A stretch of 64,000 nucleotides of DNA from Paenibacillus sp. E222 (GTDB lineage: Bacteria; Bacillota; Bacilli; Paenibacillales; Paenibacillaceae), in contig NZ_CP058552.1 of the NCBI RefSeq assembly GCF_013401555.1, positions 4,650,001 to 4,714,000 on the forward strand, in the 5' to 3' direction. Both the position numbers and the translations under genes were made by a program. Position 1 is the stretch's first letter; every line of letters starts with the position of its first letter. Positions 1 to 64,000 of the stretch are shown piece after piece. The notes below the pieces were generated by a model that made no database searches, was not told the origin of the DNA, and saw only the letters and a program-made list of their open reading frames with translations.

Positions 1-30
1 AACACTCCAACAGTGTTGGTAACTAAAGAA

Positions 31-65
31 AACTTCAGCTTGGTTAACCTAGCTGAGGTTTTTTC
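31..65 (+). terminator. Rho-independent terminator of a gene upstream of the window
   Basis: A long near-palindromic stem (31-45 with 46-60, one G-U pair and one mismatch) runs straight into a T run at 59-64. The gene it ends lies outside the window. Confidence 0.7.
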
Positions 66-104
66 ATTATCATTATGTATTGATGCAGATGGCCATTGGT
101 GACA

Positions 105-330
105 ATGATTGGGACAACTGGACGAGGTTGAAAGCAAATGGAGAGGAGATGGCGGCAAGCCTGCCAGAAGTCGAACTCGTAAAAAGCATCCTGCAAGGAT
201 CTGTTCGTACTACGAGAAAAAAAAAAAAGAGGACAAGCCCTACCAAGGTGGACGTGATCGCTTGCGCAAACAAACTGTTACATCACATTTTCGCCATCTT
301 GCAAAAGGGCAGCCCTATCAAACATAATTT
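105..330 (+). pseudogene. IS110-family transposase, 3' remnant
   Basis: Two overlapping frames together give the typical end of an IS110/IS116-type transposase. One frame reads ICSYYEKKKKEDKPY; the next reads KVDVIACANKLLHHIFAILQ, as in the conserved tail 'YYE-K...GK-..-A--A-A-KLL-.I-A.L'. A single-base shift near 241-246, close to a run of A residues, separates them. No catalytic DEDD domain or complete ORF is present. The fragment abuts a broken methyltransferase gene on the other strand, so an IS110 insertion followed by decay probably destroyed that gene. The family assignment is inferred from the short tail motif only. Confidence 0.5.
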
Positions 331-675
331 TTTCTTCATATAAAGGGAGTGCTGATATAAGACTAACACGCCTCCAGGCTTTAATACCGTAGTGATCTGA
401 GAAAGGATATATTCTCTCATTTCCCTTGAAAAATTAAAAAACGGTAATCCGCAAATAATGCAATCAAGCTGATGGACACGCTCTTGATTCATTCTTTTCA
501 ATAAATAGGATGCATTGGAATGGAACATGAAATCAGGATATTCCACCCTAAGATGATTCCTCATGTTTTTGTCTCTTTCAAACAAAACACTGTTGCTGAG
601 TTTGCTAAGTTTTCTTTCATTTCGTGGTATTCATTGACATGTTCCAATCGAGCTCTGAAAGATGAAGGGACGAGT
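330..675 (-). pseudogene. Phospholipid methyltransferase-like gene, decayed paralogue of 2551-3117
   Basis: The reading frame at 283-585 matches the second half of the intact methyltransferase at 2551-3117: FERDKNMRNHLRVEYP against FEMNETMRNNLHTAYP, GLPFFNFSREMRE against GLPFFNFEPELRN, and LKPGGVLVLYQHSLYMKKK against LKPGGLFIAFQYSLQMKK. A 'VPSS' segment resembling the N-terminus survives near 640-672 in another frame, but the SAM-binding GSGTG loop is missing. The C-terminus is replaced by sequence from the adjoining IS110 remnant. It lies directly downstream of the intact sensor kinase, so it is probably a leftover of a local duplication. Confidence 0.75.
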
Positions 676-686
676 TAAGGTAAATA

Positions 687-1787
687 TCACTTGACGTTGG
701 AAGGCAAGTTTAACTGGAACGTAAATACGTTATGCGTATGTTGAAGCGTCAAGGTACCTTGATGTAGCTCCGCAATATTTTTTGCTATCGAAAGACCCAG
801 ACCTGAACCCGTTTGAATGCCTTCGCTGCTTCTTGAATAATCCACCTTATAAAAACGATCAAACAGTTTGTCTTTTTGCTCCATTGTGAGCGGCGCACTT
901 TTATTTTCGACTTCAATGGTAATGTGCTCATGGTGCATACTCATTCGAATGTGAATCTCACCAGGTTTAAAGGAATACTTCAGAGCGTTCATGAGAAGAT
1001 TATCGATAGCCCGAGCAATCTTATCACTATCCACGCAGGCCATAATGGGGGCATTGCCGATCTCTTTCTCGATATGGATACCATTCTCCTGAGCTAAAGG
1101 TTCAAATTCAAACAACAACTGGTCTAATAGCTGATATAGGTCAACCTTTTTTAAATCCAATTGGGTATCTACTGAGGTTAGACGCGTGTATTCAAATAGA
1201 TCATCGAGCAGCTTCTTTAGATGCGTTGCTTTGTTATAGGTGTTCTGAATGAAGCGGTCATACTCTGCTTTGTCTTGAAATGATTCTGTTCTAAGAAGCT
1301 CAATATAGCCGATGATACTGGTAAGCGGTGTGCGCAGGTCATGAGAGATACCCGTAATCATGTCCATCTTGGATTTCTCCAGCTCACGCTCCTTAATGAT
1401 CTGCATCTGCAACTGTTCAGTCATATGATTGATATTGGAAGCGACACGTCCAAGTTCATCTTGTCGATTGACGGGTACACGGTAGTCCAGATTGCCCTCC
1501 GAAATGAATTGAAGCCCTTGCTCCAAGTGAATGATATCTTTAACCATTCGACGTGTTAAAAATAGAAAGGTTAAGATAAAAGTTAATATGAAAATTGGAG
1601 CAATAACATACGGAAGCGAATTGCGGAACCAGGCTTGCTCCCAGGCTTTGAAAACATCTATAGATAGGTAAATGAGCATATTATTGAAGCCAGCTGCAGC
1701 AATGGTACTCAAAATGATTCGGATCAAAATGTTAACCTGAATTTTCTTCTTTCGAGTTCGATGAGAAGCGTTAGATCGTTTAATCAA
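687..1787 (-). CDS. Two-component sensor histidine kinase (OmpR-partner type)
   Basis: A 366-residue membrane sensor. Two transmembrane segments (about 20-42 and 58-77) enclose only a very short external loop, so it probably senses within the membrane or through a partner. They are followed by HAMP (about 79-130), the H-box with phospho-acceptor His149 (SHDLRTPLTSIIGYIELL), an N-box (DNLLMNALKYS) and a G-box (GSGLGLSIAKN). All residues for autophosphorylation are present. Its start overlaps the end of the response regulator gene by 8 bp, implying one translationally coupled operon. The small loop and the gene neighbourhood (PAP2, DedA, lipid methyltransferase) suggest envelope or antimicrobial stress, but the signal is unknown. 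Confidence 0.93.
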   Translation of the reverse strand: MIKRSNASHRTRKKKIQVNILIRIILSTIAAAGFNNMLIYLSIDVFKAWEQAWFRNSLPYVIAPIFILTFILTFLFLTRRMVKDIIHLEQGLQFISEGNLDYRVPVNRQDELGRVASNINHMTEQLQMQIIKERELEKSKMDMITGISHDLRTPLTSIIGYIELLRTESFQDKAEYDRFIQNTYNKATHLKKLLDDLFEYTRLTSVDTQLDLKKVDLYQLLDQLLFEFEPLAQENGIHIEKEIGNAPIMACVDSDKIARAIDNLLMNALKYSFKPGEIHIRMSMHHEHITIEVENKSAPLTMEQKDKLFDRFYKVDYSRSSEGIQTGSGLGLSIAKNIAELHQGTLTLQHTHNVFTFQLNLPSNVK

Positions 1788-2460
1788 TTTTATAACCCAC
1801 TCCCCATACCGTTTTAATATACTGAGGTTCTCGTGGATTCACTTCCAGCTTTTCTCGCAGGTTACGAATATGAACCATCACCGTATTATCTGAATACCCG
1901 TAAGGTTCTTTCCATACGGTTTCGTAAATCTTCTCGGAGCTAAATACTTGTCCAGGATGGCTGGCAAGCAACACCAAAATAGAAAACTCCAGTGGTGTAA
2001 GCGAAATGTCATTTTCTTTGAGCTTCACGGAATGTTTACTTGTATCAATGACAAGGTCCTTGATCAGGATAAGTGAATTGAATTCAGCTTTGCCAATCAG
2101 TGTTTGACGTCGTAACTGAGCTTTAACGCGAGCCAGTAATTCTAGCGGATTAAACGGTTTGACCATGTAATCGTCAGCCCCGGTAGTCAGGCCTGTGATT
2201 TTATCTATGTCTTCTTCCTTGGCGGATAACATAATAATCGGAGTGGATGATACTTCTCTTATTTTGAAGCAGGCTTTGATTCCATCCATAATAGGCATCA
2301 TGACATCCAGTATTATGAGTTGGACCGATGTTGTTTTAATAATATTTAGCGCTTCTTCACCATTGGCTGCTTCAATGACATGATATCCTTCGTTACGTAA
2401 ATAGACATGAATGACATCACGGATATCGGGTTCATCATCAACCACGAGAACGGTATTCAC
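1780..2460 (-). CDS. OmpR/VanR-family response regulator
   Basis: 226 residues: receiver domain (about 1-120) with acidic pair Asp9/Asp10, phospho-acceptor Asp53 (LIILDVMMPIMDG) and the switch Lys in MVKPFNP, followed by a winged-helix DNA-binding domain (about 130-226) ending in the typical VWGVGYKID. It is the first gene of the operon with the kinase at 687-1787. The first ATG is used; the upstream AAAGGAGTGTTG provides the ribosome binding site. Targets are not visible, but the divergent-free arrangement and nearby lipid genes make membrane-envelope genes likely. Confidence 0.94.
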   Translation of the reverse strand: MNTVLVVDDEPDIRDVIHVYLRNEGYHVIEAANGEEALNIIKTTSVQLIILDVMMPIMDGIKACFKIREVSSTPIIMLSAKEEDIDKITGLTTGADDYMVKPFNPLELLARVKAQLRRQTLIGKAEFNSLILIKDLVIDTSKHSVKLKENDISLTPLEFSILVLLASHPGQVFSSEKIYETVWKEPYGYSDNTVMVHIRNLREKLEVNPREPQYIKTVWGVGYKID

Positions 2461-2550
2461 AATTCAACACTCCTTTTATGACCTGTTTTAAATTGATTTA
2501 TATTTCTTATAAAGGGGATAATATTCAGTGTAAACGATAGTCTAAGATGT

Positions 2551-3117
2551 TTAAATTGTTTCCTTTTTGCGACAGACATAAACGAACGCAGGTGGGATAT
2601 TCAAAGGCACTAATTCTATTTTTTCGATGATAAAGTGCTCGGATAATATTTTTTTCATTTGAAGTGAATATTGAAAGGCGATGAATAACCCTCCAGGTTT
2701 GAGTGCCATACAGATCTGTTCTACCAACGTATTTCTTAATTCAGGCTCAAAGTTGAAGAAGGGCAATCCGCTAAAAATGTAATCCAGTTGCTGAACGCCC
2801 TCTTGATTCATGGATTCTACTAATCGAGCGGCATCTGGATAACAGGAGTATTCAGGGTATGCGGTGTGCAGATTATTTCTCATTGTTTCGTTCATCTCAA
2901 ACAATAGGACTTTAGTGGAGTCCTGCACCTTTTGTTGAATATAACGAGTGATAGCACCTGTACCCGATCCGAGTTCGGCCACTGCTTTTGCCTCTAGCCA
3001 AGACGCTTGATTCACCATATTGTTGGCAAGAAACCGCGAACTGGGTATGATGCTGCCAACATGTTTAGGACTTTGAAGAAAGCTTTTCAGAAATAAAATG
3101 GGTTCATTGGAATTCAT
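2551..3117 (-). CDS. SAM-dependent methyltransferase, phospholipid N-methyltransferase-like
   Basis: 188 residues of a class I Rossmann methyltransferase. The N-terminus has the family signature FLQSPKHVGSIIPSSRFLA, then SAM-binding motif I (VAELGSGTGAITRYI, about 45-60), an acidic ribose-binding position in LLFEMNETM, and LKPGGLF. This arrangement is that of the COG3963 phospholipid methyltransferase/rRNA dimethylase-like group; the actual substrate (phosphatidylethanolamine or other) cannot be told. It follows a DedA gene by 45 bp on the same strand and is probably cotranscribed with it. A decayed paralogue lies at 330-675. Confidence 0.8.
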   Translation of the reverse strand: MNSNEPILFLKSFLQSPKHVGSIIPSSRFLANNMVNQASWLEAKAVAELGSGTGAITRYIQQKVQDSTKVLLFEMNETMRNNLHTAYPEYSCYPDAARLVESMNQEGVQQLDYIFSGLPFFNFEPELRNTLVEQICMALKPGGLFIAFQYSLQMKKILSEHFIIEKIELVPLNIPPAFVYVCRKKETI

Positions 3118-3162
3118 GTTTGTGGTTCCTCCGTATATGTGATGGTAAGTTATCAGACCAAG

Positions 3163-3666
3163 TTAGAAATGGAATAATTGAAGCGTGGATAGAATGGGAA
3201 CGCCAAAGTAGATGCCCGCTGTAAAATACGTTATGGTCCATAGCAAAGCACTGGAATATGAGATGAGGGCAAATTTCCGATACTGCACGCCGCTCATTCC
3301 AATAAGCAAAGGGAGAACATATCGCACGATTGGAATGAATAAACCGAGGCACATCGCCCAATTGCCGCGTTTATTTAGAATCAGTTCAGCCTTGACGAAG
3401 TGTTTATGATGTTGAAATCTGTGTTTTATCTTGGTTCCGAATAACTTCCCTGCAAAATAAGCAAAGGTAATGGCCGTTAACAGTCCTGATAAAATACAGA
3501 AGTATGTGATCCACGAATGGATAACTCCCGTGTGGCTTAAAATGGCACCACTGATAATCGTGATTTCATTCGGAATTGGAATGCCGAAAGGCCCTAATGA
3601 GAAGGCAAAATAAAAAATCAGATATCCATACTGGTGAAGTAGCTCTAAGATCGTATTACTGATCAT
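3163..3666 (-). CDS. DedA/SNARE-associated family membrane protein
   Basis: 167 residues, hydrophobic, with the DedA signatures: FGIPIPNEITIISGAILSHTG at the N-terminal re-entrant region, FAYFAGKLFG, and the arginine-bearing segment FIPIVRYVLPLLIGMSGVQYRKF. DedA proteins act in membrane homeostasis, and several are lipid flippases or scramblases. It is a little shorter than usual (about 200 residues), lacking some of the C-terminal tail. It heads a two-gene unit with the methyltransferase at 2551-3117; this pairing suggests a membrane lipid function. Confidence 0.88.
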   Translation of the reverse strand: MISNTILELLHQYGYLIFYFAFSLGPFGIPIPNEITIISGAILSHTGVIHSWITYFCILSGLLTAITFAYFAGKLFGTKIKHRFQHHKHFVKAELILNKRGNWAMCLGLFIPIVRYVLPLLIGMSGVQYRKFALISYSSALLWTITYFTAGIYFGVPILSTLQLFHF

Positions 3667-3785
3667 TGTTTTGCCTCCTCTCTTGTTGATATAGAAATCA
3701 TAATGAAAAAAACTAAGGAATTAATGATCATATTTCTGAAGAAAATCTAAAGAATACATAAGTAAAGCCAAACAACTACGCTGAA

Positions 3786-3820
3786 GACAAAAAAGTCTTT
3801 CCAATTTACTGGAAAGACTT
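3786..3820 (-). terminator. Rho-independent terminator after the truncated kinase gene
   Basis: A perfect 10-bp stem (3793-3802 with 3811-3820) and 8-nt loop. Read on the minus strand it is followed by a run of six T residues, so it ends transcription of the genes at 3850-5117. Confidence 0.85.
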
Positions 3821-3849
3821 GATGAGGTGCATATATTCAGGAGCGGTAA

Positions 3850-4473
3850 TCAAGTGACACGGGTATCATTAGAAGATAATCGAGCATATTGAAATAAATC
3901 ATTGATTAACTTGCGTAATTGGGATGCCGCAGTATAGATTTCATTTAGAATCTGCACATATTCTTCTTTGTCTTGATATGATTTTAATAACTCTACGTTT
4001 CCGATGATATCCGCCAGAGGTTTGTGCAACTCATTGGTTATTTTTTCGATCCATTCTCTTTTGGAGATCTCTTCCTCACGTTCCTTTATCATCTGCTCTT
4101 GTAGATACTCCACCATGGAATTGACCTGAAACGAGAACCCCCTTAACTCAATGAGCAGCATTGGAGGTACTCGATGGTTCAAGTTCCCCTCCGATATGAC
4201 TTGTATCGCACTCTCCAAACTCATGATTTCTCTAACGACGTGATGAGTCAAAATGAAAAAAGATAATACAAAGATAACAGTGAATATGATCGGAATAAGG
4301 TATGCCAGGTGAAATTGAAATTCATACAGTTTACCTAGAGGATGGAATGCAGCAAGCAAAAATGTAAACATAAAGGTCATGAAGAAGGCAACTAATAAAC
4401 TGAAACCAAAACTGATGATAATATTCATACGAATACTATTTTTTCGGAGCAGCCATGGTAAATGAATTGTCAA
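3850..4473 (-). CDS. Truncated, probably non-catalytic sensor kinase paralogue
   Basis: 207 residues that align along their whole length with the first half of the kinase at 687-1787: two transmembrane segments (about 14-42, 57-77), HAMP with ISEGNLNHRVP against ISEGNLDYRVP, and both helices of the dimerisation domain. The phospho-acceptor His is replaced: the H-box SHDLRTP reads TNELHKP, with Asn148 at the acceptor position. The protein stops right after the second dimerisation helix (ARLSSNDTRVT), so no ATPase domain exists, and its own terminator follows. It could heterodimerise with the intact kinase as a decoy or modulator, or simply be decaying. The downstream half is cleanly absent. 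Confidence 0.8.
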   Translation of the reverse strand: MTIHLPWLLRKNSIRMNIIISFGFSLLVAFFMTFMFTFLLAAFHPLGKLYEFQFHLAYLIPIIFTVIFVLSFFILTHHVVREIMSLESAIQVISEGNLNHRVPPMLLIELRGFSFQVNSMVEYLQEQMIKEREEEISKREWIEKITNELHKPLADIIGNVELLKSYQDKEEYVQILNEIYTAASQLRKLINDLFQYARLSSNDTRVT

Positions 4474-4481
4474 TGTTCATA

Positions 4482-5117
4482 TCACTCCATTTTATGAGAT
4501 GAGATCGAAATGCGGGCAATGCCCGCCAACCGGAAACAAAGCTCTCCGACCAGAATACCACCCGCAATATCTGCCGCTACATGTTGTTTCACGAGCACGG
4601 TTGATACCATAATAAGAATGGAAAGGGTGGAAGTCATCGCCCATATGGCTCGTCTAAATACACGCGTTCCTCTAAGAATCAGGTAACTGGTGAGCACATG
4701 AATACTTGGAAAACAGTTGTATGGTTGATCTTGACTGTAGATGTAACTGACCATAGTGTAGATAAAGCCTTTTTCATTCCGTATATCCGGCCGATCAATC
4801 GCTGTCTGGAACAGAGCGAAGAAAATGTACGAGATCACCAGACCGCTGCAAAGTGCGATTAACGTTTGAAAGTAGGTTCTCTTGTCCTTGAATGCAAGTG
4901 CTATTAATGCACCTGTAATGAACGGGTACCATAATACATATAGGATGATAAAGGATGGGACAAAAGGGATCATGTGGTCCAGACTTGTTGCAAGACTATT
5001 GACATGATCACCAGGCCGATTTAATACACCGTAGAAAATATTTAATATTGGAACTGCTGAAAGCCAAATCAGTGAAAGCCATGCTGATTTAGTGTATGAA
5101 TGATTAGAAAGCTTCAA
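4482..5117 (-). CDS. PAP2-superfamily membrane phosphatase
   Basis: 211 residues with about six membrane segments. PAP2 motif C2 is seen as CFPSIHVLTSYL and motif C3 as STVLVKQHVAADIAGG, giving the catalytic His pair and the Asp. Motif C1 is not clear. PAP2 enzymes dephosphorylate lipid phosphates such as phosphatidate or undecaprenyl pyrophosphate. The next gene (the truncated kinase) starts 8 bp after its stop on the same strand, so the two are one operon. Given the neighbours, a part in envelope lipid turnover is a reasonable inference. Confidence 0.8.
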   Translation of the reverse strand: MKLSNHSYTKSAWLSLIWLSAVPILNIFYGVLNRPGDHVNSLATSLDHMIPFVPSFIILYVLWYPFITGALIALAFKDKRTYFQTLIALCSGLVISYIFFALFQTAIDRPDIRNEKGFIYTMVSYIYSQDQPYNCFPSIHVLTSYLILRGTRVFRRAIWAMTSTLSILIMVSTVLVKQHVAADIAGGILVGELCFRLAGIARISISSHKME

Positions 5118-5482
5118 ATGCTCAACTCCTATACGGATTTATTAACGTATCCATAGTAGAGATAAACTCTGAAGAACTTGAAAGGAATTTTCTAAAGAAA
5201 TTCTGAATATGGAGTGAAGTTTGTCTCGAAAAGGAGCGGAAAAAGCATTGCAGCTACCGAAATTGACCGATAGCGCAGAGATAATTTCTAAAAAAACTTT
5301 ACCGATTATTCTGATGACAAGAAGGAACAAGGGCAAATGCTAAAGAAAGAATCTAATAGAAGCATCTCCACCAGGATGCCATTGAGCTGTTTTGTAGGTC
5401 TCCGTTCGAGAAGCCTGTAAAGCATAAAGGTATGTGGAGCAGTAAGAAATGATGGAATGTATTATTTAGGACAGAGAGGTGC
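5118..5482. other. Gene-free stretch before the DinB gene
   Basis: No convincing gene in either strand. It must hold the promoter of the minus-strand PAP2 operon. An AT-rich inverted repeat, GAATTTTCTAAAGAAATTC at about 5183-5201, is a possible operator; a similar AT-rich motif occurs near 3737-3755 ahead of the DedA gene. No terminator was seen. Confidence 0.4.
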
Positions 5483-6016
5483 ATTGAAATTAATTTTCAT
5501 TTAAATGAAGCTATTGAAATTTTGGAGCGCACGCCGCAAACTCTGGAACGTTTCTTATCTGGTCTGTCTGAAGGATGGCTGCAAAGCAATGAAGGTGAAG
5601 GAACCTGGAATACACACGAAGTGGTTGAACACTTCATTGAAGCAGAGAAGCATAACTGGATTCCGCGAGTGGAATCCATTTTATTCGAAGGGGAAAACCA
5701 TCTGTTTCCTGCATTTGACCGCTTCTCCCACTTGAAGAACATTTCTAAAAGAACCGTTGAAGAGGCCCTGCAAGAGTTCGGCAGCATCAGAATGAAGAAC
5801 CTCTCCAAGCTAAAGGAGTTCCTTCAATCAACTTCCTATCTTGAAAAGACTGGCCTACATCCGGAATTCGGCATCGTTAAGTTGAAGGAGCTGCTCTCTG
5901 CATGGGTCGTTCATGATTTTACGCATATGGCGCAAATTGTTAGGGTGATGGCAGAGAGATACAGAACTGATGTTGGACCTTGGAGTGCATATCTGGGCAT
6001 TTTGAAAAGGAATTGA
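5483..6016 (+). CDS. DinB-family protein (four-helix putative metal-dependent enzyme)
   Basis: A DinB/DUF664-type four-helix protein: [19 protein letters not shown] supplies one His and [15 protein letters not shown] the other metal-ligand His residues. Such proteins use thiol cofactors or act as hydrolases in Bacilli; the substrate is unknown. The first conventional start in frame is TTG at 5522, without a Shine-Dalgarno. The frame stays open upstream, and the residues '[17 protein letters not shown]' look like a genuine N-terminus, so I place the start at ATT 5483 just after GAGAGG (5474-5479). This would be a rare start or an ATG lost by mutation. The fold is sure; the start is not. Confidence 0.72.
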
Positions 6017-6426
6017 TTTTCTTGAGCAACCAAAGTACGAACTTTCCACTTTGTTGAAGTGATGAAGGATAAGATTCACATTGAGAAATCAGCCGTGGAC
6101 AACATACTCTGATTAAAGTCGCTAATGTAGCGACTTTTTATTTTACCGTTACACGATCGTGTCCAAGCTAAGGACAATAACTGATTTGCTAGCAAATACG
6201 TCCGGTTCAAGGATTGTTCCGTTTGCCTTAATAAAGAAAGATGAAACTCCCTTCGGCAGATTTATGAGAATCCCAAAAATTGGTATGCAAAAAAATGCAT
6301 ATAGTGGTACTTAAAACATTCAAAAGGTTCATGTTAGCATAAATCTAACAGCATGCTGTTCAACTATACAACAATTTGATGATCCAGCAGGAGCAATGGT
6401 TTGAGGTTGGAATGGAAGGGGAGCAT
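6017..6426. other. Intergenic region with terminator and a weak repeat-like piece
   Basis: After the DinB gene comes unremarkable sequence, then the terminator at 6115-6142, then at about 6146-6175 a short piece resembling an inverted fragment of the dispersed repeat family (GTGTCCAAGCTAAGGACA, compare 22176-22195). The rest, to the next gene, shows no gene. Confidence 0.4.
6115..6142 (+). terminator. Rho-independent terminator, recurring AAGTCGCTA stem
   Basis: Stem AAAGTCGCTA (6115-6124) with TAGCGACTTT (6128-6137), then TTATTTT. The same stem sequence returns after genes at 17788, 22129 and 25122. Confidence 0.8.
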
Positions 6427-7380
6427 ATGAATGTAACAGATCCCGCAATGAACAAAACAGGCAAGCTGCCTTACGTTCTTGCGATATCATTTATTCTATT
6501 GATGGTTAGTTTATCCGTATGGTTACAACATGCAGAGATTATTTTACCAGAGGTTGCAGCAATGGCTATAGCCATGTGGGTATACAGAGAACCAGGGTGG
6601 ATCAGACGTCCTTCCGTCATTTTCATTGCACCGACCGTAACTGCTGCGATCGGTCTGGGCATGAATCAGTTCCAAACCAATTATCCGATAAAGGTAATGC
6701 TTACTCTATCTATAATGATGTTATTTCTGAGATTAATACACTCGAATCTTGCACCCGCCATTGCTACAGGTCTATTACCACTTGCTATTCATACAGAAGA
6801 TTGGTCATTTGTATCAATTGTCTTTGTGTTCACACTGACCTTAATGGCCGGAGTTGTCGTGTTTCAGCTCCATAAAAATCTCGCAGCAAAGTCGAAGGTC
6901 CAATACAAATACATGGTAATCTTCTTAGCCATTTCACTATGCTGGCTCTGTATTTGCTGGTTACTGGGTTATGAACAGATGGCAGTGATTCCACCTATTT
7001 TTGTTGTGGTTTACGAATCGCTCCAAAAGCCGATCTACACAGCAAAAATGGCGTTTAAGCAAGGATTTACCCTAACCCTATCTGCATCCGTTGGCGTTCT
7101 CATTGTTATACAGGTGGATTCGCCGGTTCTGGCTGCGTTCATTGATATGTTTTTAGTCGTCGTGATAACACGCCTTTTTCATGTCCGAATTCCTGCCTTA
7201 TACGCTATACCGCTACTAACCTTTGTATTTCCTGAAGATAAAGTTTGGAGTTTACCTCTTGTCACACTTTTTGCAAGTCTGTTTATGTTTAGCTTTGTAT
7301 TGTTATACAAGTATGGGGAAAAGAGGACTTTGAACCGTAAAAATAAGGGTAGCAGCCGGAGTTCTGTGTCGCCATCATAA
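6427..7380 (+). CDS. Multi-pass membrane protein of unknown function
   Basis: 317 residues with about nine or ten hydrophobic segments and a basic C-terminal tail (KYGEKRTLNRKNKG). I do not recognise the family. The layout (paired short helices, AIAMWVYREPGWIRRPSVIFIAPTVTAAIGLG near the N-terminus, then VIPPIFVVVYESL) is reminiscent of FUSC- or HPP-like integral membrane proteins, but no diagnostic motif was found. An upstream in-frame TTG (6376) exists, but ATG 6427 is preceded by GGAAGGGGAG and is preferred. It is followed 53 bp later by an EamA transporter on the same strand. Confidence 0.75.
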   Translation: MNVTDPAMNKTGKLPYVLAISFILLMVSLSVWLQHAEIILPEVAAMAIAMWVYREPGWIRRPSVIFIAPTVTAAIGLGMNQFQTNYPIKVMLTLSIMMLFLRLIHSNLAPAIATGLLPLAIHTEDWSFVSIVFVFTLTLMAGVVVFQLHKNLAAKSKVQYKYMVIFLAISLCWLCICWLLGYEQMAVIPPIFVVVYESLQKPIYTAKMAFKQGFTLTLSASVGVLIVIQVDSPVLAAFIDMFLVVVITRLFHVRIPALYAIPLLTFVFPEDKVWSLPLVTLFASLFMFSFVLLYKYGEKRTLNRKNKGSSRSSVSPS

Positions 7381-7433
7381 TTAATAAATAACTCGGATTC
7401 ATGGGCAGAAAGCTAAACTTGGAGGATAAACGT

Positions 7434-8267
7434 ATGTTATTTGGCCTGATTGCAGCACTATGTTTTGGTTTATCGGACTTTATGGTTACCCAGGCCACCA
7501 GAAAGGTTCAAACTTTGCCTGCCCTGCTGGGGATTCAGTTCATTGCCTCACTCCTGCTGGGAGGGTATGTACTTACACAATCACCTCATATTGATCAAAA
7601 CTCCATGGTATGGATTGGAATAGCAGGCATCAGTGTAGTCAACTTTGTAGGTACATTATTGTTATATCGAGCTTTTGAAAAGGGAACCTTGTCCATCGTT
7701 TCTCCCATCGGCTCTGGATTTGCTGTGGTGACTGCCATTCTCGCTTTTATTGGCGGTGAACGATTGCCTTTCAATTCAATTATCGGTGTCATGCTGCTGA
7801 TCATTGGTGTGTTGACGGTAACGAGATCAAGCAAAAGCGTCGGACAACAAGTGACGTTGTCGGGCATACCAGAAGCCATTATCGCCTCAATCTGCATCGG
7901 TTTTTATTTTTGGGCGATCGGATACATTACTCCTCATCTGGGCGTGATTCTTCCTGTACTCGTCACACGGATCATACAATTTTTCTGTGCGTTTGTACTT
8001 CTACGGGTAAAAAGAATTCAACTCCCGCGCATAGGCCTGTCTACCGGTCTGATTCTGGTTGCAGCAGCCCTGCTGGATACAGGAGCTTTACTCTCTTTTA
8101 ATATGGGACAATCCGTTGATTATACAACGAGCACAACAGCACTTACTTCATTATATAGTGTCGTTACCATACTTATGGCCGGCTTGATTTTAAAAGAAAA
8201 GCTGACGAAAAGCCAATGGGCGGGCATTGCTATTATTCTACTCGGGGTCATTATCGTAAGCATCTAG
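7434..8267 (+). CDS. EamA/DMT-superfamily transporter
   Basis: 277 residues with ten predicted membrane helices in two repeats of five, the classic EamA layout: GLIAALCFGLSDFMVTQ starts the first half and the second half ends LKEKLTKSQWAGIAIILLGVII, a typical end of the tenth helix. EamA proteins export small metabolites or amino acids; the substrate is unknown. An upstream ATG (7401) is in frame, but the Shine-Dalgarno GGAGGA at 7421-7426 fits ATG 7434. A NUDIX gene follows after 13 bp and is probably cotranscribed. Confidence 0.9.
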   Translation: MLFGLIAALCFGLSDFMVTQATRKVQTLPALLGIQFIASLLLGGYVLTQSPHIDQNSMVWIGIAGISVVNFVGTLLLYRAFEKGTLSIVSPIGSGFAVVTAILAFIGGERLPFNSIIGVMLLIIGVLTVTRSSKSVGQQVTLSGIPEAIIASICIGFYFWAIGYITPHLGVILPVLVTRIIQFFCAFVLLRVKRIQLPRIGLSTGLILVAAALLDTGALLSFNMGQSVDYTTSTTALTSLYSVVTILMAGLILKEKLTKSQWAGIAIILLGVIIVSI

Positions 8268-8280
8268 AAAGGATTATAAG

Positions 8281-8706
8281 ATGGACAGAGTGCATACCGT
8301 TTATTCATTGATCACCAATCCGAACGATTCACATCTATTAATGGTTCAAAACATAGTCTCAGAGGCGTGGTCTCTTCCGGGAGGTAAAGTTGAACCTTAT
8401 GAAACGTTAGAAGTCGCTGCTATTCGTGAAGTATGCGAGGAAACCGGCTTACATGTACAGCTCAAAGGAGTAGTAGCTATTAATGAGTATCAAAAGAGAG
8501 ATGGTTCAGAACACGGGATATGTGTAACCTTCAAGGCATGTATTGTGAGCGGAGCAGAGAGCATTTCAAGACCAGATGAGATCAGACAAATAGCCTGGAT
8601 TCGTCTTGAAGAAGCGGATGCGCTAATGCCATTTTATGAGGAAAGTCTACAAGAAATCGTCAGGAAAAATGTGCAGGTATCCTATTTCGATGAAGGAATC
8701 ATCTGA
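8281..8706 (+). CDS. NUDIX hydrolase
   Basis: 141 residues. The Nudix box is complete (GGKVEPYETLEVAAIREVCEETG), with the REVCEE core that binds the metal ions and hydrolyses nucleoside-diphosphate-linked substrates. The particular substrate cannot be assigned. It sits 13 bp behind the EamA gene, with AAAGGATTATAAG as ribosome binding site, and is followed by a strong terminator. Confidence 0.93.
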   Translation: MDRVHTVYSLITNPNDSHLLMVQNIVSEAWSLPGGKVEPYETLEVAAIREVCEETGLHVQLKGVVAINEYQKRDGSEHGICVTFKACIVSGAESISRPDEIRQIAWIRLEEADALMPFYEESLQEIVRKNVQVSYFDEGII

Positions 8707-8730
8707 TTGTACAATGAAATGAATGTTAAT

Positions 8731-8760
8731 AAAGGAAGGGCAGAGGCCCTTCCTTTTTAC
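8731..8760 (+). terminator. Bidirectional terminator between convergent genes
   Basis: Stem AAAGGAAGGGC (8731-8741) with GCCCTTCCTTT (8746-8756) and a T run. It lies between the NUDIX gene (+) and the MocR gene (-) and can serve both. Confidence 0.9.
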
Positions 8761-8808
8761 TTGCATTTTTTAGACAGTCAGGTTAGCTGATCATAACGGC
8801 TTACTGTC

Positions 8809-10200
8809 TTATATAAATTGCGCAAGAGTTTGAACCCCTTCGGTAATCTGTGCCTCGTTTACATTGCCAAACCCCATGATAAGACTCTCGTTGTACTGAT
8901 CTTTGCGAATGGTATATCGCTCGGCAGGGTAGATTTTGATACGATGCTCCTCAAGCTCCATTGCAGTCAGAAGATCAGCGTTTCGGCCTGGCCAAGTTGC
9001 AATAAGATGCAACCCCGCAGCATCACCCGATATGTGTACCTTTTCTCCAAACGTCTCCGTTAACGCCGTAATCAGGTGAGTTCTTCGTTTATTATAGATT
9101 CGTTTCATCCGCAAAATATGACGTTTCAGATGCCCTTCGTTCATAAAGCGGGCTAAAGTTAATTGCGATAAGGCAGGACATTGCATATCATTCGTACGTT
9201 TTAGCTGCACGATCGGGTCTACCAGCTCTTGCGGAGCTACAATATAACCAAGCCTTAGTGCAGGGAACATATTTTTACTAAACGTCCCTACGTAGATTAC
9301 CCGCTCTGCATCAAGCTCACGCAAGGCATGAACAGGCATCCCGCCATAACGAAACTCACTATCATAATCATCCTCTATAATGTAAGCCCCTGAGCTTCGA
9401 GCATAGTCAAGTAATTGGAGGCGTCTGCTGATCGACAGAATACTCCCGAACGGAAATTGATGAGAAGGTGTCACAAAGATACATCTGGGCTTCACATCGG
9501 TTGGCAGCTGCTCTACACACAGACCATTGTCATCGACGGGCACAGGTATAATTCGGGAGTTCGTTTCAGCGAAAAGGTTATAAATAAATGTTGCCGTGGG
9601 GTCCTCTATTGCAACAGTTTCACCAGGCCTTAATAAAAGCTTGCTGAGTATCGAAAAAGCCTGGGTTGCACCAGCCGTGACGATAATTTGCGAAGGTAGA
9701 CAGTGAAGGCCTTTGATATGGAGAAGATGCTCACAAATGGCTTGCCGAAGCTCAATGTCGCCAGCCATATCCTCCTGGTACCCCAGCATAGAAGGGGGAA
9801 GGTCATGATACACATCCATTGCAGCTCTTTTCCATTTCTGAAAAGGAACATGCTCAAGAGCAGGAAAGCTGGGACGAAAATCGATAGATGGTAAGTGATT
9901 CTCAGCTGCAGGGGAGACATTCTCATTCCTGGCAACAAGTTCTTCAGGCTGTATATGTAGTGGTCTGCTTGTCCCTATATCTCTTACAAAGGTTCCCGAA
10001 CCTTGTTTGCCTTCCAGAAATCCTTCAGCTGTTAACTGCTCGTATACCTCGACAATAAGGGCACGTGAGACCCCAAGTTCTTTGGCAAGCTCCCGAGTGG
10101 AGGGAAGGGAAGTTCCTGCCTGGTAACTGCCTTGCATAATTCGGTCTCTAATAAACGAGTATACCTGTCTGGTTTTCGTTTCGTTTCGTCCGGGTTGCAT
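8809..10200 (-). CDS. MocR/PdxR-family regulator (GntR HTH fused to aminotransferase fold)
   Basis: 463 residues. N-terminal GntR winged helix (about 8-75; SLPSTRELAKELGVSRALIVEVYEQL), a linker, then a fold-type I aminotransferase-like domain (about 115-463) with PLP-site pieces VTAGATQAFSIL, IIEDDYDSEFRY and the Schiff-base Lys in GTFSKNMFPALRLGYIV. MocR proteins sense PLP or amino-acid ligands. It is divergent from the MFS gene at 10326 and their starts lie about 125 bp apart, so regulation of that transporter is a natural inference. Not enough is seen to call it PdxR, as no pdxS/T is near. Confidence 0.93.
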   Translation of the reverse strand: MQPGRNETKTRQVYSFIRDRIMQGSYQAGTSLPSTRELAKELGVSRALIVEVYEQLTAEGFLEGKQGSGTFVRDIGTSRPLHIQPEELVARNENVSPAAENHLPSIDFRPSFPALEHVPFQKWKRAAMDVYHDLPPSMLGYQEDMAGDIELRQAICEHLLHIKGLHCLPSQIIVTAGATQAFSILSKLLLRPGETVAIEDPTATFIYNLFAETNSRIIPVPVDDNGLCVEQLPTDVKPRCIFVTPSHQFPFGSILSISRRLQLLDYARSSGAYIIEDDYDSEFRYGGMPVHALRELDAERVIYVGTFSKNMFPALRLGYIVAPQELVDPIVQLKRTNDMQCPALSQLTLARFMNEGHLKRHILRMKRIYNKRRTHLITALTETFGEKVHISGDAAGLHLIATWPGRNADLLTAMELEEHRIKIYPAERYTIRKDQYNESLIMGFGNVNEAQITEGVQTLAQFI

Positions 10201-10325
10201 GAGGGATCTCCTTTTTAATGAATTGGTATGGTGAAAACATGTCTAAAATGGCTCTAATGTTAACCAATATATCATGCTATCATAAATCATGCCAATTCCA
10301 AATCCAACAGAAAGAAGTTAATCTC

Positions 10326-11594
10326 ATGAGAAACCGTAGAACCAACAGCCTTGGAGCACCCACGATGAGCATAGCGCCTGAGACGGTATCTCCCATACCA
10401 ATCCACAAAGACTACGTATTGAATCGTTGGCTGTGCGTTACGGCACTTTTTATGGCATCGCTCAATTTGAGACCCGTCGTTGCATCCATTGCACCTGTTT
10501 TGGAAAGCATTCAACATGATCTTGGCCTAAGTGGTGCTGTATCCAGCTTGCTCGTTTCTATTCCGGTGTTATGTATGGGAATACTCGCTCCGTTCTCTGT
10601 AAAATTAAGTGAAAGGCTCGGTATTGAGCGAGTCATCACCTGGTCCTTGATGCTGATCGGAGGGAGCACGCTTTTACGCCTGTTTATCCATTCCGCTTCA
10701 TTGTTATTTTTGACTACATTGTTATCCGGGATTGGTATTGCGATGATGGGACCTTTGTTATCCGGCTTTATTAAAAAGCATATGGCTGACAGTGCACCCT
10801 CCATGATTGCCATCTACTCCATGGCTTTAGCATTGGGGGCAGCACTTGGTTCAAGCCTTACTTCACCCTTGCATTGGAAGCTACATTCTTGGCAAATGTC
10901 ACTGTCATTCTGGCTGATACCTGTCATTCTGGCTTTGCCATTATGGTTCAATGTGCTGAAACGACAGTCTTTGAGTCCTAAAGCTGATTCGTCAATTTTA
11001 CTTGGGAAATCATTGGAAATACCTTGGCATAAGGGAAAAGCATGGATTCTAGCTGTACAATTCGGGTTGTTATCTCTCGTATTTTATTCCCTTCTAGCCT
11101 GGCTTCCCTTAATGCTCATTGCGGCAGGTGCATCTATGCTTCACGCTGGAATTATGGTGACCTTGTTCGCTTTGATACAAATTCCAAGTGGTGCTGTTGT
11201 ACAGCAGCTTCTCAAAATGCATGCTTCAAGACGGAGCTGGCTCATCGTATCCTCCCTGATGCAAGCCGCTGGTCTGTTGCTTATCTTCTGTTCGACTTAT
11301 CTATGGTTTGCTGTGGTAATCTGTGGTTTGGGATCAGGTATGCTGTTTGCACTGCTTAATTTGCTTCCGGTTGAAATGACCTCCTCCCCTGAAGAGGCGG
11401 CCTCTTGGGCAGCCATGATTCAGTGTATAGGATTTCTGATTGGAGCGGCCGGCCCTTTGTTAACGGGCTATCTACATGATCGTATGGGTCATTTTAATGC
11501 AGGAATATTGGCAATGGTATTCATTTCTATAGCTATGGGGATTATATCCTTATCTATGGTATCTAGAAAAAATTCAAAAAATAAGATTCGTTGA
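10326..11594 (+). CDS. CynX/NimT-family MFS transporter
   Basis: About 422 residues, twelve membrane helices. The opening SLNLRPVVASIAPVLESIQHDLGLS is the signature of the CynX/NimT branch (cyanate or 2-nitroimidazole transporter-like) of the MFS. The frame extends upstream to 10218, but ATG 10326 follows AGAAAGAAG and gives the usual short cytoplasmic N-terminus; a further start 48 bp on is also possible. Divergent from the MocR regulator, which probably controls it. The substrate is unknown. Confidence 0.88.
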   Translation: MRNRRTNSLGAPTMSIAPETVSPIPIHKDYVLNRWLCVTALFMASLNLRPVVASIAPVLESIQHDLGLSGAVSSLLVSIPVLCMGILAPFSVKLSERLGIERVITWSLMLIGGSTLLRLFIHSASLLFLTTLLSGIGIAMMGPLLSGFIKKHMADSAPSMIAIYSMALALGAALGSSLTSPLHWKLHSWQMSLSFWLIPVILALPLWFNVLKRQSLSPKADSSILLGKSLEIPWHKGKAWILAVQFGLLSLVFYSLLAWLPLMLIAAGASMLHAGIMVTLFALIQIPSGAVVQQLLKMHASRRSWLIVSSLMQAAGLLLIFCSTYLWFAVVICGLGSGMLFALLNLLPVEMTSSPEEAASWAAMIQCIGFLIGAAGPLLTGYLHDRMGHFNAGILAMVFISIAMGIISLSMVSRKNSKNKIR

Positions 11595-11663
11595 TGTGCT
11601 CAAAAAGATCGAGAAATGTCTCAATATTAGAACATAAAAAATGAAACTTGGAGGTCTATATTT

Positions 11664-12518
11664 ATGAAGATTTTCGTTGCTGGTGCAAGTGGTGTTATTG
11701 GTAGACTGCTGCTGCCGCAATTAATACAGGCTGGTCACGAAGTTATTGGCATGACGCGGAAAGAAGAGCAAAGAGAGGCCATTGAACAGTTAGGAGCCAA
11801 AGCCATTCTTGCAGATGTGTTTGATCGAGGACAAATGGTGGAAATTCTAAATGAAGTTAAACCTGATGTTGTTATTCATCAATTAACCTCATTAAGTCAA
11901 GGCAGTTCGGCAGAAAATGCGCGCATACGAATTGAAGGAACACGAAATTTGGTAGATGCAGCAAAACAGGCGAAGGTACAAAAAATCATCGCACAGAGTA
12001 TTTCTTGGGCATATGAACCTGGCACGACTCCTGCGACGGAAGAAACAGCATTGGACATGGATGCTCCTATGCCTAGACATACTACAATTCACGGAGTATT
12101 GGCTCTGGAGGAAGCCGTAAAAGAAATGCCTGCGTATGTCATTTTGCGATATGGCACTCTGTATGGACCTGCAACTTGGTATGCTAAAAATGGGGATATA
12201 GCAGAGAAGATCAGTATCAAAGAAGTAAAGGCAACGGATGGGGTATCATCTTTTGTTCATGTCGAAGATGCTGCGAATGCTGCTTTGCTGGCGCTGGATT
12301 GGCCAACGGGTACGTATAACATTGTGGATGATGAACCAGCTAAAGGGACAGACTGGCTCCCTGTATACGCTCAAGCCTTGGGTGCACCAGCACCAGATAT
12401 TCAATCGGGAGCAAGCCCGTGGGAGAGAGGGGCCTCGAACCGCAAAGCCAAGAACGAATGCGGGTGGATTCCTCAATATCCCACATGGAGAACAGGCTTT
12501 TCCAAGTCTTTACGATAA
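11664..12518 (+). CDS. NAD(P)-dependent epimerase/dehydratase family (extended or atypical SDR)
   Basis: 284 residues. Rossmann dinucleotide-binding loop GASGVIGRLL (7-16), then VIHQLTS and the catalytic-region serine in IAQSISWAYEP. The usual YxxxK is not obvious (HTTIHGVLALEEAV holds His/Lys-free sequence at that place), so it may be an atypical SDR with a nonstandard active site. Shine-Dalgarno TTGGAGGT precedes ATG 11664. It stands alone between the MFS gene and a terminator at 12612. Confidence 0.85.
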   Translation: MKIFVAGASGVIGRLLLPQLIQAGHEVIGMTRKEEQREAIEQLGAKAILADVFDRGQMVEILNEVKPDVVIHQLTSLSQGSSAENARIRIEGTRNLVDAAKQAKVQKIIAQSISWAYEPGTTPATEETALDMDAPMPRHTTIHGVLALEEAVKEMPAYVILRYGTLYGPATWYAKNGDIAEKISIKEVKATDGVSSFVHVEDAANAALLALDWPTGTYNIVDDEPAKGTDWLPVYAQALGAPAPDIQSGASPWERGASNRKAKNECGWIPQYPTWRTGFSKSLR

Positions 12519-12611
12519 CCTCCACATGATTAGTTATGGCCCTATATCGGAAACATCAACTTTCTAACAATCTAAACAATCTTTGCAATGAAATAACACT
12601 TGTTTCAAACA

Positions 12612-12652
12612 AAGAAAGCAGCTGACCAGGTGATCAACTGCTTTCTTTGTTT
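12612..12652 (+). terminator. Rho-independent terminator after the SDR gene
   Basis: A 14-bp stem with one mismatch (12612-12625 with 12634-12647), followed by TGTTTTAT. Confidence 0.8.
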
Positions 12653-12953
12653 TATATTTCATAACTCAGTAACCTGAAATGGGAATAAGTCTGAACTATT
12701 TGATGGCTTGGTCAGTTACCAACCCAAAAAGTATGACGATGAACCAAATAGCAATCAGCTTTAGTATAATACAATCAAAGGTGGACTACCCCACAAAATA
12801 GTGAAATACTGAAATCATCGTTTCTTCACGTGTTCATCCGCTTTGTGCATAACAGATAACAGAGGAAGGGATCTTTTTAAAATGTTATTTTGGTTACTTC
12901 CTTTACTTGAGATACAAAATTTAAGCGCTGATAAAAAACTGGAGGGGAATGAA
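12653..12953. other. Gene-free stretch before the acetyltransferase gene
   Basis: No gene or strong structure seen. The frame of the next gene is open upstream to 12843, but without a ribosome binding site. Confidence 0.4.
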
Positions 12954-13517
12954 ATGCTGGAATTAGAGTTTACAACTATAGTGGAGTGGGATGAAGCATT
13001 ATGGGCGCGGATGGAGCGAATTTATCATGAGGCTTTTCCAAGCGGGGCGAAGACAAAAGCGATTTTGCGCAATATGCTGCACAGGGGAATTGGTTACTTA
13101 CACACGGGCATGCATCAAGGAGAAGTGGTTGCGATGGCTGTTACTGGACTGGAGGGGAAGGCAGCGAACCGCATCCTGATCATCGATTACCTCGCGGTTG
13201 AACAGAAGCTGCGCGGGTCGGGCATCGGGTCTTGGATGCTGGAGCAACTCAGAGTCTGGGGGTTAAGAGAACACGGGATCAATGGTATGATTATCGAGGC
13301 GGAGTCCGGGAAAACCGAGGCTCATCAGGAACGCATTCAGTTCTGGCAGCGCAACGGGTTCATTTTAACCTCCTATGTTCATCAATATAGAATGGTTCCA
13401 GAGTCGTATCAGGCCATGATGCTGCCCCTGGATGGAAGCATACATGTACCTGATGATGGTGAAGCACTATTTCATTATATCAATGCTTTTCATAAGGTTG
13501 CTTACCGGAAGAGTTAG
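12954..13517 (+). CDS. GNAT-family N-acetyltransferase
   Basis: 187 residues. The acetyl-CoA binding motif A is seen as YLAVEQKLRGSGIGSWMLEQL (R-x-x-G-x-G/A type), preceded by a beta-strand with an acidic pair IIDYL. The substrate is unknown. The frame is open from 12843, but ATG 12954 follows CTGGAGGGGAATG, the only good ribosome binding site. Standing alone, with a bidirectional terminator behind it. Confidence 0.87.
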   Translation: MLELEFTTIVEWDEALWARMERIYHEAFPSGAKTKAILRNMLHRGIGYLHTGMHQGEVVAMAVTGLEGKAANRILIIDYLAVEQKLRGSGIGSWMLEQLRVWGLREHGINGMIIEAESGKTEAHQERIQFWQRNGFILTSYVHQYRMVPESYQAMMLPLDGSIHVPDDGEALFHYINAFHKVAYRKS

Positions 13518-13555
13518 ACCAACATTTATTATGTCAACGATGCCTGAAATATGAG

Positions 13556-13590
13556 AAAGCCGATAAACGCGTAATAGGTTTATCGGCTTT
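13556..13590 (+). terminator. Bidirectional terminator between convergent genes
   Basis: AAAGCCGATAAAC (13556-13568) pairs perfectly with GTTTATCGGCTTT (13578-13590). It separates the GNAT gene (+) from the hydrolase gene (-). Confidence 0.85.
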
Positions 13591-13644
13591 GTGTTTGTAC
13601 GACTAACTCTTTGAAATGCGTTTATCAGCAACCGCTTAGTTATG

Positions 13645-14790
13645 TCACTTGTTGCTGGTCTTCTTGATCAAGTCCACGCCATCGTATGCCAGACTTTCTA
13701 CACTTGCTTCCTTCTGCAGTAAGTAATGATCAAAAAAGTTCTTTGAATAGTCTGTAACCAGATTTCGCATCTCCACAGCATCCCGTTCGCCTCTGAGTCC
13801 CTCATTAGCATAGGTAAACAGGATGTCGCAGTAATCTAGATGCGCAACACGATCAACAGAGAAATAATAGGTTGCCATGCTATTGTTAGCGCCAATTATC
13901 GCATTCATATTATAGTTAGGTTCACAAAACAGTAACAAGAAGGGTTTCTTAAGGTCGCTGTCCTGAAGGCCGAACGCACCGCTATCCAAGCCAATCCTGC
14001 AGGCGAACCGGTCGTCGTCCCGGCAAACCATCGCCGTCGTTAGCCCTCCATAAGAATGTCCGATTATGCCTATGCCGATGTCAAGCAACAATCTGCCCTT
14101 AAAGATGGAATTCAGCTCTCCAGAGTCCAGTTTGTAAAGACAATCGGCAACATACCTTACATCTTCTGCCTGTAATTCGCTATACTCTGTTAACTTGGCA
14201 AGGATCGGCAGTGCAAGCACTTTACGGCACATCTCTATGGCAGTTTCCTCGTCAGGCCGCATCTCCATCTTACCAGCCAACGCCAGCATCTCCGGATCTT
14301 CAGAAAGCGCTGTAATGGCATTCGAAAAACCCGTTGATACATTAAACAGGCGCCCATCTTTACGCTTATACATTGTGCTATTCTGATGGCCGATGCTTAC
14401 CACAATATATCCGATGCTTGCCAAGTCTGTACAGATCACTGTACCCCATTCTGGAGAAACGCCCCCGCCGCAAACATAGAATAACACCGGATAGCGCTTT
14501 TCCTTCCCGGAGAGAGCAAGGTCGTCGTAGCACTGAGTCTTGATATCTATAGAGAAAAAATCCTCCCCTTTAAGATATGCAGTGACAAGTGACTGCTCCT
14601 TCAACATTTCGTAGACTTCAGGAAACATGTACGTTGATGTCGTCTTACCTTCGTTACTATCGGACGGATAGTACACAAACGCTGTCAGTTCTCTTTTGGA
14701 GCGATCTGATGCGGTGTACTCCAAATCCATCTGGGTTCGACCGACAGTATACTCGCCAATTGGTTCTGGAAATGCGTCATAAGTTCTCAT
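13645..14790 (-). CDS. Alpha/beta hydrolase, platelet-activating-factor acetylhydrolase-like
   Basis: 381 residues. The nucleophile elbow is GHSYGG, the oxyanion-side strand reads YPVLFYVCGGGVSPEW, and SIGHQNSTMY corresponds to the 'EHRDRS' region of PAF acetylhydrolase II-like esterases; a later His (RVAHLDYCDI) may complete the triad. No signal peptide is seen, so it should be cytoplasmic. It follows a TetR gene on the same strand by 112 bp; the pair probably forms one regulated unit in which the TetR ligand or substrate is an ester or lipid. Confidence 0.8.
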   Translation of the reverse strand: MRTYDAFPEPIGEYTVGRTQMDLEYTASDRSKRELTAFVYYPSDSNEGKTTSTYMFPEVYEMLKEQSLVTAYLKGEDFFSIDIKTQCYDDLALSGKEKRYPVLFYVCGGGVSPEWGTVICTDLASIGYIVVSIGHQNSTMYKRKDGRLFNVSTGFSNAITALSEDPEMLALAGKMEMRPDEETAIEMCRKVLALPILAKLTEYSELQAEDVRYVADCLYKLDSGELNSIFKGRLLLDIGIGIIGHSYGGLTTAMVCRDDDRFACRIGLDSGAFGLQDSDLKKPFLLLFCEPNYNMNAIIGANNSMATYYFSVDRVAHLDYCDILFTYANEGLRGERDAVEMRNLVTDYSKNFFDHYLLQKEASVESLAYDGVDLIKKTSNK

Positions 14791-14902
14791 ATTCTTGTTC
14801 CCCTTTCATTAATAAAAGTGGAAAATGTGAAGTACGTAGATTGCGCTATGAGCGTTTTTCAAAACTGCGAACCGATTACATCCGATCTTCAGTGAATCCT
14901 GT

Positions 14903-15562
14903 CTACTCCTTGGTTTTCTTGAGATCACTAACCATTTCAGAATATGTATGATCTTCAAGCAGCCCATGACTCATAAAGTCAGCAAAGTACTTGCTAAGCT
15001 TATGTTGCAGCGTAGAATCCTTAATATCGAATTCCCTAAAAAACATGACTAAATTAAACTGCATGGACTCAAACATAAAAGAAATCAGGTCATCGTCAAT
15101 ATCCGGTCTTAGATATCCATCAACCCTCATTCGGCGTAAAATGTCCTTGATTAAGGGGAATGACTCGCCCTTCAGCACATTCAGATATACTTTAAGCAAA
15201 GTGTTTTCAGGAATGTTTAAAAATGTTTGAATGAGTTTGATTTCCAACTCATTCAGCGGCTCGGTCACAGTGTCACTAACGTTACCAAATAAGGTAGTCA
15301 GGAAAAACCGGTAAAGTGAATCTTCATTACTGTTATTAAAATACGCAGCTCTTTTCTGGGTAACATTACGTACCAATAGACAATAAAGGTCATCCTTGTC
15401 TTCAAAATACCGATAAAATGTTCCGGGGTGCATGGACAATCGATCCAAAACCATCTTCATCGTAATGTCTTCGTAATCATTATCAACAAAAAGATGCATA
15501 GCGTTATTAGAGATTTCTCCGCGCCTTGCTTCATCTAAACGAAAGAAAGAATTTTTGGGCAT
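14903..15562 (-). CDS. TetR/AcrR-family regulator
   Basis: 219 residues; N-terminal HTH (about 12-58) with ITMKMVLDRLSMHPGTFYRYFEDKDDLY, then an all-helical ligand domain without recognisable motifs. It lies upstream of the hydrolase gene in the same direction, and a palindrome in front of its start (15583-15600) is a good autoregulatory operator. Confidence 0.9.
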   Translation of the reverse strand: MPKNSFFRLDEARRGEISNNAMHLFVDNDYEDITMKMVLDRLSMHPGTFYRYFEDKDDLYCLLVRNVTQKRAAYFNNSNEDSLYRFFLTTLFGNVSDTVTEPLNELEIKLIQTFLNIPENTLLKVYLNVLKGESFPLIKDILRRMRVDGYLRPDIDDDLISFMFESMQFNLVMFFREFDIKDSTLQHKLSKYFADFMSHGLLEDHTYSEMVSDLKKTKE

Positions 15563-15582
15563 AGAATACTCCTTTATTCAAA

Positions 15583-15620
15583 GTGTGAACTGATTCACAC
15601 TATATCGATAATCAATTCAC
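15583..15620. promoter_or_regulatory. Probable operator of the adjacent TetR regulator
   Basis: A perfect palindrome GTGTGAACTGATTCACAC (15583-15600) 20 bp upstream of the TetR start, with a second half-site ATTCACATG near 15612-15620. Position and symmetry fit autoregulation by a TetR dimer; binding is inferred. Confidence 0.6.
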
Positions 15621-15789
15621 ATGTCAAGTCGTATCGAAATTAGGAATATTAGTGATTGAAACTACTGCTATGTTCATTAACATGAGGTATTTTAAATTTG
15701 TTACAATATGTATAAAGTGAAAATATGAAAGTTGGTTATTAAGGTACCGCTACAATTCAGCAGCGCAATTACTTCGAGCGGGTGATAGG

Positions 15790-16548
15790 GTGATAGGGAT
15801 GAGAAGACTGGAGTCTGGTATGACAGTAGACAACGAAATATTTACCGATATTGTCAGGTATGAACACGAAACGATAAGCGAAACGACCATAACAAATTCG
15901 AATGTTGGTTCACCTATATTTTGGAGCTGTAACCTGCATCATCTTGTATTTAGTACCTGCGATCTTACAAATGCGAGATTTTTTGCCAGTAGTACGATTG
16001 ATCATTGTACATTTATTCGTTCCGACTTGCGCTCTGTTGGCATTGCCAGGAACGAAGCTGTTTTCACCAATTGCGAATTCACCGCCTGCGATATGAGAGG
16101 CATGACATTGGAGAATGCTACGTTTATCGACTGTACTTTTTATAAATGTAGATTTAGTGACCGGATTTTACAAGCGGCGAATATCGTCAATTGTTCCTTT
16201 ACCGGCAAGCTAGTAGATATTACGTTTGAGGGAGATGGCCAACAAAAGCTAATCGCCAATTTTGAAAACTGCATCCTTGATGGTGTTCGTTTTGTGGGCT
16301 GTGACCTGACGCAATGTATTCCGCCAAAATCAAAAAACCATTTGTATGTAGAACAGGTATCCTCACGTGTAAAAAATGCTTTGAAGAAGATAGACGATGA
16401 CCCTAATCTATCTGACGATGATCGGAAAGTACTAGTACGCAATCTGCGCAAGCTTGAGCATATGGAACAATATATTTTTAACACGGCGCATATGAAGAAA
16501 ATATATGGGGATGTTTTTGTTGAGCGATTTTTCAGCAGTCTGGAATAA
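15790..16548 (+). CDS. Pentapeptide-repeat protein
   Basis: About 252 residues, of which about 45-180 follow the A(D/N)LxX pentapeptide periodicity (CDLTNARF, CTFIRSDLRS, CEFTACDMRGMTLENATFIDCTFYKCRF). Such segments fold as a right-handed quadrilateral beta-helix. It has a long non-repeat C-terminal helix tail (about 190-252). Qnr-type DNA-gyrase protection is one known role of the fold, but the repeats here are irregular, so no function is claimed. The start is uncertain: GTG 15790 or ATG 15799, with only GGTGATAGGG in front. Confidence 0.8.
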   Translation: MIGMRRLESGMTVDNEIFTDIVRYEHETISETTITNSNVGSPIFWSCNLHHLVFSTCDLTNARFFASSTIDHCTFIRSDLRSVGIARNEAVFTNCEFTACDMRGMTLENATFIDCTFYKCRFSDRILQAANIVNCSFTGKLVDITFEGDGQQKLIANFENCILDGVRFVGCDLTQCIPPKSKNHLYVEQVSSRVKNALKKIDDDPNLSDDDRKVLVRNLRKLEHMEQYIFNTAHMKKIYGDVFVERFFSSLE

Positions 16549-16575
16549 TGCGTAAACAACTCGGCCGCGGAAAAA

Positions 16576-16623
16576 TGTTGAGGGACACGAACATATTCCC
16601 CTTGACGATTAGGTATAAATAGT
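16576..16623 (+). repeat. Dispersed repeat R1 (short form)
   Basis: Begins TGTTGAGGGACACGAACAT, continues with ATTCCCC and CGATTAGGTATAAATAG. It is the same as R6 (46611) except for scattered substitutions, and lies 28 bp behind the pentapeptide-repeat gene. Confidence 0.7.
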
Positions 16624-16791
16624 CGAAGGTATTTTGATAAATATTTAATAATTTGATTATTTTTTTGCATAATTTTATCCTAGTCGTAAAAAATAAGTAA
16701 GGATAATATTCATGAACGCTCAGTGAAAGATATATATAAATAATTGGGAATTGCACGTAACAGGCTATTAGCTTAAAGGAGTGTTATAAAA

Positions 16792-17727
16792 ATGAAAGCA
16801 GTTGTGATTAATCAGTATGGGAGTAAAGAAGAGTTAGTTGAGCAGGAAGTGAATAAACCAAGTGCAGAAGCCAATCAAGTGGTTGTAAAACTAGAGGCTA
16901 CATCCATTAATCCAATCGATTGGAAATTAAGAGAGGGTTACTTGAAAGAAATGTTTGATTGGGAATTTCCTATTATCTTAGGTTGGGATGTAGCTGGAGT
17001 CATAACTGAAATTGGTTTAAACGTTACGAAGTGGAAAGTTGGGGACCGAGTATTCAGTCGTCCTGAAACAACTCGTTTTGGTACGTATGCTGAGTATACT
17101 GCAGTTGATGAGCACCTACTGGCAAAACTACCCGATTCAATCTCATATGAGGAGGCTGCGGCTGTACCTTTAGCTGGTTTAACAGCATGGCAGGCATTGT
17201 TTACTCATGGCCATTTAGAAGAAGGCGAAACTGTACTTATTCACGCTGGCGCTGGTGGTGTAGGTATTTATGCCATTCAATTAGCAAAGTATGCCGGCGC
17301 TCATGTTATTACAACAGCAAGTGAAAAAAATCATGAACTTCTCTATTCATTAGGTGCTGATCAAGTCATTGATTACAAAAAGGAAAACTTTGAAGAGATT
17401 CTAAAAGATATCGATTTAGTGTTCGACACGATGGGTGGAGAAGTAGCTGAGAATAGCTATAAGGTGCTTAAGCCAAATATCGGAAGACTGATTACCATTG
17501 TTGGTGAACCGAATCATGATATGGCTAAGTCTCACAATGTATCAGCAAAGGGGATTTGGCTACAACCAGATGGTGATCAATTGCAGAGAATGGCAGATCT
17601 GATGGAACAGAAAAAGATTAAGTCGATTGTAGGGGCAACATTCCCTTTTAGTAGACAGGGTATTTATGATGCACATGCTTTGAGTGAGACTCACCACGCT
17701 GTAGGTAAAATTGTCATTACATTTTAA
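16792..17727 (+). CDS. NADP-dependent quinone oxidoreductase (zinc-free MDR family)
   Basis: 311 residues: GroES-like domain (about 1-125; ATSINPIDWKLREG, LGWDVAGVI) and Rossmann domain with HAGAGGVGIYAIQLAKYAGA as NADP site (about 143-163) and the typical LGADQVIDYKKENF. Zinc-ligand cysteines are absent, as in the quinone reductase/alkenal reductase branch. Ribosome binding site AAAGGAG. It stands alone, ended by the R2 terminator. Confidence 0.92.
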   Translation: MKAVVINQYGSKEELVEQEVNKPSAEANQVVVKLEATSINPIDWKLREGYLKEMFDWEFPIILGWDVAGVITEIGLNVTKWKVGDRVFSRPETTRFGTYAEYTAVDEHLLAKLPDSISYEEAAAVPLAGLTAWQALFTHGHLEEGETVLIHAGAGGVGIYAIQLAKYAGAHVITTASEKNHELLYSLGADQVIDYKKENFEEILKDIDLVFDTMGGEVAENSYKVLKPNIGRLITIVGEPNHDMAKSHNVSAKGIWLQPDGDQLQRMADLMEQKKIKSIVGATFPFSRQGIYDAHALSETHHAVGKIVITF

Positions 17728-17758
17728 AAAAGGAAAAAAACGATAAATATTAAAATAG

Positions 17759-17817
17759 TGTTGTGGGACAGGAACATGATCCCATTGAAAGTCGCTAATT
17801 TAGCGGCTTTTTTTAAT
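17759..17817 (+). repeat. Dispersed repeat R2 fused to a terminator
   Basis: Begins TGTTGTGGGACAGGAACATG, then ATCCCATTG, and runs into the recurring hairpin AAAGTCGCTAA (17788-17798)/TTAGCGGCTTT (17800-17810) with T run, which can terminate the oxidoreductase gene. R3 and R4 have the same join. Sequence from here to 18051 is AT-rich without a visible gene. Confidence 0.75.
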
Positions 17818-18051
17818 TTTTTTCGGTATAGCAAGAATCAAAACTTTACCTAAAGAAACAACGTTAGAACATCTAAATTGAATGTGAATTACATAATGAT
17901 TTAGAATAAATAATTTCAAGTTTAAAGTTGATGAATCATATAAATGTTGTATTTATGATTATAAAATTAGAGGAGATATTCAACGAAAGTATGTGAAAAT
18001 TTAATTTTATTAGGACTTTTGTTAATGGAAAAATCTTTGACATAAGCCCTG

Positions 18052-18798
18052 ATGGGAGAAGGGAATGATGTTTGCATGAACAGCAAGGAAACCAACGATG
18101 CTTCGTACGAAAGTGTGACAGATGAGCAGCTTCAGGATCAGTTGAAATATTATAAAGAACGAGCTCCAGAGTATGATGACTGGTGGTACCGTCGAGGCAC
18201 ATTTAATCAAGGCGACGAAGCCAACCAAATTTGGTTCGATGAGATCCGTACGATTAAGGAAGCTTTTAAAGCTGAACATTTTCATGGTGACTTTCTTGAA
18301 CTTGCGGCGGGGACGGGCACTTGGAGTAGTCTGTTTTTAAAAGATGCCCTTATATTGACCCTTGTAGACGGTTCCGAAGAAATGCTTTCGCATAATCCGG
18401 TGGCATCTGAACCCAATGTAAGAACGATCATTGCAGATCTTTTCAGTTGGTCTCCGGATCAGTTATACGATTCAGTTGCTTTTACTTTTTGGATATCTCA
18501 TTTACCCAGAGAGAGACTGGCAAGCTTCTTCACCATGGTATCACGCTGTTTGAAGCCCGGAGGGAAAATGTTTTTTATCGATGATCGAGAAGTAGCAGGA
18601 ACCCGTGAGTCCCATGTAGTGGGGACATCTGGGCAAACGATGGTTCGGAAGCTTAATAATGGTGATCATGCTACTATAGTGAAGAATTTCTTTGACGATA
18701 AAGAGATCGAGCAAATTGCTGCTAGTGTGGGAATTGAATTGCATGTCCATTGCACCCCTAAGTACTTTCAGTATGGGATAGGGTCCAAAACTGTCTAA
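18052..18798 (+). CDS. Class I SAM-dependent methyltransferase
   Basis: 248 residues with SAM motif I FLELAAGTGTWSSLFL, LVDGSEEML (motif II acidic residue at the strand end), IADLFSWSPDQLYDSV and LKPGGKMFFIDD. The central WISHLPRERLASFF is typical of small-molecule methyltransferases. The substrate is unknown. The start is uncertain between ATG 18052 and ATG 18076; the latter follows GGGAGAAGGG at a long distance. It stands alone and is closed by a strong terminator. Confidence 0.88.
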   Translation: MGEGNDVCMNSKETNDASYESVTDEQLQDQLKYYKERAPEYDDWWYRRGTFNQGDEANQIWFDEIRTIKEAFKAEHFHGDFLELAAGTGTWSSLFLKDALILTLVDGSEEMLSHNPVASEPNVRTIIADLFSWSPDQLYDSVAFTFWISHLPRERLASFFTMVSRCLKPGGKMFFIDDREVAGTRESHVVGTSGQTMVRKLNNGDHATIVKNFFDDKEIEQIAASVGIELHVHCTPKYFQYGIGSKTV

Positions 18799-18877
18799 AG
18801 CCAAAACTGTCTAAAGCAGCAATTATCTCATACTTAATGTAGAAATCACTGAACTAACGGAGCACTTAAGTTGAACA

Positions 18878-18920
18878 AATAAAGGAGCAGTATCGCCGGC
18901 GGCGACTGCTCCTTTATTAC
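18878..18920 (+). terminator. Bidirectional rho-independent terminator
   Basis: Perfect 14-bp stem (18878-18891 with 18905-18918) with a GC-rich loop, between the methyltransferase (+) and the SDR gene (-). Confidence 0.85.
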
Positions 18921-19029
18921 GCTAATAGGCTTTTGATGATCCTGTAGTGCTCATGCTTACCAAATTGGCCAAAAGAGCCAGCCCAGGAAACAACTTACCA
19001 CCGATTGCCGTCGTTTGCCCTCCAAAGCC

Positions 19030-20010
19030 CTATCGTCGAGCAGATGTTTCCTCATAGCTTTGCAAGCCGGCGTCGCGCAAAGTTCTTCCGACATAACCCA
19101 ACTCTCGACGTGCAGCGGCATCGTTGACGGTGAACTCACGCCCAATCATGCGTATCATCGAGCGTGAGATCGGCGGATCGCCGTCTTTCCGTGTGACGGC
19201 CCAGATCGTGTCGAACAGCCGGCCAATGGCAGAGACGAGCCAGTAGGACAGCGAACGCATCTTATCGATGGACAAGCCCTGCAAGTTCGCAAGCGAGGCG
19301 ACAAACTCACGGAAAGTCTGCCCTTCCTGATCCTTGATAAAGTAGGCATGGCCGCCTTCTCCGTGTTCAAGAGCGCATTGTATGGCTTCAACCACATTGT
19401 CCACATGGCAGGTTGAAAAAGGGTAATCACCGCGGTCGATGAACGCGAACTGTCCAGATCTGACTGCTTCGGGAAGCGCTCGGCTAAACGGATCACCAGG
19501 CCCCCAGATAGCCGGTGGGCGAAGCGCGATCGTGCGAAAGCCGGGTTTATTGGCTGCCAGAACCAAAGAATCTGCCCGTGCCTTGCTCGCCAGATAGGCG
19601 GAGAAGTGATTCGGGAAAGTCGGCGCGCTTTCATCAGCGTCGCGGATAAGCGTACCGCCGTTATCCATGTGGATCCCTGCCGCACTGATGTAGACGAATG
19701 TCTTCGCACGGGCGGACTCAGCTGCCTTCAGCAAAGCTGCGGTGCCATCGACGTTGGTACGGAAGAAGGGTTCGCGAGGCCCTGAAAAGCGGAAAAGGGC
19801 AGCCGCATGCACAACTGCATCGATCATCGGTAAAACGATTGGCGTGCTGCTTTCGAGATCGGCATCGACCGGCGTCGCACCCATGGCCTTGAGTTTGGCG
19901 TGAGCTGATACAGAGCGTGTGAAGGCGAAAATCTGGTGACCATCCTCCACGAGCTTTGGGATCAGGCGGCCACCGAGCAGGCCGGTGCCTCCCGTGACGA
20001 GAATTTTCAA
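19030..20010 (-). CDS. NAD-dependent epimerase/dehydratase (3-beta-HSD-like extended SDR), foreign-looking
   Basis: 326 residues. NAD loop TGGTGLLGGRL (7-17), VVHAAALFRF, catalytic Ser in YISAAGIH and a YLASKARAD motif giving Tyr and Lys, then RPPAIWGPGDPFSR. This is the extended SDR set of 3-beta-hydroxysteroid dehydrogenase/NAD-dependent epimerase-like enzymes. The gene and the 170 bp in front of it are plainly richer in G+C (many GCG, CGC, GCC codons) than the surroundings, which points to transfer from a high-GC, perhaps proteobacterial, donor. Start is TTG 20010 behind GAAAGGATG. It follows gap on the same strand. Confidence 0.88.
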   Translation of the reverse strand: MKILVTGGTGLLGGRLIPKLVEDGHQIFAFTRSVSAHAKLKAMGATPVDADLESSTPIVLPMIDAVVHAAALFRFSGPREPFFRTNVDGTAALLKAAESARAKTFVYISAAGIHMDNGGTLIRDADESAPTFPNHFSAYLASKARADSLVLAANKPGFRTIALRPPAIWGPGDPFSRALPEAVRSGQFAFIDRGDYPFSTCHVDNVVEAIQCALEHGEGGHAYFIKDQEGQTFREFVASLANLQGLSIDKMRSLSYWLVSAIGRLFDTIWAVTRKDGDPPISRSMIRMIGREFTVNDAAARRELGYVGRTLRDAGLQSYEETSARR

Positions 20011-20186
20011 AGTAAATCATCCTTTCGGTTCGGAATTCAGGATATTCCGCCTGGCGGCGCCGTGGATTGATGGTATAGCTCAACCGCCGCGCCTCCGGTC
20101 AAAACCAGACTAATGCCGAACAATCGATCATCGTACTGTAGAGCGCATTCTTCATAGAATTTTCTTTCTCTCCATCTTACGATTAT

Positions 20187-21197
20187 TTATCTAGCGATCT
20201 TAGCGAAGTGCTCCAGCGTACGAACCAATTGGGCTGTATAAGACATTTCGTTATCGTACCAAGCTGCGGTTTTCACCAATTGATGGTCACCGACAGTCAG
20301 AACTTTCGTCTGGGTGGCGTCGAAAAGCGAACCGAATGTGATGCCTTTGATATCGGAAGATACAATTTCGTCTTCCGTGTAGCCGAACGTTTCTGGATCG
20401 GAAGCTTCTTTCATAGCAGCGTTAACTTGCTCAACTGTTACCTTTGTACTCAAAACGGCAACGAGTTCAGTAACAGAACCTGTTGGTACAGGTACACGTT
20501 GAGATGCCCCATCCAGTTTGCCCTTTAGTTCCGGGAGAACCAGACCAATGGCTTTTGCGGCACCGGTGGAGTAAGGCACGATGTTCTCCGCTGAGGCGCG
20601 CGCAGCTCGGAAATCGCCTTTTGGATCCGGAGCGTCAAGCGTGTTTTGGTTACCCGTGTAGGCGTGAACGGTCGTCATCAGCCCGGATTGGATACCAAAC
20701 TTGTCGTGCAGAGCTTTAGCCATAGGGGCCAGGCAGTTGGTTGTGCAGGAAGCGCCGGAAATAACGGTTTCCGTTCCGTCCAGTGTGTCATGGTTTACAT
20801 TGTAAACGATCGTTTTCATGTCGCCTGTAGCAGGGGCGGAAATGACGACTTTCTTCGCTCCGCCTTTCAGGTGAAGCTCGGCCTTCTCTTTCGTAGTGAA
20901 GAAGCCTGTACATTCGAGAACAATATCAACGCCAAGCTCTCCCCAAGGAAGTTCTTCAGGATTCCGCTTAGCCAAAACCTTAACCTCTTTGCCGTTTACT
21001 TTGAAGGCTCCGTCATTTACTTCGATGTCACCCTGAAAAGTACCTTGCGTCGTATCGTATTTGAGCAGATGAGCTAACATTTTAGCGTTCGTAAGGTCGT
21101 TAATCGCTACCACCTCGACGCCTTCCACATCTTGAATTCGGCGAAAAGCGATTCGTCCGATTCGTCCAAAACCGTTTATACCTACTTTTACAGTCAT
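20187..21197 (-). CDS. gap: Type I glyceraldehyde-3-phosphate dehydrogenase
   Basis: 336 residues, full length. NAD site [17 protein letters not shown]; catalytic Cys151 in [25 protein letters not shown] with the catalytic His region; [29 protein letters not shown] at the end. It oxidises glyceraldehyde-3-phosphate with NAD in glycolysis. It is not in the usual cggR-gap-pgk-tpi setting: pgk and cggR are absent and a TetR gene is divergent, so this may be a second, specially regulated copy. Confidence 0.96.
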
Positions 21198-21311
21198 TGA
21201 AAAATCCCCCTATGAGTTTTATTTATTCCAATAAGCGAACGCTAGTGATGATATAAAAATGGGCCAGCGCTATTTCATTCTAGAATGGCCTGTTGTATAA
21301 TATAAAAAGAA

Positions 21312-21321
21312 ACCGATCGGT
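21312..21321. promoter_or_regulatory. Candidate TetR operator between gap and the TetR gene
   Basis: A perfect 10-bp palindrome ACCGATCGGT lies in the 219-bp divergent region, next to an AT-rich stretch suited to promoters on both strands. Operator function is inferred from position. Confidence 0.45.
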
Positions 21322-21416
21322 ATTTTTATATTAGCATGATATTAGTGAATTGCAAGGCGAATTGAATAATTCATTTAAAACAAATGAAATAAAAAAAGGT
21401 TCATACGGAGGAACTC

Positions 21417-22016
21417 ATGAAAAAAGGAGACAGAACACGGGAACATATCATTATGAAATCGGCTGAAATTTTTAACCAGAGAGGATATGCGGGTACATCG
21501 CTAAACGATATTATTGCCGACACAGGAATTAAGAAGGGGGGCATCTATCGACATTTTGCCAGTAAAGACGAGATAGCGCTTGAAGCCTACAATTATGCTG
21601 CCAGTATGGTCGCCAGTAAATTTTCTGAAGCGGTCGATCAAGAGCAGTCTGCGTCAGGAAAGTTGGTTGCTTTTTTTCGTGTTTATGAGAATGTCGTCCA
21701 CGATCCCCCATTTATCGGCGGATGTCCCATGCAGAATACAGCTGTAGAAAGTGACGATACGCATTTGGAGCTTTGTGGTCAGGCAAGGCAAGGGATGCAT
21801 AACTTCTTGGATATGATGAAAAGTATTATTCGTGACGGCATTCAAGCTGGGGAGTTCAGGGAGGATCTGGATGTGGATGCGCTAGCATCATTTGCATTTT
21901 CCTTGTTGGAGGGAGGGATTTTACTCAGCAAGTTGGATGGGGATAACAAGCACATGCTAATGAATAAAAAAATCTTCTCGTCCTATTTGCAGCAATGCTG
22001 CTTAAAGATCGGTTAA
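21417..22016 (+). CDS. TetR/AcrR-family regulator
   Basis: 199 residues. HTH (about 10-56) with YAGTSLNDIIADTGIKKGGIYRHFASKDEIALEA, and a C-terminal domain with FIGGCPMQNTAVE, as in the YxaF/LmrA-like TetR group. The start ATG 21417 follows CGGAGGAAC. It is divergent from gap and the SDR gene, so it probably represses that pair and itself through the palindrome at 21312. Confidence 0.92.
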   Translation: MKKGDRTREHIIMKSAEIFNQRGYAGTSLNDIIADTGIKKGGIYRHFASKDEIALEAYNYAASMVASKFSEAVDQEQSASGKLVAFFRVYENVVHDPPFIGGCPMQNTAVESDDTHLELCGQARQGMHNFLDMMKSIIRDGIQAGEFREDLDVDALASFAFSLLEGGILLSKLDGDNKHMLMNKKIFSSYLQQCCLKIG

Positions 22017-22099
22017 TCTGTCTTATGCAATAGCCCGAACGGGTGGTTTTTTATATTTTTCACGCAGTTGTAAGAAAGAATGCTTTTTTGTTGCAGTAA

Positions 22100-22152
22100 T
22101 GTCGAGGAACAAAAACATATTCCCATTGAAGTCGCTATTTTAGCGGCTTTTT
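22100..22152 (+). repeat. Dispersed repeat R3 fused to a terminator
   Basis: Begins TGTCGAGGAACAAAAACAT, then ATTCCCATTG, and joins the hairpin AAGTCGCTA/TAGCGGCTT (22129-22149) with T run. Located 84 bp behind the TetR gene. Confidence 0.75.
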
Positions 22153-22157
22153 TATGT

Positions 22158-22181
22158 TATCGGTACAAGTTCTTGTCCCGA
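22158..22181 (-). repeat. Dispersed repeat R9, inverted fragment
   Basis: On the minus strand it reads GGGACAAGAACTTGTACCGA, the same as the first unit of R5 (27358 onward). It directly follows R3 in the opposite orientation. Confidence 0.6.
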
Positions 22182-22280
22182 GCTAAGGCTAAGAAATTGT
22201 ACCATTGATGACAAGAACATGCTACAGTCTTCAGAGTTCACTGGATTCGTTAAAGGAAGTACGATCGCAGAAAAAAGAGT

Positions 22281-22510
22281 TATAACCGGGCTAAAGAACA
22301 GGGCATCTGCTAGGCCTGACAGACATCTGATGCAATTGACGATCTATTCATTAGTGCGAGTGACAACAAATGTTTTAGATTGTCATCAATAAATTGATTA
22401 TCGGTACTGTTGATTCCACGACCGGCAAAATGGCCCCAGATCGATTGAATTGGTTTCAAGACAGCATTAGGTATACGCTTAGCTTCGTACTTATTATCGT
22501 CCGCTGTGCA
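22281..22510 (-). pseudogene. Duplicated 3' end of the MetX-like hydrolase gene (copy A)
   Basis: This stretch is nearly identical to 32178-32408: I count four substitutions and one single-base indel. It carries the last 50-odd codons of the hydrolase gene at 32241 and some sequence beyond its stop, in the same orientation. No other part of that gene is here. The two copies are direct repeats flanking a 9.7-kb block. Confidence 0.9.
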
Positions 22511-22522
22511 CCAAATGTTACA

Positions 22523-22563
22523 TAAAAAAAACCAAAGTTCCGATCGGAACTTTGGTTTTTTTT
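22523..22563. terminator. Bidirectional terminator
   Basis: A fully self-complementary 26-bp sequence at 22531-22556 with an A run before it and a T run after it, suited to both strands. On the minus strand it ends the BCCT gene. Confidence 0.9.
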
Positions 22564-22655
22564 ATGTACTTGCGTGTAATAGAACAAGGAGAAGCTTGTA
22601 CTACAATTCTCGAAGAAAAGACAGGGACACTTTCTAACGAGATCAACAAGATACA

Positions 22656-24212
22656 TTACGTGCCCGGAACTTCAGGCTGCAAGTTTTCATGTTCCTCCAG
22701 CAGTCGTTTCAGCTTTTGGCGCTGCCGTTTTTCCTTCTGACGTCGCTCTCTGTCCTCGGACTGCAGTGCCTTGAGCAGGGAGAAACACATCCCGATAAGG
22801 ACAACAGCGAACGGCAGAGCAGCAACTATGGAGGCCGTCTGAAGGCCGTTCAATCCACCACTGATCAGCAACACTACCGCAATAGCGGACTGCATGATTC
22901 CCCAAGTTAATTTCACTCTTGTACTCGGGTTCATCTTGCCATCTGTAGTCAGCATGCCAAGCACAAAGGTAGCCGAATCAGCCGACGTAATAAAGAAGAT
23001 CATAATCAGGAGAGTAGCGATAAATGCTACGATCGTGCCTAAAGGCAACTGCTCCAACATAAGGAATAAAGCGGTTGTCGCATCTTCCTTGACGGCTTCC
23101 GCCAGATGGGATGCATTGAACAATTCCATGTGAAGTCCTGTTCCGCCGAAGACGGAGAACCAGACAAATCCGAAAAGGCTTGGAATAACCATGACGTAAA
23201 TTACAAATTCCTTTATGGTTCTTCCTTTGGATACCCTTGCGATAAAAGTACCGACAAAGGGAGCCCAAGCGATCCACCATGCCCAGTAAAATAACGTCCA
23301 TGTTCCAATCCAGGTTTCTCTTGAGAACGGCGTCAATCTCAAACTCATATTAATAATATTCTGCATATAACTGCCCAGGGTTGTTGTGAAGGTGTCAAAT
23401 ATAAAAGAAGTTGGTCCAGTTACCAACACAAACACCATCAACAGCACCGCTATAACGAGGTTGGTGTTGCTCAGAATCTTAATCCCTTTATCCAGTCCGG
23501 AGGTTGCCGAGATTAGAAACAGTACGGTTACAACTGAGATAATGACAACTTGGGTCATAACCGAGTTAGGAATACCGAATAAGTGATTCAGCCCCCCACC
23601 GATCTGAAGTGCACCCAATCCAAGCGAAGTCGCAACACCAAAGATGGTGGAGATAACCGCCAGAATATCAATGAACTTGCCAAGCCAGCCTGCGGCAAGA
23701 CGCTCACCAATCAGAGGGATAAAGGTGGAACTGATCAGCCCTTTGTATCCTTTCCGGAACTGGAAGTAAGCAAGCGCTAAACCGATGACGGTATAGATCG
23801 CCCAAGGATGCAGCCCCCAGTGGAAAAAGGAATAACGCATGGAAAGTCTTGCTGCCTGCGCAGTTCCGGCTTCTGCTCCTTCCGGTGCAGATAAATAGTG
23901 GGACAGGGGCTCGGCAACTCCCCAGAAAACCAGTCCGATTCCCATACCAGCGCTAAACAGCATGGATAGCCAGGAAATCGTAGAATATTCCGGTTCATCA
24001 TCGTCATCCCCTAGCCTGATCCCGCCAAATCGGCTGAATGCCAGATAGAAAGCAAAGATCAGGAAGAACAGTGTCGCTAACAAATAAAACCAGCCAAAAT
24101 TGTGAATAGAGAAGTTGTAGGCAACGTTAGCCACATCCGCCAGCTGATCAGGGGCGACGGCCCCCCATATTGCAAACAGTGCAACGATGATAATTGTGAT
24201 GGTAAATACCAT
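22656..24212 (-). CDS. opuD: BCCT-family glycine betaine/choline-type transporter
   Basis: 518 residues, twelve membrane helices. Diagnostic BCCT stretches are SAGMGIGLVFWGVAEPLSHY and the tryptophan-rich helix WTLFYWAWWIAWAPFVGTF followed by IARVSKGRTIKEF. A charged C-terminal tail (ERRQKEKRQRQKLKRLLEE) resembles the osmosensory tails of BetP/OpuD. It imports betaine-type osmoprotectants with sodium. The OpuD symbol is by family resemblance; exact substrate range is inferred. Confidence 0.92.
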   Translation of the reverse strand: MVFTITIIIVALFAIWGAVAPDQLADVANVAYNFSIHNFGWFYLLATLFFLIFAFYLAFSRFGGIRLGDDDDEPEYSTISWLSMLFSAGMGIGLVFWGVAEPLSHYLSAPEGAEAGTAQAARLSMRYSFFHWGLHPWAIYTVIGLALAYFQFRKGYKGLISSTFIPLIGERLAAGWLGKFIDILAVISTIFGVATSLGLGALQIGGGLNHLFGIPNSVMTQVVIISVVTVLFLISATSGLDKGIKILSNTNLVIAVLLMVFVLVTGPTSFIFDTFTTTLGSYMQNIINMSLRLTPFSRETWIGTWTLFYWAWWIAWAPFVGTFIARVSKGRTIKEFVIYVMVIPSLFGFVWFSVFGGTGLHMELFNASHLAEAVKEDATTALFLMLEQLPLGTIVAFIATLLIMIFFITSADSATFVLGMLTTDGKMNPSTRVKLTWGIMQSAIAVVLLISGGLNGLQTASIVAALPFAVVLIGMCFSLLKALQSEDRERRQKEKRQRQKLKRLLEEHENLQPEVPGT

Positions 24213-24458
24213 GAAGAGACCTCCGTTATGTAATCTTCATCCAAATTTTCCTTAGTATGTGCTAGTCCAGCTAGTAATCATTCGGAAAGCCAGCTGTTGA
24301 TAAAATAAAACAAACCGCCGTGTATTGAAACAGGTGTGGTAAAAGTCCTCTTTTTCAGAGGGAAGGATTTATCAATTTTCGATCTCCCTTAAGGAGAGGA
24401 AATGTTGAATAAAAAATGATAACAAGGGGGAGAGTAGGGAGAAAAAGGTGGAAGAGCC

Positions 24459-25088
24459 ATGTACCGTGTATCCGTTTTTGTCATCAGTCTTTTATTGTTC
24501 TTTGGAGCAAATCATACAGTCGAAGCATCGGAAATTCCCACAGCTTCTCTCATAAATGATCTACAAAAAGGTGGTTACATCCTTTATGTCCGACATGGAG
24601 ATGCAACAGTGGGAGTAGATCAACCAGATTTTAGTCTGACAGATTGCTCTACACAGAGGAATTTAAGTGCGGTTGGAAAGGAACAGGCAGAGAAGTATGG
24701 TCATGCTATTCGGAAACTAAATATCCCTGTCCACTTCCCCGTGAAAGCAAGCCCCCTTTGTCGAACTCTCCAAACTGCTCAGATTGCTTTTGGTGCACAA
24801 AATGTTAAAGAAAATACATTTTGGTTAAACATATATAAACTCAGTCAAAATCTGGACACGGAAAATATAAACAGCACAATTCAAGCATTTACAAATGAAG
24901 TGGAGCAAACCGCTTCAACGAATTCGAACAGGCTTATTGTAGCTCACTCTTTTCCTAGCGGTCTGGGATTAGGAGAACTCTCGAGTATGGAGACAGTCAT
25001 TATTAAACCACTGGGAGACCATAAAGGGTATCAAGTTGTTGGAAAATTGAAATTAGAAGATGTTTTACAGCAAGCTGGAATGTCTTAG
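24459..25088 (+). CDS. Secreted histidine phosphatase-superfamily protein
   Basis: 209 residues. An N-terminal signal sequence (about 1-23, VFVISLLLFFGANHTVEASE) precedes the phosphatase core: YILYVRHGDATVG holds the catalytic RHG, SPLCRTLQTAQIAFG the second Arg, and LIVAHSFPSG the second His. Probably acts outside the membrane on an unknown phosphoester. It has a weak ribosome binding site (AAAAAGGTGG). Repeat R4 with a terminator begins two bases after its stop codon. Confidence 0.85.
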   Translation: MYRVSVFVISLLLFFGANHTVEASEIPTASLINDLQKGGYILYVRHGDATVGVDQPDFSLTDCSTQRNLSAVGKEQAEKYGHAIRKLNIPVHFPVKASPLCRTLQTAQIAFGAQNVKENTFWLNIYKLSQNLDTENINSTIQAFTNEVEQTASTNSNRLIVAHSFPSGLGLGELSSMETVIIKPLGDHKGYQVVGKLKLEDVLQQAGMS

Positions 25089-25089
25089 A

Positions 25090-25147
25090 TGTCGAGGGAC
25101 AAGAAGAACATATTCTCATTCAAGTCGCTATTTTGGCGGCTTTTTTT
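25090..25147 (+). repeat. Dispersed repeat R4 fused to a terminator
   Basis: Begins TGTCGAGGGACAAGAAGAAC, then ATTCTCATT, then the hairpin AAGTCGCTA/TGGCGGCTT (25122-25142) and a T run. It starts immediately after the histidine phosphatase stop codon and probably terminates that gene. Confidence 0.75.
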
Positions 25148-25291
25148 ATCGTTTCCTGATGGAAGGGCAAGAACTAAATCAAATGATTTAAATGAGCTTG
25201 GGCCTACAATAGTTAGTGAGGGAGAGAAGGGCTAACTCTTGTAGAGTTAAGTTAAATAAAACCATCCTCTTTGAAAAAGGAAGTAATATTT

Positions 25292-25326
25292 TTGACTGCG
25301 TGGTCAATAACTGATATATTAATTGC
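25292..25326 (+). promoter_or_regulatory. Promoter with embedded operator, apparently leaderless
   Basis: -35 TTGACT (25292-25297), 17-bp spacer and -10 TATATT (25315-25320). The palindrome TTGACTGCGTGGTCAA (25292-25307) covers the -35 box. The -10 box ends six bases before the ATG of the TetR gene, so transcription should start at the ATG itself; no Shine-Dalgarno is present. Confidence 0.7.
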
Positions 25327-25902
25327 ATGAGCAGACCAAGAGAATTTGATGTCGATCGTGTATTACACCAGTCTATGGAAGTGTTCTGGAATCAAGGCTT
25401 CAAAGCAACTTCTTATGAGGACCTTACGCGTACTACAGGAGTCAAAAAGCAAAGTTTATACTGTGTTTATAAAGACAAACGATCGTTGTTCCTGAAGGCG
25501 TTGGCACTCTACCGTGAACAGGTCATAGCGAAACTGAAGGAGATTGAAGCGCTGGATTCGTCACCCGGTGATAAACTGGATGCCTTACGGTATTCACTTT
25601 TAGATGGTGAAAAAGGCTGCCAAGGGTGTCTACTTGTGAATGCATCACTCGAATTCGGAACAGATGACGAGCAGGTCACACGCGAAGCTGAGCTCATGGC
25701 AGAAGAGATTCAACTGATATTAGAGAAAATCATAAGCAGTGGCCAGAAACAGCAGTTAATTTCCAACCGGTTTACGAGTATAGAGCTTGCATCTTATCTA
25801 TATAACACCATTCTTGGTGTGAGAGTTATGGAGAAATCAGGTTCATCCCGTGAACAGATCGAGACGGTTCTGCGTACTTCATTTGGCATGATCATGTCTT
25901 GA
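25327..25902 (+). CDS. TetR/AcrR-family regulator
   Basis: 191 residues. N-terminal MSRPREFDVDRVLHQSMEVF and HTH with TSYEDLTRTTGVKKQSLYCVYKDKRSLF; the C-terminal domain has GCQGCLLVNASLEFG, as in TetR_C_16-like regulators that sit beside oxidoreductases. The typical 'Y-H/FGSKE' has become YCVYKDK. The mRNA is probably leaderless. It precedes an Old Yellow Enzyme gene, and the same operator type stands at both genes. Confidence 0.92.
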   Translation: MSRPREFDVDRVLHQSMEVFWNQGFKATSYEDLTRTTGVKKQSLYCVYKDKRSLFLKALALYREQVIAKLKEIEALDSSPGDKLDALRYSLLDGEKGCQGCLLVNASLEFGTDDEQVTREAELMAEEIQLILEKIISSGQKQQLISNRFTSIELASYLYNTILGVRVMEKSGSSREQIETVLRTSFGMIMS

Positions 25903-25921
25903 TCTTTTTTTTGTGAAATTC

Positions 25922-25937
25922 TTGACTACGAAGTCAA
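25922..25937. promoter_or_regulatory. Second copy of the TetR operator
   Basis: TTGACTACGAAGTCAA differs from 25292-25307 only in the centre, and keeps the TTGACT half-site. It lies about 170 bp upstream of the flavin oxidoreductase gene, so the TetR protein probably controls that gene too. Confidence 0.6.
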
Positions 25938-26107
25938 AAATAATGGAAGGCGGAATAATACACCACGAAACCTTGAAGGAGGTGGGGCTTTTCGATAAAA
26001 ATCGTGTATTGATTCATTTGGAAGTAACGTCTAGCTGTTAACCAGGTTTGTAGCTGTTTAACATCTCCTAGGTCAATTTATATAAAACGAAATATGTGGA
26101 GGTTATT

Positions 26108-27148
26108 ATGAATTATTCTCAATCCGTAGAAGCATTGTTCCAACCTATAGAGTTAGGTCACCTGAAGTTATCCAATCGAATCGTAATGGCGCCGATGACG
26201 CGTCAGTTTTCTCCGGACGGTATCCCGGGTTCGAATGTTGCGGGCTATTACCGCCGCAGGGCAGAGAACGCAGTGGGGCTTATTGTAACGGAAGGGACAA
26301 TAATTAATCACCCGGATGCATCCAATCAAGCCAATGTACCGCACTTTTATGGGGAAGCTGCAATGAATGGCTGGGCACATGTTGTATCTGAAGTACACGA
26401 AGCTGGCGGTCGAATTATTCCACAGATCTGGCATATGGGAGCCAAAGGTCATGTTAATGATTATTCGGAAGCTGAGATTGCTACAATCGTTCAGGAATTC
26501 GCAAAAGCAGCCTCGGAAGCGAAACGTGTTGGGTTCGATGGTGTTGAAATCCATGGAGCACACGGCTATCTGATCGACCAATTCCTGTATGAGAAAACCA
26601 ACTCTCGTACGGATCGTTATGGTGGAGATATGATGGCTCGCACACGTTTTGCAGTTGAAGTGATCGAGGCTTGCCGTGAAGTAGTGGGACCGGAATTCCC
26701 GATTGTACTGCGTTTATCTCAGTGGAAAACAGATGATTATCAGGCTAAATTGGCTGAAACACCGGAATTACTGGAGCAGCTTCTCGCACCGTTGGTTCAA
26801 GCTGGAGTCGATATCTTCCACTGTTCCACACGCCGTTTCTGGGAGCCGGAATTCGAAGGATCTGATCTGAATTTTGCTGGATGGACCAAAAAACTGACTG
26901 GCAAACCGACAATCACCGTTGGATCGATTGGTCTTGATGGTGACTTTACAAGTCTGTTCACAGAGGGTAAAGGCGCAAGTAACGTCGGTATCGATGGATT
27001 GGTACAGCGACTTCAGAATAATGAGTTTGATCTGGTTGCTGTAGGACGTGCTCTTCTGGTCGACCCTGAATGGGCTAAGAAAATTCAAGATGGACGTACC
27101 GATGATCTGGTTCCATTTACAAGAGAAGCGATGACTGTACTTACTTAA
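26108..27148 (+). CDS. NADH:flavin oxidoreductase (Old Yellow Enzyme family)
   Basis: 346 residues, FMN barrel: LSNRIVMAPMTRQFS, GLIVTEGTIINHP, the FDGVEIHGAHGYLIDQFLYEKTNSRTDRYGG signature, VGSIG and LVAVGRALLVDPEW. Enzymes of this type reduce activated alkenes with NAD(P)H. Between IIPQIWHMG and the AEIATIVQEF helix only about ten residues are present where relatives have a loop of about 35-40, so the substrate cap is shortened. ATG 26108 follows GGAGG at 26098-26102. Probably under control of the TetR gene in front. Confidence 0.92.
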   Translation: MNYSQSVEALFQPIELGHLKLSNRIVMAPMTRQFSPDGIPGSNVAGYYRRRAENAVGLIVTEGTIINHPDASNQANVPHFYGEAAMNGWAHVVSEVHEAGGRIIPQIWHMGAKGHVNDYSEAEIATIVQEFAKAASEAKRVGFDGVEIHGAHGYLIDQFLYEKTNSRTDRYGGDMMARTRFAVEVIEACREVVGPEFPIVLRLSQWKTDDYQAKLAETPELLEQLLAPLVQAGVDIFHCSTRRFWEPEFEGSDLNFAGWTKKLTGKPTITVGSIGLDGDFTSLFTEGKGASNVGIDGLVQRLQNNEFDLVAVGRALLVDPEWAKKIQDGRTDDLVPFTREAMTVLT

Positions 27149-27248
27149 TTGCAGTTATACTCATTAGGAATACGTGTCTTTATAAAGAAAAGCAGTAACA
27201 GACCAATGTAGCGATTGGCCTGACCTCATTACGTGAGACAAATCAAAA

Positions 27249-27308
27249 CACCTTCAAGACAATGAAACCTTATCGTAAAATAAGGAAATTATCTTGGGGG
27301 TGTTTTTG
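27249..27308 (+). terminator. Rho-independent terminator after the oxidoreductase gene
   Basis: Long outer stem AAAACACCTTCAAGA with TCTTGGGGGTGTTTT (two G-U pairs) around an inner hairpin CCTTAT/ATAAGG, followed by T residues. Confidence 0.75.
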
Positions 27309-27351
27309 TAATGGCAACCAGAGTGAGTTATCCCATGAAATTAAAGATGAA

Positions 27352-27425
27352 TGTCGAGGGACAAGAACTTGTACCGATTGTCGGAAGGGACAAGAACATA
27401 GATTAACTACCGATTAGTTAAGCTC
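27352..27425 (+). repeat. Dispersed repeat R5 (long form)
   Basis: Two tandem units: TGTCGAGGGACAAGAACTTG with GTACCGATTG, then GGAAGGGACAAGAACATAG, ending in CCGATTAGTTAAG. The tandem arrangement is shared with R7 and R8. Confidence 0.75.
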
Positions 27426-27441
27426 TAAATAAACATGATAG

Positions 27442-28389
27442 CTATAATAACTGATTGAGCTTGCTTTCAGGCTCTTCACCATTTTCTACACGTTTTATAT
27501 TCTTGATAAAGAAATCATATCTTTTTTCATGAAATTTTCGACCATCAGGCATTCCTGCTGTATGGGGAGTAAGTATCACATTACTCAGATTCCTGAGCTC
27601 ACTATTAATAGGAAGTGGTTCAGATTCAAACACGTCCAGGCATGCGCCTGAAATATCCCCGTTTTTTAATGCATCAATCAAGTCTCTTTCGTTGACAATC
27701 CCGCCGCGCGATGTATTGATAAAAAGAGTGGTATTCTTCATTTTCTTGAATGCAGCTTTGTTGATCAGCTGTTTGGTTTGTTGATTCAAGGGTACATGTA
27801 CACTGACTATGTCAGATGTGCTAATAAGAGTATCGAAATCCGCCATTTTCACAGAATCGTCCGATTGTGCATTGGCATCTCTCGCATAAGCCAGCACATT
27901 CATATCAAAGACCCTGCAAAACGCAGCTACTTTTTTTCCGATAGCGCCCAAACCGATAATCCCCATCGTTTTGCCTTTTAATTCACTCCCTGTATAGTCC
28001 AATTGATTTTCATCCATCTTGTTTTTCATGAAAGAATCAAGAAACGGTATGTTTTTATAGTATGATAACATCAGTGCCATTACGTGCTCGGCCACTGCCT
28101 GTGCATTCACTCCTGCAGCATTGGCCACCCAAATGCCGAATTGTGTACAAGTAGGGACATCTACATTATCAAACCCTGCACCCGTCTGTACCAATTTTAA
28201 TTTTTTTGCGATAGAAAGCAGGCTGTGATCTATTTTAATATGTTCAGGGATGATTACATGGCAATCTTCGATATGATGCAGCATTTCTTCTCCGGGCGGG
28301 ACAACTACAACCTTCCATTCTTGCGGAAAACACCTCGCAATATTTGATTTTGAGGTCTCGTTAAAATAGCCAACTATTAGAATCTTCAT
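27442..28389 (-). CDS. D-isomer-specific 2-hydroxyacid dehydrogenase
   Basis: About 315 residues. NAD-binding domain in the middle with MGIIGLGAIGKKVAAF, catalytic Arg in FINTSRGGIVNERDLIDAL, Glu in DVFESEPLP and His in LTPHTAGMPDG: the full catalytic triad. Reduces or oxidises 2-oxo/2-hydroxy acids; substrate not known. The frame opens at 28407, but ATG 28389 with AAAGGTGG in front and the normal start MKILIVGYF is preferred. Confidence 0.92.
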   Translation of the reverse strand: MKILIVGYFNETSKSNIARCFPQEWKVVVVPPGEEMLHHIEDCHVIIPEHIKIDHSLLSIAKKLKLVQTGAGFDNVDVPTCTQFGIWVANAAGVNAQAVAEHVMALMLSYYKNIPFLDSFMKNKMDENQLDYTGSELKGKTMGIIGLGAIGKKVAAFCRVFDMNVLAYARDANAQSDDSVKMADFDTLISTSDIVSVHVPLNQQTKQLINKAAFKKMKNTTLFINTSRGGIVNERDLIDALKNGDISGACLDVFESEPLPINSELRNLSNVILTPHTAGMPDGRKFHEKRYDFFIKNIKRVENGEEPESKLNQLL

Positions 28390-28410
28390 TGGTAAACCAC
28401 CTTTCATAGC

Positions 28411-28536
28411 CTATACCATTCTTCTACCATTCTTTGAATAAAACTTATAACCAATATACGCAGCATCAAACTGTAGCTCACCGTCCATTGGAAAATCAAG
28501 ATTCATACTCTTTGATTTTATGGCTGTATTTCCCAT
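28411..28536 (-). other. Short open frame of doubtful status
   Basis: A 41-codon frame starting MGNTAIKSKSMNLDF and ending NGRRMV. It has a protein-like composition but no clear ribosome binding site. I do not recognise it; it may be a remnant. The sequence just before it, in another frame, also looks protein-like (AFIVEESVDKWEIQP). Confidence 0.25.
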
Positions 28537-28576
28537 TTATCAACTGATTCTTCTACGATGAATGCTTTCGGTCCTT

Positions 28577-28790
28577 TTATGTGTATCCTGTACCTTGGCC
28601 AACGATGGCTGGAATAATATGAAAGCCGCCAAACACCGGCCCCTTAGCCCCAGCAGTTCCGTTTAAGCAGGAACCGATAACACCCGCAATTACGTTCCCA
28701 AGTACAACCGACCGGTAAGTCCCGCCCTATCAAGTTGCCGCTTAACCAGCCAATAAGTCCACCAACAATGAGTACCCAGAGCAGATCCAT
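28577..28790 (-). pseudogene. GlsB/YeaQ/YmgE-type stress membrane protein, frameshifted
   Basis: Reading from 28790 gives MDLLWVLIVGGLIGWLSGN then LIGRDLP, the usual start of transglycosylase-associated (GlsB/YeaQ) proteins. After a one-base shift near 28711 the next frame continues LGNVIAGVIGS and GPVFGGFHIIPAIVG, then stops at 28577. Joined, it would be a normal small three-helix protein of about 70 residues, although the tail after IIPA is short. A single frameshift breaks it; sequencing error cannot be excluded. Confidence 0.8.
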
Positions 28791-28944
28791 GGATTGTTCT
28801 CCTTTCTTCGGGTTTATTACAAGTTATGTAGGCTAGTGAAATGTACCTCATCTTCAAGTTGGTGGAGGAATCTAAAGTGTCTGTGCTAAGATGAGGGTGA
28901 ATTATGATTCAAGCTGGGGAACAAGGCTAGATAGGGGTGTACAT

Positions 28945-29652
28945 TTGAAGAAAATCCTAGTCATTGATGATGAAATCGCAATTCGAGATTTAATTGAGCT
29001 CGTACTGAGAAGAGAAAACTACGTCGTTCAAACGGCTGAAAACGGTAAAATAGCCCTGCAGCTGCTGGATACTTTTGGGCCGGACCTGGTGGTGCTTGAC
29101 TTGATGCTCCCTGACTGCTCCGGATATGACCTGTGCAAAGAAATAACCGGAAAACGTACCGTTCCTGTGATCATGCTCTCTGCCAAAAATGAGGTAATCG
29201 ACAAGGTGCTGGGACTAGAGCTAGGGGCGGAAGATTACATGACCAAACCCTTTGATAATCGCGAATTGCTCGCTCGGATCAAAGTGATTCTGAGAAGAAA
29301 CGAGAGCAAGGAGGAATCAAGTGAAGGAACAGAGGTGACATCTACACGCATCATTCATGAAGAGCTTACTTTTGACCTGGAGAGCCGGAGAGTGCTGAAA
29401 AATGATGTTCCCGTCTCTTTAACGGCCAAAGAGTTTAAAATTCTGGAAACGTTACTCAAAAGACCAGACAAAATCTTTACCCGGGATGAACTGCTGCAGA
29501 TCGGATGGGGATATGACTTTATGGGAGACAGCCGCAGTGTGGATATGACCATCATGCGATTACGGAAGAAGCTGGAGGATAACGCGGACGAACCGAAGTA
29601 TGTCAGGACGATCTATGGATTTGGCTATCAACTTGGAGGTGGCGAGGCCTGA
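28945..29652 (+). CDS. OmpR-family response regulator
   Basis: About 235 residues: receiver with VIDDEIAIRD, phospho-acceptor Asp in LVVLDLMLPDCSG and Lys in MTKPFDN, then a winged-helix domain ending YVRTIYGFGYQL. The frame is open from ATG 28891, but TTG 28945, with AGGGGTG in front, gives the normal start (M)KKILVIDDE. It forms an operon with the kinase that overlaps its stop codon. The signal is unknown. Confidence 0.92.
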   Translation: MKKILVIDDEIAIRDLIELVLRRENYVVQTAENGKIALQLLDTFGPDLVVLDLMLPDCSGYDLCKEITGKRTVPVIMLSAKNEVIDKVLGLELGAEDYMTKPFDNRELLARIKVILRRNESKEESSEGTEVTSTRIIHEELTFDLESRRVLKNDVPVSLTAKEFKILETLLKRPDKIFTRDELLQIGWGYDFMGDSRSVDMTIMRLRKKLEDNADEPKYVRTIYGFGYQLGGGEA

Positions 29653-31076
29653 AGTATGCAACCCGGTTACTGCTGAATTATTTATTTTTCTCCGTGTTGT
29701 CTTTTGGCATCATCATTTTTGCGGTAAATAAAGCTATTGATTACTACAGCTTCGTTACCATTGAGAAACAGATGATGGAGAAGGCAGATCTATCCGAGTT
29801 GTCCTTCCGTGAGGTGTTGGCACAGCATAGGTCATCGTCAGGAGAGCCCCAGACCAAGGAAATTGTCAGACTTGCTCTGGAGAAGCTGAAAGCTTCAGGC
29901 AAGGAAGTACGTATCTATGACAGCTCCAAGCACTTGCTGGGCTTGGCTGTGGATGGCATCATCATTAATGATGGCAAGCCTCTTATTTTTGAAAAGAATA
30001 TTGATAAAGCCCTGAGCGGCAGTTACGCCTACACCGTCACGGAAGATCATTTGCTTTATTTTGCGACTCCCATTCAGGATCAATTCTACGAAAACGCTTA
30101 TGTGTATGAGTTCGTGGAGGACATTTCCTACTTTTATGCGATCATGGATCAAATCCGTTATATCCTGTTTGTAGGTGCAGGCGGATTTATTGTGCTGATT
30201 ACGTTATCCAGTCTATGGATTGCCCGCAACACAACCAAGCCGATTAAGATACTGCTTAGCGCTGCGCAAAGTTTCTCCAGACAGGAGTTTCGGAGAGTTC
30301 ATCTCAAACGGAAGGATGAGCTGGGCATGCTGGCAGATGGGCTGGATTCGATGGGGCGACAGCTTCATGATTACATTCAGTACCAGAAACAATTTGTCTC
30401 CAACGTCTCTCACGAGTTAAAAACACCCTTGGCAGCCATTCGTGGTTTCTCTCAATACTTGGTGGAAGGGGAGACTGAGAACAAGGAGCTTCAAAAAATC
30501 TATGCTCATCTGCTGCAGGAATCGGATCGGCTCACCCGCTTGATTAATGAACTGTTATTACTATCCCGATTCGATAAGGCTGGTGCTAACGATTTGGAAG
30601 TCGAGAAGACGGAAATGAACGAACTGATTCAGCAAGTCGCAATGAATATGGGAGCCAAGGCTAAGGGTAAAGGGATAGAGATCAGAGTTAGTCAGGCGGA
30701 GGAAGAAACGGATGATGAGGGTACGGCGAGAGTTCATGCCAACGTAAATCCAATGCTGATGTCCCATGCGATCGCCAATCTTATGGACAATGCCATCAAA
30801 TATTCAGGCAGTCCATCGCTGATCGAATTGAGGTTGGAACATACGCCAAGCGAAGTAGTTATACGGATATGTGATCAAGGCATAGGCATTGCGGGCGATG
30901 AGCTGGAGCGAGTGCAGGAACGTTTTTACCGGGCGAAAAATGCAAGCACAGCAAATGGTTCAGGTCTTGGACTTTCCATTTGCAAAGAGATCGTAGAGCG
31001 GTTTAATGGATATATCGACATCGAAAGTCAACTGGGAAAAGGGACGACCGTTACAATTGTTTTGCCTCGTGCGTAG
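29649..31076 (+). CDS. Sensor histidine kinase, probable CTG start
   Basis: A full kinase: transmembrane segment 1, an extracellular sensor region of about 130 residues, transmembrane segment 2 (FVGAGGFIVLITLSSLWIA), HAMP (ARNTTKPIKILLSAAQ), H-box with VSHELKTPLAAIRGFSQYL, N-box NLMDNAIKYSG and G-box GSGLGLSICKE. The first in-frame ATG-like starts (TTG 29694, GTG 29691) fall inside the first membrane helix. CTG 29649 overlaps the regulator stop as CTGA, has GGAGG at 29635-29639 with 9-nt spacing, and adds KYATRLLLNYLFFSV, which completes the helix. I therefore favour CTG 29649. Confidence 0.9.
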   Translation: MKYATRLLLNYLFFSVLSFGIIIFAVNKAIDYYSFVTIEKQMMEKADLSELSFREVLAQHRSSSGEPQTKEIVRLALEKLKASGKEVRIYDSSKHLLGLAVDGIIINDGKPLIFEKNIDKALSGSYAYTVTEDHLLYFATPIQDQFYENAYVYEFVEDISYFYAIMDQIRYILFVGAGGFIVLITLSSLWIARNTTKPIKILLSAAQSFSRQEFRRVHLKRKDELGMLADGLDSMGRQLHDYIQYQKQFVSNVSHELKTPLAAIRGFSQYLVEGETENKELQKIYAHLLQESDRLTRLINELLLLSRFDKAGANDLEVEKTEMNELIQQVAMNMGAKAKGKGIEIRVSQAEEETDDEGTARVHANVNPMLMSHAIANLMDNAIKYSGSPSLIELRLEHTPSEVVIRICDQGIGIAGDELERVQERFYRAKNASTANGSGLGLSICKEIVERFNGYIDIESQLGKGTTVTIVLPRA

Positions 31077-31202
31077 CCCTGCATCTAAATCCAAGCCTAA
31101 ATAAGTAACGTTACAAGATTGGTACATTTCTGTTATGAGACTAACAAATGTTTTATTTATAATCACTTCATAAGAACAAATCACACATTTTATGGAGGGA
31201 TC

Positions 31203-31922
31203 ATGATGAAATTAACAATGAAAGCTGCAGGTTTTATACTGCTGAGTATTTTACTAACGATGGCACTAACGGGCTGTCAGTCCAGTGGTGCCAAGTCGCC
31301 AGAAGCGGCTCAGAACTCGGCTGGAAAAAACACGTCGAACGAACAGGCCAAAGGGGAAGGAACATCAAATTCTAATGCGCCTGCTTCAGAAAATTCGGAA
31401 GGACAGAGTACTGAAGCTATTAAGGAAGGTTCGATGGAAAAGGAAGGCAATGTGGTGCTGAAGGAGCTTGCTTTTGTCTATAATGAGCAAACCATTGCGA
31501 TTTCGGATACAGCGAATGAAGATCAGATGGAACAGATGCTGGGCAAACCGGAGAACCTGAAATCTCATACGTACACTGCCGACGATGGAACAAAGATGGA
31601 TACGTTAATCGGTTTTACAGAAAAGGTTTATACGTATCCTGGTCTGGAGATTAAAACCATCAGTATACCGGAGGGGAAACAAGACTCCATCTTTCATATC
31701 GAAATTACGGATCCTAAGTACGCGACAGTGAGAAACATTAAAGCAGGAGATAGCCTGGATACACTCAAAAATGCCTATCCTGAGGGGAAACTACTTGGAG
31801 ATGGAGCCCCTAATGAGGAGGATGACTTCCGTTACGAGCCATCCAATTATGTGGATGTGATGTCGTTTCATATCAAGGATGCCAAGGTGGAGAGCATACA
31901 GATCTATAGCCTTCTGGACTAA
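31203..31922 (+). CDS. Predicted lipoprotein of unknown function
   Basis: 239 residues. Signal peptide with lipobox LTGC (lipidated Cys about residue 27), then a Ser/Asn/Glu-rich low-complexity linker (about 30-80), then a compact domain with GKPENLKSHTYTADDGTKMD and two similar halves around 'TVRNIKAGDSLDTLKNAYPEG', resembling proteins that carry a beta-lactamase-inhibitor-like or DUF-type fold. ATG 31203 follows TGGAGGGATC. It lies 126 bp behind the two-component system and may be a target or sensor partner. Confidence 0.82.
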   Translation: MMKLTMKAAGFILLSILLTMALTGCQSSGAKSPEAAQNSAGKNTSNEQAKGEGTSNSNAPASENSEGQSTEAIKEGSMEKEGNVVLKELAFVYNEQTIAISDTANEDQMEQMLGKPENLKSHTYTADDGTKMDTLIGFTEKVYTYPGLEIKTISIPEGKQDSIFHIEITDPKYATVRNIKAGDSLDTLKNAYPEGKLLGDGAPNEEDDFRYEPSNYVDVMSFHIKDAKVESIQIYSLLD

Positions 31923-32014
31923 TATTTAGTTAGCGATGTTGGTAAGCCATTCATATGGGGTGACCATTTATGGCATAAGGATCCCTTTAAATAAGGCAAT
32001 TCTGAAATAGGCTT

Positions 32015-32060
32015 ACGACCGATTCCAAAAATTTCTACATGGGAATCGGTCGTTTAAATT
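32015..32060 (+). terminator. Rho-independent terminator
   Basis: Perfect 12-bp stem (32015-32026 with 32042-32053) then TTTAAATTT, behind the lipoprotein gene. The remainder of the stretch 31923-32240 has no gene; its right end is the start of duplicated copy B. Confidence 0.75.
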
Positions 32061-32177
32061 TAGAATTGATAATGTACTTCATCGGCAGCAACTCTTATCG
32101 AAGGAGAAGAACATAGGTAAATAGGTAAGTACTGGTGACCTCAAATACGATCAGTCAGGTTATTCATTCATGAGAGA

Positions 32178-32408
32178 TATAACCGGGCTAAAGAACAGGG
32201 CATCTGCTAGGCCTGACAGACATCTGATGCAATTGACGATCTATTCATTAGTGCGAAGTGACAACAAATGTTTTAGATTGTCATCAATAAATTGATTATC
32301 GGTACTGTTGATTCCACGACCGGCAAAATGGCCCCAGATCGATTGAATTGGTTTCAAGACAGCATGAGGTATACGCTTAGCCTCGTATTCATTATCGTCC
32401 GCTGTGCA
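32178..32408 (-). repeat. 231-bp direct repeat, copy B (intact gene end)
   Basis: The partner of 22281-22510. It comprises the 3' end of the MetX-like gene (from 32241) plus 63 bp beyond its stop. Confidence 0.9.
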
Positions 32409-33260
32409 GAAGAGATCCGTGCTTCCCGGCATGATACAGGCAAGAGCTTTTATGCTCTGAAGTGCCTTGTCAAAGTCTCCTTTATAGGAAGGGTTTGCAC
32501 TAATATCAGCATGTTGGCCTGTCCATAACATTGCCAGAACATTATGAGGATCCATATTCATAAAGCTATCTTCCCAGACACCGGCTACAAAATCCTCCAA
32601 TGTGTCAAATCCCATCTCACGGTATAGCTCTTCTCTATAAAACGCATGTGATAGTCCCCAGCCCGCATACACCCGTCCAACGGCGCGCATGTCTGCAGAT
32701 GTCAATTGATTCAGTTTACTTGAGTCGAAACCGACTGCAGATAGCAGGGAAGATTTTACACCTTCCAGAACTACATATGTGTGTGGCCAAGGTTTGGCGA
32801 TGCCTCCGAAAGGTGCGATTCGTTCGACCATCTCCGGGTAACTAGCCCCCCATTGAAATGCCTGAATGCCGCCCATAGACCACCCGACGACGAGAGCAAT
32901 CTTTTGAATACCAAATTTCTCGGTCAGCAGTCGGTGCTGTAATCGAACGTTGTCATAGATAGTTACCAGTGGAAAGTTAGCCCGATCGAATGGAGGAGGC
33001 GTGTTACTGGGAGAGGAAGATAGCCCATTGCCCAGCAAATTGGGAACGATAATAAAATATTTCTCTGGATCGAGTGCCATCCCGCTGCCAATGAGCCATT
33101 CATTCTGAACATGCTGATCTCCAAAAGCTGTTGGGTAGACAATAACATTGTCCTTCTGTTCATTTAGTTTTCCGTAAGTTTTATAAGCGAGATAAGCGTT
33201 TGGTAACGTCACTTCGGATTGTAAGATGACATCACCCAAATTAAAAATTTCATAATCCAT
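32241..33260 (-). CDS. Homoserine O-acetyltransferase (MetX)-like alpha/beta hydrolase
   Basis: About 339 residues. MetX-family features: LPNAYLAYKTYGKLNEQKDN, the nucleophile elbow VVGWSMGGIQAFQWG, and the end GHFAGRGINSTDN where the catalytic His sits. The family contains true MetX enzymes and many divergent esterases/acyltransferases; the missing conserved MetX cap suggests the divergent type. ATG 33260 behind GAAGGGAG is chosen over the upstream frame opening at 33293. It is divergent from a LysR gene, which is likely its regulator. Its 3' end is duplicated at 22281. Confidence 0.88.
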   Translation of the reverse strand: MDYEIFNLGDVILQSEVTLPNAYLAYKTYGKLNEQKDNVIVYPTAFGDQHVQNEWLIGSGMALDPEKYFIIVPNLLGNGLSSSPSNTPPPFDRANFPLVTIYDNVRLQHRLLTEKFGIQKIALVVGWSMGGIQAFQWGASYPEMVERIAPFGGIAKPWPHTYVVLEGVKSSLLSAVGFDSSKLNQLTSADMRAVGRVYAGWGLSHAFYREELYREMGFDTLEDFVAGVWEDSFMNMDPHNVLAMLWTGQHADISANPSYKGDFDKALQSIKALACIMPGSTDLFCTADDNEYEAKRIPHAVLKPIQSIWGHFAGRGINSTDNQFIDDNLKHLLSLRTNE

Positions 33261-33349
33261 CGTATAGTCGCTCCCTTCAAAATGAAAAACCACATGCTCA
33301 CTGTGATCTCTTGTGCTTAGTATAGAGCCGTGATAGTCTCATTAAAAGT

Positions 33350-33384
33350 GAATGAAATTCAAGTCAGCATTCAATAAAATTGAA
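33350..33384. promoter_or_regulatory. Candidate LysR binding sites in the divergent promoter
   Basis: Two inverted repeats: GAATGAAATTC (33350-33360) and TTCAATAAAATTGAA (33370-33384, a T-N11-A type). They lie between the MetX-like gene and the LysR gene, just upstream of the LysR start. Confidence 0.5.
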
Positions 33385-33403
33385 AGATGATGGGAGAACA
33401 TCA

Positions 33404-34330
33404 ATGGAATTTCGCCAACTGAATACGTTTTGCACGGTTGCAACAACATTAAATTTCACGCGGGCAGCAGAAGTGCTGAGCTACGTTCCTTCCAACGTCA
33501 CGATGCAAATTAAAGCATTGGAAGATGAGCTAGGTGTGCGCCTCTTTGATCGGTTGGGCAAGCAACTCGCGCTCACAACTGCGGGTAAACGCTTTTTAAC
33601 ACACGCCCAAGGCGTTCTTGAAAAAATGGACGAAGCTCGTAGTGCTGTCCGTGATAATGAAAAACTAAGTGGTACCTTAACGATAAGTGCGAATGAGGTT
33701 ATTTGCTCCTACCGTCTTCCACCTGTCTTCAAACGGTTTCGTTCGCAGCATCCGGGAGTTCGTCTAATCTTCCGCTCAGTTCCGAATCAAGAGATCAAGC
33801 AAACGCTCTTTGAGGGAACCACGGATATCGTTTATATGCTAGACGAACCTATTCGCTCGAGTGGACTTTCCGTGGAACCTTTGCTGGAAGAACATTTCCG
33901 ATTGTTAGCTGCTCCAGATCACCCACTCGCCAAACGGACTGTGCTGCAATTGGAAGATTTTCATGAAGAAGTGTTCCTGACGAATGAGAAGGGTTGTCCA
34001 TATCGAACGATGTTTGACCGGTCTTTTGAGAAAGAGGGCATAGATAACATCACGTATCTAGAGTTTCAAAGTGCCGAAGCTATTAAACAATGTGCGATCT
34101 CCGGAATCGGCATCGGTTTTCTTCCTGAAATCGTTGTAGAAGCCGAAGTTGAACGCGGAGAACTTGTTGTCCTCCCATGGCAAATTCCGGACTTGCGGGT
34201 GTATACACAGATGTTGTGGCATAAAGACAAATGGCTTTCACCAATCATGTTATCGTTTATTGAAGCAGCAAGGGAAGCTTTTCGTTTACAGAATGAGAAT
34301 AAACCGTTCATTCATACTATCTGCACATAG
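33404..34330 (+). CDS. LysR-family transcriptional regulator
   Basis: 308 residues. N-terminal HTH MEFRQLNTFCTVATTLNFTRAAEVLSYVPSNVTMQIKALE (as a typical LysR start with 'S' to 'N' changes) and a periplasmic-binding-protein-like effector domain with ISANEVICSYRLPPVFKRF. The first ATG of the frame (33380) is out of place; ATG 33404 gives the canonical start MEFRQL. Divergent from the MetX-like gene. Confidence 0.93.
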   Translation: MEFRQLNTFCTVATTLNFTRAAEVLSYVPSNVTMQIKALEDELGVRLFDRLGKQLALTTAGKRFLTHAQGVLEKMDEARSAVRDNEKLSGTLTISANEVICSYRLPPVFKRFRSQHPGVRLIFRSVPNQEIKQTLFEGTTDIVYMLDEPIRSSGLSVEPLLEEHFRLLAAPDHPLAKRTVLQLEDFHEEVFLTNEKGCPYRTMFDRSFEKEGIDNITYLEFQSAEAIKQCAISGIGIGFLPEIVVEAEVERGELVVLPWQIPDLRVYTQMLWHKDKWLSPIMLSFIEAAREAFRLQNENKPFIHTICT

Positions 34331-34927
34331 TTGGCATTACACTGGTTTAAGCGAAGTTTCATCTCCGGAAGGAGTCATAAGTCAAAGAGAGAAATTAAAC
34401 TGGTATGCCGGCAATCCGTCAGTTACTGATAAAGTAATTAATCGTGATCAGATCTGTTAAAAAGTTTACCCTCGGGACAAGTAATATCAACAAAATAAAT
34501 GTAAATACACAGAAAATCAATGTGTAAAAAAGAGAGGCAGCATTAAACGAAATGTGGTATTATGCCCTCATGGTAAACAGTGAATAAAGAGGGCATGTTA
34601 CAATGAACTCAAACACTGGATATCGGAAGGGATTTTGTTATGTCAACGAAGAAAGGTCAAACCGCTTTAGGCAAGGAAGCAAATTAAGGTGTATATTTCT
34701 TTATACAGCACGGAACGTTTCCAAAACAAATTGAGCGACATCTCCCCGATTGAATTTCGAGAAAAAGTCGCCTCATAATAAAATCTCTTTTTTTATTGTC
34801 TACTTGACGGGGCTATGACCATCGTAGTTACGCTTTTTTAGAAAAACAAGTTTACCAACCACACTCGTGTTGAAAACAGGACCCGTTGAATTCGACGGTA
34901 TTTAAGCATGCAGGAAGGGGGATAATC
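34331..34927. other. Gene-free region of about 600 bp
   Basis: No clear gene. A hairpin ATGCCCTC...GAGGGCAT occurs at 34562-34596 and contains GGTAAACA, the half-site of the operators at 35807-35842. A 15-codon frame (MSTKKGQTALGKEAN, 34640-34687) has a Shine-Dalgarno-like GGAAGGG in front, but nothing else supports it. The promoter of the TetR gene must lie here. Confidence 0.4.
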
Positions 34928-35581
34928 GTGAATTACCAGTGGAAAAAACAGTTAGAGGAGCATAGAAATAAGCGGCGAGAAGACATTATTCAAGGCGCGC
35001 AGCAGTTGTTTATCGAACGGGGGTTGTATTCGGTAACGCTCAAAGATATTGTCGAGTTCTGCGGCGTTAGCAAAGTAACGCTTTATAAATATTTCCGATC
35101 TTTCGATGAGATTGTAATTGAAGTTCAAATCAATGTTTTAACCGATTTTTGGAGAGCTGTTACAAATAATTTACCCGAGGGAAACAATGGTTTTGAAAAA
35201 ATTGGGCACCTGCTGAGGCAAATGATAGGCACTTCGAAGCAATATGCCAGTTATGTGCGGTTTATAGCCATGTTCGATACAAAATATCATGAAAATTATG
35301 CTGATGAATTCCTTGAAGGTCGATTTATATCCTTCATGAGAAGCCGCACCCATCCATATTACGAGCTACTTGAAGAAGGGATTCGGGACGGATCGATTCG
35401 AAGCGATATCGAGGTACAAATATTAACGTTTACATTAAGTAATGTCGTAATGGCTACCTTGCAACGTATGATTTTAAGAGGCAAGGTACTGCATTTGGAC
35501 CAAGGAGTCGAACCTGATGTTGTTCTGGATCATATGTTAGATATGGCATTAACCTTTCTGAAGCCTCAAGCATTGAAATGA
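34928..35581 (+). CDS. TetR/AcrR-family regulator of the glycan-use locus
   Basis: 217 residues. HTH region with LYSVTLKDIVEFCGVSKVTLYKYFRSFDEIV (about 30-60). The frame is open from 34886, but GTG 34928 follows GGAAGGGGG and gives the normal N-terminal helix length. It heads the ABC transporter/glycosidase series and is followed by a terminator and a tandem operator, so it probably represses that series. Confidence 0.9.
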   Translation: MNYQWKKQLEEHRNKRREDIIQGAQQLFIERGLYSVTLKDIVEFCGVSKVTLYKYFRSFDEIVIEVQINVLTDFWRAVTNNLPEGNNGFEKIGHLLRQMIGTSKQYASYVRFIAMFDTKYHENYADEFLEGRFISFMRSRTHPYYELLEEGIRDGSIRSDIEVQILTFTLSNVVMATLQRMILRGKVLHLDQGVEPDVVLDHMLDMALTFLKPQALK

Positions 35582-35612
35582 GCAATTCTACTAAAATAAT
35601 GTCAATAAATGT

Positions 35613-35649
35613 AGATGTCCTTCTGGTATTAGAGGGCATCTCTTTTTTT
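35613..35649 (+). terminator. Rho-independent terminator after the TetR gene
   Basis: Stem AGATGTCC (35613-35620) with GGGCATCT (35634-35641), followed by eight T residues. Confidence 0.85.
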
Positions 35650-35806
35650 TGCTTTCTTATCCCCGTCACTCCCTCCTCTATTAATGCATAAAAAAACCGC
35701 GAATTCGAAGTGTCCTGTTAATGACTGCGTTGCGTCCTATTTTTTATATTATCTTTACAATCAGATGACGTTTCCATAACATATGATCTCTATAATCATA
35801 AAAGTG

Positions 35807-35842
35807 TACTAGTGGTAAACAGGTGTTTACTAGTGGTAAACA
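35807..35842. promoter_or_regulatory. Tandem operator before the ABC importer operon
   Basis: TACTAGTGGTAAACA occurs twice, at 35807-35821 and 35828-35842, exactly 21 bp apart (two helical turns). The second copy is part of the perfect inverted repeat TGTTTACTAGTGGTAAACA (35824-35842). The first site has a mismatched left arm. This is a good binding site for the upstream TetR protein. Confidence 0.65.
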
Positions 35843-35887
35843 TAAATAAAATGAATGAGGTTAAAACAACAAGAAAGGAAAAAGCAC

Positions 35888-36820
35888 ATGAACTTAATAA
35901 GCGGAAGGAAGAGGAAGGGCAGGCTAAAACCATACATCCCGCTGTATCTGATGATGCTGCCAGGACTCATTTACATTGTAATCAATAATTACTTGCCTAT
36001 GTTTGGCTTGATTATTGCCTTCAAAGATTACAATTACAGCGAAGGAATCATAGGTAGCGATTGGGTAGGGTTTGAAAATTTTAAATATTTATTTAAAACA
36101 ACAGATGCACTTACGATCACCAGAAACACAATTTTATACAATATTTCCTTTATTTTTCTTAATTTGATCATTGCAGTTGGCGTAGCGATTCTTCTCAATG
36201 AGGTGAAGAAAAGGTTCTTATCCCGCTTCTATCAAAGCGCTATCTTGCTGCCTTACCTGATTTCTATGGTCATTGTAGGATATCTAGTGTATGCGATGCT
36301 GAGTACGGAAACGGGCTTCTTAAACAATACGATTCTTCCGGTACTAGGCCTGTCTGATATTTCATGGTATAGCGAACCGGAATATTGGCCCTACATTTTG
36401 ACTCTCGTACATGTATGGAAAAGTGCAGGTTACTTATGTATTGTTTATTTGGCCGCGATCATCGGAATTGATCCAGAATATTACGAGGCCGCAATCATTG
36501 ACGGAGCAAGCAAATGGAGACAGATCAAAAGTATCACAATTCCGCTCATTATGCCGGTTATTACAGTTATGACATTGCTTCAGATCGGGCGTATTTTTTA
36601 CTCGGATTTTGGACTGTTCTATCAGGTACCACTTAATACAGGAGCATTGCAATCAACGACGAACGTGATCGATACGTACGTTTACCGTGCGCTGATGACG
36701 TCGGGTGATATAGGTATGTCCTCAGCAGCAGGATTGTATCAATCGTTTGTCGGTTTTGTACTTGTATTATTGTCAAACTATATCGTTAGGAAGATAAACA
36801 GTGACAATGCATTAATTTAA
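35888..36820 (+). CDS. lplB: LplB-type ABC importer permease
   Basis: 310 residues, six membrane helices. The cytoplasmic EAA loop reads EAAIIDGASKWRQIKSITIPL (ATPase contact), and VINNYLPMFGLIIAFKDYNY is typical of LplB. ATG 35888 follows AAAGGA. It is the first gene of a permease-permease-binding-protein set; no ATPase is encoded, so a shared MsmX-type ATPase is expected. Closely related to the permease at 52288. Confidence 0.93.
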   Translation: MNLISGRKRKGRLKPYIPLYLMMLPGLIYIVINNYLPMFGLIIAFKDYNYSEGIIGSDWVGFENFKYLFKTTDALTITRNTILYNISFIFLNLIIAVGVAILLNEVKKRFLSRFYQSAILLPYLISMVIVGYLVYAMLSTETGFLNNTILPVLGLSDISWYSEPEYWPYILTLVHVWKSAGYLCIVYLAAIIGIDPEYYEAAIIDGASKWRQIKSITIPLIMPVITVMTLLQIGRIFYSDFGLFYQVPLNTGALQSTTNVIDTYVYRALMTSGDIGMSSAAGLYQSFVGFVLVLLSNYIVRKINSDNALI

Positions 36821-36835
36821 AGGAGTGAAAACTGC

Positions 36836-37723
36836 TTGAAAGGTAGAAATTCGATATGGCAGTGGAGTGTTAACATCATTCTGATGATCATTGCGCTCTC
36901 GTGTATCTTGCCATTTATCTTGTTGTTCATTTCTTCTATAACAGACGAACAGTCGATTGTACTTCATGGATATTCCTTTTTCCCGGAGGCATACAGCTTA
37001 TCTGCCTATCGTTATTTATGGAATGATATCGAAACAATACTTCGATCTTATGGAATTACGATTATGGTTACGGTGATTGGAACGGTCATCAGCATGATCA
37101 TTACTTCTATGTTGGCATATCCGTTGACACGTAAGGACATGCCCTTGAACAAATTTTGGTCATTCTTCATATTCTTCACCATGTTGTTTAATGGCGGTCT
37201 CGTGCCCACGTATTTGGTTTATACGCAATTGTTTGATTTGAAAAACACATTGTTTGCGCTCATCATACCAGGACTTTTGACTAATGCTTTTTACGTCATG
37301 TTGATGCGCACTTTTTTTTCGAACTCTATTCCAGCTCCTGTTATGGAATCCGCCAAAATTGACGGTGCAGGAGAATTCGTAACGTTTGTCCGGATTGTGC
37401 TGCCCCTATCCCTTCCGATTCTGGCGACCGTCGGATTGTTTCAAACGATACACTATTGGAACGACTGGTTTAACGGCATGATTTATATAACGGACAGTAA
37501 GCTGTACAGTCTGCAGAACATGTTAAACCGGATTCTGCTAGACATCCAATTTTTGAGCAATAGCAATTTCTCCGGAACTCAATTCGACTCATCCGCAAAC
37601 ATACCGACGGAGACGGTACGTATGGCGATGGCAGTCATCGGGATTATCCCGCTTCTAATTGTGTACCCTTTCTTCCAAAAGTTTTTCGTAAAAGGACTTA
37701 CAATCGGATCGGTAAAAGGGTAA
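36836..37723 (+). CDS. ytcP: YtcP-type ABC importer permease
   Basis: 295 residues, six membrane helices, with the EAA region MESAKIDGAGEFVTFVRIVLPL and the typical end FFQKFFVKGLTIGSVKG. Start TTG 36836 follows GGAGTGAAAAC. Second permease of the importer; paralogous to 53239. Confidence 0.92.
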   Translation: MKGRNSIWQWSVNIILMIIALSCILPFILLFISSITDEQSIVLHGYSFFPEAYSLSAYRYLWNDIETILRSYGITIMVTVIGTVISMIITSMLAYPLTRKDMPLNKFWSFFIFFTMLFNGGLVPTYLVYTQLFDLKNTLFALIIPGLLTNAFYVMLMRTFFSNSIPAPVMESAKIDGAGEFVTFVRIVLPLSLPILATVGLFQTIHYWNDWFNGMIYITDSKLYSLQNMLNRILLDIQFLSNSNFSGTQFDSSANIPTETVRMAMAVIGIIPLLIVYPFFQKFFVKGLTIGSVKG

Positions 37724-37782
37724 GGCTACTTCCGGCAAACGCCGGTTAGCATAAAGGTGGAAATTATTAGGAGGGTTTCAGT

Positions 37783-39282
37783 GTGGCTATGAAAAGAAGG
37801 ATCATGCAGTCTGGGCTGGCAATTGTTATGACGTCGGTAATGGTGTTGGCAGGTTGTTCCACAAAGAGCGAGGAAACGTCAAGTTCTTCAGCTAGCAGTG
37901 AGTCGCCGTATGAGGTAGTGATGGCATTTCCCGGAAACGACCAGAAGGATTTGCTAGCCGTCCAGGATGAAATGAACAAGATCACGAAGGAGAAATTCAA
38001 TACAACCGTCAAATTGACGCCGATTAGCGTCAGCGCATGGCAGCAGCAGACCAATCTTATGCTCGCAGGCAATGAGAAGGTGGATCTGATGCTTACGTAC
38101 GCTAACACGTACGGTACGCAAGTGGCAAAAGGTCAATTGCTTCCGCTTGACGATCTCGTGGAAAAACACGGATCGGGAATAAAAAAGGCGTTGGAGCCCT
38201 ATCAACTCGCTGCGACCAAAATTGGCGACAAAACTTACGCCATTCCGACTGCGAGAGATATGGCTGCTAACTACGGCATCGTGATGCGCAAAGATCTTGT
38301 GGAAAAGTACAAGATCGATTTGAGCAACATTAAAACGCTCAACGATATGGATGCGGTCTTTCAAGTCATTAAGAATAACGAGCCGAATATGTCGCCAGTC
38401 GTCCCAAGAAGTCCCGGGCTCTCCATATTTACCGGCGGTTATGTTACTTACGACAGCTTAGGTGATGGAATCGGCGTACTACCGAACTACGATAATAATA
38501 TGAAAGTCATGGATTGGTATGAAACGCCGGAATATGCAGATCAATTGAACGTATTGCGAAGATGGTTCCAGGCTGGTTTCATACCGAAGGATGCCGCGAC
38601 AAGCAAGGCGGACGGCAGGGAATTGGTCAAGGCGAATAAAGCGTTTTCCTACTTCGCTAATATGAAGCCCGGATTTGACGCGCAGGAATCGAGACGTGTC
38701 GGCAAACCGATGGTATCCGTTCAAATGACGCCTGCTTACTCGACCACAGGGTTTATTGACTTAATGATGTGGTCGATTCCGAAAAACTCGAAAGACCCTG
38801 ACAGAGCGATGATGTTCCTCGACCAGCTGTATTCCGACAAGCAGTTGTATAACTTGTTGGCATGGGGAATCGAAGGGAAGCATTACGTGAAGAAATCGGA
38901 TAACGTGATTGATTATCCACAAGGCGTTGATGTCAAGAACACGTCCTATAATTTCAATGCGCCATGGATGTTCGGCAATCAGTTCCTATCCTACACATGG
39001 TCGACGGAAGATCCGGACGGTCTGAAGAAATTAGATGAATTCAATAAGAGCGCGAAAAAATCAAAAGCACTGGGCTTCATCTATAATGTGGATCCGGTGA
39101 AAACGGAAATGGCTTCGGTCAATAACGTGTTAACCGAATTCAGCATAGGATTGGAAACGGGTACGTTGGATCCGGTCGAGAACTTGCCGATATTTATCAG
39201 TAAATTAAAAGCTTCGGGCATCGATAAGATTATAAGCGAAAAACAGAAGCAGCTTGACGAATGGGCGAAAACCCAGAAATAG
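37783..39282 (+). CDS. Extracellular solute-binding lipoprotein of the ABC importer
   Basis: 499 residues. Signal peptide and lipobox LAGC (Cys about residue 25), followed by a Ser-rich linker and the two-lobe binding fold; repeated features of this group such as MLAGNEKVDLMLTYANTYG and PSVKAF-like linkers are visible. GTG 37783 lies 7 nt behind GGAGGG; ATG 37789 is alternative. Binds an oligosaccharide, to judge from the downstream GH2 and GH3 genes. Confidence 0.9.
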   Translation: MAMKRRIMQSGLAIVMTSVMVLAGCSTKSEETSSSSASSESPYEVVMAFPGNDQKDLLAVQDEMNKITKEKFNTTVKLTPISVSAWQQQTNLMLAGNEKVDLMLTYANTYGTQVAKGQLLPLDDLVEKHGSGIKKALEPYQLAATKIGDKTYAIPTARDMAANYGIVMRKDLVEKYKIDLSNIKTLNDMDAVFQVIKNNEPNMSPVVPRSPGLSIFTGGYVTYDSLGDGIGVLPNYDNNMKVMDWYETPEYADQLNVLRRWFQAGFIPKDAATSKADGRELVKANKAFSYFANMKPGFDAQESRRVGKPMVSVQMTPAYSTTGFIDLMMWSIPKNSKDPDRAMMFLDQLYSDKQLYNLLAWGIEGKHYVKKSDNVIDYPQGVDVKNTSYNFNAPWMFGNQFLSYTWSTEDPDGLKKLDEFNKSAKKSKALGFIYNVDPVKTEMASVNNVLTEFSIGLETGTLDPVENLPIFISKLKASGIDKIISEKQKQLDEWAKTQK

Positions 39283-39309
39283 TTTAAGCGCATAAAGGAG
39301 CCGCTGCAT

Positions 39310-41784
39310 ATGAGAACTAGGGAAAATTTTGACCGAAACTGGATGTTTCATTTCGGTGAGGTTGGAAAGATCGTCAAGACGGTGAAAAAAGCAGGCATGA
39401 TCGCGGGGTTGACAAATGCACTGGGGGAAGAGAAACATGAGCCATTTGCGATCGGCGAAGCTGCACGTATCATCCAGAACATCGCTCGAGAATATCTGGG
39501 AGATCCGAACTTCGATCTTACCCAAATGTACGGTTCGGATACACCCAAGGATAAGACCACCGGCTGGGTGAGCGTCGATCTGCCACATGATTGGCGGTTA
39601 GAACAGCCGTACAACCCGGAACGCGGTGGCGCGTTTCAAGGTTATCTGCCCAATGGAGTGGGCTATTACCGCAAGGTCTTTGAAATTCCACAGGAGGATG
39701 AAGGCAAGAAGATCATCATTGAATTTGACGGAGTGATGCGGAACAGCTCAGTTTGGGTGAATGGATGCTTCGTCGGCGATCATCTCAGCGGCTACACTAG
39801 CTTTCATTATGACATCACGGACTTGCTGAAATATGGGGATGAGGAAGGGGATAATGTAATCCTGATCCGAACGGATACAACCGGCGGAGATGAAGGCTGG
39901 TGGTATGAAGGCGGAGGCATCTACCGCCATGTCTGGTTAACCAAATATGATTACTTACATGTGGACCGCTGGGGAACCTTTATCAGAACTGAGCAAGTTG
40001 ACAATGAAATGGCCGCGGTTACGATCGAAACGACGGTAAGCAACGAATATCCGCAGACGATGAAGTACGGCATCCGAACGAGTATTCTGAATCCGGTTGG
40101 GGAGCTCGTTGCCATCACGGAAACCGACTGTGAAACGCTGGGAATCGACAAACAAACGGTTCTTCAATCGGTTAAAGTAGCGAAGCCGCTGCTCTGGTCG
40201 CAGGACACGCCGCATCTGTATGAGGCCGTGACTGAACTTCTTCATGGAGGTCAAATTATCGACACGTATCGGACCGTTTTCGGGATCCGTACGGTGGAAT
40301 ACCGACGGGACGGATTATACCTGAATGGCAAGTATGTACAAGTGAAAGGCACCTGCAATCACCAGGATTTCGCTGGCGTGGGCATCGCGCTGCCGGACCG
40401 TGTGCATGAATATAAAATTAAACGCTTGCTGGAAATGGGCTGTAACGCTTACCGTTGTGCCCATCATCCGCCCGCCCCGGAGCTGCTGGATGCCTGCGAC
40501 AGACTTGGGATGCTGGTCATGAACGAGAACCGGATCACGGAGAGTACGGAGATCAAGCTTGATGATCTGAAATCGATGCTGTATCGTGACCGCAACCATC
40601 CAAGTATCTTTATGTGGAGTCTCGGTAATGAAGAGAAGATCAGCGGCAGTTATCAAGCCAATCGGATGCTGAGGCGCACGAAGGATTTGGCAAAACGAAT
40701 CGATCCCACCCGTCCTGTTACAGCGGCCAATCTAAGTCAGAAAGGCATGGACGTCGATGTCAATGGCGTTAATTATGGCGAGACCGTAATAGGAGGCCAA
40801 TCGATCGGTGAATGGTTCCAATCCCATCCGGAATCCAAAGTGCTGAATACGGAGAATGTCTCCTTCTTCTCTGCAAGAGGCGTCTATGAGGATGACCCGG
40901 AAGGTGGAAGATGCTCCAGCTACGGATCGAGATATCATATGTCCGGTAAGGAGATGGATGTAGGAAATCTGGGCGGAGCTGGTGGTACGTCAACGCCTGA
41001 ACGAAGCTGGCGCTATTTCTTGAATAATCGTTTTTCGGGTGGGTTATTCATCTGGACAGGTTTTGATTATCGCGGGGAGACGACGCCATTTCAGTGGCCG
41101 TCCGTGCTATCGCATTTCGGGATTCTCGATTATTGCGGATTTGCAAAGGACTCTTACTATTTCTATCAATCGATCTGGAAGGATGAGCCTATCGTTCATC
41201 TTATGCCGCATTGGAACTGGTCAGACCGGCTGGGACAGCAAGTAGAGGTTCGCGTGTATACCAACTGCAGCGAAGTGGAGCTGATACTGAACGGCCAAAC
41301 CCTGGGCAAGAAGAAAGCGGATGCTGAAGCGGGTGAGATCACATTATCGTGGCAAGTAGCCTATGAACCCGGAATTCTCGAAGCCATTGCTTATCGGGAT
41401 GGCGTGGTGGTAGCAATAGAGCGAAAAGAAACTACGACGGACGCGTACGCGATTCACTTGGAGGCTAACTGCTCTGAACTGCTCGCCGATGGCCAGGATG
41501 TCTCCATAGTCACAGTCTCAGTAAGGGATCAATCGGGAAGAGTGGTGCCCATTGCCAGTAATCAGATACAATTCCGTATTACGGGTAAAGGGAGGCTGCT
41601 TGGTCTGGGGAACGGAGATCCAGGATGCCATGAGTCGGATCGAGGAAATACGAGAAGCGTGTTCAATGGCTACGCCATGGCCTTGATTCAGTCACTGGAT
41701 GAGGCAGGAGAGATACGCATTGAGGCGTCTTCGGAAGGGTTAGTGCCGGCCTTATTGACCCTTCGATCCCGGAAAGACCTATAG
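39310..41784 (+). CDS. GH2 family glycosidase (beta-galactosidase type)
   Basis: 824 residues. Order: N-terminal jelly-roll (sugar binding; LPHDWRLEQPYNPERGG, GVGYYRKVFEIP), immunoglobulin-like domain, TIM barrel and a C-terminal pair of beta domains (DUF4982-like and an invasin/Ig-type piece, 'LLADGQDVSIVTVSVRDQSGRVVP'). Acid/base Glu441 is in MWSLGNEEK; Glu515 in LNTENVSF is the likely nucleophile. No signal peptide, so it works on imported sugar. Substrate could be a beta-galactoside or related; GH2 also includes glucuronidases and mannosidases. Confidence 0.9.
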   Translation: MRTRENFDRNWMFHFGEVGKIVKTVKKAGMIAGLTNALGEEKHEPFAIGEAARIIQNIAREYLGDPNFDLTQMYGSDTPKDKTTGWVSVDLPHDWRLEQPYNPERGGAFQGYLPNGVGYYRKVFEIPQEDEGKKIIIEFDGVMRNSSVWVNGCFVGDHLSGYTSFHYDITDLLKYGDEEGDNVILIRTDTTGGDEGWWYEGGGIYRHVWLTKYDYLHVDRWGTFIRTEQVDNEMAAVTIETTVSNEYPQTMKYGIRTSILNPVGELVAITETDCETLGIDKQTVLQSVKVAKPLLWSQDTPHLYEAVTELLHGGQIIDTYRTVFGIRTVEYRRDGLYLNGKYVQVKGTCNHQDFAGVGIALPDRVHEYKIKRLLEMGCNAYRCAHHPPAPELLDACDRLGMLVMNENRITESTEIKLDDLKSMLYRDRNHPSIFMWSLGNEEKISGSYQANRMLRRTKDLAKRIDPTRPVTAANLSQKGMDVDVNGVNYGETVIGGQSIGEWFQSHPESKVLNTENVSFFSARGVYEDDPEGGRCSSYGSRYHMSGKEMDVGNLGGAGGTSTPERSWRYFLNNRFSGGLFIWTGFDYRGETTPFQWPSVLSHFGILDYCGFAKDSYYFYQSIWKDEPIVHLMPHWNWSDRLGQQVEVRVYTNCSEVELILNGQTLGKKKADAEAGEITLSWQVAYEPGILEAIAYRDGVVVAIERKETTTDAYAIHLEANCSELLADGQDVSIVTVSVRDQSGRVVPIASNQIQFRITGKGRLLGLGNGDPGCHESDRGNTRSVFNGYAMALIQSLDEAGEIRIEASSEGLVPALLTLRSRKDL

Positions 41785-41845
41785 AATTGAATGATCAGTG
41801 ATTATTGAAAGAATAGAATAATAATTTCGCTAAAGAGGTGCAGCT

Positions 41846-42682
41846 ATGTCAACAAGTCAATTTACCGCATTTCCCGCCAATCGAGTCATTCCCTTGGAAG
41901 GCGTGCATAATTTCCGAGATATGGGAGGCTATCGAACGTCCGATGGCCGCACCGTAAAATACGGCCTATTCTTTCGTTCCGATCATTTGACCGGTTTAAC
42001 GGAGCAGGATTTAACATTCTTGCAAACGTTGAATATCAAAACGGTATTCGATTACCGCGGAGATCGTGAATCGCACATCATGCCGGACCCGGTTCTCCCT
42101 AATGCAAAAAATGTACGGATACCGGCGAACACGGAGGATCAGCATGAACATATGAATTTTCCGGACGCTCCTGAAGGGGAGGATACGCAAGGCCATCTTA
42201 TGAAAGCATTGGTTAAAAGTGACTTCTTCAAAAGTTTCAGCGCAGAAACCTACATGACGGAATTGTATATGAAACTTCCAATTACCAATCCTTCGTACAA
42301 ACATTTGATGGAAGCCATTCAGGATCCGGATCGATTGGGGCTGCTGCATCATTGTACGTCAGGCAAAGACCGTACCGGGGTTGGAGCCGCGCTCATCTTA
42401 CTTGCGCTGGGTATCCCTGAACAAACGGTTATGGAAGACTATCTCTTAAGCAATGAGACGTTGCAAACGTTCAACAGAACCCTTCTTGAAAGGCTGGCTG
42501 AACATGCGGACGAAGCGATTTTGCAAAATTTGAACCATATCCTCACGGTTAACGAAGCGTTTTTGTCTGCCGCTTTGGGATCGATCAAGAGTACTTATGG
42601 AGGGTATGATGCATATTTTAAAGAGGAGTTCGGTTTGGACAAGCCCAAACGGGAGGCTCTGCAAAGATTCTGCTTGGTATAA
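41846..42682 (+). CDS. Tyrosine-protein phosphatase (dual-specificity/IpH1-like)
   Basis: 278 residues. The P-loop HHCTSGKDRTGVGAALIL has nucleophile Cys170 and the Arg; NFRDMGGYRTSDGRTVKYGLFFRSDHL is the second conserved block, as in the IpHPa/LipA-type phosphatases. Substrate may be phosphotyrosine, phosphoinositide or a sugar phosphate. It is unusual within a glycosidase operon and may process a phosphorylated sugar or regulate the pathway. Confidence 0.88.
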   Translation: MSTSQFTAFPANRVIPLEGVHNFRDMGGYRTSDGRTVKYGLFFRSDHLTGLTEQDLTFLQTLNIKTVFDYRGDRESHIMPDPVLPNAKNVRIPANTEDQHEHMNFPDAPEGEDTQGHLMKALVKSDFFKSFSAETYMTELYMKLPITNPSYKHLMEAIQDPDRLGLLHHCTSGKDRTGVGAALILLALGIPEQTVMEDYLLSNETLQTFNRTLLERLAEHADEAILQNLNHILTVNEAFLSAALGSIKSTYGGYDAYFKEEFGLDKPKREALQRFCLV

Positions 42683-42918
42683 AGGGAAGAGAGATGTCTC
42701 ATTTTAACTGCGTTAATCTTCCTGAGTAATGTGGATTGGTACTTCTTTGGTTTGCCGAAAAGAAAACATATCACAATGCACGTAGACGCTTGCAGTGCGA
42801 TGTGGGTAAGAATGCGCCGGACTTTGCATGGTTGAAACCGCCATATATCATTCATGCTGGGAACACTTATATACAGGGATTTGTACTTTTTTAATATTGA
42901 AATTTGGGGGAAACAAAA

Positions 42919-44616
42919 TTGGTGGATTTAGAAGCAAAACCTTTTTATTTGCGGGAAAAAGATATTCAGTGGGTCAATGAAACGCTGGCTGCGATGGATG
43001 TGAAGGATAAGGTCGGGCAGCTGTTTTGTCCGATCGGGATAACGGATGACCGCGAACAGCTGAAAACGCTCATCGAAACGATAAAACCGGGAGGCATCTT
43101 GTTCCGACCAGATTCAGGTAAGAAAAGTCAAGAAGTACACCGTTTTTTGCAGGAACATTCTAAGGTGCCGTTGCTCATTGCAGCTAATCTCGAGTCCGGA
43201 GGCAACGGAATTGCTTCTGACGGTACTTTTTTCGGCAGACAGCTGCAAGTGGCGGCGACGGATAATGAAGAGATGGCATATAAATTAGGGCTTGTAGCCG
43301 GGAGAGAAGGTCGTGCCGTCGGCTGCAATTGGGCGTTTGCTCCGGTTGTCGATATCGATCTCAACTTCCGTAATCCGATCACGAATGTTCGGACGTTCGG
43401 TTCCGACCCAGCTCGAGTTGCAAGGATGGCAAAGGCGTATACCGAAGGTATTCAGAAGAGCGGCGTGGCCGCATCGATCAAGCATTTCCCCGGCGATGGG
43501 GTGGACGAGCGCGACCAGCATTTGTTGACTACCGTTAATTCGCTGTCTGTGGACGAGTGGGAATCGACCTTCGGCATAGTGTACCGGGAGCTGATCGAAG
43601 CGGGGGCTGAGACCGTTATGGCTGGTCATATCATGCTTCCTGGTTATTCGCGAAAACTTGTGCCCGGCATTGCCGACGAGGAACTGATGCCTGCTACGCT
43701 TTCACCCGAACTGATCGGAACGCTGCTTCGGCAGCAGCTTGGTTTTAACGGTCTCGTTGTGACGGACGCTACGCCGATGGCTGGTTTTATGATGGCTGAA
43801 AAGCGCGAGCTCGCTGTGCCAAAATCGATCGCCGCCGGCTGCGACATGTTCCTGTTCAACAAAAATATACGCGAAGATTTCCATTATATGATGAAGGGGC
43901 TCGAAAGCGGGATCTTGACGATGGAAAGACTAGATGAAGCGGTCACGCGCATTTTGGCGCTCAAAGCATCGCTTGGCTTGGATAAGCAGCAGCAGGAGGG
44001 AACGCTTGTTCCTGGTCCGGAAGAGCTGTCCATCTTGCAATGTGAAGAGCATAAACAATGGGCGAAGTGGTGTGCAGATCAATCGGTCACACTCGTCAAA
44101 GATACGCAGCAACTGCTCCCGATCGCTGTCGATTCGCATAAACGCATGCTGTTATATGTGCTTGGAGACGAAGGAAGTCATCGCAGTACGTCGATTGCAC
44201 CTTACATGATTGCTAAATTAGAAGCAGAAGGGTTTGACGTCACTGTTTTCGACAATAAAAATGTGGACTTCAGTGCAGTGTTTAGCGGCGTGGAGGAGCT
44301 GCGTGAAAAATATGATTTGGCGCTCTACGTGGCTAACATCGAGACGGCAAGTAACCGGACAACGGTGCGTATCGATTGGGAGCCGCTGCTCGCCGCGGAT
44401 GTTCCTTGGTTTGTGCGGGAGCTCCCGACGGCGTTCGTTTCTGTCTCAAGTCCATATCATCTTCTCGATGTGCCGCAGGTACAAACGTATATTAACGCAT
44501 ATTCGGGCAGTGAGACGATTATTGATGCAGTTATCGAAAAGCTGCTAGGCAGATCGGATTTTAAAGGCATAAGCCCGGTAAACCCATTCTGCGACTGCTG
44601 GGAAGCGAAGCGGTAG
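42919..44616 (+). CDS. GH3 family beta-N-acetylhexosaminidase-like protein (NagZ type)
   Basis: 565 residues. GH3 barrel with PLLIAANLESGGNGI, then SIKHFPGDGVDERDQHLL (NagZ proteins read KHFPGHG and D-S-H; here the second His is Asp) and VVTDATPMAGF with nucleophile Asp283, then a C-terminal alpha/beta domain (about 380-565). The change at the KHFPG(H) position raises doubt whether it uses a His acid/base dyad. TTG 42919 follows GGGGGA; the listed frame opens at 42904. Its pairing with beta-phosphoglucomutase suggests intracellular sugar cleavage. Confidence 0.85.
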   Translation: MVDLEAKPFYLREKDIQWVNETLAAMDVKDKVGQLFCPIGITDDREQLKTLIETIKPGGILFRPDSGKKSQEVHRFLQEHSKVPLLIAANLESGGNGIASDGTFFGRQLQVAATDNEEMAYKLGLVAGREGRAVGCNWAFAPVVDIDLNFRNPITNVRTFGSDPARVARMAKAYTEGIQKSGVAASIKHFPGDGVDERDQHLLTTVNSLSVDEWESTFGIVYRELIEAGAETVMAGHIMLPGYSRKLVPGIADEELMPATLSPELIGTLLRQQLGFNGLVVTDATPMAGFMMAEKRELAVPKSIAAGCDMFLFNKNIREDFHYMMKGLESGILTMERLDEAVTRILALKASLGLDKQQQEGTLVPGPEELSILQCEEHKQWAKWCADQSVTLVKDTQQLLPIAVDSHKRMLLYVLGDEGSHRSTSIAPYMIAKLEAEGFDVTVFDNKNVDFSAVFSGVEELREKYDLALYVANIETASNRTTVRIDWEPLLAADVPWFVRELPTAFVSVSSPYHLLDVPQVQTYINAYSGSETIIDAVIEKLLGRSDFKGISPVNPFCDCWEAKR

Positions 44617-44637
44617 GAAGAACCTGTTGGAGGAATT

Positions 44638-45282
44638 ATGAAAATAGAAGCGGTTATTTTTGATTTGGACGGTGTGCTCGTACATACCGACCATTTCCAC
44701 TATCTGGCATGGAAGAGGATGTGTAGCGAGGAAGGCATCCCTTTCGACGAGTCGGTTAACTATAGGCTACGGGGCGTAAGCCGTATGGCTTGCATGGACA
44801 TCATTATGGAGAAGGCGGCTCGTGCATATTCGTCGCGGGAGAAAATGCAGTTGGCCGAGGGGAAAAACGATTACTACAAAGACCACCTGCAATCTTTATC
44901 TGACGCGGACATGCCTTCTGGAGTCTTAGATACTCTGGATAGGCTGCGTGAAAAAGGATTAAAGTTGGCGATTGGATCCTCTAGCAAAAACGCTCCCTTT
45001 ATTATTGAGCGGCTTGGAATTTCGCATATGTTCGATGCTGTCGTGGACGGTAATGAAATTCGCTGCAGCAAGCCGGATCCCGAAGTATTTTTGCTGGCGG
45101 CAAGTAAATTGGGGGTGCGCGTGGACCGCTGCTTGGTCGTGGAAGATGCGGAAGCTGGCGTAGAAGCGGCGTTCAGAGGTGGCATGTGGGTCGCGGCCAT
45201 CGGCAAGGCCTGTATAAGCAATCTAGCCGATTATCATATCGGCCATATCGAAGAATTGCAATCCATTACTGCAAGCAGATGA
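44638..45282 (+). CDS. pgmB: Beta-phosphoglucomutase-like HAD phosphatase
   Basis: 214 residues. HAD motif I FDLDGVL with Asp9 and Asp11, motif II AIGSSSKN, Lys in CSKPDPEVF and VVEDAEAGVEAA (motif IV). The cap region (LRGVSRMACMDII) matches beta-phosphoglucomutase, which turns beta-glucose-1-phosphate into glucose-6-phosphate. It ends the glycosidase series and starts 21 bp behind the GH3 gene. Confidence 0.9.
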   Translation: MKIEAVIFDLDGVLVHTDHFHYLAWKRMCSEEGIPFDESVNYRLRGVSRMACMDIIMEKAARAYSSREKMQLAEGKNDYYKDHLQSLSDADMPSGVLDTLDRLREKGLKLAIGSSSKNAPFIIERLGISHMFDAVVDGNEIRCSKPDPEVFLLAASKLGVRVDRCLVVEDAEAGVEAAFRGGMWVAAIGKACISNLADYHIGHIEELQSITASR

Positions 45283-45550
45283 AGGTAGGGAAAGGGTAGA
45301 AAACGATCCGAAAATTATATGAAATTCAAGAGAGGACGGTGTATGCAGGAATATATTCGCAGCTGGAGCGGCAATCAATGTATACTACGCCTAGTACATT
45401 CATTCTCGTTTTCAAATTACTGAGAATATCTATACGGAGTCAATACTAGAGGAAATCAAGATATTTATCTGTACATCATTCTCAATCTACCCAACAATCT
45501 CATATGGCAGGTTTGCCGGCAAGTAAGGACGGCAACATTGGCAATAAAAC

Positions 45551-45590
45551 AGGAGCAGTTACCTCAGGCAGGCAACACTGCTCCTTGTTA
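45551..45590 (+). terminator. Terminator-like hairpin
   Basis: Stem AGGAGCAGT (45551-45559) with ACTGCTCCT (45577-45585), then TTGTTAT. It lies between the end of the glycan operon and a decayed TetR gene. Between 45283 and 45550 no clear gene was seen; a 26-codon frame with AGAGAGGA in front (45343-45423) is not convincing. Confidence 0.65.
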
Positions 45591-45607
45591 TATATAGAAT
45601 TATCCTT

Positions 45608-46163
45608 TCAAACACCCTGTTTGATTAAACTCCAGATGCGTTCAAACCGCTCTTGGTAGTCTGGTGAATTCCAGGATTCTTTAAAAGAGGGAAGACTAAA
45701 CACCGCAAAAGCAGATAGGATTGCCTCTGCCCGTTCAAAGTGAGGATCGTTATAAGCCATAAACCCATCAATAATGTGATATGAATCCCAGAGCACATCC
45801 CTTAATACCAATGGATTACTGTCCACATATTGTGTATTCAAAGCGAACATTTTGGGATTCTCATTATAAGCGCGTTTTTGGCATTCACAAATGCCCAAAG
45901 CCAATCGTGGAGCACTTCCTGTGGTGAGGCCAAATGAGCCATGTTTATACTGATTTGTTCTGAAATCATCCGATTGAACCAGTCTTTAGCTACGGCTGCC
46001 CAGAGTTCTTGTTTATTTTTAAAATGCTTATAAAGTGCTGCATGGGTGATATTCAATTCATCCGCTATTTGTGAGAGTGTCACTTCGGATTTCCCCGTGC
46101 CCTCAATTAATGCCTCGGCGGTTTCAATAATAAGCTGCTGCGTGATTTTAGCCCTTTGTTATG
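45608..46163 (-). pseudogene. TetR-family regulator, frameshifted
   Basis: HTH half: AKITQQLIIETAEALIEG then TLSQIADELNITHAALYKHF up to about 45890. The rest continues in another frame: KRAYNENPKMFALNTQYV to the stop at 45608. A single shift near 45870-45900 separates them. The N-terminal frame has a stop right before it, so no start codon remains. Joined, it would be a normal regulator of about 180 residues. Confidence 0.85.
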
Positions 46164-46254
46164 GCAGGTGAATATGGGGCATTTTGAAGCGAGCAGTTAC
46201 TGCTATACCCCAGTATCACACCGTTTTGCCAACCCTTCTTTCGTTAATTAGTCT

Positions 46255-46393
46255 TTACCAACCGATAATATTAGAAGTTCCGTCCATAATAGGGGCGAAG
46301 ACTAGACTGATCTCATCAATTAAACCTTCATTTAGAAAGGAACCATTGATTACACCTCCACCTTCAAGTAACACTTGATCAGTACCTAAGAAC
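46255..46393 (-). pseudogene. RibD C-terminal/dihydrofolate-reductase-like remnant
   Basis: A 45-codon frame ends GTDQVLLEGGGVINGSFLNE, LIDEISLVFAPIMDGTSNII, the typical C-terminal third of the RibD_C/DHFR-like family (LLEGGG...ELIDE...P...G). Nothing of the N-terminal two-thirds is visible. Decayed. Confidence 0.7.
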
Positions 46394-46506
46394 GGAAGGA
46401 ACGACCTATTACATCACGATCAAAAGACCCACTATGAACGCGTCGGATTATTCAAGCTAAGAAAAAAAAGTCCCCACGAACGCGATCGCAAACTCAACAT
46501 CAAAAG

Positions 46507-46542
46507 ACGAAGAAGCCTCCGACCCGGTTCGGAGGCTTCTTC
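46507..46542. terminator. Strong hairpin without T run
   Basis: A perfect stem of about 15 bp (46507-46521 with 46528-46542), GC-rich with loop CCCGGT. It lacks a T tail, so termination is uncertain. It lies among broken genes. Confidence 0.45.
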
Positions 46543-46610
46543 GTGTCGAGAAAGTCCGACTTGGTGCAAAATGAAAGAGTGAAGGGAGAAATTCAGTGAA
46601 GACATTAGGG

Positions 46611-46662
46611 TGTCGGGGGACAAGAACATGTTCCTATTGCCGATTAGGTGTATATTTAATCG
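46611..46662 (+). repeat. Dispersed repeat R6 (short form)
   Basis: TGTCGGGGGACAAGAACATG, then TTCCTATTG and CCGATTAGGTGTATATTTAA. It lies 25 bp before the truncated, GC-rich TetR remnant at 46688. Confidence 0.75.
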
Positions 46663-46687
46663 GTATTTTGCTGTTAATTCATTAAAC

Positions 46688-47089
46688 TAACGGGCAGATT
46701 ACTTCCCGGAGGCATTGGAGCAGCCGACCTCACGGGAAGTAGTTGCAAAAATCCTCTACGCGGCGGCCGAGCTGCATACCCGTTACAAGGATCGCAAGGG
46801 TTGTCTGGGCATTCACGGCGCCTTGGCCGGCTCGGACGAAGCCGAACCAATTCGGCGAGCTCTGATTGATGCGCGTGCGGATGGAGAGGCATCGCTGCGT
46901 GCCCGTTTCGAACGGGCAAAGCAGGAAGGCGACCTGCCGGAAAATGCTAATGCTGCAGTCCTGGCTGCATACGTAATGACGGTGCTTCATGGTATGGCTG
47001 TTCAAGCCAGGGCTGACTTCTGTCGTGAAATGCTGGAAGCTATTGAGGAGCAGGCGCTATCGACATGGCCCAGTGGTAAATCTATATGA
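46688..47089 (+). pseudogene. TetR-family regulator, C-terminal part only, GC-rich
   Basis: The frame ADYFPEALEQPTSREVVAKI, then GCLGIHGALAGSDEAEP and a long helical tail, is the ligand domain of a TetR regulator (KGCLG...ALA group). No HTH exists; a stop stands just before it at 46687. Base composition is much richer in G+C than the neighbours, so it probably came with a foreign segment, and the join falls next to repeat R6. The full C-terminus is present. Confidence 0.75.
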
Positions 47090-47095
47090 CGTGTA

Positions 47096-47136
47096 GAATT
47101 GAGGGCGCTGAAGGTAAGCGCCCTCAATTCTTTTTA
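47096..47136 (+). terminator. Rho-independent terminator
   Basis: Perfect 14-bp stem (47096-47109 with 47117-47130) followed by TTTTT. It ends the TetR remnant unit. Confidence 0.9.
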
Positions 47137-47584
47137 AAGTAGGTTCTTCAGTTTTCGCGGGAAACCTTATCATAAATAAGGGCAAGTTTTTTGCTGACTT
47201 ATTCGTGCAGAAATTGCAAGGTATTCATTTTTTATTTCCGATAAAATTTACCTTGAAGGGTGGGAACACGATGGATTTAATCTTGTTGAGCAGAGGAAAT
47301 TTTTGGTTATGCCAAACAATTAGTTAAAATCGAATTAGTATAACTTCGAGAAGTAACATTCATTGTATAATGGGTTTTATTTCCAATGTAAGCCGAGGTA
47401 CATTAAAGCTTTTGTTCAAGAATACGTTCGCGTCCACCTGATGGCCAACACTACTCTTCAGAAAATGATCCTCATTGGGACAATAAAGAAATTTTCAAAG
47501 CTACACACGATACTAACTTGCTTGTTTACGTGGCCTGTTCAATCTTCGGAATAACTTTAAGTGGAAAAAGAGACGATTTCCCAC
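47137..47584. other. Gene-free region
   Basis: No convincing gene. An 18-codon frame at 47271-47327 (MDLILLSRGNFWLC) and a 63-codon frame at 47363 lack ribosome binding sites or recognisable content. An imperfect stem AAGTGGRAAA near 47560-47588 probably ends the minus-strand PucR gene. Confidence 0.4.
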
Positions 47585-49249
47585 TTAATCTTTTTGAAGT
47601 AGTAGAGGTTCGATGGCTATCGCTATGCGTATTCGTAAGCTTTCAGCTGGATCTTTGAGTTTCACACCCAGCAGTTTTTCACACTTTTCCAGTCGATACA
47701 CCACCGTATTTCGATGAACGAAAAGTTGCTTGGATGTTTCGACAAGCTGGCATTGTGTATCGTAAAAAGCGTTCAAGGTGCGCAGCAGCTCTTTTTTTTC
47801 ATGTTCATCTGCAACTTGCAGCAATCCGTTCAAGGTCGCTTCATAAAATTGTTTCAGTTCGTTGTGGGGAAGCATATGGAATAAATATCCGATATCCTTT
47901 GCTTGGTAAGATTGGACGAATTGCTTTCGTTTTAGCCAGTAGCCGAATTGCATTGCATTAACGGCTTCTGTATAAGAATGTCGAACGCCGAGTACATTTG
48001 TTGCAGGTTTACCAATGCCGATAGAGAGACTCAGTCCAGTCTCATGATGGAGCTCTCTAAGTAATCCTGACAGCTGCTCGGTGAGTTTTGCCTCATCCCA
48101 CCCCGACTCAGGGATAGATAGCAGAAGACAGTAGGTATCATGTTTGGTAAACATGACGAAGGAATGTTCTAACACACCAAAAAGACGTTTGATGTGCTCG
48201 TATTGCTCCTCTTGCTCCGTGATATTATCTCCTTTCGGAGACGTCGAACCCTCGTATTTAGGAAATCTTTGATGCATGTGATGCACCTCGTCATTACGCA
48301 TGGTCAGTACGACGCATGCATGCCCCTTGATAAGTCCATATCTCTTGCCGCGGTTCAGCGCCTCCTGCTCAGAAGTGATGTATCCCTCGATCAGATCGGA
48401 AAAAAACTCGTTCTTGTGTCTGCGGGAGCGCTCCTTGACAGCCTGTGATTTGGTCAGCTCCATTCCAATGACGTTGGAGGCCTGCTCGAGCGTCAGACCG
48501 AAAAGGCCAGTCCATTGATCCGGCGAATGAAAGGATAACAAATAGCCTTCGTGGCGGTAAGTCTTTACTGGATATACCAGCATACAGCAACGTTCCCGGA
48601 CTGATGTGTCGATGAAGCACAACGAAGTGGGGTTAGAAATATCGGGCAAGTCTTGAAGTGTAGTTACTGCGGCCGTAGTGAGCTCAGCAACACCTGTATT
48701 CTGGTTGGAGGCGGAGATGGTTTGCCATTTGTTGTTTAACAGGATGACTGGGGATGAGAACAGTTTGGACAGGGAATCGATAATGCCGGAAATTCCTTTG
48801 CCGCGCATGATCATTTCAGAGAATTTTTTGTGGATGCTGAGTGCATATTGCAGTTCGTCGCTCTTATTGTTCAGAATAACACTGGTCGATCGCTGTAAAA
48901 TTTCGCCGAGGGATAGACGGACATCGGAAATTTCGATGATGGGAAATTCGTTCTGCTCCGCTTCCCTAAGGATGTCATCGGGGATCGGCAATTCAAAGCG
49001 CCTGGTTTTGATGGCCAAGCCCGAGCAATGAAGACGCTGCATGTCCCTGATCAGATGAATGAACATGTCTGGCTGCTGCTTCATGAAAAAGCCGTTGGTC
49101 AGCAAGAGCTCGTTGGGCCTCAGAAACCGAATGATATCCGGACAGTCCATAATGTTGACCGTTTGAACCTCGCGTACTAAACCCTTATGCCCCGTGATCA
49201 CTCTAGCATCATCGTAAATGCTGTTATTCAACAAATCTGTCAGCAGCAC
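47585..49249 (-). CDS. PucR-family transcriptional regulator
   Basis: About 555 residues. N-terminal PucR domain (DARVITGHKGLVREVQTVNIMD, LLLTNGFF), a central GGDEF-like region, and a C-terminal HTH_30 with LFVHRNTVVYRLEKCEKLLG. PucR regulators control purine catabolism and related nitrogen-compound pathways by sensing pathway intermediates. The frame opens at 49339, but GTG 49249 follows AAGGGATGGG and gives the normal start '(M)LLTDLLNNS'. It is divergent from the amidohydrolase genes and is expected to control them. Confidence 0.9.
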   Translation of the reverse strand: MLLTDLLNNSIYDDARVITGHKGLVREVQTVNIMDCPDIIRFLRPNELLLTNGFFMKQQPDMFIHLIRDMQRLHCSGLAIKTRRFELPIPDDILREAEQNEFPIIEISDVRLSLGEILQRSTSVILNNKSDELQYALSIHKKFSEMIMRGKGISGIIDSLSKLFSSPVILLNNKWQTISASNQNTGVAELTTAAVTTLQDLPDISNPTSLCFIDTSVRERCCMLVYPVKTYRHEGYLLSFHSPDQWTGLFGLTLEQASNVIGMELTKSQAVKERSRRHKNEFFSDLIEGYITSEQEALNRGKRYGLIKGHACVVLTMRNDEVHHMHQRFPKYEGSTSPKGDNITEQEEQYEHIKRLFGVLEHSFVMFTKHDTYCLLLSIPESGWDEAKLTEQLSGLLRELHHETGLSLSIGIGKPATNVLGVRHSYTEAVNAMQFGYWLKRKQFVQSYQAKDIGYLFHMLPHNELKQFYEATLNGLLQVADEHEKKELLRTLNAFYDTQCQLVETSKQLFVHRNTVVYRLEKCEKLLGVKLKDPAESLRIRIAIAIEPLLLQKD

Positions 49250-49451
49250 ATCGACCCATCCCTTTCTGGAACAAGTTGTTTTGTTGTTAAGTAATATAAC
49301 ACTATGATCATGGAGAGTAAATATCTTTGGTTTGATCATCCAATATTGCTAATTATTTTTATCCTTTTCATCCAATGATTTCTTATAAGGAGTGAATTAT
49401 GCTTAAAGTGTTTCTTGCGTGTAATAAAAGCGTACATGGATGGAGGTTGTA

Positions 49452-50711
49452 ATGATTGATCTTCTTATCACGGATACGGTGTTGTCCGGGGGTGTAAGGC
49501 GAATGGATGTCGGGATATCCTCAGGCAAGATTGCATTTATCGCGCCATGCGGGGAAAGGAAAACGGAAGCGTCTTGTGTAGTGCAGGGCAAAGGGGGCTT
49601 ATTGCTGCCGGGCTTTGTCGAGCCGCATATTCATTTGGAAAAAGCATATTTGCTGGATTCCATGGATCGGGAGGCGGAGTCTCTCCAGGATGCGATTCGG
49701 ATAACAGCCAAACTGAAAAGTTCATTCACGAAGGAGGACATGTACCAGCGCTCGCTGGCTGTCATTCGGGAAGCCGTCAGGAATGGTGTAACCCATATGC
49801 GCTGCCATGCAGAGGTTGATCCGGTTCTCGGACTCAGAGCTATCGAATCTGCTCTTCGTCTCAAACAATCCTTAAGACATCTACTGGATTTACAGGTAGT
49901 TGCCTTTCCCCAAGAAGGGGTGTTTAAGATTCCAGGGACTGCTGGGCTGATGGAAGAGGCCATTCGTATGGGAGCCGATGTGATTGGAGGAATCACTTAT
50001 CAGGATGCAGACCTGGGGGAGCACTTGGATTTTGCATTTGGTCTGGCAGGGAAGTACGGAAAACCGCTGGATTTTCACGCGGATTTCTCGGTCAATTCCA
50101 ACGACCGTGCCGTTGTGGAAATTGCAAAAAGGACAATTGCTGCAGGAATGCAGGGGCATGTAGCCGCCGGACATGTAACCTCGCTCGGTTCCCTCCCAGA
50201 ACACGAAGCTTTGGCTATCGGAGAGCTTCTGTGTCATGCCGGGATCAGCGTCATTACGCTGCCGATGACTGACCTCTTTCTGAATGGAAGAGAAGGCCCA
50301 GAAGGTTATCATAGAGGTCTGACTCCCGTGAAACTGATGCAGGATTGTGGAGTGAATGTGGCAATTGGCGTCAATAATGTGCGCAATCCATTCACACCGT
50401 TTGGCAAGGCAGACCCGATTGAGGCCGCCTGGCTATTGGCCGTCACTTCGTACATGGGCAGCAAACGGGATGCGCTCATCTTGACTAACATGCTGACGCA
50501 TAACGCGGCACAGGCGTTAGGCATTGAAAATTATGGTGTTAAGGTCGGCGCTCCGGCTGATATGGTATTGTTCCGAGAGCGGTCGGAAAGGGAAGTGCTG
50601 CTTAATAAACCGGAGGCCCGCACGGTCTGGAAATCGGGATTACAGGTAGCTTGTACTGACTCAAAACCTTTGGAATTACCGTGGTTGTCGGATGAGATCG
50701 AAACAATCTGA
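49452..50711 (+). CDS. Cytosine-deaminase-like amidohydrolase
   Basis: About 419 residues. Metal site HIHLEKAYL near the N-terminus, a further His in DFHADFSVNSN, and VGVNNVRNPFTPFG with the catalytic Asp/Asn position, as in CodA-type deaminases (HxH...H...D). The Asp commonly in 'SDNxxDxW/FxP' is here NNVRNPFTPFG, so the substrate or metal use may differ. ATG 49452 follows GGAGGTTG. Second gene copy type is the next gene; they are probably cotranscribed. Confidence 0.85.
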   Translation: MIDLLITDTVLSGGVRRMDVGISSGKIAFIAPCGERKTEASCVVQGKGGLLLPGFVEPHIHLEKAYLLDSMDREAESLQDAIRITAKLKSSFTKEDMYQRSLAVIREAVRNGVTHMRCHAEVDPVLGLRAIESALRLKQSLRHLLDLQVVAFPQEGVFKIPGTAGLMEEAIRMGADVIGGITYQDADLGEHLDFAFGLAGKYGKPLDFHADFSVNSNDRAVVEIAKRTIAAGMQGHVAAGHVTSLGSLPEHEALAIGELLCHAGISVITLPMTDLFLNGREGPEGYHRGLTPVKLMQDCGVNVAIGVNNVRNPFTPFGKADPIEAAWLLAVTSYMGSKRDALILTNMLTHNAAQALGIENYGVKVGAPADMVLFRERSEREVLLNKPEARTVWKSGLQVACTDSKPLELPWLSDEIETI

Positions 50712-50734
50712 TTATGATGTAAGGGGATGGAGTT

Positions 50735-51955
50735 ATGGAGAAAGGGTTAACACTCGTAAAAAATGTCAAATGGTCGGAAAACCTGTTCGATCTAACGATT
50801 GATCAAGCAACAGGAATTATTGTCAGAATTGAGAATGCCGGAACTGATGGTGGTCTCGCATCTGTAAATATTGCCGATAGGGCGACAAGCGTCATTGACG
50901 CGGATGGGCTCCACTATGTACCGCCAATGGCAGATATGCATACCCATCTGGACAAGCATTTTATCGGTGAGCCGTGGAAGTCTTTGCAGCCGTTTGTCAC
51001 GCTGCCCGGACAGTTGGAATTTGAGAAAAGCATGTTGGCGGAACTACCGACCGGGGCGGGAGAACGTGCGAAACGAATGTTGGATTTAATGCTTGCCCAA
51101 GGTACAACGACAATCCGCACACACGTTGACGTGGATCCGCAAATTGGCCTCTCTCATCTTGAGGAGATCTTGGAAGTGCGTGAGATATACCAAGGACGCA
51201 TCGATATGGAAATTGTGGCGTTCCCCCAGCAAGGCCTGCTTCGATCTGACTCCGTTTCCGTTATGCGGCAAGCGCTTCGTGCTGGAGCTAACTATGTTGG
51301 TGGTGTGGATCCGGCCGGACTGGACCGCCGGGTGGATGCCAGTCTGGAAGCCATGTTTGAACTTGCGACAGAATTCTCTGCGGGCATCGACTTGCATCTG
51401 CATGACCCGAGTCATCTCGGAATATACACGATCAGCCGCTTCGCCGAACTGACAGAACAAGCCGGTATGTCCGGCCGTACCGCGGTAAGCCATGCCTATT
51501 GTTTGGGCCAGGTTGGGGAAACGGAGGTGCGCTCACTCGCAGAAAGGTTGTGTGCGACCGGCGTAGCCATCATGACGAGTGTGCCCATTGACAGGCCTAT
51601 GCCCCCTATCAAACTGTTGATGGAAACGGGAGTATCCGTGCATATCGGTTCCGATAACATTTTGGATTCATGGAGCCCATTCGGAAATGGCGATATGCTC
51701 TCCCGTGGGTCACGTCTCGCTGAAGCATCCGGTTGGGTGGAAGACTTCTGGCTGTTAGAAACGTACAAGCTTATATCCAATGCGCCATTAACTCCAAAAG
51801 TGGGTGAACGAGGCACTTTCTCGTTGGTAAATGCCATAAATGCCATGCATGCGTTGGCGGCGGCACCTTCACGCGAAGCTGTATTTTCGGGAGGTGTGCT
51901 TGTTGGTGGTCGAATGTTTCCGAACAGTAGACAGATGGCAGCCATCCATTCGTAA
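50735..51955 (+). CDS. Cytosine-deaminase/AtzC-like amidohydrolase
   Basis: 406 residues. Metal ligands in MADMHTHLDKHFIG, LHLHDPSH, SHAYCLG and the catalytic Asp in HIGSDNILDSWSPFGNGDML, the full CodA signature. Deaminates or hydrolyses a cyclic amidine/amide ring. It starts 23 bp behind the first amidohydrolase, so the two may act in series. The substrate is not known. Confidence 0.88.
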   Translation: MEKGLTLVKNVKWSENLFDLTIDQATGIIVRIENAGTDGGLASVNIADRATSVIDADGLHYVPPMADMHTHLDKHFIGEPWKSLQPFVTLPGQLEFEKSMLAELPTGAGERAKRMLDLMLAQGTTTIRTHVDVDPQIGLSHLEEILEVREIYQGRIDMEIVAFPQQGLLRSDSVSVMRQALRAGANYVGGVDPAGLDRRVDASLEAMFELATEFSAGIDLHLHDPSHLGIYTISRFAELTEQAGMSGRTAVSHAYCLGQVGETEVRSLAERLCATGVAIMTSVPIDRPMPPIKLLMETGVSVHIGSDNILDSWSPFGNGDMLSRGSRLAEASGWVEDFWLLETYKLISNAPLTPKVGERGTFSLVNAINAMHALAAAPSREAVFSGGVLVGGRMFPNSRQMAAIHS

Positions 51956-51973
51956 CAATCTTTAATATACATG

Positions 51974-52009
51974 AAGCAGCGCATCCTTTTTCAGGTGCGT
52001 TGCTTTTTG
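51974..52009 (+). terminator. Rho-independent terminator between deaminase pair and importer
   Basis: Stem AAGCAGCGCA (51974-51983) with TGCGTTGCTT (51996-52005) and T run. From here to 52287 no gene is seen; the importer promoter must lie there. Confidence 0.75.
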
Positions 52010-52287
52010 GCATGAAAAGGCTGATCAGATGACGTATAAAACGTTGCTTAATGCAATTTATGTGATAATACATGACACTTAAATTTAGACAGCCTTTTCT
52101 TTTGGTGTAATAATCCAAATGAAATCATTTTTTTTAGTGAATCACACCAATGACTGAGGCTTCCTTACATCGTATTATTCTTATAAGAACAATTCCGAGT
52201 CACATAAACTGACATTAACAGAATAGGAGGGATATTGGAGGAGTTACAAAAACCAAACATCATTGTTACGAACAGGGGGAGAGAGAC

Positions 52288-53220
52288 ATGCGTCGAGGTT
52301 TCCATGCAAACCGCATCCAAAACATCAGAAAGCATGGGCTGTTATTGGTCATGATTTTGCCAGGCATTGTCTATCTGTTCATCAACAATTACTTGCCCAT
52401 GTTCGGCATTGTGATTGCGTTCAAAGATATCAATTTTGCAAAAGGAATCTGGGGAAGTGACTGGGTAGGCTTCGATAATTTCGCCTATCTGTTCCAAACA
52501 CAGGATGCTTGGGTGATTACCCGAAACACGTTACTCTACAACGGTGCATTTATCGTGCTTGGAACAGTACTCTCCATAGCTGTGGCCGTATTGTTGAACG
52601 AGGTAAAAAAGCGATTCGCCTCCCGACTGTACCAAAGCATCATTTTGCTGCCCTATCTGATCTCGATGGTCATTGTCGCTTACTTGGTTCTGGCATTGCT
52701 CAACGAAGAAAACGGATTCGTTAACCATTACGTGCTTCCTTTGCTGGGGATTGACCCCGTGTCGTGGTATGCGGATTCCGGTAAATGGCCCTTTATATTA
52801 AGCGTCGTATATCTGTGGAAAAACGTCGGTTATACATGCATTGTTTATCTGGCCTCAATCGTAGGCATCAGCCAGGAATATTATGAATCCGCTACGCTGG
52901 ACGGAGCATCCAAGTGGAGGCAAGTCTGGAGCATTACCCTTCCTCTGCTTAAACCTACGATGGTTATTATGGTACTTCTTGCAGTGGGACGCATCTTCAA
53001 TTCCGATTTCGGATTGTTCTATCAGGTTCCGCTGAATTCGGGTGCACTGCAAACGACTACAGATGTCATTGACACATACGTTTATCGTGGATTGATGACT
53101 TTCGGGGATTTCGGAATGTCATCCGCTGCCGGACTTTATCAGTCCATAGTCGGTTTTCTGTTAGTATGGACGACCAATGCGATTGTTCGTCGCAAAAACC
53201 GGGATTTGGCGCTGTTTTAG
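52288..53220 (+). CDS. LplB-type ABC importer permease
   Basis: 310 residues, six membrane helices. VINNYLPMFG-like FINNYLPMFGIVIAFKDINF, the EAA region ESATLDGASKWRQVWSITLPLL. Paralogue of 35888. Ribosome binding site GGGGGAGAGAG. Confidence 0.92.
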   Translation: MRRGFHANRIQNIRKHGLLLVMILPGIVYLFINNYLPMFGIVIAFKDINFAKGIWGSDWVGFDNFAYLFQTQDAWVITRNTLLYNGAFIVLGTVLSIAVAVLLNEVKKRFASRLYQSIILLPYLISMVIVAYLVLALLNEENGFVNHYVLPLLGIDPVSWYADSGKWPFILSVVYLWKNVGYTCIVYLASIVGISQEYYESATLDGASKWRQVWSITLPLLKPTMVIMVLLAVGRIFNSDFGLFYQVPLNSGALQTTTDVIDTYVYRGLMTFGDFGMSSAAGLYQSIVGFLLVWTTNAIVRRKNRDLALF

Positions 53221-53238
53221 CTAAGGGGGGAGGACAAC

Positions 53239-54120
53239 ATGTATTCAAATAGGATTTATCAAATGGCTGTTCACCTCGTGCTCATCATGATGGCAATCGC
53301 TGCAGTGTTTCCGTTTATACTTCTGATATCCGCTTCCCTAACCGAGGAACAAGCCATTATCAGGGATGGTTATGGTTTGTTTCCGGCTCAATTCAGCTTC
53401 GATGCTTATGTGTATCTGTTTAATCAGTATTCGTTGATTTTGCGGTCGTATGGAATTACGGCATTCATCACGGGCGTGGGCACGATCGTTGGGTTGCTGA
53501 TCACAACCCTGGTCGCTTATCCGCTATCTAGAAATGTGCTTCCATTTCGTTCGTTCCTGTCATTCTTCGTATTTTTCACCCTGCTTTTCAATGGGGGGCT
53601 GGTGCCGATGTATCTGGTTTATACGGACCTCTTCCATTTGAAAGATACCATCTGGTCGCTAATCATCCCGAATTTACTGACCAACGGGTTCTACATTTTG
53701 TTGATGCGCAGTTTCTTTTCCACGTCCATTCCCGGCGAAGTCGTGGAGTCGGCCTATGTGGATGGAGCCAACGAATGGGTTATTTATTGCAAAATCGTTC
53801 TCCCGCTTGCTCTCCCAAGCCTGGCAACCATTGGTCTGATGCTCATGATTTCGTATTGGAACGATTGGTTTAACGGTCTGATCTTCATCAATGACGGAAG
53901 CCTCTACAGCATTCAAAACCTTCTTAATCGAATGTTGTCTGATGTCCAGTACTTGCAGCAAAACAGTTTGTCTGGCCAGACGGCTGTTGTCTCATCCGTA
54001 CCTCTCGGCAGTGTGAGAATGGCTATTGCCGTAATCGGCGTGTTGCCGCTGATCGCAGCGTATCCGTTTTTCCAGAAATTCTTCGTCAAGGGATTGACTA
54101 TTGGTGCCGTAAAAGGTTAG
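53239..54120 (+). CDS. YtcP-type ABC importer permease
   Basis: 293 residues, six helices, EAA region VVESAYVDGANEWVIYCKIVLPLAL, C-terminus FFQKFFVKGLTIGAVKG. Paralogue of 36836. Follows the first permease by 18 bp. Confidence 0.92.
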   Translation: MYSNRIYQMAVHLVLIMMAIAAVFPFILLISASLTEEQAIIRDGYGLFPAQFSFDAYVYLFNQYSLILRSYGITAFITGVGTIVGLLITTLVAYPLSRNVLPFRSFLSFFVFFTLLFNGGLVPMYLVYTDLFHLKDTIWSLIIPNLLTNGFYILLMRSFFSTSIPGEVVESAYVDGANEWVIYCKIVLPLALPSLATIGLMLMISYWNDWFNGLIFINDGSLYSIQNLLNRMLSDVQYLQQNSLSGQTAVVSSVPLGSVRMAIAVIGVLPLIAAYPFFQKFFVKGLTIGAVKG

Positions 54121-54170
54121 TCATGCTTCGTATCCGAGATGTCACATCCAAAAGCAAACATGGGGAGTGA

Positions 54171-55670
54171 ATGAAGATGTTCAGAAAAAGATTACCTGCG
54201 GGTTTCATAAAGGTAATGTCCTTAATTTGTGCGGCCCCTCTATTGTTGGCGGCATGCGGAAATCCAGACAGTAAGGATGGAGTAGAACTTGGTAAAGCTT
54301 CAGCAACAGACATGTACGAAGTGGTCATGACGTATCCGGCTTTTGGGGATGTAACGGATGTTAAGGAAATTCAGGAAGCCATCAGTGATATTACAGCGGA
54401 AAAGGTAGGCGCCACTGTGAAGCTCTTGCCTGTTAATGGATCTAACTATGCCAATCAAATGAACTTGATGCTGGCGGGCAGCGAGAAACTGGATCTGGTG
54501 TATACCAGCGTTTGGTTCGGCCTTGAATCCCAAATCGGCAGGGGGCAGTTACTGCCCATGGAAGAATCATTGAATGAATTCGGTAAAAAGATACTGGAGG
54601 CTGTTCCGGAGGAAGCTGCAGAAGCCGGGAAGATGAATGGCGAAACATATGGCGTTCCCAGCATTAAAGCTTGGGCACTTTCTCCCAGTTTGGTGATGGA
54701 CAAAGAGCTTGCAGATAAGCATGATATTGACCTTAGCGCCATAAAAACCTGGAATGATATCTCTGCTGTATTGCAGCGTATCAAGGACAATGAGCCGGGT
54801 GTCACGCCAATTGTCAGCTATACCTCGCAGGAAACACCCGGACAAGCCATGCTGAATTTTGATCCATTGGGAACAGCACCTGGCGTACTGGATTTTGGCG
54901 GGGAGGACTTCACCGTGCAGAATCTTTTTGCGACTTCGCGGTTCTCCACAATGGCTGACCTGATGCGTAATTGGTACCAAAAAGGTTATTTCAGCAAAGA
55001 CGTGGCAACGTCACAGGAAACGGGGTCCAATCTGATCAAGGCAGGCAAAGCCTTCTCGTATATCCGGAATATCAATGAGTGTTACTCGGAATCGCTTGCG
55101 GCTAGGACCGAACTAGTATGCGTACCCCTTGAGGACTCGTATATGACGCGTAATAGCGTAGCTTCGAACATGATGTCTTTGGCAAGGAACAGTGAGCAGC
55201 CGGATAAGGCGATTCAAGTATTGGAACTGTTTTACTCGGACGAAGCAGTCATTAATCTGTTTACCAACGGTATTGAGGGCAAGCATTATGTTAAGCGGGA
55301 TAATGACCTGATCGGCAAGCCGGAAGGTGTTACTGCAACAGGATACGATTCAAACCAATATGCCGTGGGGAACAATTTCCTGTCCTATATATGGGAAGGG
55401 AACGATCCTGACATGTGGGATCACTTGAAAGGTGAAAACGAGAGTGCCGTAAAATCAAGGGCGATGGGCTTCAGCTTCGACATCAATCCGGTCAAAACCC
55501 AAATTACCGCGGTGGCCAACGTCCAAAACCAGTATGATGCAGGCTTTCAGACAGGAACTTTTGACCCGTCAGAACTGGGTGCTTATATCGACAAACTAAA
55601 GAATGCAGGCGTAGAGAAAATATTGACGGAAAAGCAAAACCAGTTAAACCAATGGCTTGAAAATAAATAG
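54171..55670 (+). CDS. Extracellular solute-binding lipoprotein of the ABC importer
   Basis: 499 residues, same length and arrangement as 37783. Lipobox LAAC (Cys about residue 24) behind a signal peptide, then the binding fold (MLAGSEKLDLVYTSVWFG). The set permease-permease-binding protein, again without ATPase, points to a sugar-type importer, but the PucR gene and the amidohydrolases point to a nitrogen heterocycle or its glycoside. Confidence 0.9.
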   Translation: MKMFRKRLPAGFIKVMSLICAAPLLLAACGNPDSKDGVELGKASATDMYEVVMTYPAFGDVTDVKEIQEAISDITAEKVGATVKLLPVNGSNYANQMNLMLAGSEKLDLVYTSVWFGLESQIGRGQLLPMEESLNEFGKKILEAVPEEAAEAGKMNGETYGVPSIKAWALSPSLVMDKELADKHDIDLSAIKTWNDISAVLQRIKDNEPGVTPIVSYTSQETPGQAMLNFDPLGTAPGVLDFGGEDFTVQNLFATSRFSTMADLMRNWYQKGYFSKDVATSQETGSNLIKAGKAFSYIRNINECYSESLAARTELVCVPLEDSYMTRNSVASNMMSLARNSEQPDKAIQVLELFYSDEAVINLFTNGIEGKHYVKRDNDLIGKPEGVTATGYDSNQYAVGNNFLSYIWEGNDPDMWDHLKGENESAVKSRAMGFSFDINPVKTQITAVANVQNQYDAGFQTGTFDPSELGAYIDKLKNAGVEKILTEKQNQLNQWLENK

Positions 55671-55686
55671 AAGGAGCTGATCATAC

Positions 55687-56649
55687 ATGTTTAATCCTGT
55701 CATTGATGTTCACCACCATATCATCTCTAAAGAAATGCAACGAAAGCAGCGGGAGCTGGGAATGGAGATTCCAAGTTTTATGCCGAAGTGGACGCCCGAG
55801 ATCGGGATGCAAAAAATGGATGTATGTGACATCTCGTTTTCATTCCTTTCAGCCCCGTCAGACCTGACGATCATCGACCAATCTTCTGCCAATGCGTTGG
55901 CACGTAAAATGAATGAAGAGCTCGCATCGTATGCTCAACTTCATCCTGAACGGTATGGTGCGTTTGCAACACTTCCACTACCGAATCCCGAAGCGGCCAT
56001 GGAAGAAACCTTGTATGCATTTGATGTTCTCGGGATGGATGGAGTTGCAATGCTGACAAGTTATCAGGGGAAATATTTAAGCCATCCGGATTACACCGAA
56101 TTGTTAACCGAATTAGATCGGCGCAGTGCTGTTGTGTTTCTGCACCCCATCCTCATACCGCAAAAAATCGCTGGGCTTAGTCCTGCACTGCTTGAGGGCA
56201 CCTTCGATACGACGCGGGCCGTCACTACGATGGCTGTTCATCGCATTTTTGACCAATATCCATCCATTACATTCATTCTTCCCCATACAGGGGGCATGGT
56301 TCCGTATATCAAATGGAGAATTGCGCTTGCCGCCATTGGGCAAGATTCGATTCAGGTTGAAACAACGCCGGAACAATTTCAAGCCGAAATAGCCAAACTG
56401 GACCACCTTTACTATGATTCCACGTTGAACCTCGGCACAATCCAAAAGTTGATTGCGCCTGATCGGATTTTGTTCGGAGCGGACATACCATGGCCAGCGG
56501 ACAGCGTCCTTCGTATACAGCGGGAGTCGGTATTCCATGAAGCACAGCAGATCAGCGAAGAAAACGCGAAGATGATCGCTTATGGCAATGCCTTTCGTCT
56601 ATTTCCCCGCATTTCTAAGCTTTTTGATATAGAGAAAAAGTTAATTTAA
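55687..56649 (+). CDS. Amidohydrolase of the ACMSD/2-amino-3-carboxymuconate decarboxylase group
   Basis: 320 residues. N-terminal metal site IDVHHHI, middle FLHPILIPQK, ILPHTGGMVPYI and C-terminal LFGADIPWPAD, the ACMSD-like signature of metal-dependent decarboxylases and hydrolases. It follows the binding protein gene by 16 bp and is probably the last gene of that operon, acting on the imported compound or a ring-opened product. Confidence 0.87.
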   Translation: MFNPVIDVHHHIISKEMQRKQRELGMEIPSFMPKWTPEIGMQKMDVCDISFSFLSAPSDLTIIDQSSANALARKMNEELASYAQLHPERYGAFATLPLPNPEAAMEETLYAFDVLGMDGVAMLTSYQGKYLSHPDYTELLTELDRRSAVVFLHPILIPQKIAGLSPALLEGTFDTTRAVTTMAVHRIFDQYPSITFILPHTGGMVPYIKWRIALAAIGQDSIQVETTPEQFQAEIAKLDHLYYDSTLNLGTIQKLIAPDRILFGADIPWPADSVLRIQRESVFHEAQQISEENAKMIAYGNAFRLFPRISKLFDIEKKLI

Positions 56650-56682
56650 AGTGACAGGAAACGATTAACCAATAATATAAAG

Positions 56683-56716
56683 AAAGCAGCGGATCAAAGT
56701 GATCGGCTGCTTTTAT
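56683..56716. terminator. Bidirectional terminator between convergent genes
   Basis: AAAGCAGC (56683-56690) with GCTGCTTT (56706-56713), extended by GATC/GATC over one mismatch, and a T run. The arr stop codon overlaps its right arm. Confidence 0.8.
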
Positions 56717-57063
56717 TCAGCTATTATTTTAAGTGGCGATTTAGATCTATATGAACGTGTTGGGTTTCCAGGAAACTTTTTATCAGTTAAGTTTGGATCA
56801 CTTTCAAAATCTCCTAATGGTTCTACAATGTAGATTCTTTCTTTTGCATTGAATCTTGCCAATTCAGCACCCCATTTGGCAGCATTTAATGTTGCAGTAA
56901 AGTATATATAGTTAGAATTTTTTTCTTGGTAATTTGATAAGAATTGGTGTTCTAATAAATCACCAATTTGCAGTTCTGCTTTTGTACCATGAAAAAAAGG
57001 ACCTTGATCTATGATCACTTTTTTGTCATCCATACTGATGTGGAAGATGGGCATCCGAACCAT
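56713..57063 (-). CDS. arr: NAD-dependent rifampin ADP-ribosyltransferase
   Basis: 116 residues. It has the whole Arr signature: GPFFHGTKAELQIGDLL, NYIYFTATLNAAKWGAELA, ERIYIVEPLGDFESDPN and DKKFPGNPTRSYRS. These proteins ADP-ribosylate rifamycins. It is slightly shorter than other Arr proteins (about 140); the N-terminal part before IIDQGPFFHG is short and there is no clear ribosome binding site for ATG 57063, perhaps because the segment in front was disrupted by the adjacent UvrX remnant. Activity should be checked. Confidence 0.9.
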   Translation of the reverse strand: MVRMPIFHISMDDKKVIIDQGPFFHGTKAELQIGDLLEHQFLSNYQEKNSNYIYFTATLNAAKWGAELARFNAKERIYIVEPLGDFESDPNLTDKKFPGNPTRSYRSKSPLKIIAE

Positions 57064-57106
57064 TAGAGCCTGGCGAATACGCCTCTTTCTAAATTAAGAA
57101 GTAAGT

Positions 57107-57678
57107 GGGGTGGTTAATGGAGAGGTCATCTGGAGAGTCGCAAATGGGCTCGACAATTCGCCGGTAACCGTCAACTCGCACAGTACTCAAAAGGATATCG
57201 GAAACGGAATGACCCTGCCTAGGGATTTCACAGAGGCTTGGGAGATCGAAGTGGTTATCCTCGATATCTGCACAGAAGTATGCAGAAGAGCCCGCAAAAA
57301 GGGGCTGATGGGTAGTATCGTATCCGTGAATGTGTCTGGAGCGGATTTTGACCACCCAACGGGTTTTAACAGGCAGGTTAAACTGTCTGATCCTACAAAC
57401 ATAACTGTTGATGTGTGCAAGATAGCCAAACGCATATTTCATCAACACTGGGACGGGCAACCTGTACGCCGTGTAGGCGTATCCCTTTCTCAATTATCCA
57501 ACGCGGATACATTTCAACTATCGTTTTTGATGATCAGGAGCAAAAACGAGCCATTGATCAGGTGATGGACGACATTAAGGATCGATTTGGCGATATTGCC
57601 ATTCTACGAGCGAGCTCCATTACGGCTGCCGGTCAAGCGATAGATAGAGCATCTAAAATTAGGGGGCATTACAAATGA
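57107..57678 (+). pseudogene. UvrX-like Y-family DNA polymerase, 3' remnant with frameshift
   Basis: The frame EVIWRVANGLDNSPVTV, RDFTEAWEIEVVILDIC, GVSLSQL is the C-terminal (thumb/little-finger) part of the UvrX/DinB polymerase group. It leaves frame in a T run near 57525-57533, and FDDQEQKRAIDQVMDD, AILRASSITAAGQAIDRA, KIRGHYK follows in the next frame to 57678. The palm domain is absent. The stop overlaps the YolD start. Confidence 0.85.
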
Positions 57679-57767
57679 GCAAAAAACTGGAGGCCAATGG
57701 ATTAAGGGAATCGAGCCGCATGATGCTTGCACAACATAAAGAACGAATTATACAGCATCGTACTTGA
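57675..57767 (+). pseudogene. YolD-like protein, truncated after 30 residues
   Basis: MSKKLEANGLRESSRMMLAQ is the start of YolD-like proteins that follow uvrX genes. It overlaps the polymerase stop as ATGA. A stop at 57765 cuts it to 30 residues instead of about 100. Confidence 0.75.
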
Positions 57768-57977
57768 GTTCACTATCAAGCGAAACCTCTGATCCATGAA
57801 GATGAGTGACTGAGTTTAACAATAAATTATTCCGTAAGAGGTTTACTTTCATAAAATGACACTATTGTGGAGCAAAGTGAAAGTAGATGTAACCTTAATG
57901 CTAACTGAACATATAAACGTTGATATTACTGATATGCCCAGATCACCACATTAAATTATCTCTATGGGGGGATTAAA

Positions 57978-58166
57978 ATGAGTAAAACGAATGAAGAGTT
58001 TATTAAACAACAGCGAGTTGGCGACCTCCCGAAAGTGAAACTCATGGCTCCTTCGTTAGATGGTGGTCCTGATCGCGAAGTGACCGTTGTTTACCAGCGT
58101 ACGGGGCATATATTTGAACAGAACAGCTATGATATCGTAGGAGCATATGTACAAAATCCTACGTAA
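57978..58166 (+). CDS. Small hypothetical protein
   Basis: 62 residues, MSKTNEEFIKQQRVGDLPKV onward, hydrophilic, with a C-terminal part rich in Val/Tyr (VTVVYQRTGHIFEQNSYDIV). GGGGGG lies 6-11 nt before the ATG, so translation is credible. I do not recognise the family. Flanked by decayed genes. Confidence 0.5.
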   Translation: MSKTNEEFIKQQRVGDLPKVKLMAPSLDGGPDREVTVVYQRTGHIFEQNSYDIVGAYVQNPT

Positions 58167-58287
58167 TATTAATATGTAAGTTTTGTTGACCAAGCTATGA
58201 AGCTACAGTACTTTTATATAGTGTTACACATCATATACGGACATCCACAAAAAGAGAGTGTGGGAGGTCCTTTTTTTGTGGCAGAAA

Positions 58288-58740
58288 ATGATTGTGGCGG
58301 TGAGGCAAGTGGGATCCTATTTTCATATATTTTGTCCCGAAGGAGTGACCAGTAAATACAGACTGATTGTTTACGATTCTAAGAAGGAGCCCTTTATTCC
58401 GTTGACCGAGTATGATCGCGATCAGATAAAGCGAATAAATGAGAGTTCAATTTTAGTATATCTAAACACCTTAAGACGTTCTTCTATTGGATTGAAAAGA
58501 AAAGCAGCTATAAGGGGGGCAATCGTTCAATGGGATGGTGAACCCAAAGGCGTTAAGGAAGCCGTAAGACAATATTTAATTAAAGAGATACATTGTAAAG
58601 TTCGAGGCAGAGAAAATCATGGAGGTATTCACATGACGAGTAAAAGTTCAAAAACTGTCAAGGGACAAGAACTTGTACCAATTACCGGAATGGACAAGAA
58701 CATAGTCCGATTTTCGATTAGATGTATATCTAAACATTGA
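58288..58740 (+). pseudogene. Integrase-like N-terminal fragment with repeat-derived tail
   Basis: The frame MIVAVRQVGSYFHIFCPEGV, FIPLTEYDRDQIKRINESS, VYLNTLRRSS and EAVRQYLIKEIHCKVR resembles the N-terminal core-binding part of tyrosine recombinases of Bacilli. There is no catalytic domain. Its last 28 codons come from repeat R7, so the original gene was probably cut there. The identification is tentative. Confidence 0.4.
58656..58737 (+). repeat. Dispersed repeat R7 (long form)
   Basis: Two units, TGTCAAGGGACAAGAACTTG with TACCAATTACC, and GGAATGGACAAGAACATAG with TCCGATTTTC, ending GATTAGATGTATATCTAAAC. The clearest full copy together with R8. Confidence 0.8.
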
Positions 58741-58821
58741 TGACGTATATTTAATACTTCATTAAGTACCATAATGGGTTGGTTAGGTAGTAATAAAGTC
58801 GAAATACCGACTGAAACGAGC

Positions 58822-58899
58822 TGTTGAGGACAAGTACTTGTACTGATTGCCGAATTACACAAGAATATAATCCCATTTCCGATTAGGTGAATATCTAAG
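58822..58899 (+). repeat. Dispersed repeat R8 (long form)
   Basis: TGTTGAGGACAAGTACTTG, TACTGATTGCC, then ACACAAGAATATAATCCC and CCGATTAGGTGAATATCTAAG. Same two-unit structure as R7, 84 bp further on in the same orientation. Confidence 0.75.
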
Positions 58900-58904
58900 T
58901 GTGA

Positions 58905-59111
58905 GTGAGTAGTGAGTCTCTTTTAAAGACTAACAGGCAAATGGTTGGATTAAGATCAACGCTACGAAGTATTTCCACTGGAACTGTAATCCCATTTGGA
59001 ATGGATAAAACAAGCTCGGTTAATAAGCACTTTAATAATGAAAAGGTGTCGAAATTTATAGAGGTCATTAAGCTCGGAAAGATGCCATGCTACGATCTCG
59101 TTATTATATAA
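58905..59111 (+). other. Short open frame, possible remnant
   Basis: A 68-codon frame (RQMVGLRSTLRSISTGTVIP, NNEKVSKFIEVIKLGKMPC). It has no clear start signal and I do not recognise it. It may be a piece of a helix-turn-helix protein or transposase. Confidence 0.25.
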
Positions 59112-59499
59112 ATCCTAAATGAAAGAAAGATATACCAACGTTTTCTAGTATGTATACAGGGTGATGTCTGGTAACCGCCTAGAAGACAAATGCTTCTTTA
59201 TTTACACAGTTACTCAAGATACACGAGTCTCACATATTTCACAATACTTCTACACATGGCTTTGGCAGTTTGAAATGGCTAGGAGGTGACTGATTTAAGA
59301 TAGGAAATCAACTTATACTTGGTGGTGACAAGATTTTTAGCTAATTCACTTAACAATGATGATTTTTTTGTCTGGAATCCGTATAAAATCTTATATTTTG
59401 CTTTAAAGCAAAAAAATGTAACAAAAAAGAAGGAATTTCAACTATTTAGTAGAATTATATTCAATATATTATAAAAAATTCCAGAGAGGCTGGTGTGAT
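59112..59499. other. AT-rich region in front of the P450 gene
   Basis: No gene seen. It should hold the promoter of the P450/precursor operon: TATATT at 59465-59470 is a reasonable -10 box, with a weak -35 near 59442. At 59281-59288 a Shine-Dalgarno-like AGGAGGTGA stands before CTGATTTAA, without a start codon; it looks like a precursor gene that has lost its ATG and core, but that is speculative. Confidence 0.4.
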
Positions 59500-60666
59500 A
59501 TGGATAGTGCTGTACTTACGTATGATCCCTTACATCCGGACACTTTAGAGAATCCTTATCCAATCTACAAAAAATTAAGGGAAACCACGCCAATATTTTG
59601 GCATGAGAGAATGAAATCTTGGGTCTTGACTCGGCATGATGACTGCATGAAGGTTTTACAAGATTCTGATTTGTTTGCATTAGATATGAGAAGAGTTGGA
59701 GTGGAAATTTCAGATGTTCGAAAAAATTTACAGTCATTAGACCCTCCGGAAAATGGACCTTTAAGAGCTCTAATGATGAAGGCTTTCAAGTCGCAAGATA
59801 TTGAGAATATTAGGGCGAAAATACGTACTTCTATAAATAGTACCTTTCAAAAGCAGGAAACGTATAAGGAATTTGATTGGATGAAAGAGGTGTCTGCTCC
59901 TCTTGCTTTAAGCTTGACTTCTATATTACTAGGAGTGGAAGAACCAGAATTGGAACTATACATGGAGATTTCTGATGCTATTGCATACCAAATGGATTCA
60001 GGATTGTCCCCTGAAAATTTTGAGCCTGGAGAACAAGCAAGAAAAAAATTAAACGAGCTAGTTGATTTATGGTTTGAGTCAAACGCTACGACCGGTATAC
60101 TGCCGTATATTAGAGCGAACAGCGAAAAAGCCAATGTGCCAAGTTACTATATTAGAAATACAACCGGTACTATGTTTAATGCTAGCTTCGGTACTTTATA
60201 TGCTACGTTTGGTAATGTGGTACTCGCTTTAATAAACAATCCTGAAATTCTTCAAAGTTTCAAAGACGAATCATTATTTTCATCTGGAATTGATGAGTTA
60301 GTAAGGTTTGATGGCCCAGCACAGGGGACGAGTCGATTTGCTACAAGAGACACTGTAATTAGGGGCACAGCAATAAAAAAGGGAGATATTGTACTAACTT
60401 TATTGGCTGCAGCGAATCGAGACCCCCTTGCATTTCCAGAACCAGATAAGATTATTTTAAATAGAACAAATAATAAGCACTTAGGGTTTGGTTGGGGCCC
60501 TCATACTTGCGTAGGCACTTTATTTGGGAAGTTGGCAATAGGCGAATTAATCCATTCTCTGCTTTCTGAATCAAGATGTCTTGAGTTAGTTCGTACTCCT
60601 ACAAGAAGGAATACAGCAACGGTTAGGTGCATCGACGAACTCCCAGTGTTATTTAGTAACATTTAA
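59500..60666 (+). CDS. Cytochrome P450, predicted peptide cross-linking enzyme
   Basis: 388 residues, full length for a bacterial P450. Heme-binding loop HLGFGWGPHTCVGTLFG with Cys337; ExxR as Glu266-Arg269 (DELVRF); FPEPDKIILNR corresponds to the PERF region. The I-helix reads NASFGTLYATFG, where the conserved acidic residue before Thr (as in AGHETT) is Gly231 while Thr232 is kept. Start ATG 59500 with AGAGAGG in front. Its gene is directly followed by three MIYTH genes; by analogy with biarylitide P450s it should form a Tyr-His cross-link in that pentapeptide. It was probably acquired, as the region is AT-rich. Confidence 0.9.
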   Translation: MDSAVLTYDPLHPDTLENPYPIYKKLRETTPIFWHERMKSWVLTRHDDCMKVLQDSDLFALDMRRVGVEISDVRKNLQSLDPPENGPLRALMMKAFKSQDIENIRAKIRTSINSTFQKQETYKEFDWMKEVSAPLALSLTSILLGVEEPELELYMEISDAIAYQMDSGLSPENFEPGEQARKKLNELVDLWFESNATTGILPYIRANSEKANVPSYYIRNTTGTMFNASFGTLYATFGNVVLALINNPEILQSFKDESLFSSGIDELVRFDGPAQGTSRFATRDTVIRGTAIKKGDIVLTLLAAANRDPLAFPEPDKIILNRTNNKHLGFGWGPHTCVGTLFGKLAIGELIHSLLSESRCLELVRTPTRRNTATVRCIDELPVLFSNI

Positions 60667-60711
60667 TTATTTTGATTCATACAATCTTTCTACTTGAAGG
60701 AGGTGATATCT

Positions 60712-60729
60712 ATGATCTATACACATTAA
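60712..60729 (+). CDS. Pentapeptide precursor gene 1 (MIYTH)
   Basis: Codons ATG ATC TAT ACA CAT then TAA. A near-perfect Shine-Dalgarno AAGGAGGTGAT (60697-60707), 8 nt from the start codon, leaves little doubt that it is translated. It starts 45 bp after the P450 stop. The Tyr-Thr-His end fits the Y-x-H cross-link pattern of biarylitide precursors such as MRYYH, but here position 2 is Ile, not Arg. Only five codons, hence missed by any standard gene finder. A -10-like TACAAT at 60680-60685 could add a second promoter. Confidence 0.85.
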   Translation: MIYTH

Positions 60730-60766
60730 GAGTGTTTGAGTATTACTTCAAACGGAGGTGAATACT

Positions 60767-60784
60767 ATGATCTACACGCACTAA
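60767..60784 (+). CDS. Pentapeptide precursor gene 2 (MIYTH)
   Basis: Codons ATG ATC TAC ACG CAC then TAA, with GGAGGTG (60754-60760) at the same 8-nt spacing. Compared with copy 1 it differs in the third bases of three codons, all synonymous. Confidence 0.85.
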   Translation: MIYTH

Positions 60785-60822
60785 TAATTCTCAATAGTAA
60801 TACTTCTATGGAGGTGATTACT

Positions 60823-60840
60823 ATGATTTACACGCATTAA
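60823..60840 (+). CDS. Pentapeptide precursor gene 3 (MIYTH)
   Basis: Codons ATG ATT TAC ACG CAT then TAA, with GGAGGTGAT (60810-60818) at the same spacing. Differences from copies 1 and 2 are again synonymous only. Sequences between the copies are unlike each other apart from the ribosome binding sites, so the coding sense is what has been kept. Confidence 0.85.
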   Translation: MIYTH

Positions 60841-60861
60841 TTTAACATAACAAAAATGAGC

Positions 60862-60912
60862 CAGAGTCAGACAGTACATAATTATGTTAGTCTGGCTCTG
60901 AATATTTTGTTT
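60862..60912 (+). terminator. Hairpin between precursor genes and tailoring genes
   Basis: Stem CAGAGTCAGAC (60862-60872) with GTCTGGCTCTG (60890-60900), one G-U pair, then AATATTTTGTTTT. It may act as a partial terminator so that precursor mRNA exceeds that of the downstream enzymes, or as an RNA stabiliser. Confidence 0.8.
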
Positions 60913-60940
60913 TAAAAATATAAACAGGAGTGATTAATAG

Positions 60941-62083
60941 ATGAAATTAAATAGCTTTGATGACTGGTCTCCTTTAAAGGAGATAATTGTTGGAACAGCC
61001 CAAAACTACATATCGCATGAAAGAGATCTATCGTTTGATATATTCTTTCATGAAAACCTTTTTAAATCGGACTGGGCATATCCCCGTTTAAATAAGTCGT
61101 CCAAAGAGGTGAATGATCTCAACTGGCAAATCAAACAAAAGTATGTTGAGGAACTCAATGAAGACGTGGAAGATCTTGTGAATTTACTAAAAAAATTCGA
61201 TGTAACTGTTCATCGACCTATGATTTTACCGTTTAATCCACAAAATATCAAAGGACTTGGGTGGGAAAGTGCACCAGTACCAGCTCTAAACGTTCGTGAT
61301 AACACTTTAATTTTGGGAGATGAAATCATTGAAACTCCTCCAGCTATTAGATCTAGGTATTTAGAAACTAGATTGTTAGCTCCAATATTTATGAAGTACT
61401 TTGAAGCCGGCGCGACTTGGACCACCATGCCTAGACCAATTTTAACAGACATGTCTTTTGATCTTTCCTATGCACGTGATTTAGAGACTACATTAGGTGG
61501 GCCTACTGAACCTATTGAAGATCCCGAAAGTTCTCCTTATGATGTGGGATTTGAGATGATGCTCGATGGTGCGCAGTGTTTAAGATTAGGTAAAGATATT
61601 ATCGTTAATATTGCAAACCAAAATCATAAATTAGCCTGTGACTGGCTTGAAAGACATGTCGAGAACCGTTATAGAATTCACAGAGTTTATCGGATGAGTG
61701 ATAACCATATTGATAGTATGTTGTTAGCACTTAGACCAGGAGTTTTTCTAGCTAGACATAAAGATCTAAAAGATTTACTTCCTGAACCGTTTAAAAAATG
61801 GAAAATGATAGTACCTCCAGAACCAAGCGCAACCAACTTTCCTACTTATGATGATGGCGATTTATTATTAACAAGTCCCTATATAGATTTGAATGTTCTA
61901 TCAGTTAATCCAGAAACTGTACTAGTGAATGAGGTATGTGTTGATTTAATAAAGACACTTGAAAAAGAAGGATTTACAGTTGTCCCGGTAAAACATCGTC
62001 ACCGTAGACTTTTTGGAGGAGGGTTCCACTGTTTTACTCTTGATACAGTAAGGGACGGTGGGCTGGAGGACTACACAATATGA
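60941..62083 (+). CDS. Arginine:glycine amidinotransferase-like enzyme
   Basis: 380 residues. The amidinotransferase catalytic set is visible: Cys364 in FGGGFHCFTLDTVRDGG, Asp209 in MLDGAQCLRLGKDI and His256 in DNHIDSMLLALRPGVFL, matching human AGAT Cys407/Asp254/His303. The start MKLNSFDDWSPLKEIIVG resembles StrB1/AGAT enzymes. It should transfer the amidino group from arginine to an amine: glycine (giving guanidinoacetate) or possibly the peptide amine. ATG 60941 follows AGGAGTGAT. The next gene overlaps its stop by 4 bp (ATGA), so the two are translationally coupled. Confidence 0.9.
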   Translation: MKLNSFDDWSPLKEIIVGTAQNYISHERDLSFDIFFHENLFKSDWAYPRLNKSSKEVNDLNWQIKQKYVEELNEDVEDLVNLLKKFDVTVHRPMILPFNPQNIKGLGWESAPVPALNVRDNTLILGDEIIETPPAIRSRYLETRLLAPIFMKYFEAGATWTTMPRPILTDMSFDLSYARDLETTLGGPTEPIEDPESSPYDVGFEMMLDGAQCLRLGKDIIVNIANQNHKLACDWLERHVENRYRIHRVYRMSDNHIDSMLLALRPGVFLARHKDLKDLLPEPFKKWKMIVPPEPSATNFPTYDDGDLLLTSPYIDLNVLSVNPETVLVNEVCVDLIKTLEKEGFTVVPVKHRHRRLFGGGFHCFTLDTVRDGGLEDYTI

Positions 62084-63411
62084 AAATAATAATCGGAAAT
62101 CATATTGAACATTCAATACTAAAATTGAGCAACGATGATCGCATCTTTTCGCAACGAGTTATTTGGTTTGCTGAAGATGGAGATTTAATCATTCTACCAT
62201 CTAAACCAGACATGCAATTCCTACAGCATGTTACATCTCTAACTGGGGTGGATGCAAACAGCCTTAAGTTTTTCGTTACGTCTAATAACAAATCCAATGA
62301 AAAACATTTTGATCCCCAGGCTTTATATGAGGAACAATTTATAAACAGCATTCGAAAAGAAATAAATAATGTAACTCAGGTATTACCAATGTGGCCATCA
62401 CCTGCTATTGCACACTTTGTAGAGAAACTTAGCTTATCAGATAAATTACAAGGCGCATCCTTTTTCTTACAAAATGGAGTTGAACTGGTTAATAACAAAG
62501 CTTATTTTAGGGTATTTGCTACGGCAGCAGGCGCACCTATTGCAGATGGAAGGGTTTGCCACTCAATTGAAGAAGCTGAACTAGCAATACGAAATCTATT
62601 GTCAATTAATGATGCGGTAATGATTAAACAGGCACACAATGGAGCAGGAGCGGGGAATGAGTTGCTTATAAGAGATAAAAGTCTGGGAGTAGGTCATGTA
62701 GGGGCAGTTCATATGCATGTACTGAGTACAGCTAATGACCCTATTAAAAGTTATTTAGACTCGCGTTGGAACTGGGCTTCTGCAAATGGAAAGAGGCCTG
62801 TTATTATAGAAGAGTTCATTCCAGATGCAAAAACAATATATGCTGAATTTTTTGCTAACGATGAAGGTGTTTATTTTACGGGTTCAGGACGTTTAGGATA
62901 TACTAATCAAAGGCTTGTTACAGAAATAGCTCCTTTAAGAGGTATCTCAAAGGAAGTAGAAACAAAATTAACAACTTATGGTGAATCACTTGCCAAGTTC
63001 TATCAATCCATTGGATATCGTGGTTATTTGTCTGCTGATGCAGTTATAGAAAAAGATGATAACATAGTATTCACTGAGGTAAACTCTCGCGTAGGCGGTT
63101 CTCTGCATGTTTATGATTCAATAGCTAATAAAGTAGTTAAAGCTAAAGAAGAGCCAGAAAGAACTGTAGTTCAATATCACTCCCCACTCAATTGGACACC
63201 TGTTGCTTTTGAAACTTTTCACCAATTTTTAGAAGACAATAATCTACTTTATGACTCTTCAAAACGTAAAGGAATTTTAATATCCTTACCGATTCTACTT
63301 GAGGTAGGTGGATACGTGAGTTTTTGTATTGTTTATGAAAATGAACAAGAAGAGAAGCAATATTACAGTTTATTGGATAATCATTTTAGCACAAAAAAAC
63401 TCTATCTTTGA
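62080..63411 (+). CDS. PGM1-like ATP-grasp peptide ligase
   Basis: 443 residues. N-terminal pre-ATP-grasp domain (about 1-110), ATP-grasp core with Lys183 and glycine loop HNGAGAGNELLI, VIIEEFIPDA, and the Mg/ATP motif TEVNSRVGGSLH (Glu333, Asn335, Arg337), then a C-terminal part LYDSSKRKGILISLPILLE as in PGM1_C. This is the architecture of PGM1, the ligase that joins a guanidino acid to ribosomal peptides in pheganomycin and resorcinomycin synthesis. By analogy it should acylate the N-terminus of the cross-linked peptide with a guanidino acid. The ribosome binding site GGAGG (62065-62069) lies in the preceding gene. Confidence 0.88.
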   Translation: MKIIIGNHIEHSILKLSNDDRIFSQRVIWFAEDGDLIILPSKPDMQFLQHVTSLTGVDANSLKFFVTSNNKSNEKHFDPQALYEEQFINSIRKEINNVTQVLPMWPSPAIAHFVEKLSLSDKLQGASFFLQNGVELVNNKAYFRVFATAAGAPIADGRVCHSIEEAELAIRNLLSINDAVMIKQAHNGAGAGNELLIRDKSLGVGHVGAVHMHVLSTANDPIKSYLDSRWNWASANGKRPVIIEEFIPDAKTIYAEFFANDEGVYFTGSGRLGYTNQRLVTEIAPLRGISKEVETKLTTYGESLAKFYQSIGYRGYLSADAVIEKDDNIVFTEVNSRVGGSLHVYDSIANKVVKAKEEPERTVVQYHSPLNWTPVAFETFHQFLEDNNLLYDSSKRKGILISLPILLEVGGYVSFCIVYENEQEEKQYYSLLDNHFSTKKLYL

Positions 63412-63516
63412 GATCTAACTAGCAAATGATTGTTATTGGAATACTAATTTAAAATATTGGTCAACTACACATGGTAGCCCTCTTAGGGTTCTTTGTGTTT
63501 TCAGAGGTTCATAAAA

Positions 63517-63580
63517 ACCTAATAAAATTATGGTATGATTGCCTCACCTAGATTTGTGATGCAGTCATACCATAATGACT
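63517..63580 (-). terminator. Hairpin between convergent genes, terminator for the MFS gene
   Basis: Inverted repeat of 16 bp (63527-63542 with 63561-63576, one G-U pair). On the minus strand it is followed by TTTTATTAGGTTTTT, so it should end the MFS gene. Confidence 0.75.
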
Positions 63581-63596
63581 AAAGTGAACTGTCCTA

Positions 63597-64000
63597 TTAC
63601 TGAGTAAGATCCGAAGAACTTGCCTCAACCTTTTCAATTTTAGAATTATCATAAACTTTATAAAGTCTTATATATACGAGAGCACTCAAAGCAGCAAGAA
63701 TTAGTATTGTACTGAATATCCCAATAGGGGATATCCATTCAGACATAAATACAGTTACAGGGGCTAAAAACCTACCAATTGTGAACTGCAATCGTGATGC
63801 TCCCATATATTTCCCTCTTGCATTTTCGGGTGCATAGTCAGCTATAAAATTATCAATGACAGGTGCTCTAACAATCTCACCGAAAGTAAAAACAATTGTA
63901 AGTAAAAATAGAATCCAAATGTTTGTGGTAAAACCTAATAAAAATGTTCCTACACCAGCGAGAACAGCTGAAAGTATAAAAACATTTTTATCACTCCACT
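63597..64000 (-). CDS. MFS transporter, partial (C-terminal part, gene continues beyond the window)
   Basis: The frame is open to the window end. From about 63950 downward it reads SAVLAGVGTFLLGFTTNIW, EIVRAPVIDNFIADYAPENA, RGKYMGASRLQFTIGRFL, then two more helices and a charged tail. The FIADYAPENARGKYMG region is the loop of drug:H+ antiporter-type MFS proteins. Converging with the ligase gene, it is a candidate exporter or self-resistance protein for the peptide product. The beginning lies outside the window. Confidence 0.82.
   Translation of the reverse strand, partial: WSDKNVFILSAVLAGVGTFLLGFTTNIWILFLLTIVFTFGEIVRAPVIDNFIADYAPENARGKYMGASRLQFTIGRFLAPVTVFMSEWISPIGIFSTILILAALSALVYIRLYKVYDNSKIEKVEASSSDLTQ

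Follow-up and report, generated by a model that had tools for sequence, protein, structure and literature searches.

The locus raises the question of what a cytochrome P450, three genes of five codons, an amidinotransferase (AT) and an ATP-grasp ligase may assemble when they lie side by side in a Paenibacillus genome. Within the window, that is, the whole 64,000-nt stretch analyzed here, all features listed in the initial annotation were found in the sequence: the P450, three MIYTH genes, each preceded by a strong ribosome-binding site, a hairpin, the AT, the overlapping ligase and an MFS gene (table 1). The AT and ligase genes overlap by 4 nt, and the MFS gene is convergent to the P450-MIYTH-AT-ligase run.

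Table 1. Features of the MIYTH locus (window coordinates)
Feature	Position	Strand	Description
Cytochrome P450 gene	59500..60666	+	388 aa; PF00067 1.3e-21; heme-Cys motif FGWGPHTCVG; predicted Tyr3-His5 cross-linker
Shine-Dalgarno, MIYTH copy 1	60699..60706	+	sequence
MIYTH precursor gene copy 1 (putative)	60712..60729	+	ATG...TAA
Shine-Dalgarno, MIYTH copy 2	60754..60761	+	sequence
MIYTH precursor gene copy 2 (putative)	60767..60784	+	ATG...TAA
Shine-Dalgarno, MIYTH copy 3	60810..60817	+	sequence
MIYTH precursor gene copy 3 (putative)	60823..60840	+	ATG...TAA
Hairpin in the gap between minigenes and AT	60862..60900	+	fold z -3.95
GATM/StrB1-type amidinotransferase	60941..62083	+	380 aa; PDB 2jdx 1.8e-44, 1bwd 2.2e-44
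PGM1-like ATP-grasp peptide ligase	62080..63411	+	443 aa; PF18604 4.8e-20; PDB 3wvq PGM1 8.5e-59
MFS transporter, C-terminal part, predicted exporter	63597..64000	-	PF07690 8.4e-15; 425 aa in total, extends beyond the window; whole ORF is L007 5598-6875

In every MIYTH gene (3/3), GGAGGTGA begins 13 nt upstream of the ATG. The pattern of ribosome-binding site plus MIYTH, with up to two mismatches, was matched three times in the window versus none in 100 shuffles. Across the 7.52-Mb genome, ATGATHTAYACNCAYTAA occurs three times on the forward strand and never on the reverse, always at this locus, and its reversed control gave no match in the genome. In detail, the codons of copies 1, 2 and 3 are ATC/ATC/ATT for Ile, TAT/TAC/TAC for Tyr, ACA/ACG/ACG for Thr and CAT/CAC/CAT for His. 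The copies differ at third positions alone, synonymously in all four variable codons, and the repeat unit is limited to the 32 nt of ribosome-binding site and gene, a pattern expected of translated copies under selection. From the ribosome-binding sites and the synonymous-only variation we infer that MIYTH is translated. Both strands of the window hold 229 five-codon start-to-stop strings, eight of them with a Shine-Dalgarno (SD) value of at least 5; among these eight, Tyr or Trp at position 3 together with His, Tyr or Trp at position 5 is found in the three MIYTH genes only. An origin of the minigenes by chance was rejected on the genome pattern counts, the shuffles and the synonymous-only differences.

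The top PDB matches of the P450 are 8ukz and 8u2m (P450Blt), with E about 1e-73, and its nearest solved relatives are P450Blt, the biarylitide cross-linker, and RufO (8U2M is P450Blt, 8SPP and 9DUJ are RufO; PMC12186263). In the P450 tree, which is midpoint rooted and has a long P450Blt branch, the window P450 and P450Blt are joined against three unrelated P450s (100/100). The enzyme falls among pentapeptide-modifying P450s, in agreement with the earlier proposal of a Bacillota relative of biarylitide clusters, and it is likely to tie MIYTH into a ring. The bonded atoms are not predictable, because the I-helix positions of His234 and Glu238 in P450Blt are occupied here by Asn and Gly.

The initial annotation had expected minigenes beside homologues of this P450. 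This is what was found at 35 of the 39 P450-anchored clade loci surveyed, with a pentapeptide or heptapeptide gene either upstream or downstream of the P450. YxH minigenes with an SD value of at least 4 numbered 25 in these loci versus 0 in 39 loci of remote P450s (471,314 bases). An AT (65-77% identical) is present at 24/39 loci and the ligase at 28/39, including all 24 with an AT. P450, AT, ligase and a Y-D-H peptide occur all together at 22/39 loci, mostly of Streptomyces. Four further contigs, known from their proteins alone, appear to encode P450, AT and ligase: one of B. cereus (18,408 bp), one of a Bacillus MAG (32,790 bp) and two others of 6,564 and 6,034 bp. The sister cluster of Sporolactobacillus (L037) has the order P450-MIYDH-AT-ligase and is adjoined by an MFS gene whose product is 47% identical to that of the window.

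Two loci with AT, ligase and P450 (L038 and L040) gave no pentapeptide in four scans. Downstream of both P450s there is an ATG-AGC-TAC-GAC start (MSYD...), which in L038 opens a 333-aa ORF; judged from these sequences, the peptide may have been lost. The scans of L049 and L070 also found no pentapeptide.

A reverse survey with the AT as anchor yielded 24 regions from 392 Streptomyces genomes. In all ten regions whose AT is 67-73% identical, the AT is accompanied by a clade-like P450 (39-51%), by the ligase and by an MxYDH gene; DpgA is absent from every one of them. The remaining 14 have no pentapeptide and no P450 match above 32%, and ten of them carry DpgA. This joint occurrence of AT, ligase, clade P450 and a pentapeptide gene is new here.

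The Asp and His (HIDS) and the Cys (GGGFHC) of the AT align with the residues of GATM which we take to be catalytic. Relative to GATM, the loop at GATM Met302, adjacent to the catalytic His, is shortened by one residue. This presumably gives an open site like that of StrB1, and the acceptor may exceed glycine in size. In the AT tree, the ATs of biarylitide clusters form a clade of their own, apart from other Streptomyces ATs (100/100), and 17 positions distinguish the two sets, one of which adjoins the catalytic His. Two ATs count against the linkage. One (L175) falls within the clade, at the end of a long branch, and has neither P450 nor ligase nor pentapeptide gene next to it; the other is the truncated AT (73% over its 72%) of a Streptomyces sp. 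KN37 plasmid, near which no P450 is annotated. The window's own genome has no close DpgA, the one match (32%, 4.9e-38) being about 1 Mb away; as controls, DpgA matched at 69 and 71% in a control genome and at 30% in a genome with no dpg cluster at its AT.

On this basis, the reading that we consider probable is that the P450 cross-links Tyr3 and His5 of MIYTH, AT and PGM1-like ligase make a guanidino acid and cap the ring with it at the N-terminus, and the MFS protein exports the product. Such a product would be an unusual representative of a small, little-understood group of bacterial natural products. The three minigenes, present as such in the sequence, would supply MIYTH once translated. 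Tyr3 and His5 would then be joined by the P450 with loss of two hydrogens, as its homology to P450Blt suggests. In myxarylin, cross-linking is followed by leader removal and then by N-terminal capping; by analogy, Met or Met-Ile would be trimmed by a host peptidase encoded outside the cluster. The AT would transfer the amidino group of arginine to a small amino acid of central metabolism, most simply glycine; such an acceptor is proposed because the genes of pheganomycin-type clusters that make dihydroxyphenylglycine (Dpg) are absent. The ligase, with ATP, would couple this guanidino acid to the N-terminus, as PGM1 joins a derivative of guanidinoacetic acid to a small core peptide (PMC8939145); PGM1 (3wvq) and the ligase align with residues 1-405 on 1-403. 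Finally, the MFS protein would export the product.

The order of the last two enzymes could be the opposite, with the ligase first extending the cross-linked peptide by an ordinary amino acid at its N-terminus and the AT then amidinating the new N-terminus. Residues near the AT active site do differ from those of ATs in Dpg clusters, the shorter loop by the catalytic His may admit a peptide, and genes for making a special free acceptor are missing from the cluster. We nevertheless regard this order as unlikely, since PGM1, the closest solved ligase, is described as taking a ready-made guanidino acid (PMC8939145) and the AT of Streptomyces globosus has as neighbors the dpg genes, which produce its probable acceptor.

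It is also rather improbable that AT, ligase and MFS gene are a neighboring module with no role in the processing of MIYTH, which would end up as a plain cross-linked tripeptide. There are precedents: in thiovarsolin clusters, deletion of the conserved AT, ATP-grasp ligase and MFS genes is reported to leave the known products unchanged (PMC6511847), and from the sav cluster (MRYVH, AT and hydroxylase) only unmodified cross-linked YVH is described (PMC13417212). However, both in the window and in Sporolactobacillus the gene run includes the pentapeptide genes, flanked by the P450 on one side and the AT on the other, and the close Streptomyces ATs have pentapeptide, clade-like P450 and ligase in every one of the ten cases. 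Although a single stretch of DNA need not equal a single pathway, it is difficult to account in another way for a linkage that spans two phyla.

A P450 that modifies Tyr with no cross-link, for example by nitration, is more doubtful still. RufO, among the nearest solved structures, is such an enzyme and acts on a pentapeptide, the I-helix residues are unlike those of P450Blt, and the genome does have a nitric oxide synthase gene. That sole match lies at 1.73 Mb, about 3 Mb from the cluster, which itself contains none, whereas published nitrating clusters of the rufomycin type are reported to co-encode the synthase (PMC13417212).

That the minigenes are chance strings or purely regulatory leader peptides of translation or attenuation is hardly tenable: their tiny size and the hairpin after them recall attenuators, but the three copies differ only synonymously and have no counterpart elsewhere in the genome, aromatic-x-aromatic minigenes accompany the great majority of homologous P450s, no YxH minigene was found in the control loci of remote P450s, and biarylitides are described as proven products of such genes (PMC12951456, PMC13417212). 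A leader function as the main reading was also rejected on gene order, since one clade has the minigenes upstream of the P450 and the other has them downstream.

The cluster, for which the reading of a cross-linked and capped peptide is retained, is a relative of biarylitide clusters but not without precedent. As with bytA/bytO, P450Blt and myxarylin, an 18-bp gene for a five-residue MxYxY/H precursor (here M-x-Y-x-H), provided with a ribosome-binding site, adjoins a P450 homologous to BytO/P450Blt, and these genes escape annotation. It differs from them in Thr-4, the three copies, the lack of Arg or Lys at position 2, the I-helix residues and the additional AT, ligase and MFS genes. The initial annotation knew of no cluster combining a biarylitide-type precursor with AT and PGM1-type ligase. 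This needs qualification: clusters with a Pgm1 ligase (47 of 277, with Asp-4) and one biarylitide cluster with an AT are already in print (PMC13417212), and the combination recurs in our survey at the 22 loci mentioned. Still, no text describing both together was found; the text of PMC13417212, figures and Table S1 apart, does not link the AT to the Pgm1/Asp-4 group.

That group shares pentapeptide, P450 and Pgm1-like ligase with the window, and 20 of our loci (L045, L048, L051-L054, L056-L069) look like members of it. These loci have Asp-4 and an Asp/Asn beta-hydroxylase homologue, while the window has Thr-4 and its genome contains no such homologue (control genome match, 100%). The sav cluster of Saccharothrix variisporea (MRYVH with savT and savH) is likewise a biarylitide cluster with an AT; it is set apart by its description, which names no Pgm1 ligase and gives a product with no AT modification (PMC13417212). 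With pheganomycin the window shares a homologous AT (59% in S. globosus) and a PGM1-like ligase, an enzyme that acts there on a ribosomal peptide. The pheganomycin-type cluster of S. globosus carries AT, PGM1-related ligase and dpgABC; the window, unlike it, has no dpgABC (judged by DpgA) and combines a five-residue precursor and a biarylitide-type P450 with an AT of a separate clade. Among the loci compared as DNA, the closest P450s (64-66%) are those of Lysinibacillus MQWNY clusters, which also have several minigene copies, and of the MNYNH locus of Bacillus arachidis; neither has an AT or PGM1-like ligase, and the Lysinibacillus peptides have Trp-x-Tyr rather than Tyr-x-His. The thiovarsolin varS/varL/varP module brings the same three enzyme types (AT, ATP-grasp and MFS) beside a RiPP precursor, but of the YcaO/TfuA kind, and it is reported as dispensable for the known products (PMC6511847).

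The earlier remark that Arg is missing at position 2 holds, but this is ordinary in the subfamily, where Ser, Gly, Thr, Phe and Ile are all seen; the unusual residue, which it did not single out, is Thr at position 4 in all three copies. Of the 28 clade loci with a ligase, 26 gave a readable peptide, and all 26 have Asp-4; MIYTH is an exception, so the Asp-4 rule does not hold strictly. Also new here are the AT clade of its own, this exception, and a stable fold 3′ of the minigene. The idea that Asp-4 is the substrate of the beta-hydroxylase and Thr-4 a ready-made hydroxylated residue was not adopted. The link of hydroxylase to residue 4 is weak, because hydroxylase homologues also stand beside MRYLH genes (L071, L072) and, as published, an MRYVH gene (PMC13417212), and the Sporolactobacillus MIYDH has none in its locus or genome.

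As to the origin of the cluster, no AT match at E 1e-60 was found in 74 congeners, and the ligase had only weak matches in 148 other relatives (23-32%, in 24 of them). Among the matches listed for 397 other genomes of the class, with up to four candidates scored per genome, no P450 reached E 1e-60, nor did any in 198 other genomes of the Sporolactobacillus order. Vertical inheritance was rejected on the lack of AT and P450 matches at this threshold in relatives, the weak ligase matches and the GC content (0.366 in the cluster versus 0.434 in the window); gene content and composition make a horizontal gain likely. Such genes reach Bacillota, where annotation misses them.

The linkage gives AT and Pgm1-like ligase a concrete joint task, in which the former would make the acid and the latter attach it. 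To our knowledge, no biological function has been assigned to biarylitides, which showed no activity in standard antibacterial, antifungal and cytotoxicity assays; possible plant effects have been mentioned for related peptides. A wider reading, proposed tentatively and with slightly less than balanced confidence, is that of a pathway portable between Bacillota and Actinomycetota that would lead to biaryl tripeptides with a guanidino-acyl group at the N-terminus and would, as a true hybrid, combine the logic of biarylitides with that of pheganomycin. A dedicated AT clade would use an acceptor from central metabolism and not dihydroxyphenylglycine, and the window cluster, with three enzymes and Thr for Asp-4, would be the minimal form. 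If this is true, the guanidine cap would be the missing final step and would explain why isolated biarylitides are inactive in standard assays. With three enzymes, one peptide and an exporter, the window holds the simplest case found, and the whole pathway could therefore be rebuilt in a laboratory host.

The terminator scan made no call at the hairpin, and promoter-like sites showed no excess over shuffles. A stable fold (z of -2 or lower) occurs at the same place after the minigene in 30/36 relatives. The hairpin is possibly a partial terminator or an mRNA stabilizer and, speculatively, might raise transcription of the minigenes above that of the enzyme genes.

All features named in the initial annotation, that is, the P450, the three MIYTH genes, the hairpin, the amidinotransferase (AT), the ligase and the MFS gene, are present in the sequence. 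A degenerate MIYTH-TAA pattern has three forward matches and no reverse match in the whole 7.52-Mb genome, and all are the cluster genes. The reversed-pattern control gave no match in the same genome, and the pattern including the ribosome-binding site gave none in 100 shuffles of the window. The copies differ at four codons, each time synonymously and in third position, and the repeat they share consists of 32 nt only (ribosome-binding site and gene).

Coordinates of features in the window and in the loci compared
Feature	Sequence	Position	Strand	Remarks
P450	window	59500-60666		388 aa
Hairpin	window	60862-60900		3' of the minigenes
GATM/StrB1-type AT	window	60941-62083		380 aa
PGM1-like ATP-grasp ligase	window	62080-63411		443 aa
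Arr-type rifampin ADP-ribosyltransferase	window	56713-57063	-	PF12120, 3.1e-43; upstream of the cluster
UmuC/DinB-like polymerase fragment	window	57110-57565	+	IMS_C, 1.8e-27; apparently broken gene
Transposase helix-turn-helix and integrase-core pieces, IS3-like	L007 (longer stretch of the same genome)	8547-9960		downstream of the MFS gene
ATG opening MSYD...	L038	8290		same place in L040
MRYDHCL precursor	L046, L047, L050 (Streptomyces)	near 6880		two-residue C-terminal follower
Two L-amino-acid-ligase-type ATP-grasp genes	L115 (Bacillus arachidis plasmid)	2700-5162	-	upstream of the MNYNH/P450 pair
Truncated AT, ATP-grasp and phosphotransferase genes	L182 (Streptomyces sp. KN37 plasmid)	8037-11067		no P450 annotated

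Of the 183 loci matched by the P450-alignment scan, all clade counts refer to the best 80. The clade was taken to comprise 39 of them (L035-L073); L074, a partial match, and L075-L114, with remote P450s, are outside the counts. Of the 39 clade loci, 35 carry a minigene whose residues 3 and 5 are aromatic; in 28 it was detected at a Shine-Dalgarno (SD) score of at least 4. In L048, L060, L068 and L072 it was detected once the SD requirement was dropped, the upstream sequence being G-rich, and in three Streptomyces loci, whose AT is more remote (26%) and whose ligase shows 36% identity, the precursor is the 7-mer MRYDHCL. Scans of L038, L040, L049 and L070 found no such minigene. The MSYD... reading frames of L038 and L040 lie where the pentapeptide is expected and, judged by sequence, may be a lost precursor or a fusion; the one in L038 continues for 333 aa with no Pfam match above the cut-off. 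At an SD score of at least 4, the clade loci (39, with 563,924 bases) contain 25 YxH minigenes (33 hits counting MQWNY and MRYEY), versus none in 39 remote-P450 control loci (L076-L114, 471,314 bases).

Y-D-H is present in 29 of the 35 clade peptides (26 MxYDH and three MRYDHCL), the remaining six being MQWNY (two), MDYSH, MRYLH (two) and MRYEY. Among the 39 clade loci, an AT of at least 65% identity occurs in 24 and a ligase (29-54%) in 28, including all 24 with the AT, and P450, AT, ligase and Y-D-H peptide are found together in 22. Since the ligase occurs in 26 of the 29 Y-D-H loci but in none of the six with other peptides, MIYTH with a ligase is an exception. In 20 clade loci the AT occurs together with a beta-hydroxylase homologue, which also adjoins MRYLH in L071 and L072, where the AT is absent; no such homologue was found in the window's genome, while a control genome gave a match.

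In order to avoid a P450-based choice, 392 Streptomyces genomes were searched with the AT, giving 26 matches in 22 genomes (fetched as 24 regions). Ten regions carry an AT 67-73% identical to that of the window, and all ten have a clade-like P450 (39-51%), a ligase and an MxYDH gene, and none has DpgA; several of the ten are common to both surveys, which are non-independent samples. In the other 14 regions (best AT 57-65%) no pentapeptide was found and P450 matches reached 32% at most; DpgA is found in ten and a PGM1-like ligase in nine. Two Streptomyces genomes have tandem ATs (60% and 52-53%; L166, L168), with neither PGM1-like ligase nor DpgA found in the fetched regions. An AT of 60-80% identity is also found in six plasmid records, four of which also gave a P450 match at E 1e-60; the remaining two are a dpg cluster and the KN37 plasmid, whose stretch may be what is left of a cluster of the actinobacterial type.

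The AT tree has 49 rows, 24 of them assigned to biarylitide-type clusters (including the window, L038, L040 and the contigs of the four further sources described below). All 24 fall within one clade of 30 rows (support 100/100), and the 12 ATs of dihydroxyphenylglycine (Dpg) clusters lie outside. The clade also includes Rhizobium, Myxococcales, Rubritalea, Methylobacterium and Rothia proteins, known from proteins alone, and, on a long branch, the AT of L175, beside which there is no P450, ligase or pentapeptide. The two sets are separated by seventeen positions, with conservation of at least 92% across 23 rows (among them a Rhizobium protein included in error) and at least 90% across the 12 Dpg rows. 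One is residue 255, adjacent to the catalytic His, and five fall within 103-115.

A sister cluster in Sporolactobacillus (L037) has the order P450, MIYDH, AT (77%) and ligase (54%), and an MFS gene (47%) flanks its P450 on the opposite side. The P450 tree places the window inside a Bacillota group of five (100/100), with Sporolactobacillus as sister at 92/92, which is short of the tool's threshold for firm support. The fetched stretches of Lysinibacillus, with MQWNY, and of the B. arachidis plasmid, with MNYNH, contain no AT and no PGM1-like ligase; in the latter, an IS6 transposase lies between the ATP-grasp genes and the MNYNH/P450 pair. The genomes of L035, L036, L039, L041, L042, L044 and L055 gave no AT at E 1e-60. 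P450, AT and ligase proteins occur in four further sources (a Bacillus MAG, B. cereus and two others; 32,790, 18,408, 6,564 and 6,034 bp), which group together in the AT tree. In each, all three proteins share one longest-contig figure, which suggests a single cluster.

This kind of cluster is already known. PMC13417212 reports 277 clusters, of which 47 have both Pgm1 and Asp-4; it also describes an AT in sav and up to six MQWNY copies in Lysinibacillus. In its main text, amidinotransferase is mentioned once, in sav, and 'Paenibacillus' and 'MIY' do not occur. No further description of AT, PGM1-like ligase, P450 and pentapeptide together was found in the titles and abstract openings of papers matched in a library of 5.39 million open papers. 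The linkage of AT, ligase and pentapeptide, and the variant with Thr-4, appear undescribed in the open literature examined.

The best-matching solved structures for the window P450 are 8ukz, 8u2m and 8u3n (E about 1e-73; almost identical sequences), followed by 22yx, 9m47, 9eby and 8spp. Of these, 8U2M shows P450Blt together with its pentapeptide, and RufO is the enzyme of 8SPP as well as of 9DUJ (PMC12186263). The cross-link of P450Blt is steered by I-helix positions His234 and Glu238 (PMC10929621); these are Asn and Gly in the window P450, and therefore the bond type should not be assumed from P450Blt.

The window AT is alignable with GATM, StrB1, SxtG and HsvA and retains the aligned catalytic Asp, His and Cys. 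The ligase is PGM1-like (8.5e-59) over all except its last 38 residues. The substrates that PGM1 couples are a guanidino acid and a small peptide (PMC8939145). AT and ligase are common to pheganomycin-type and biarylitide clusters, but the Dpg genes which adjoin the AT in the former have no counterpart in the latter; the window's genome has only a DpgA-like match of 32%, about 1 Mb away. The biarylitide-cluster ATs carry distinctive residues around the active site. On the simplest interpretation, a different guanidino acid, derived from a common amino acid, would be ligated to the cross-linked peptide. By analogy with myxarylin (PMC12951456), the P450 would act first, followed by leader removal and N-terminal capping.

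The window hairpin has a z of -3.95 (-4.96 over 80 nt) and was not called as a terminator by a simple scan; promoter-like sites number 17 versus 18.0 in shuffles. In 30 of 36 loci (35 clade loci and L115), many of which are close kin and not independent, the 70 nt downstream of the minigene form a stable fold, with z no higher than -2; it is missing in L035, L036, L053, L059, L062 and L063. The title of a supplement to PMC8708641 refers to a hairpin in the bytA-bytO gap of myxarylin. Such a fold could aid the detection of these minigenes.

The MFS gene encodes 425 aa and is convergent to the cluster genes. The IS3-like pieces downstream of it are fitting for a mobile surrounding of the cluster.
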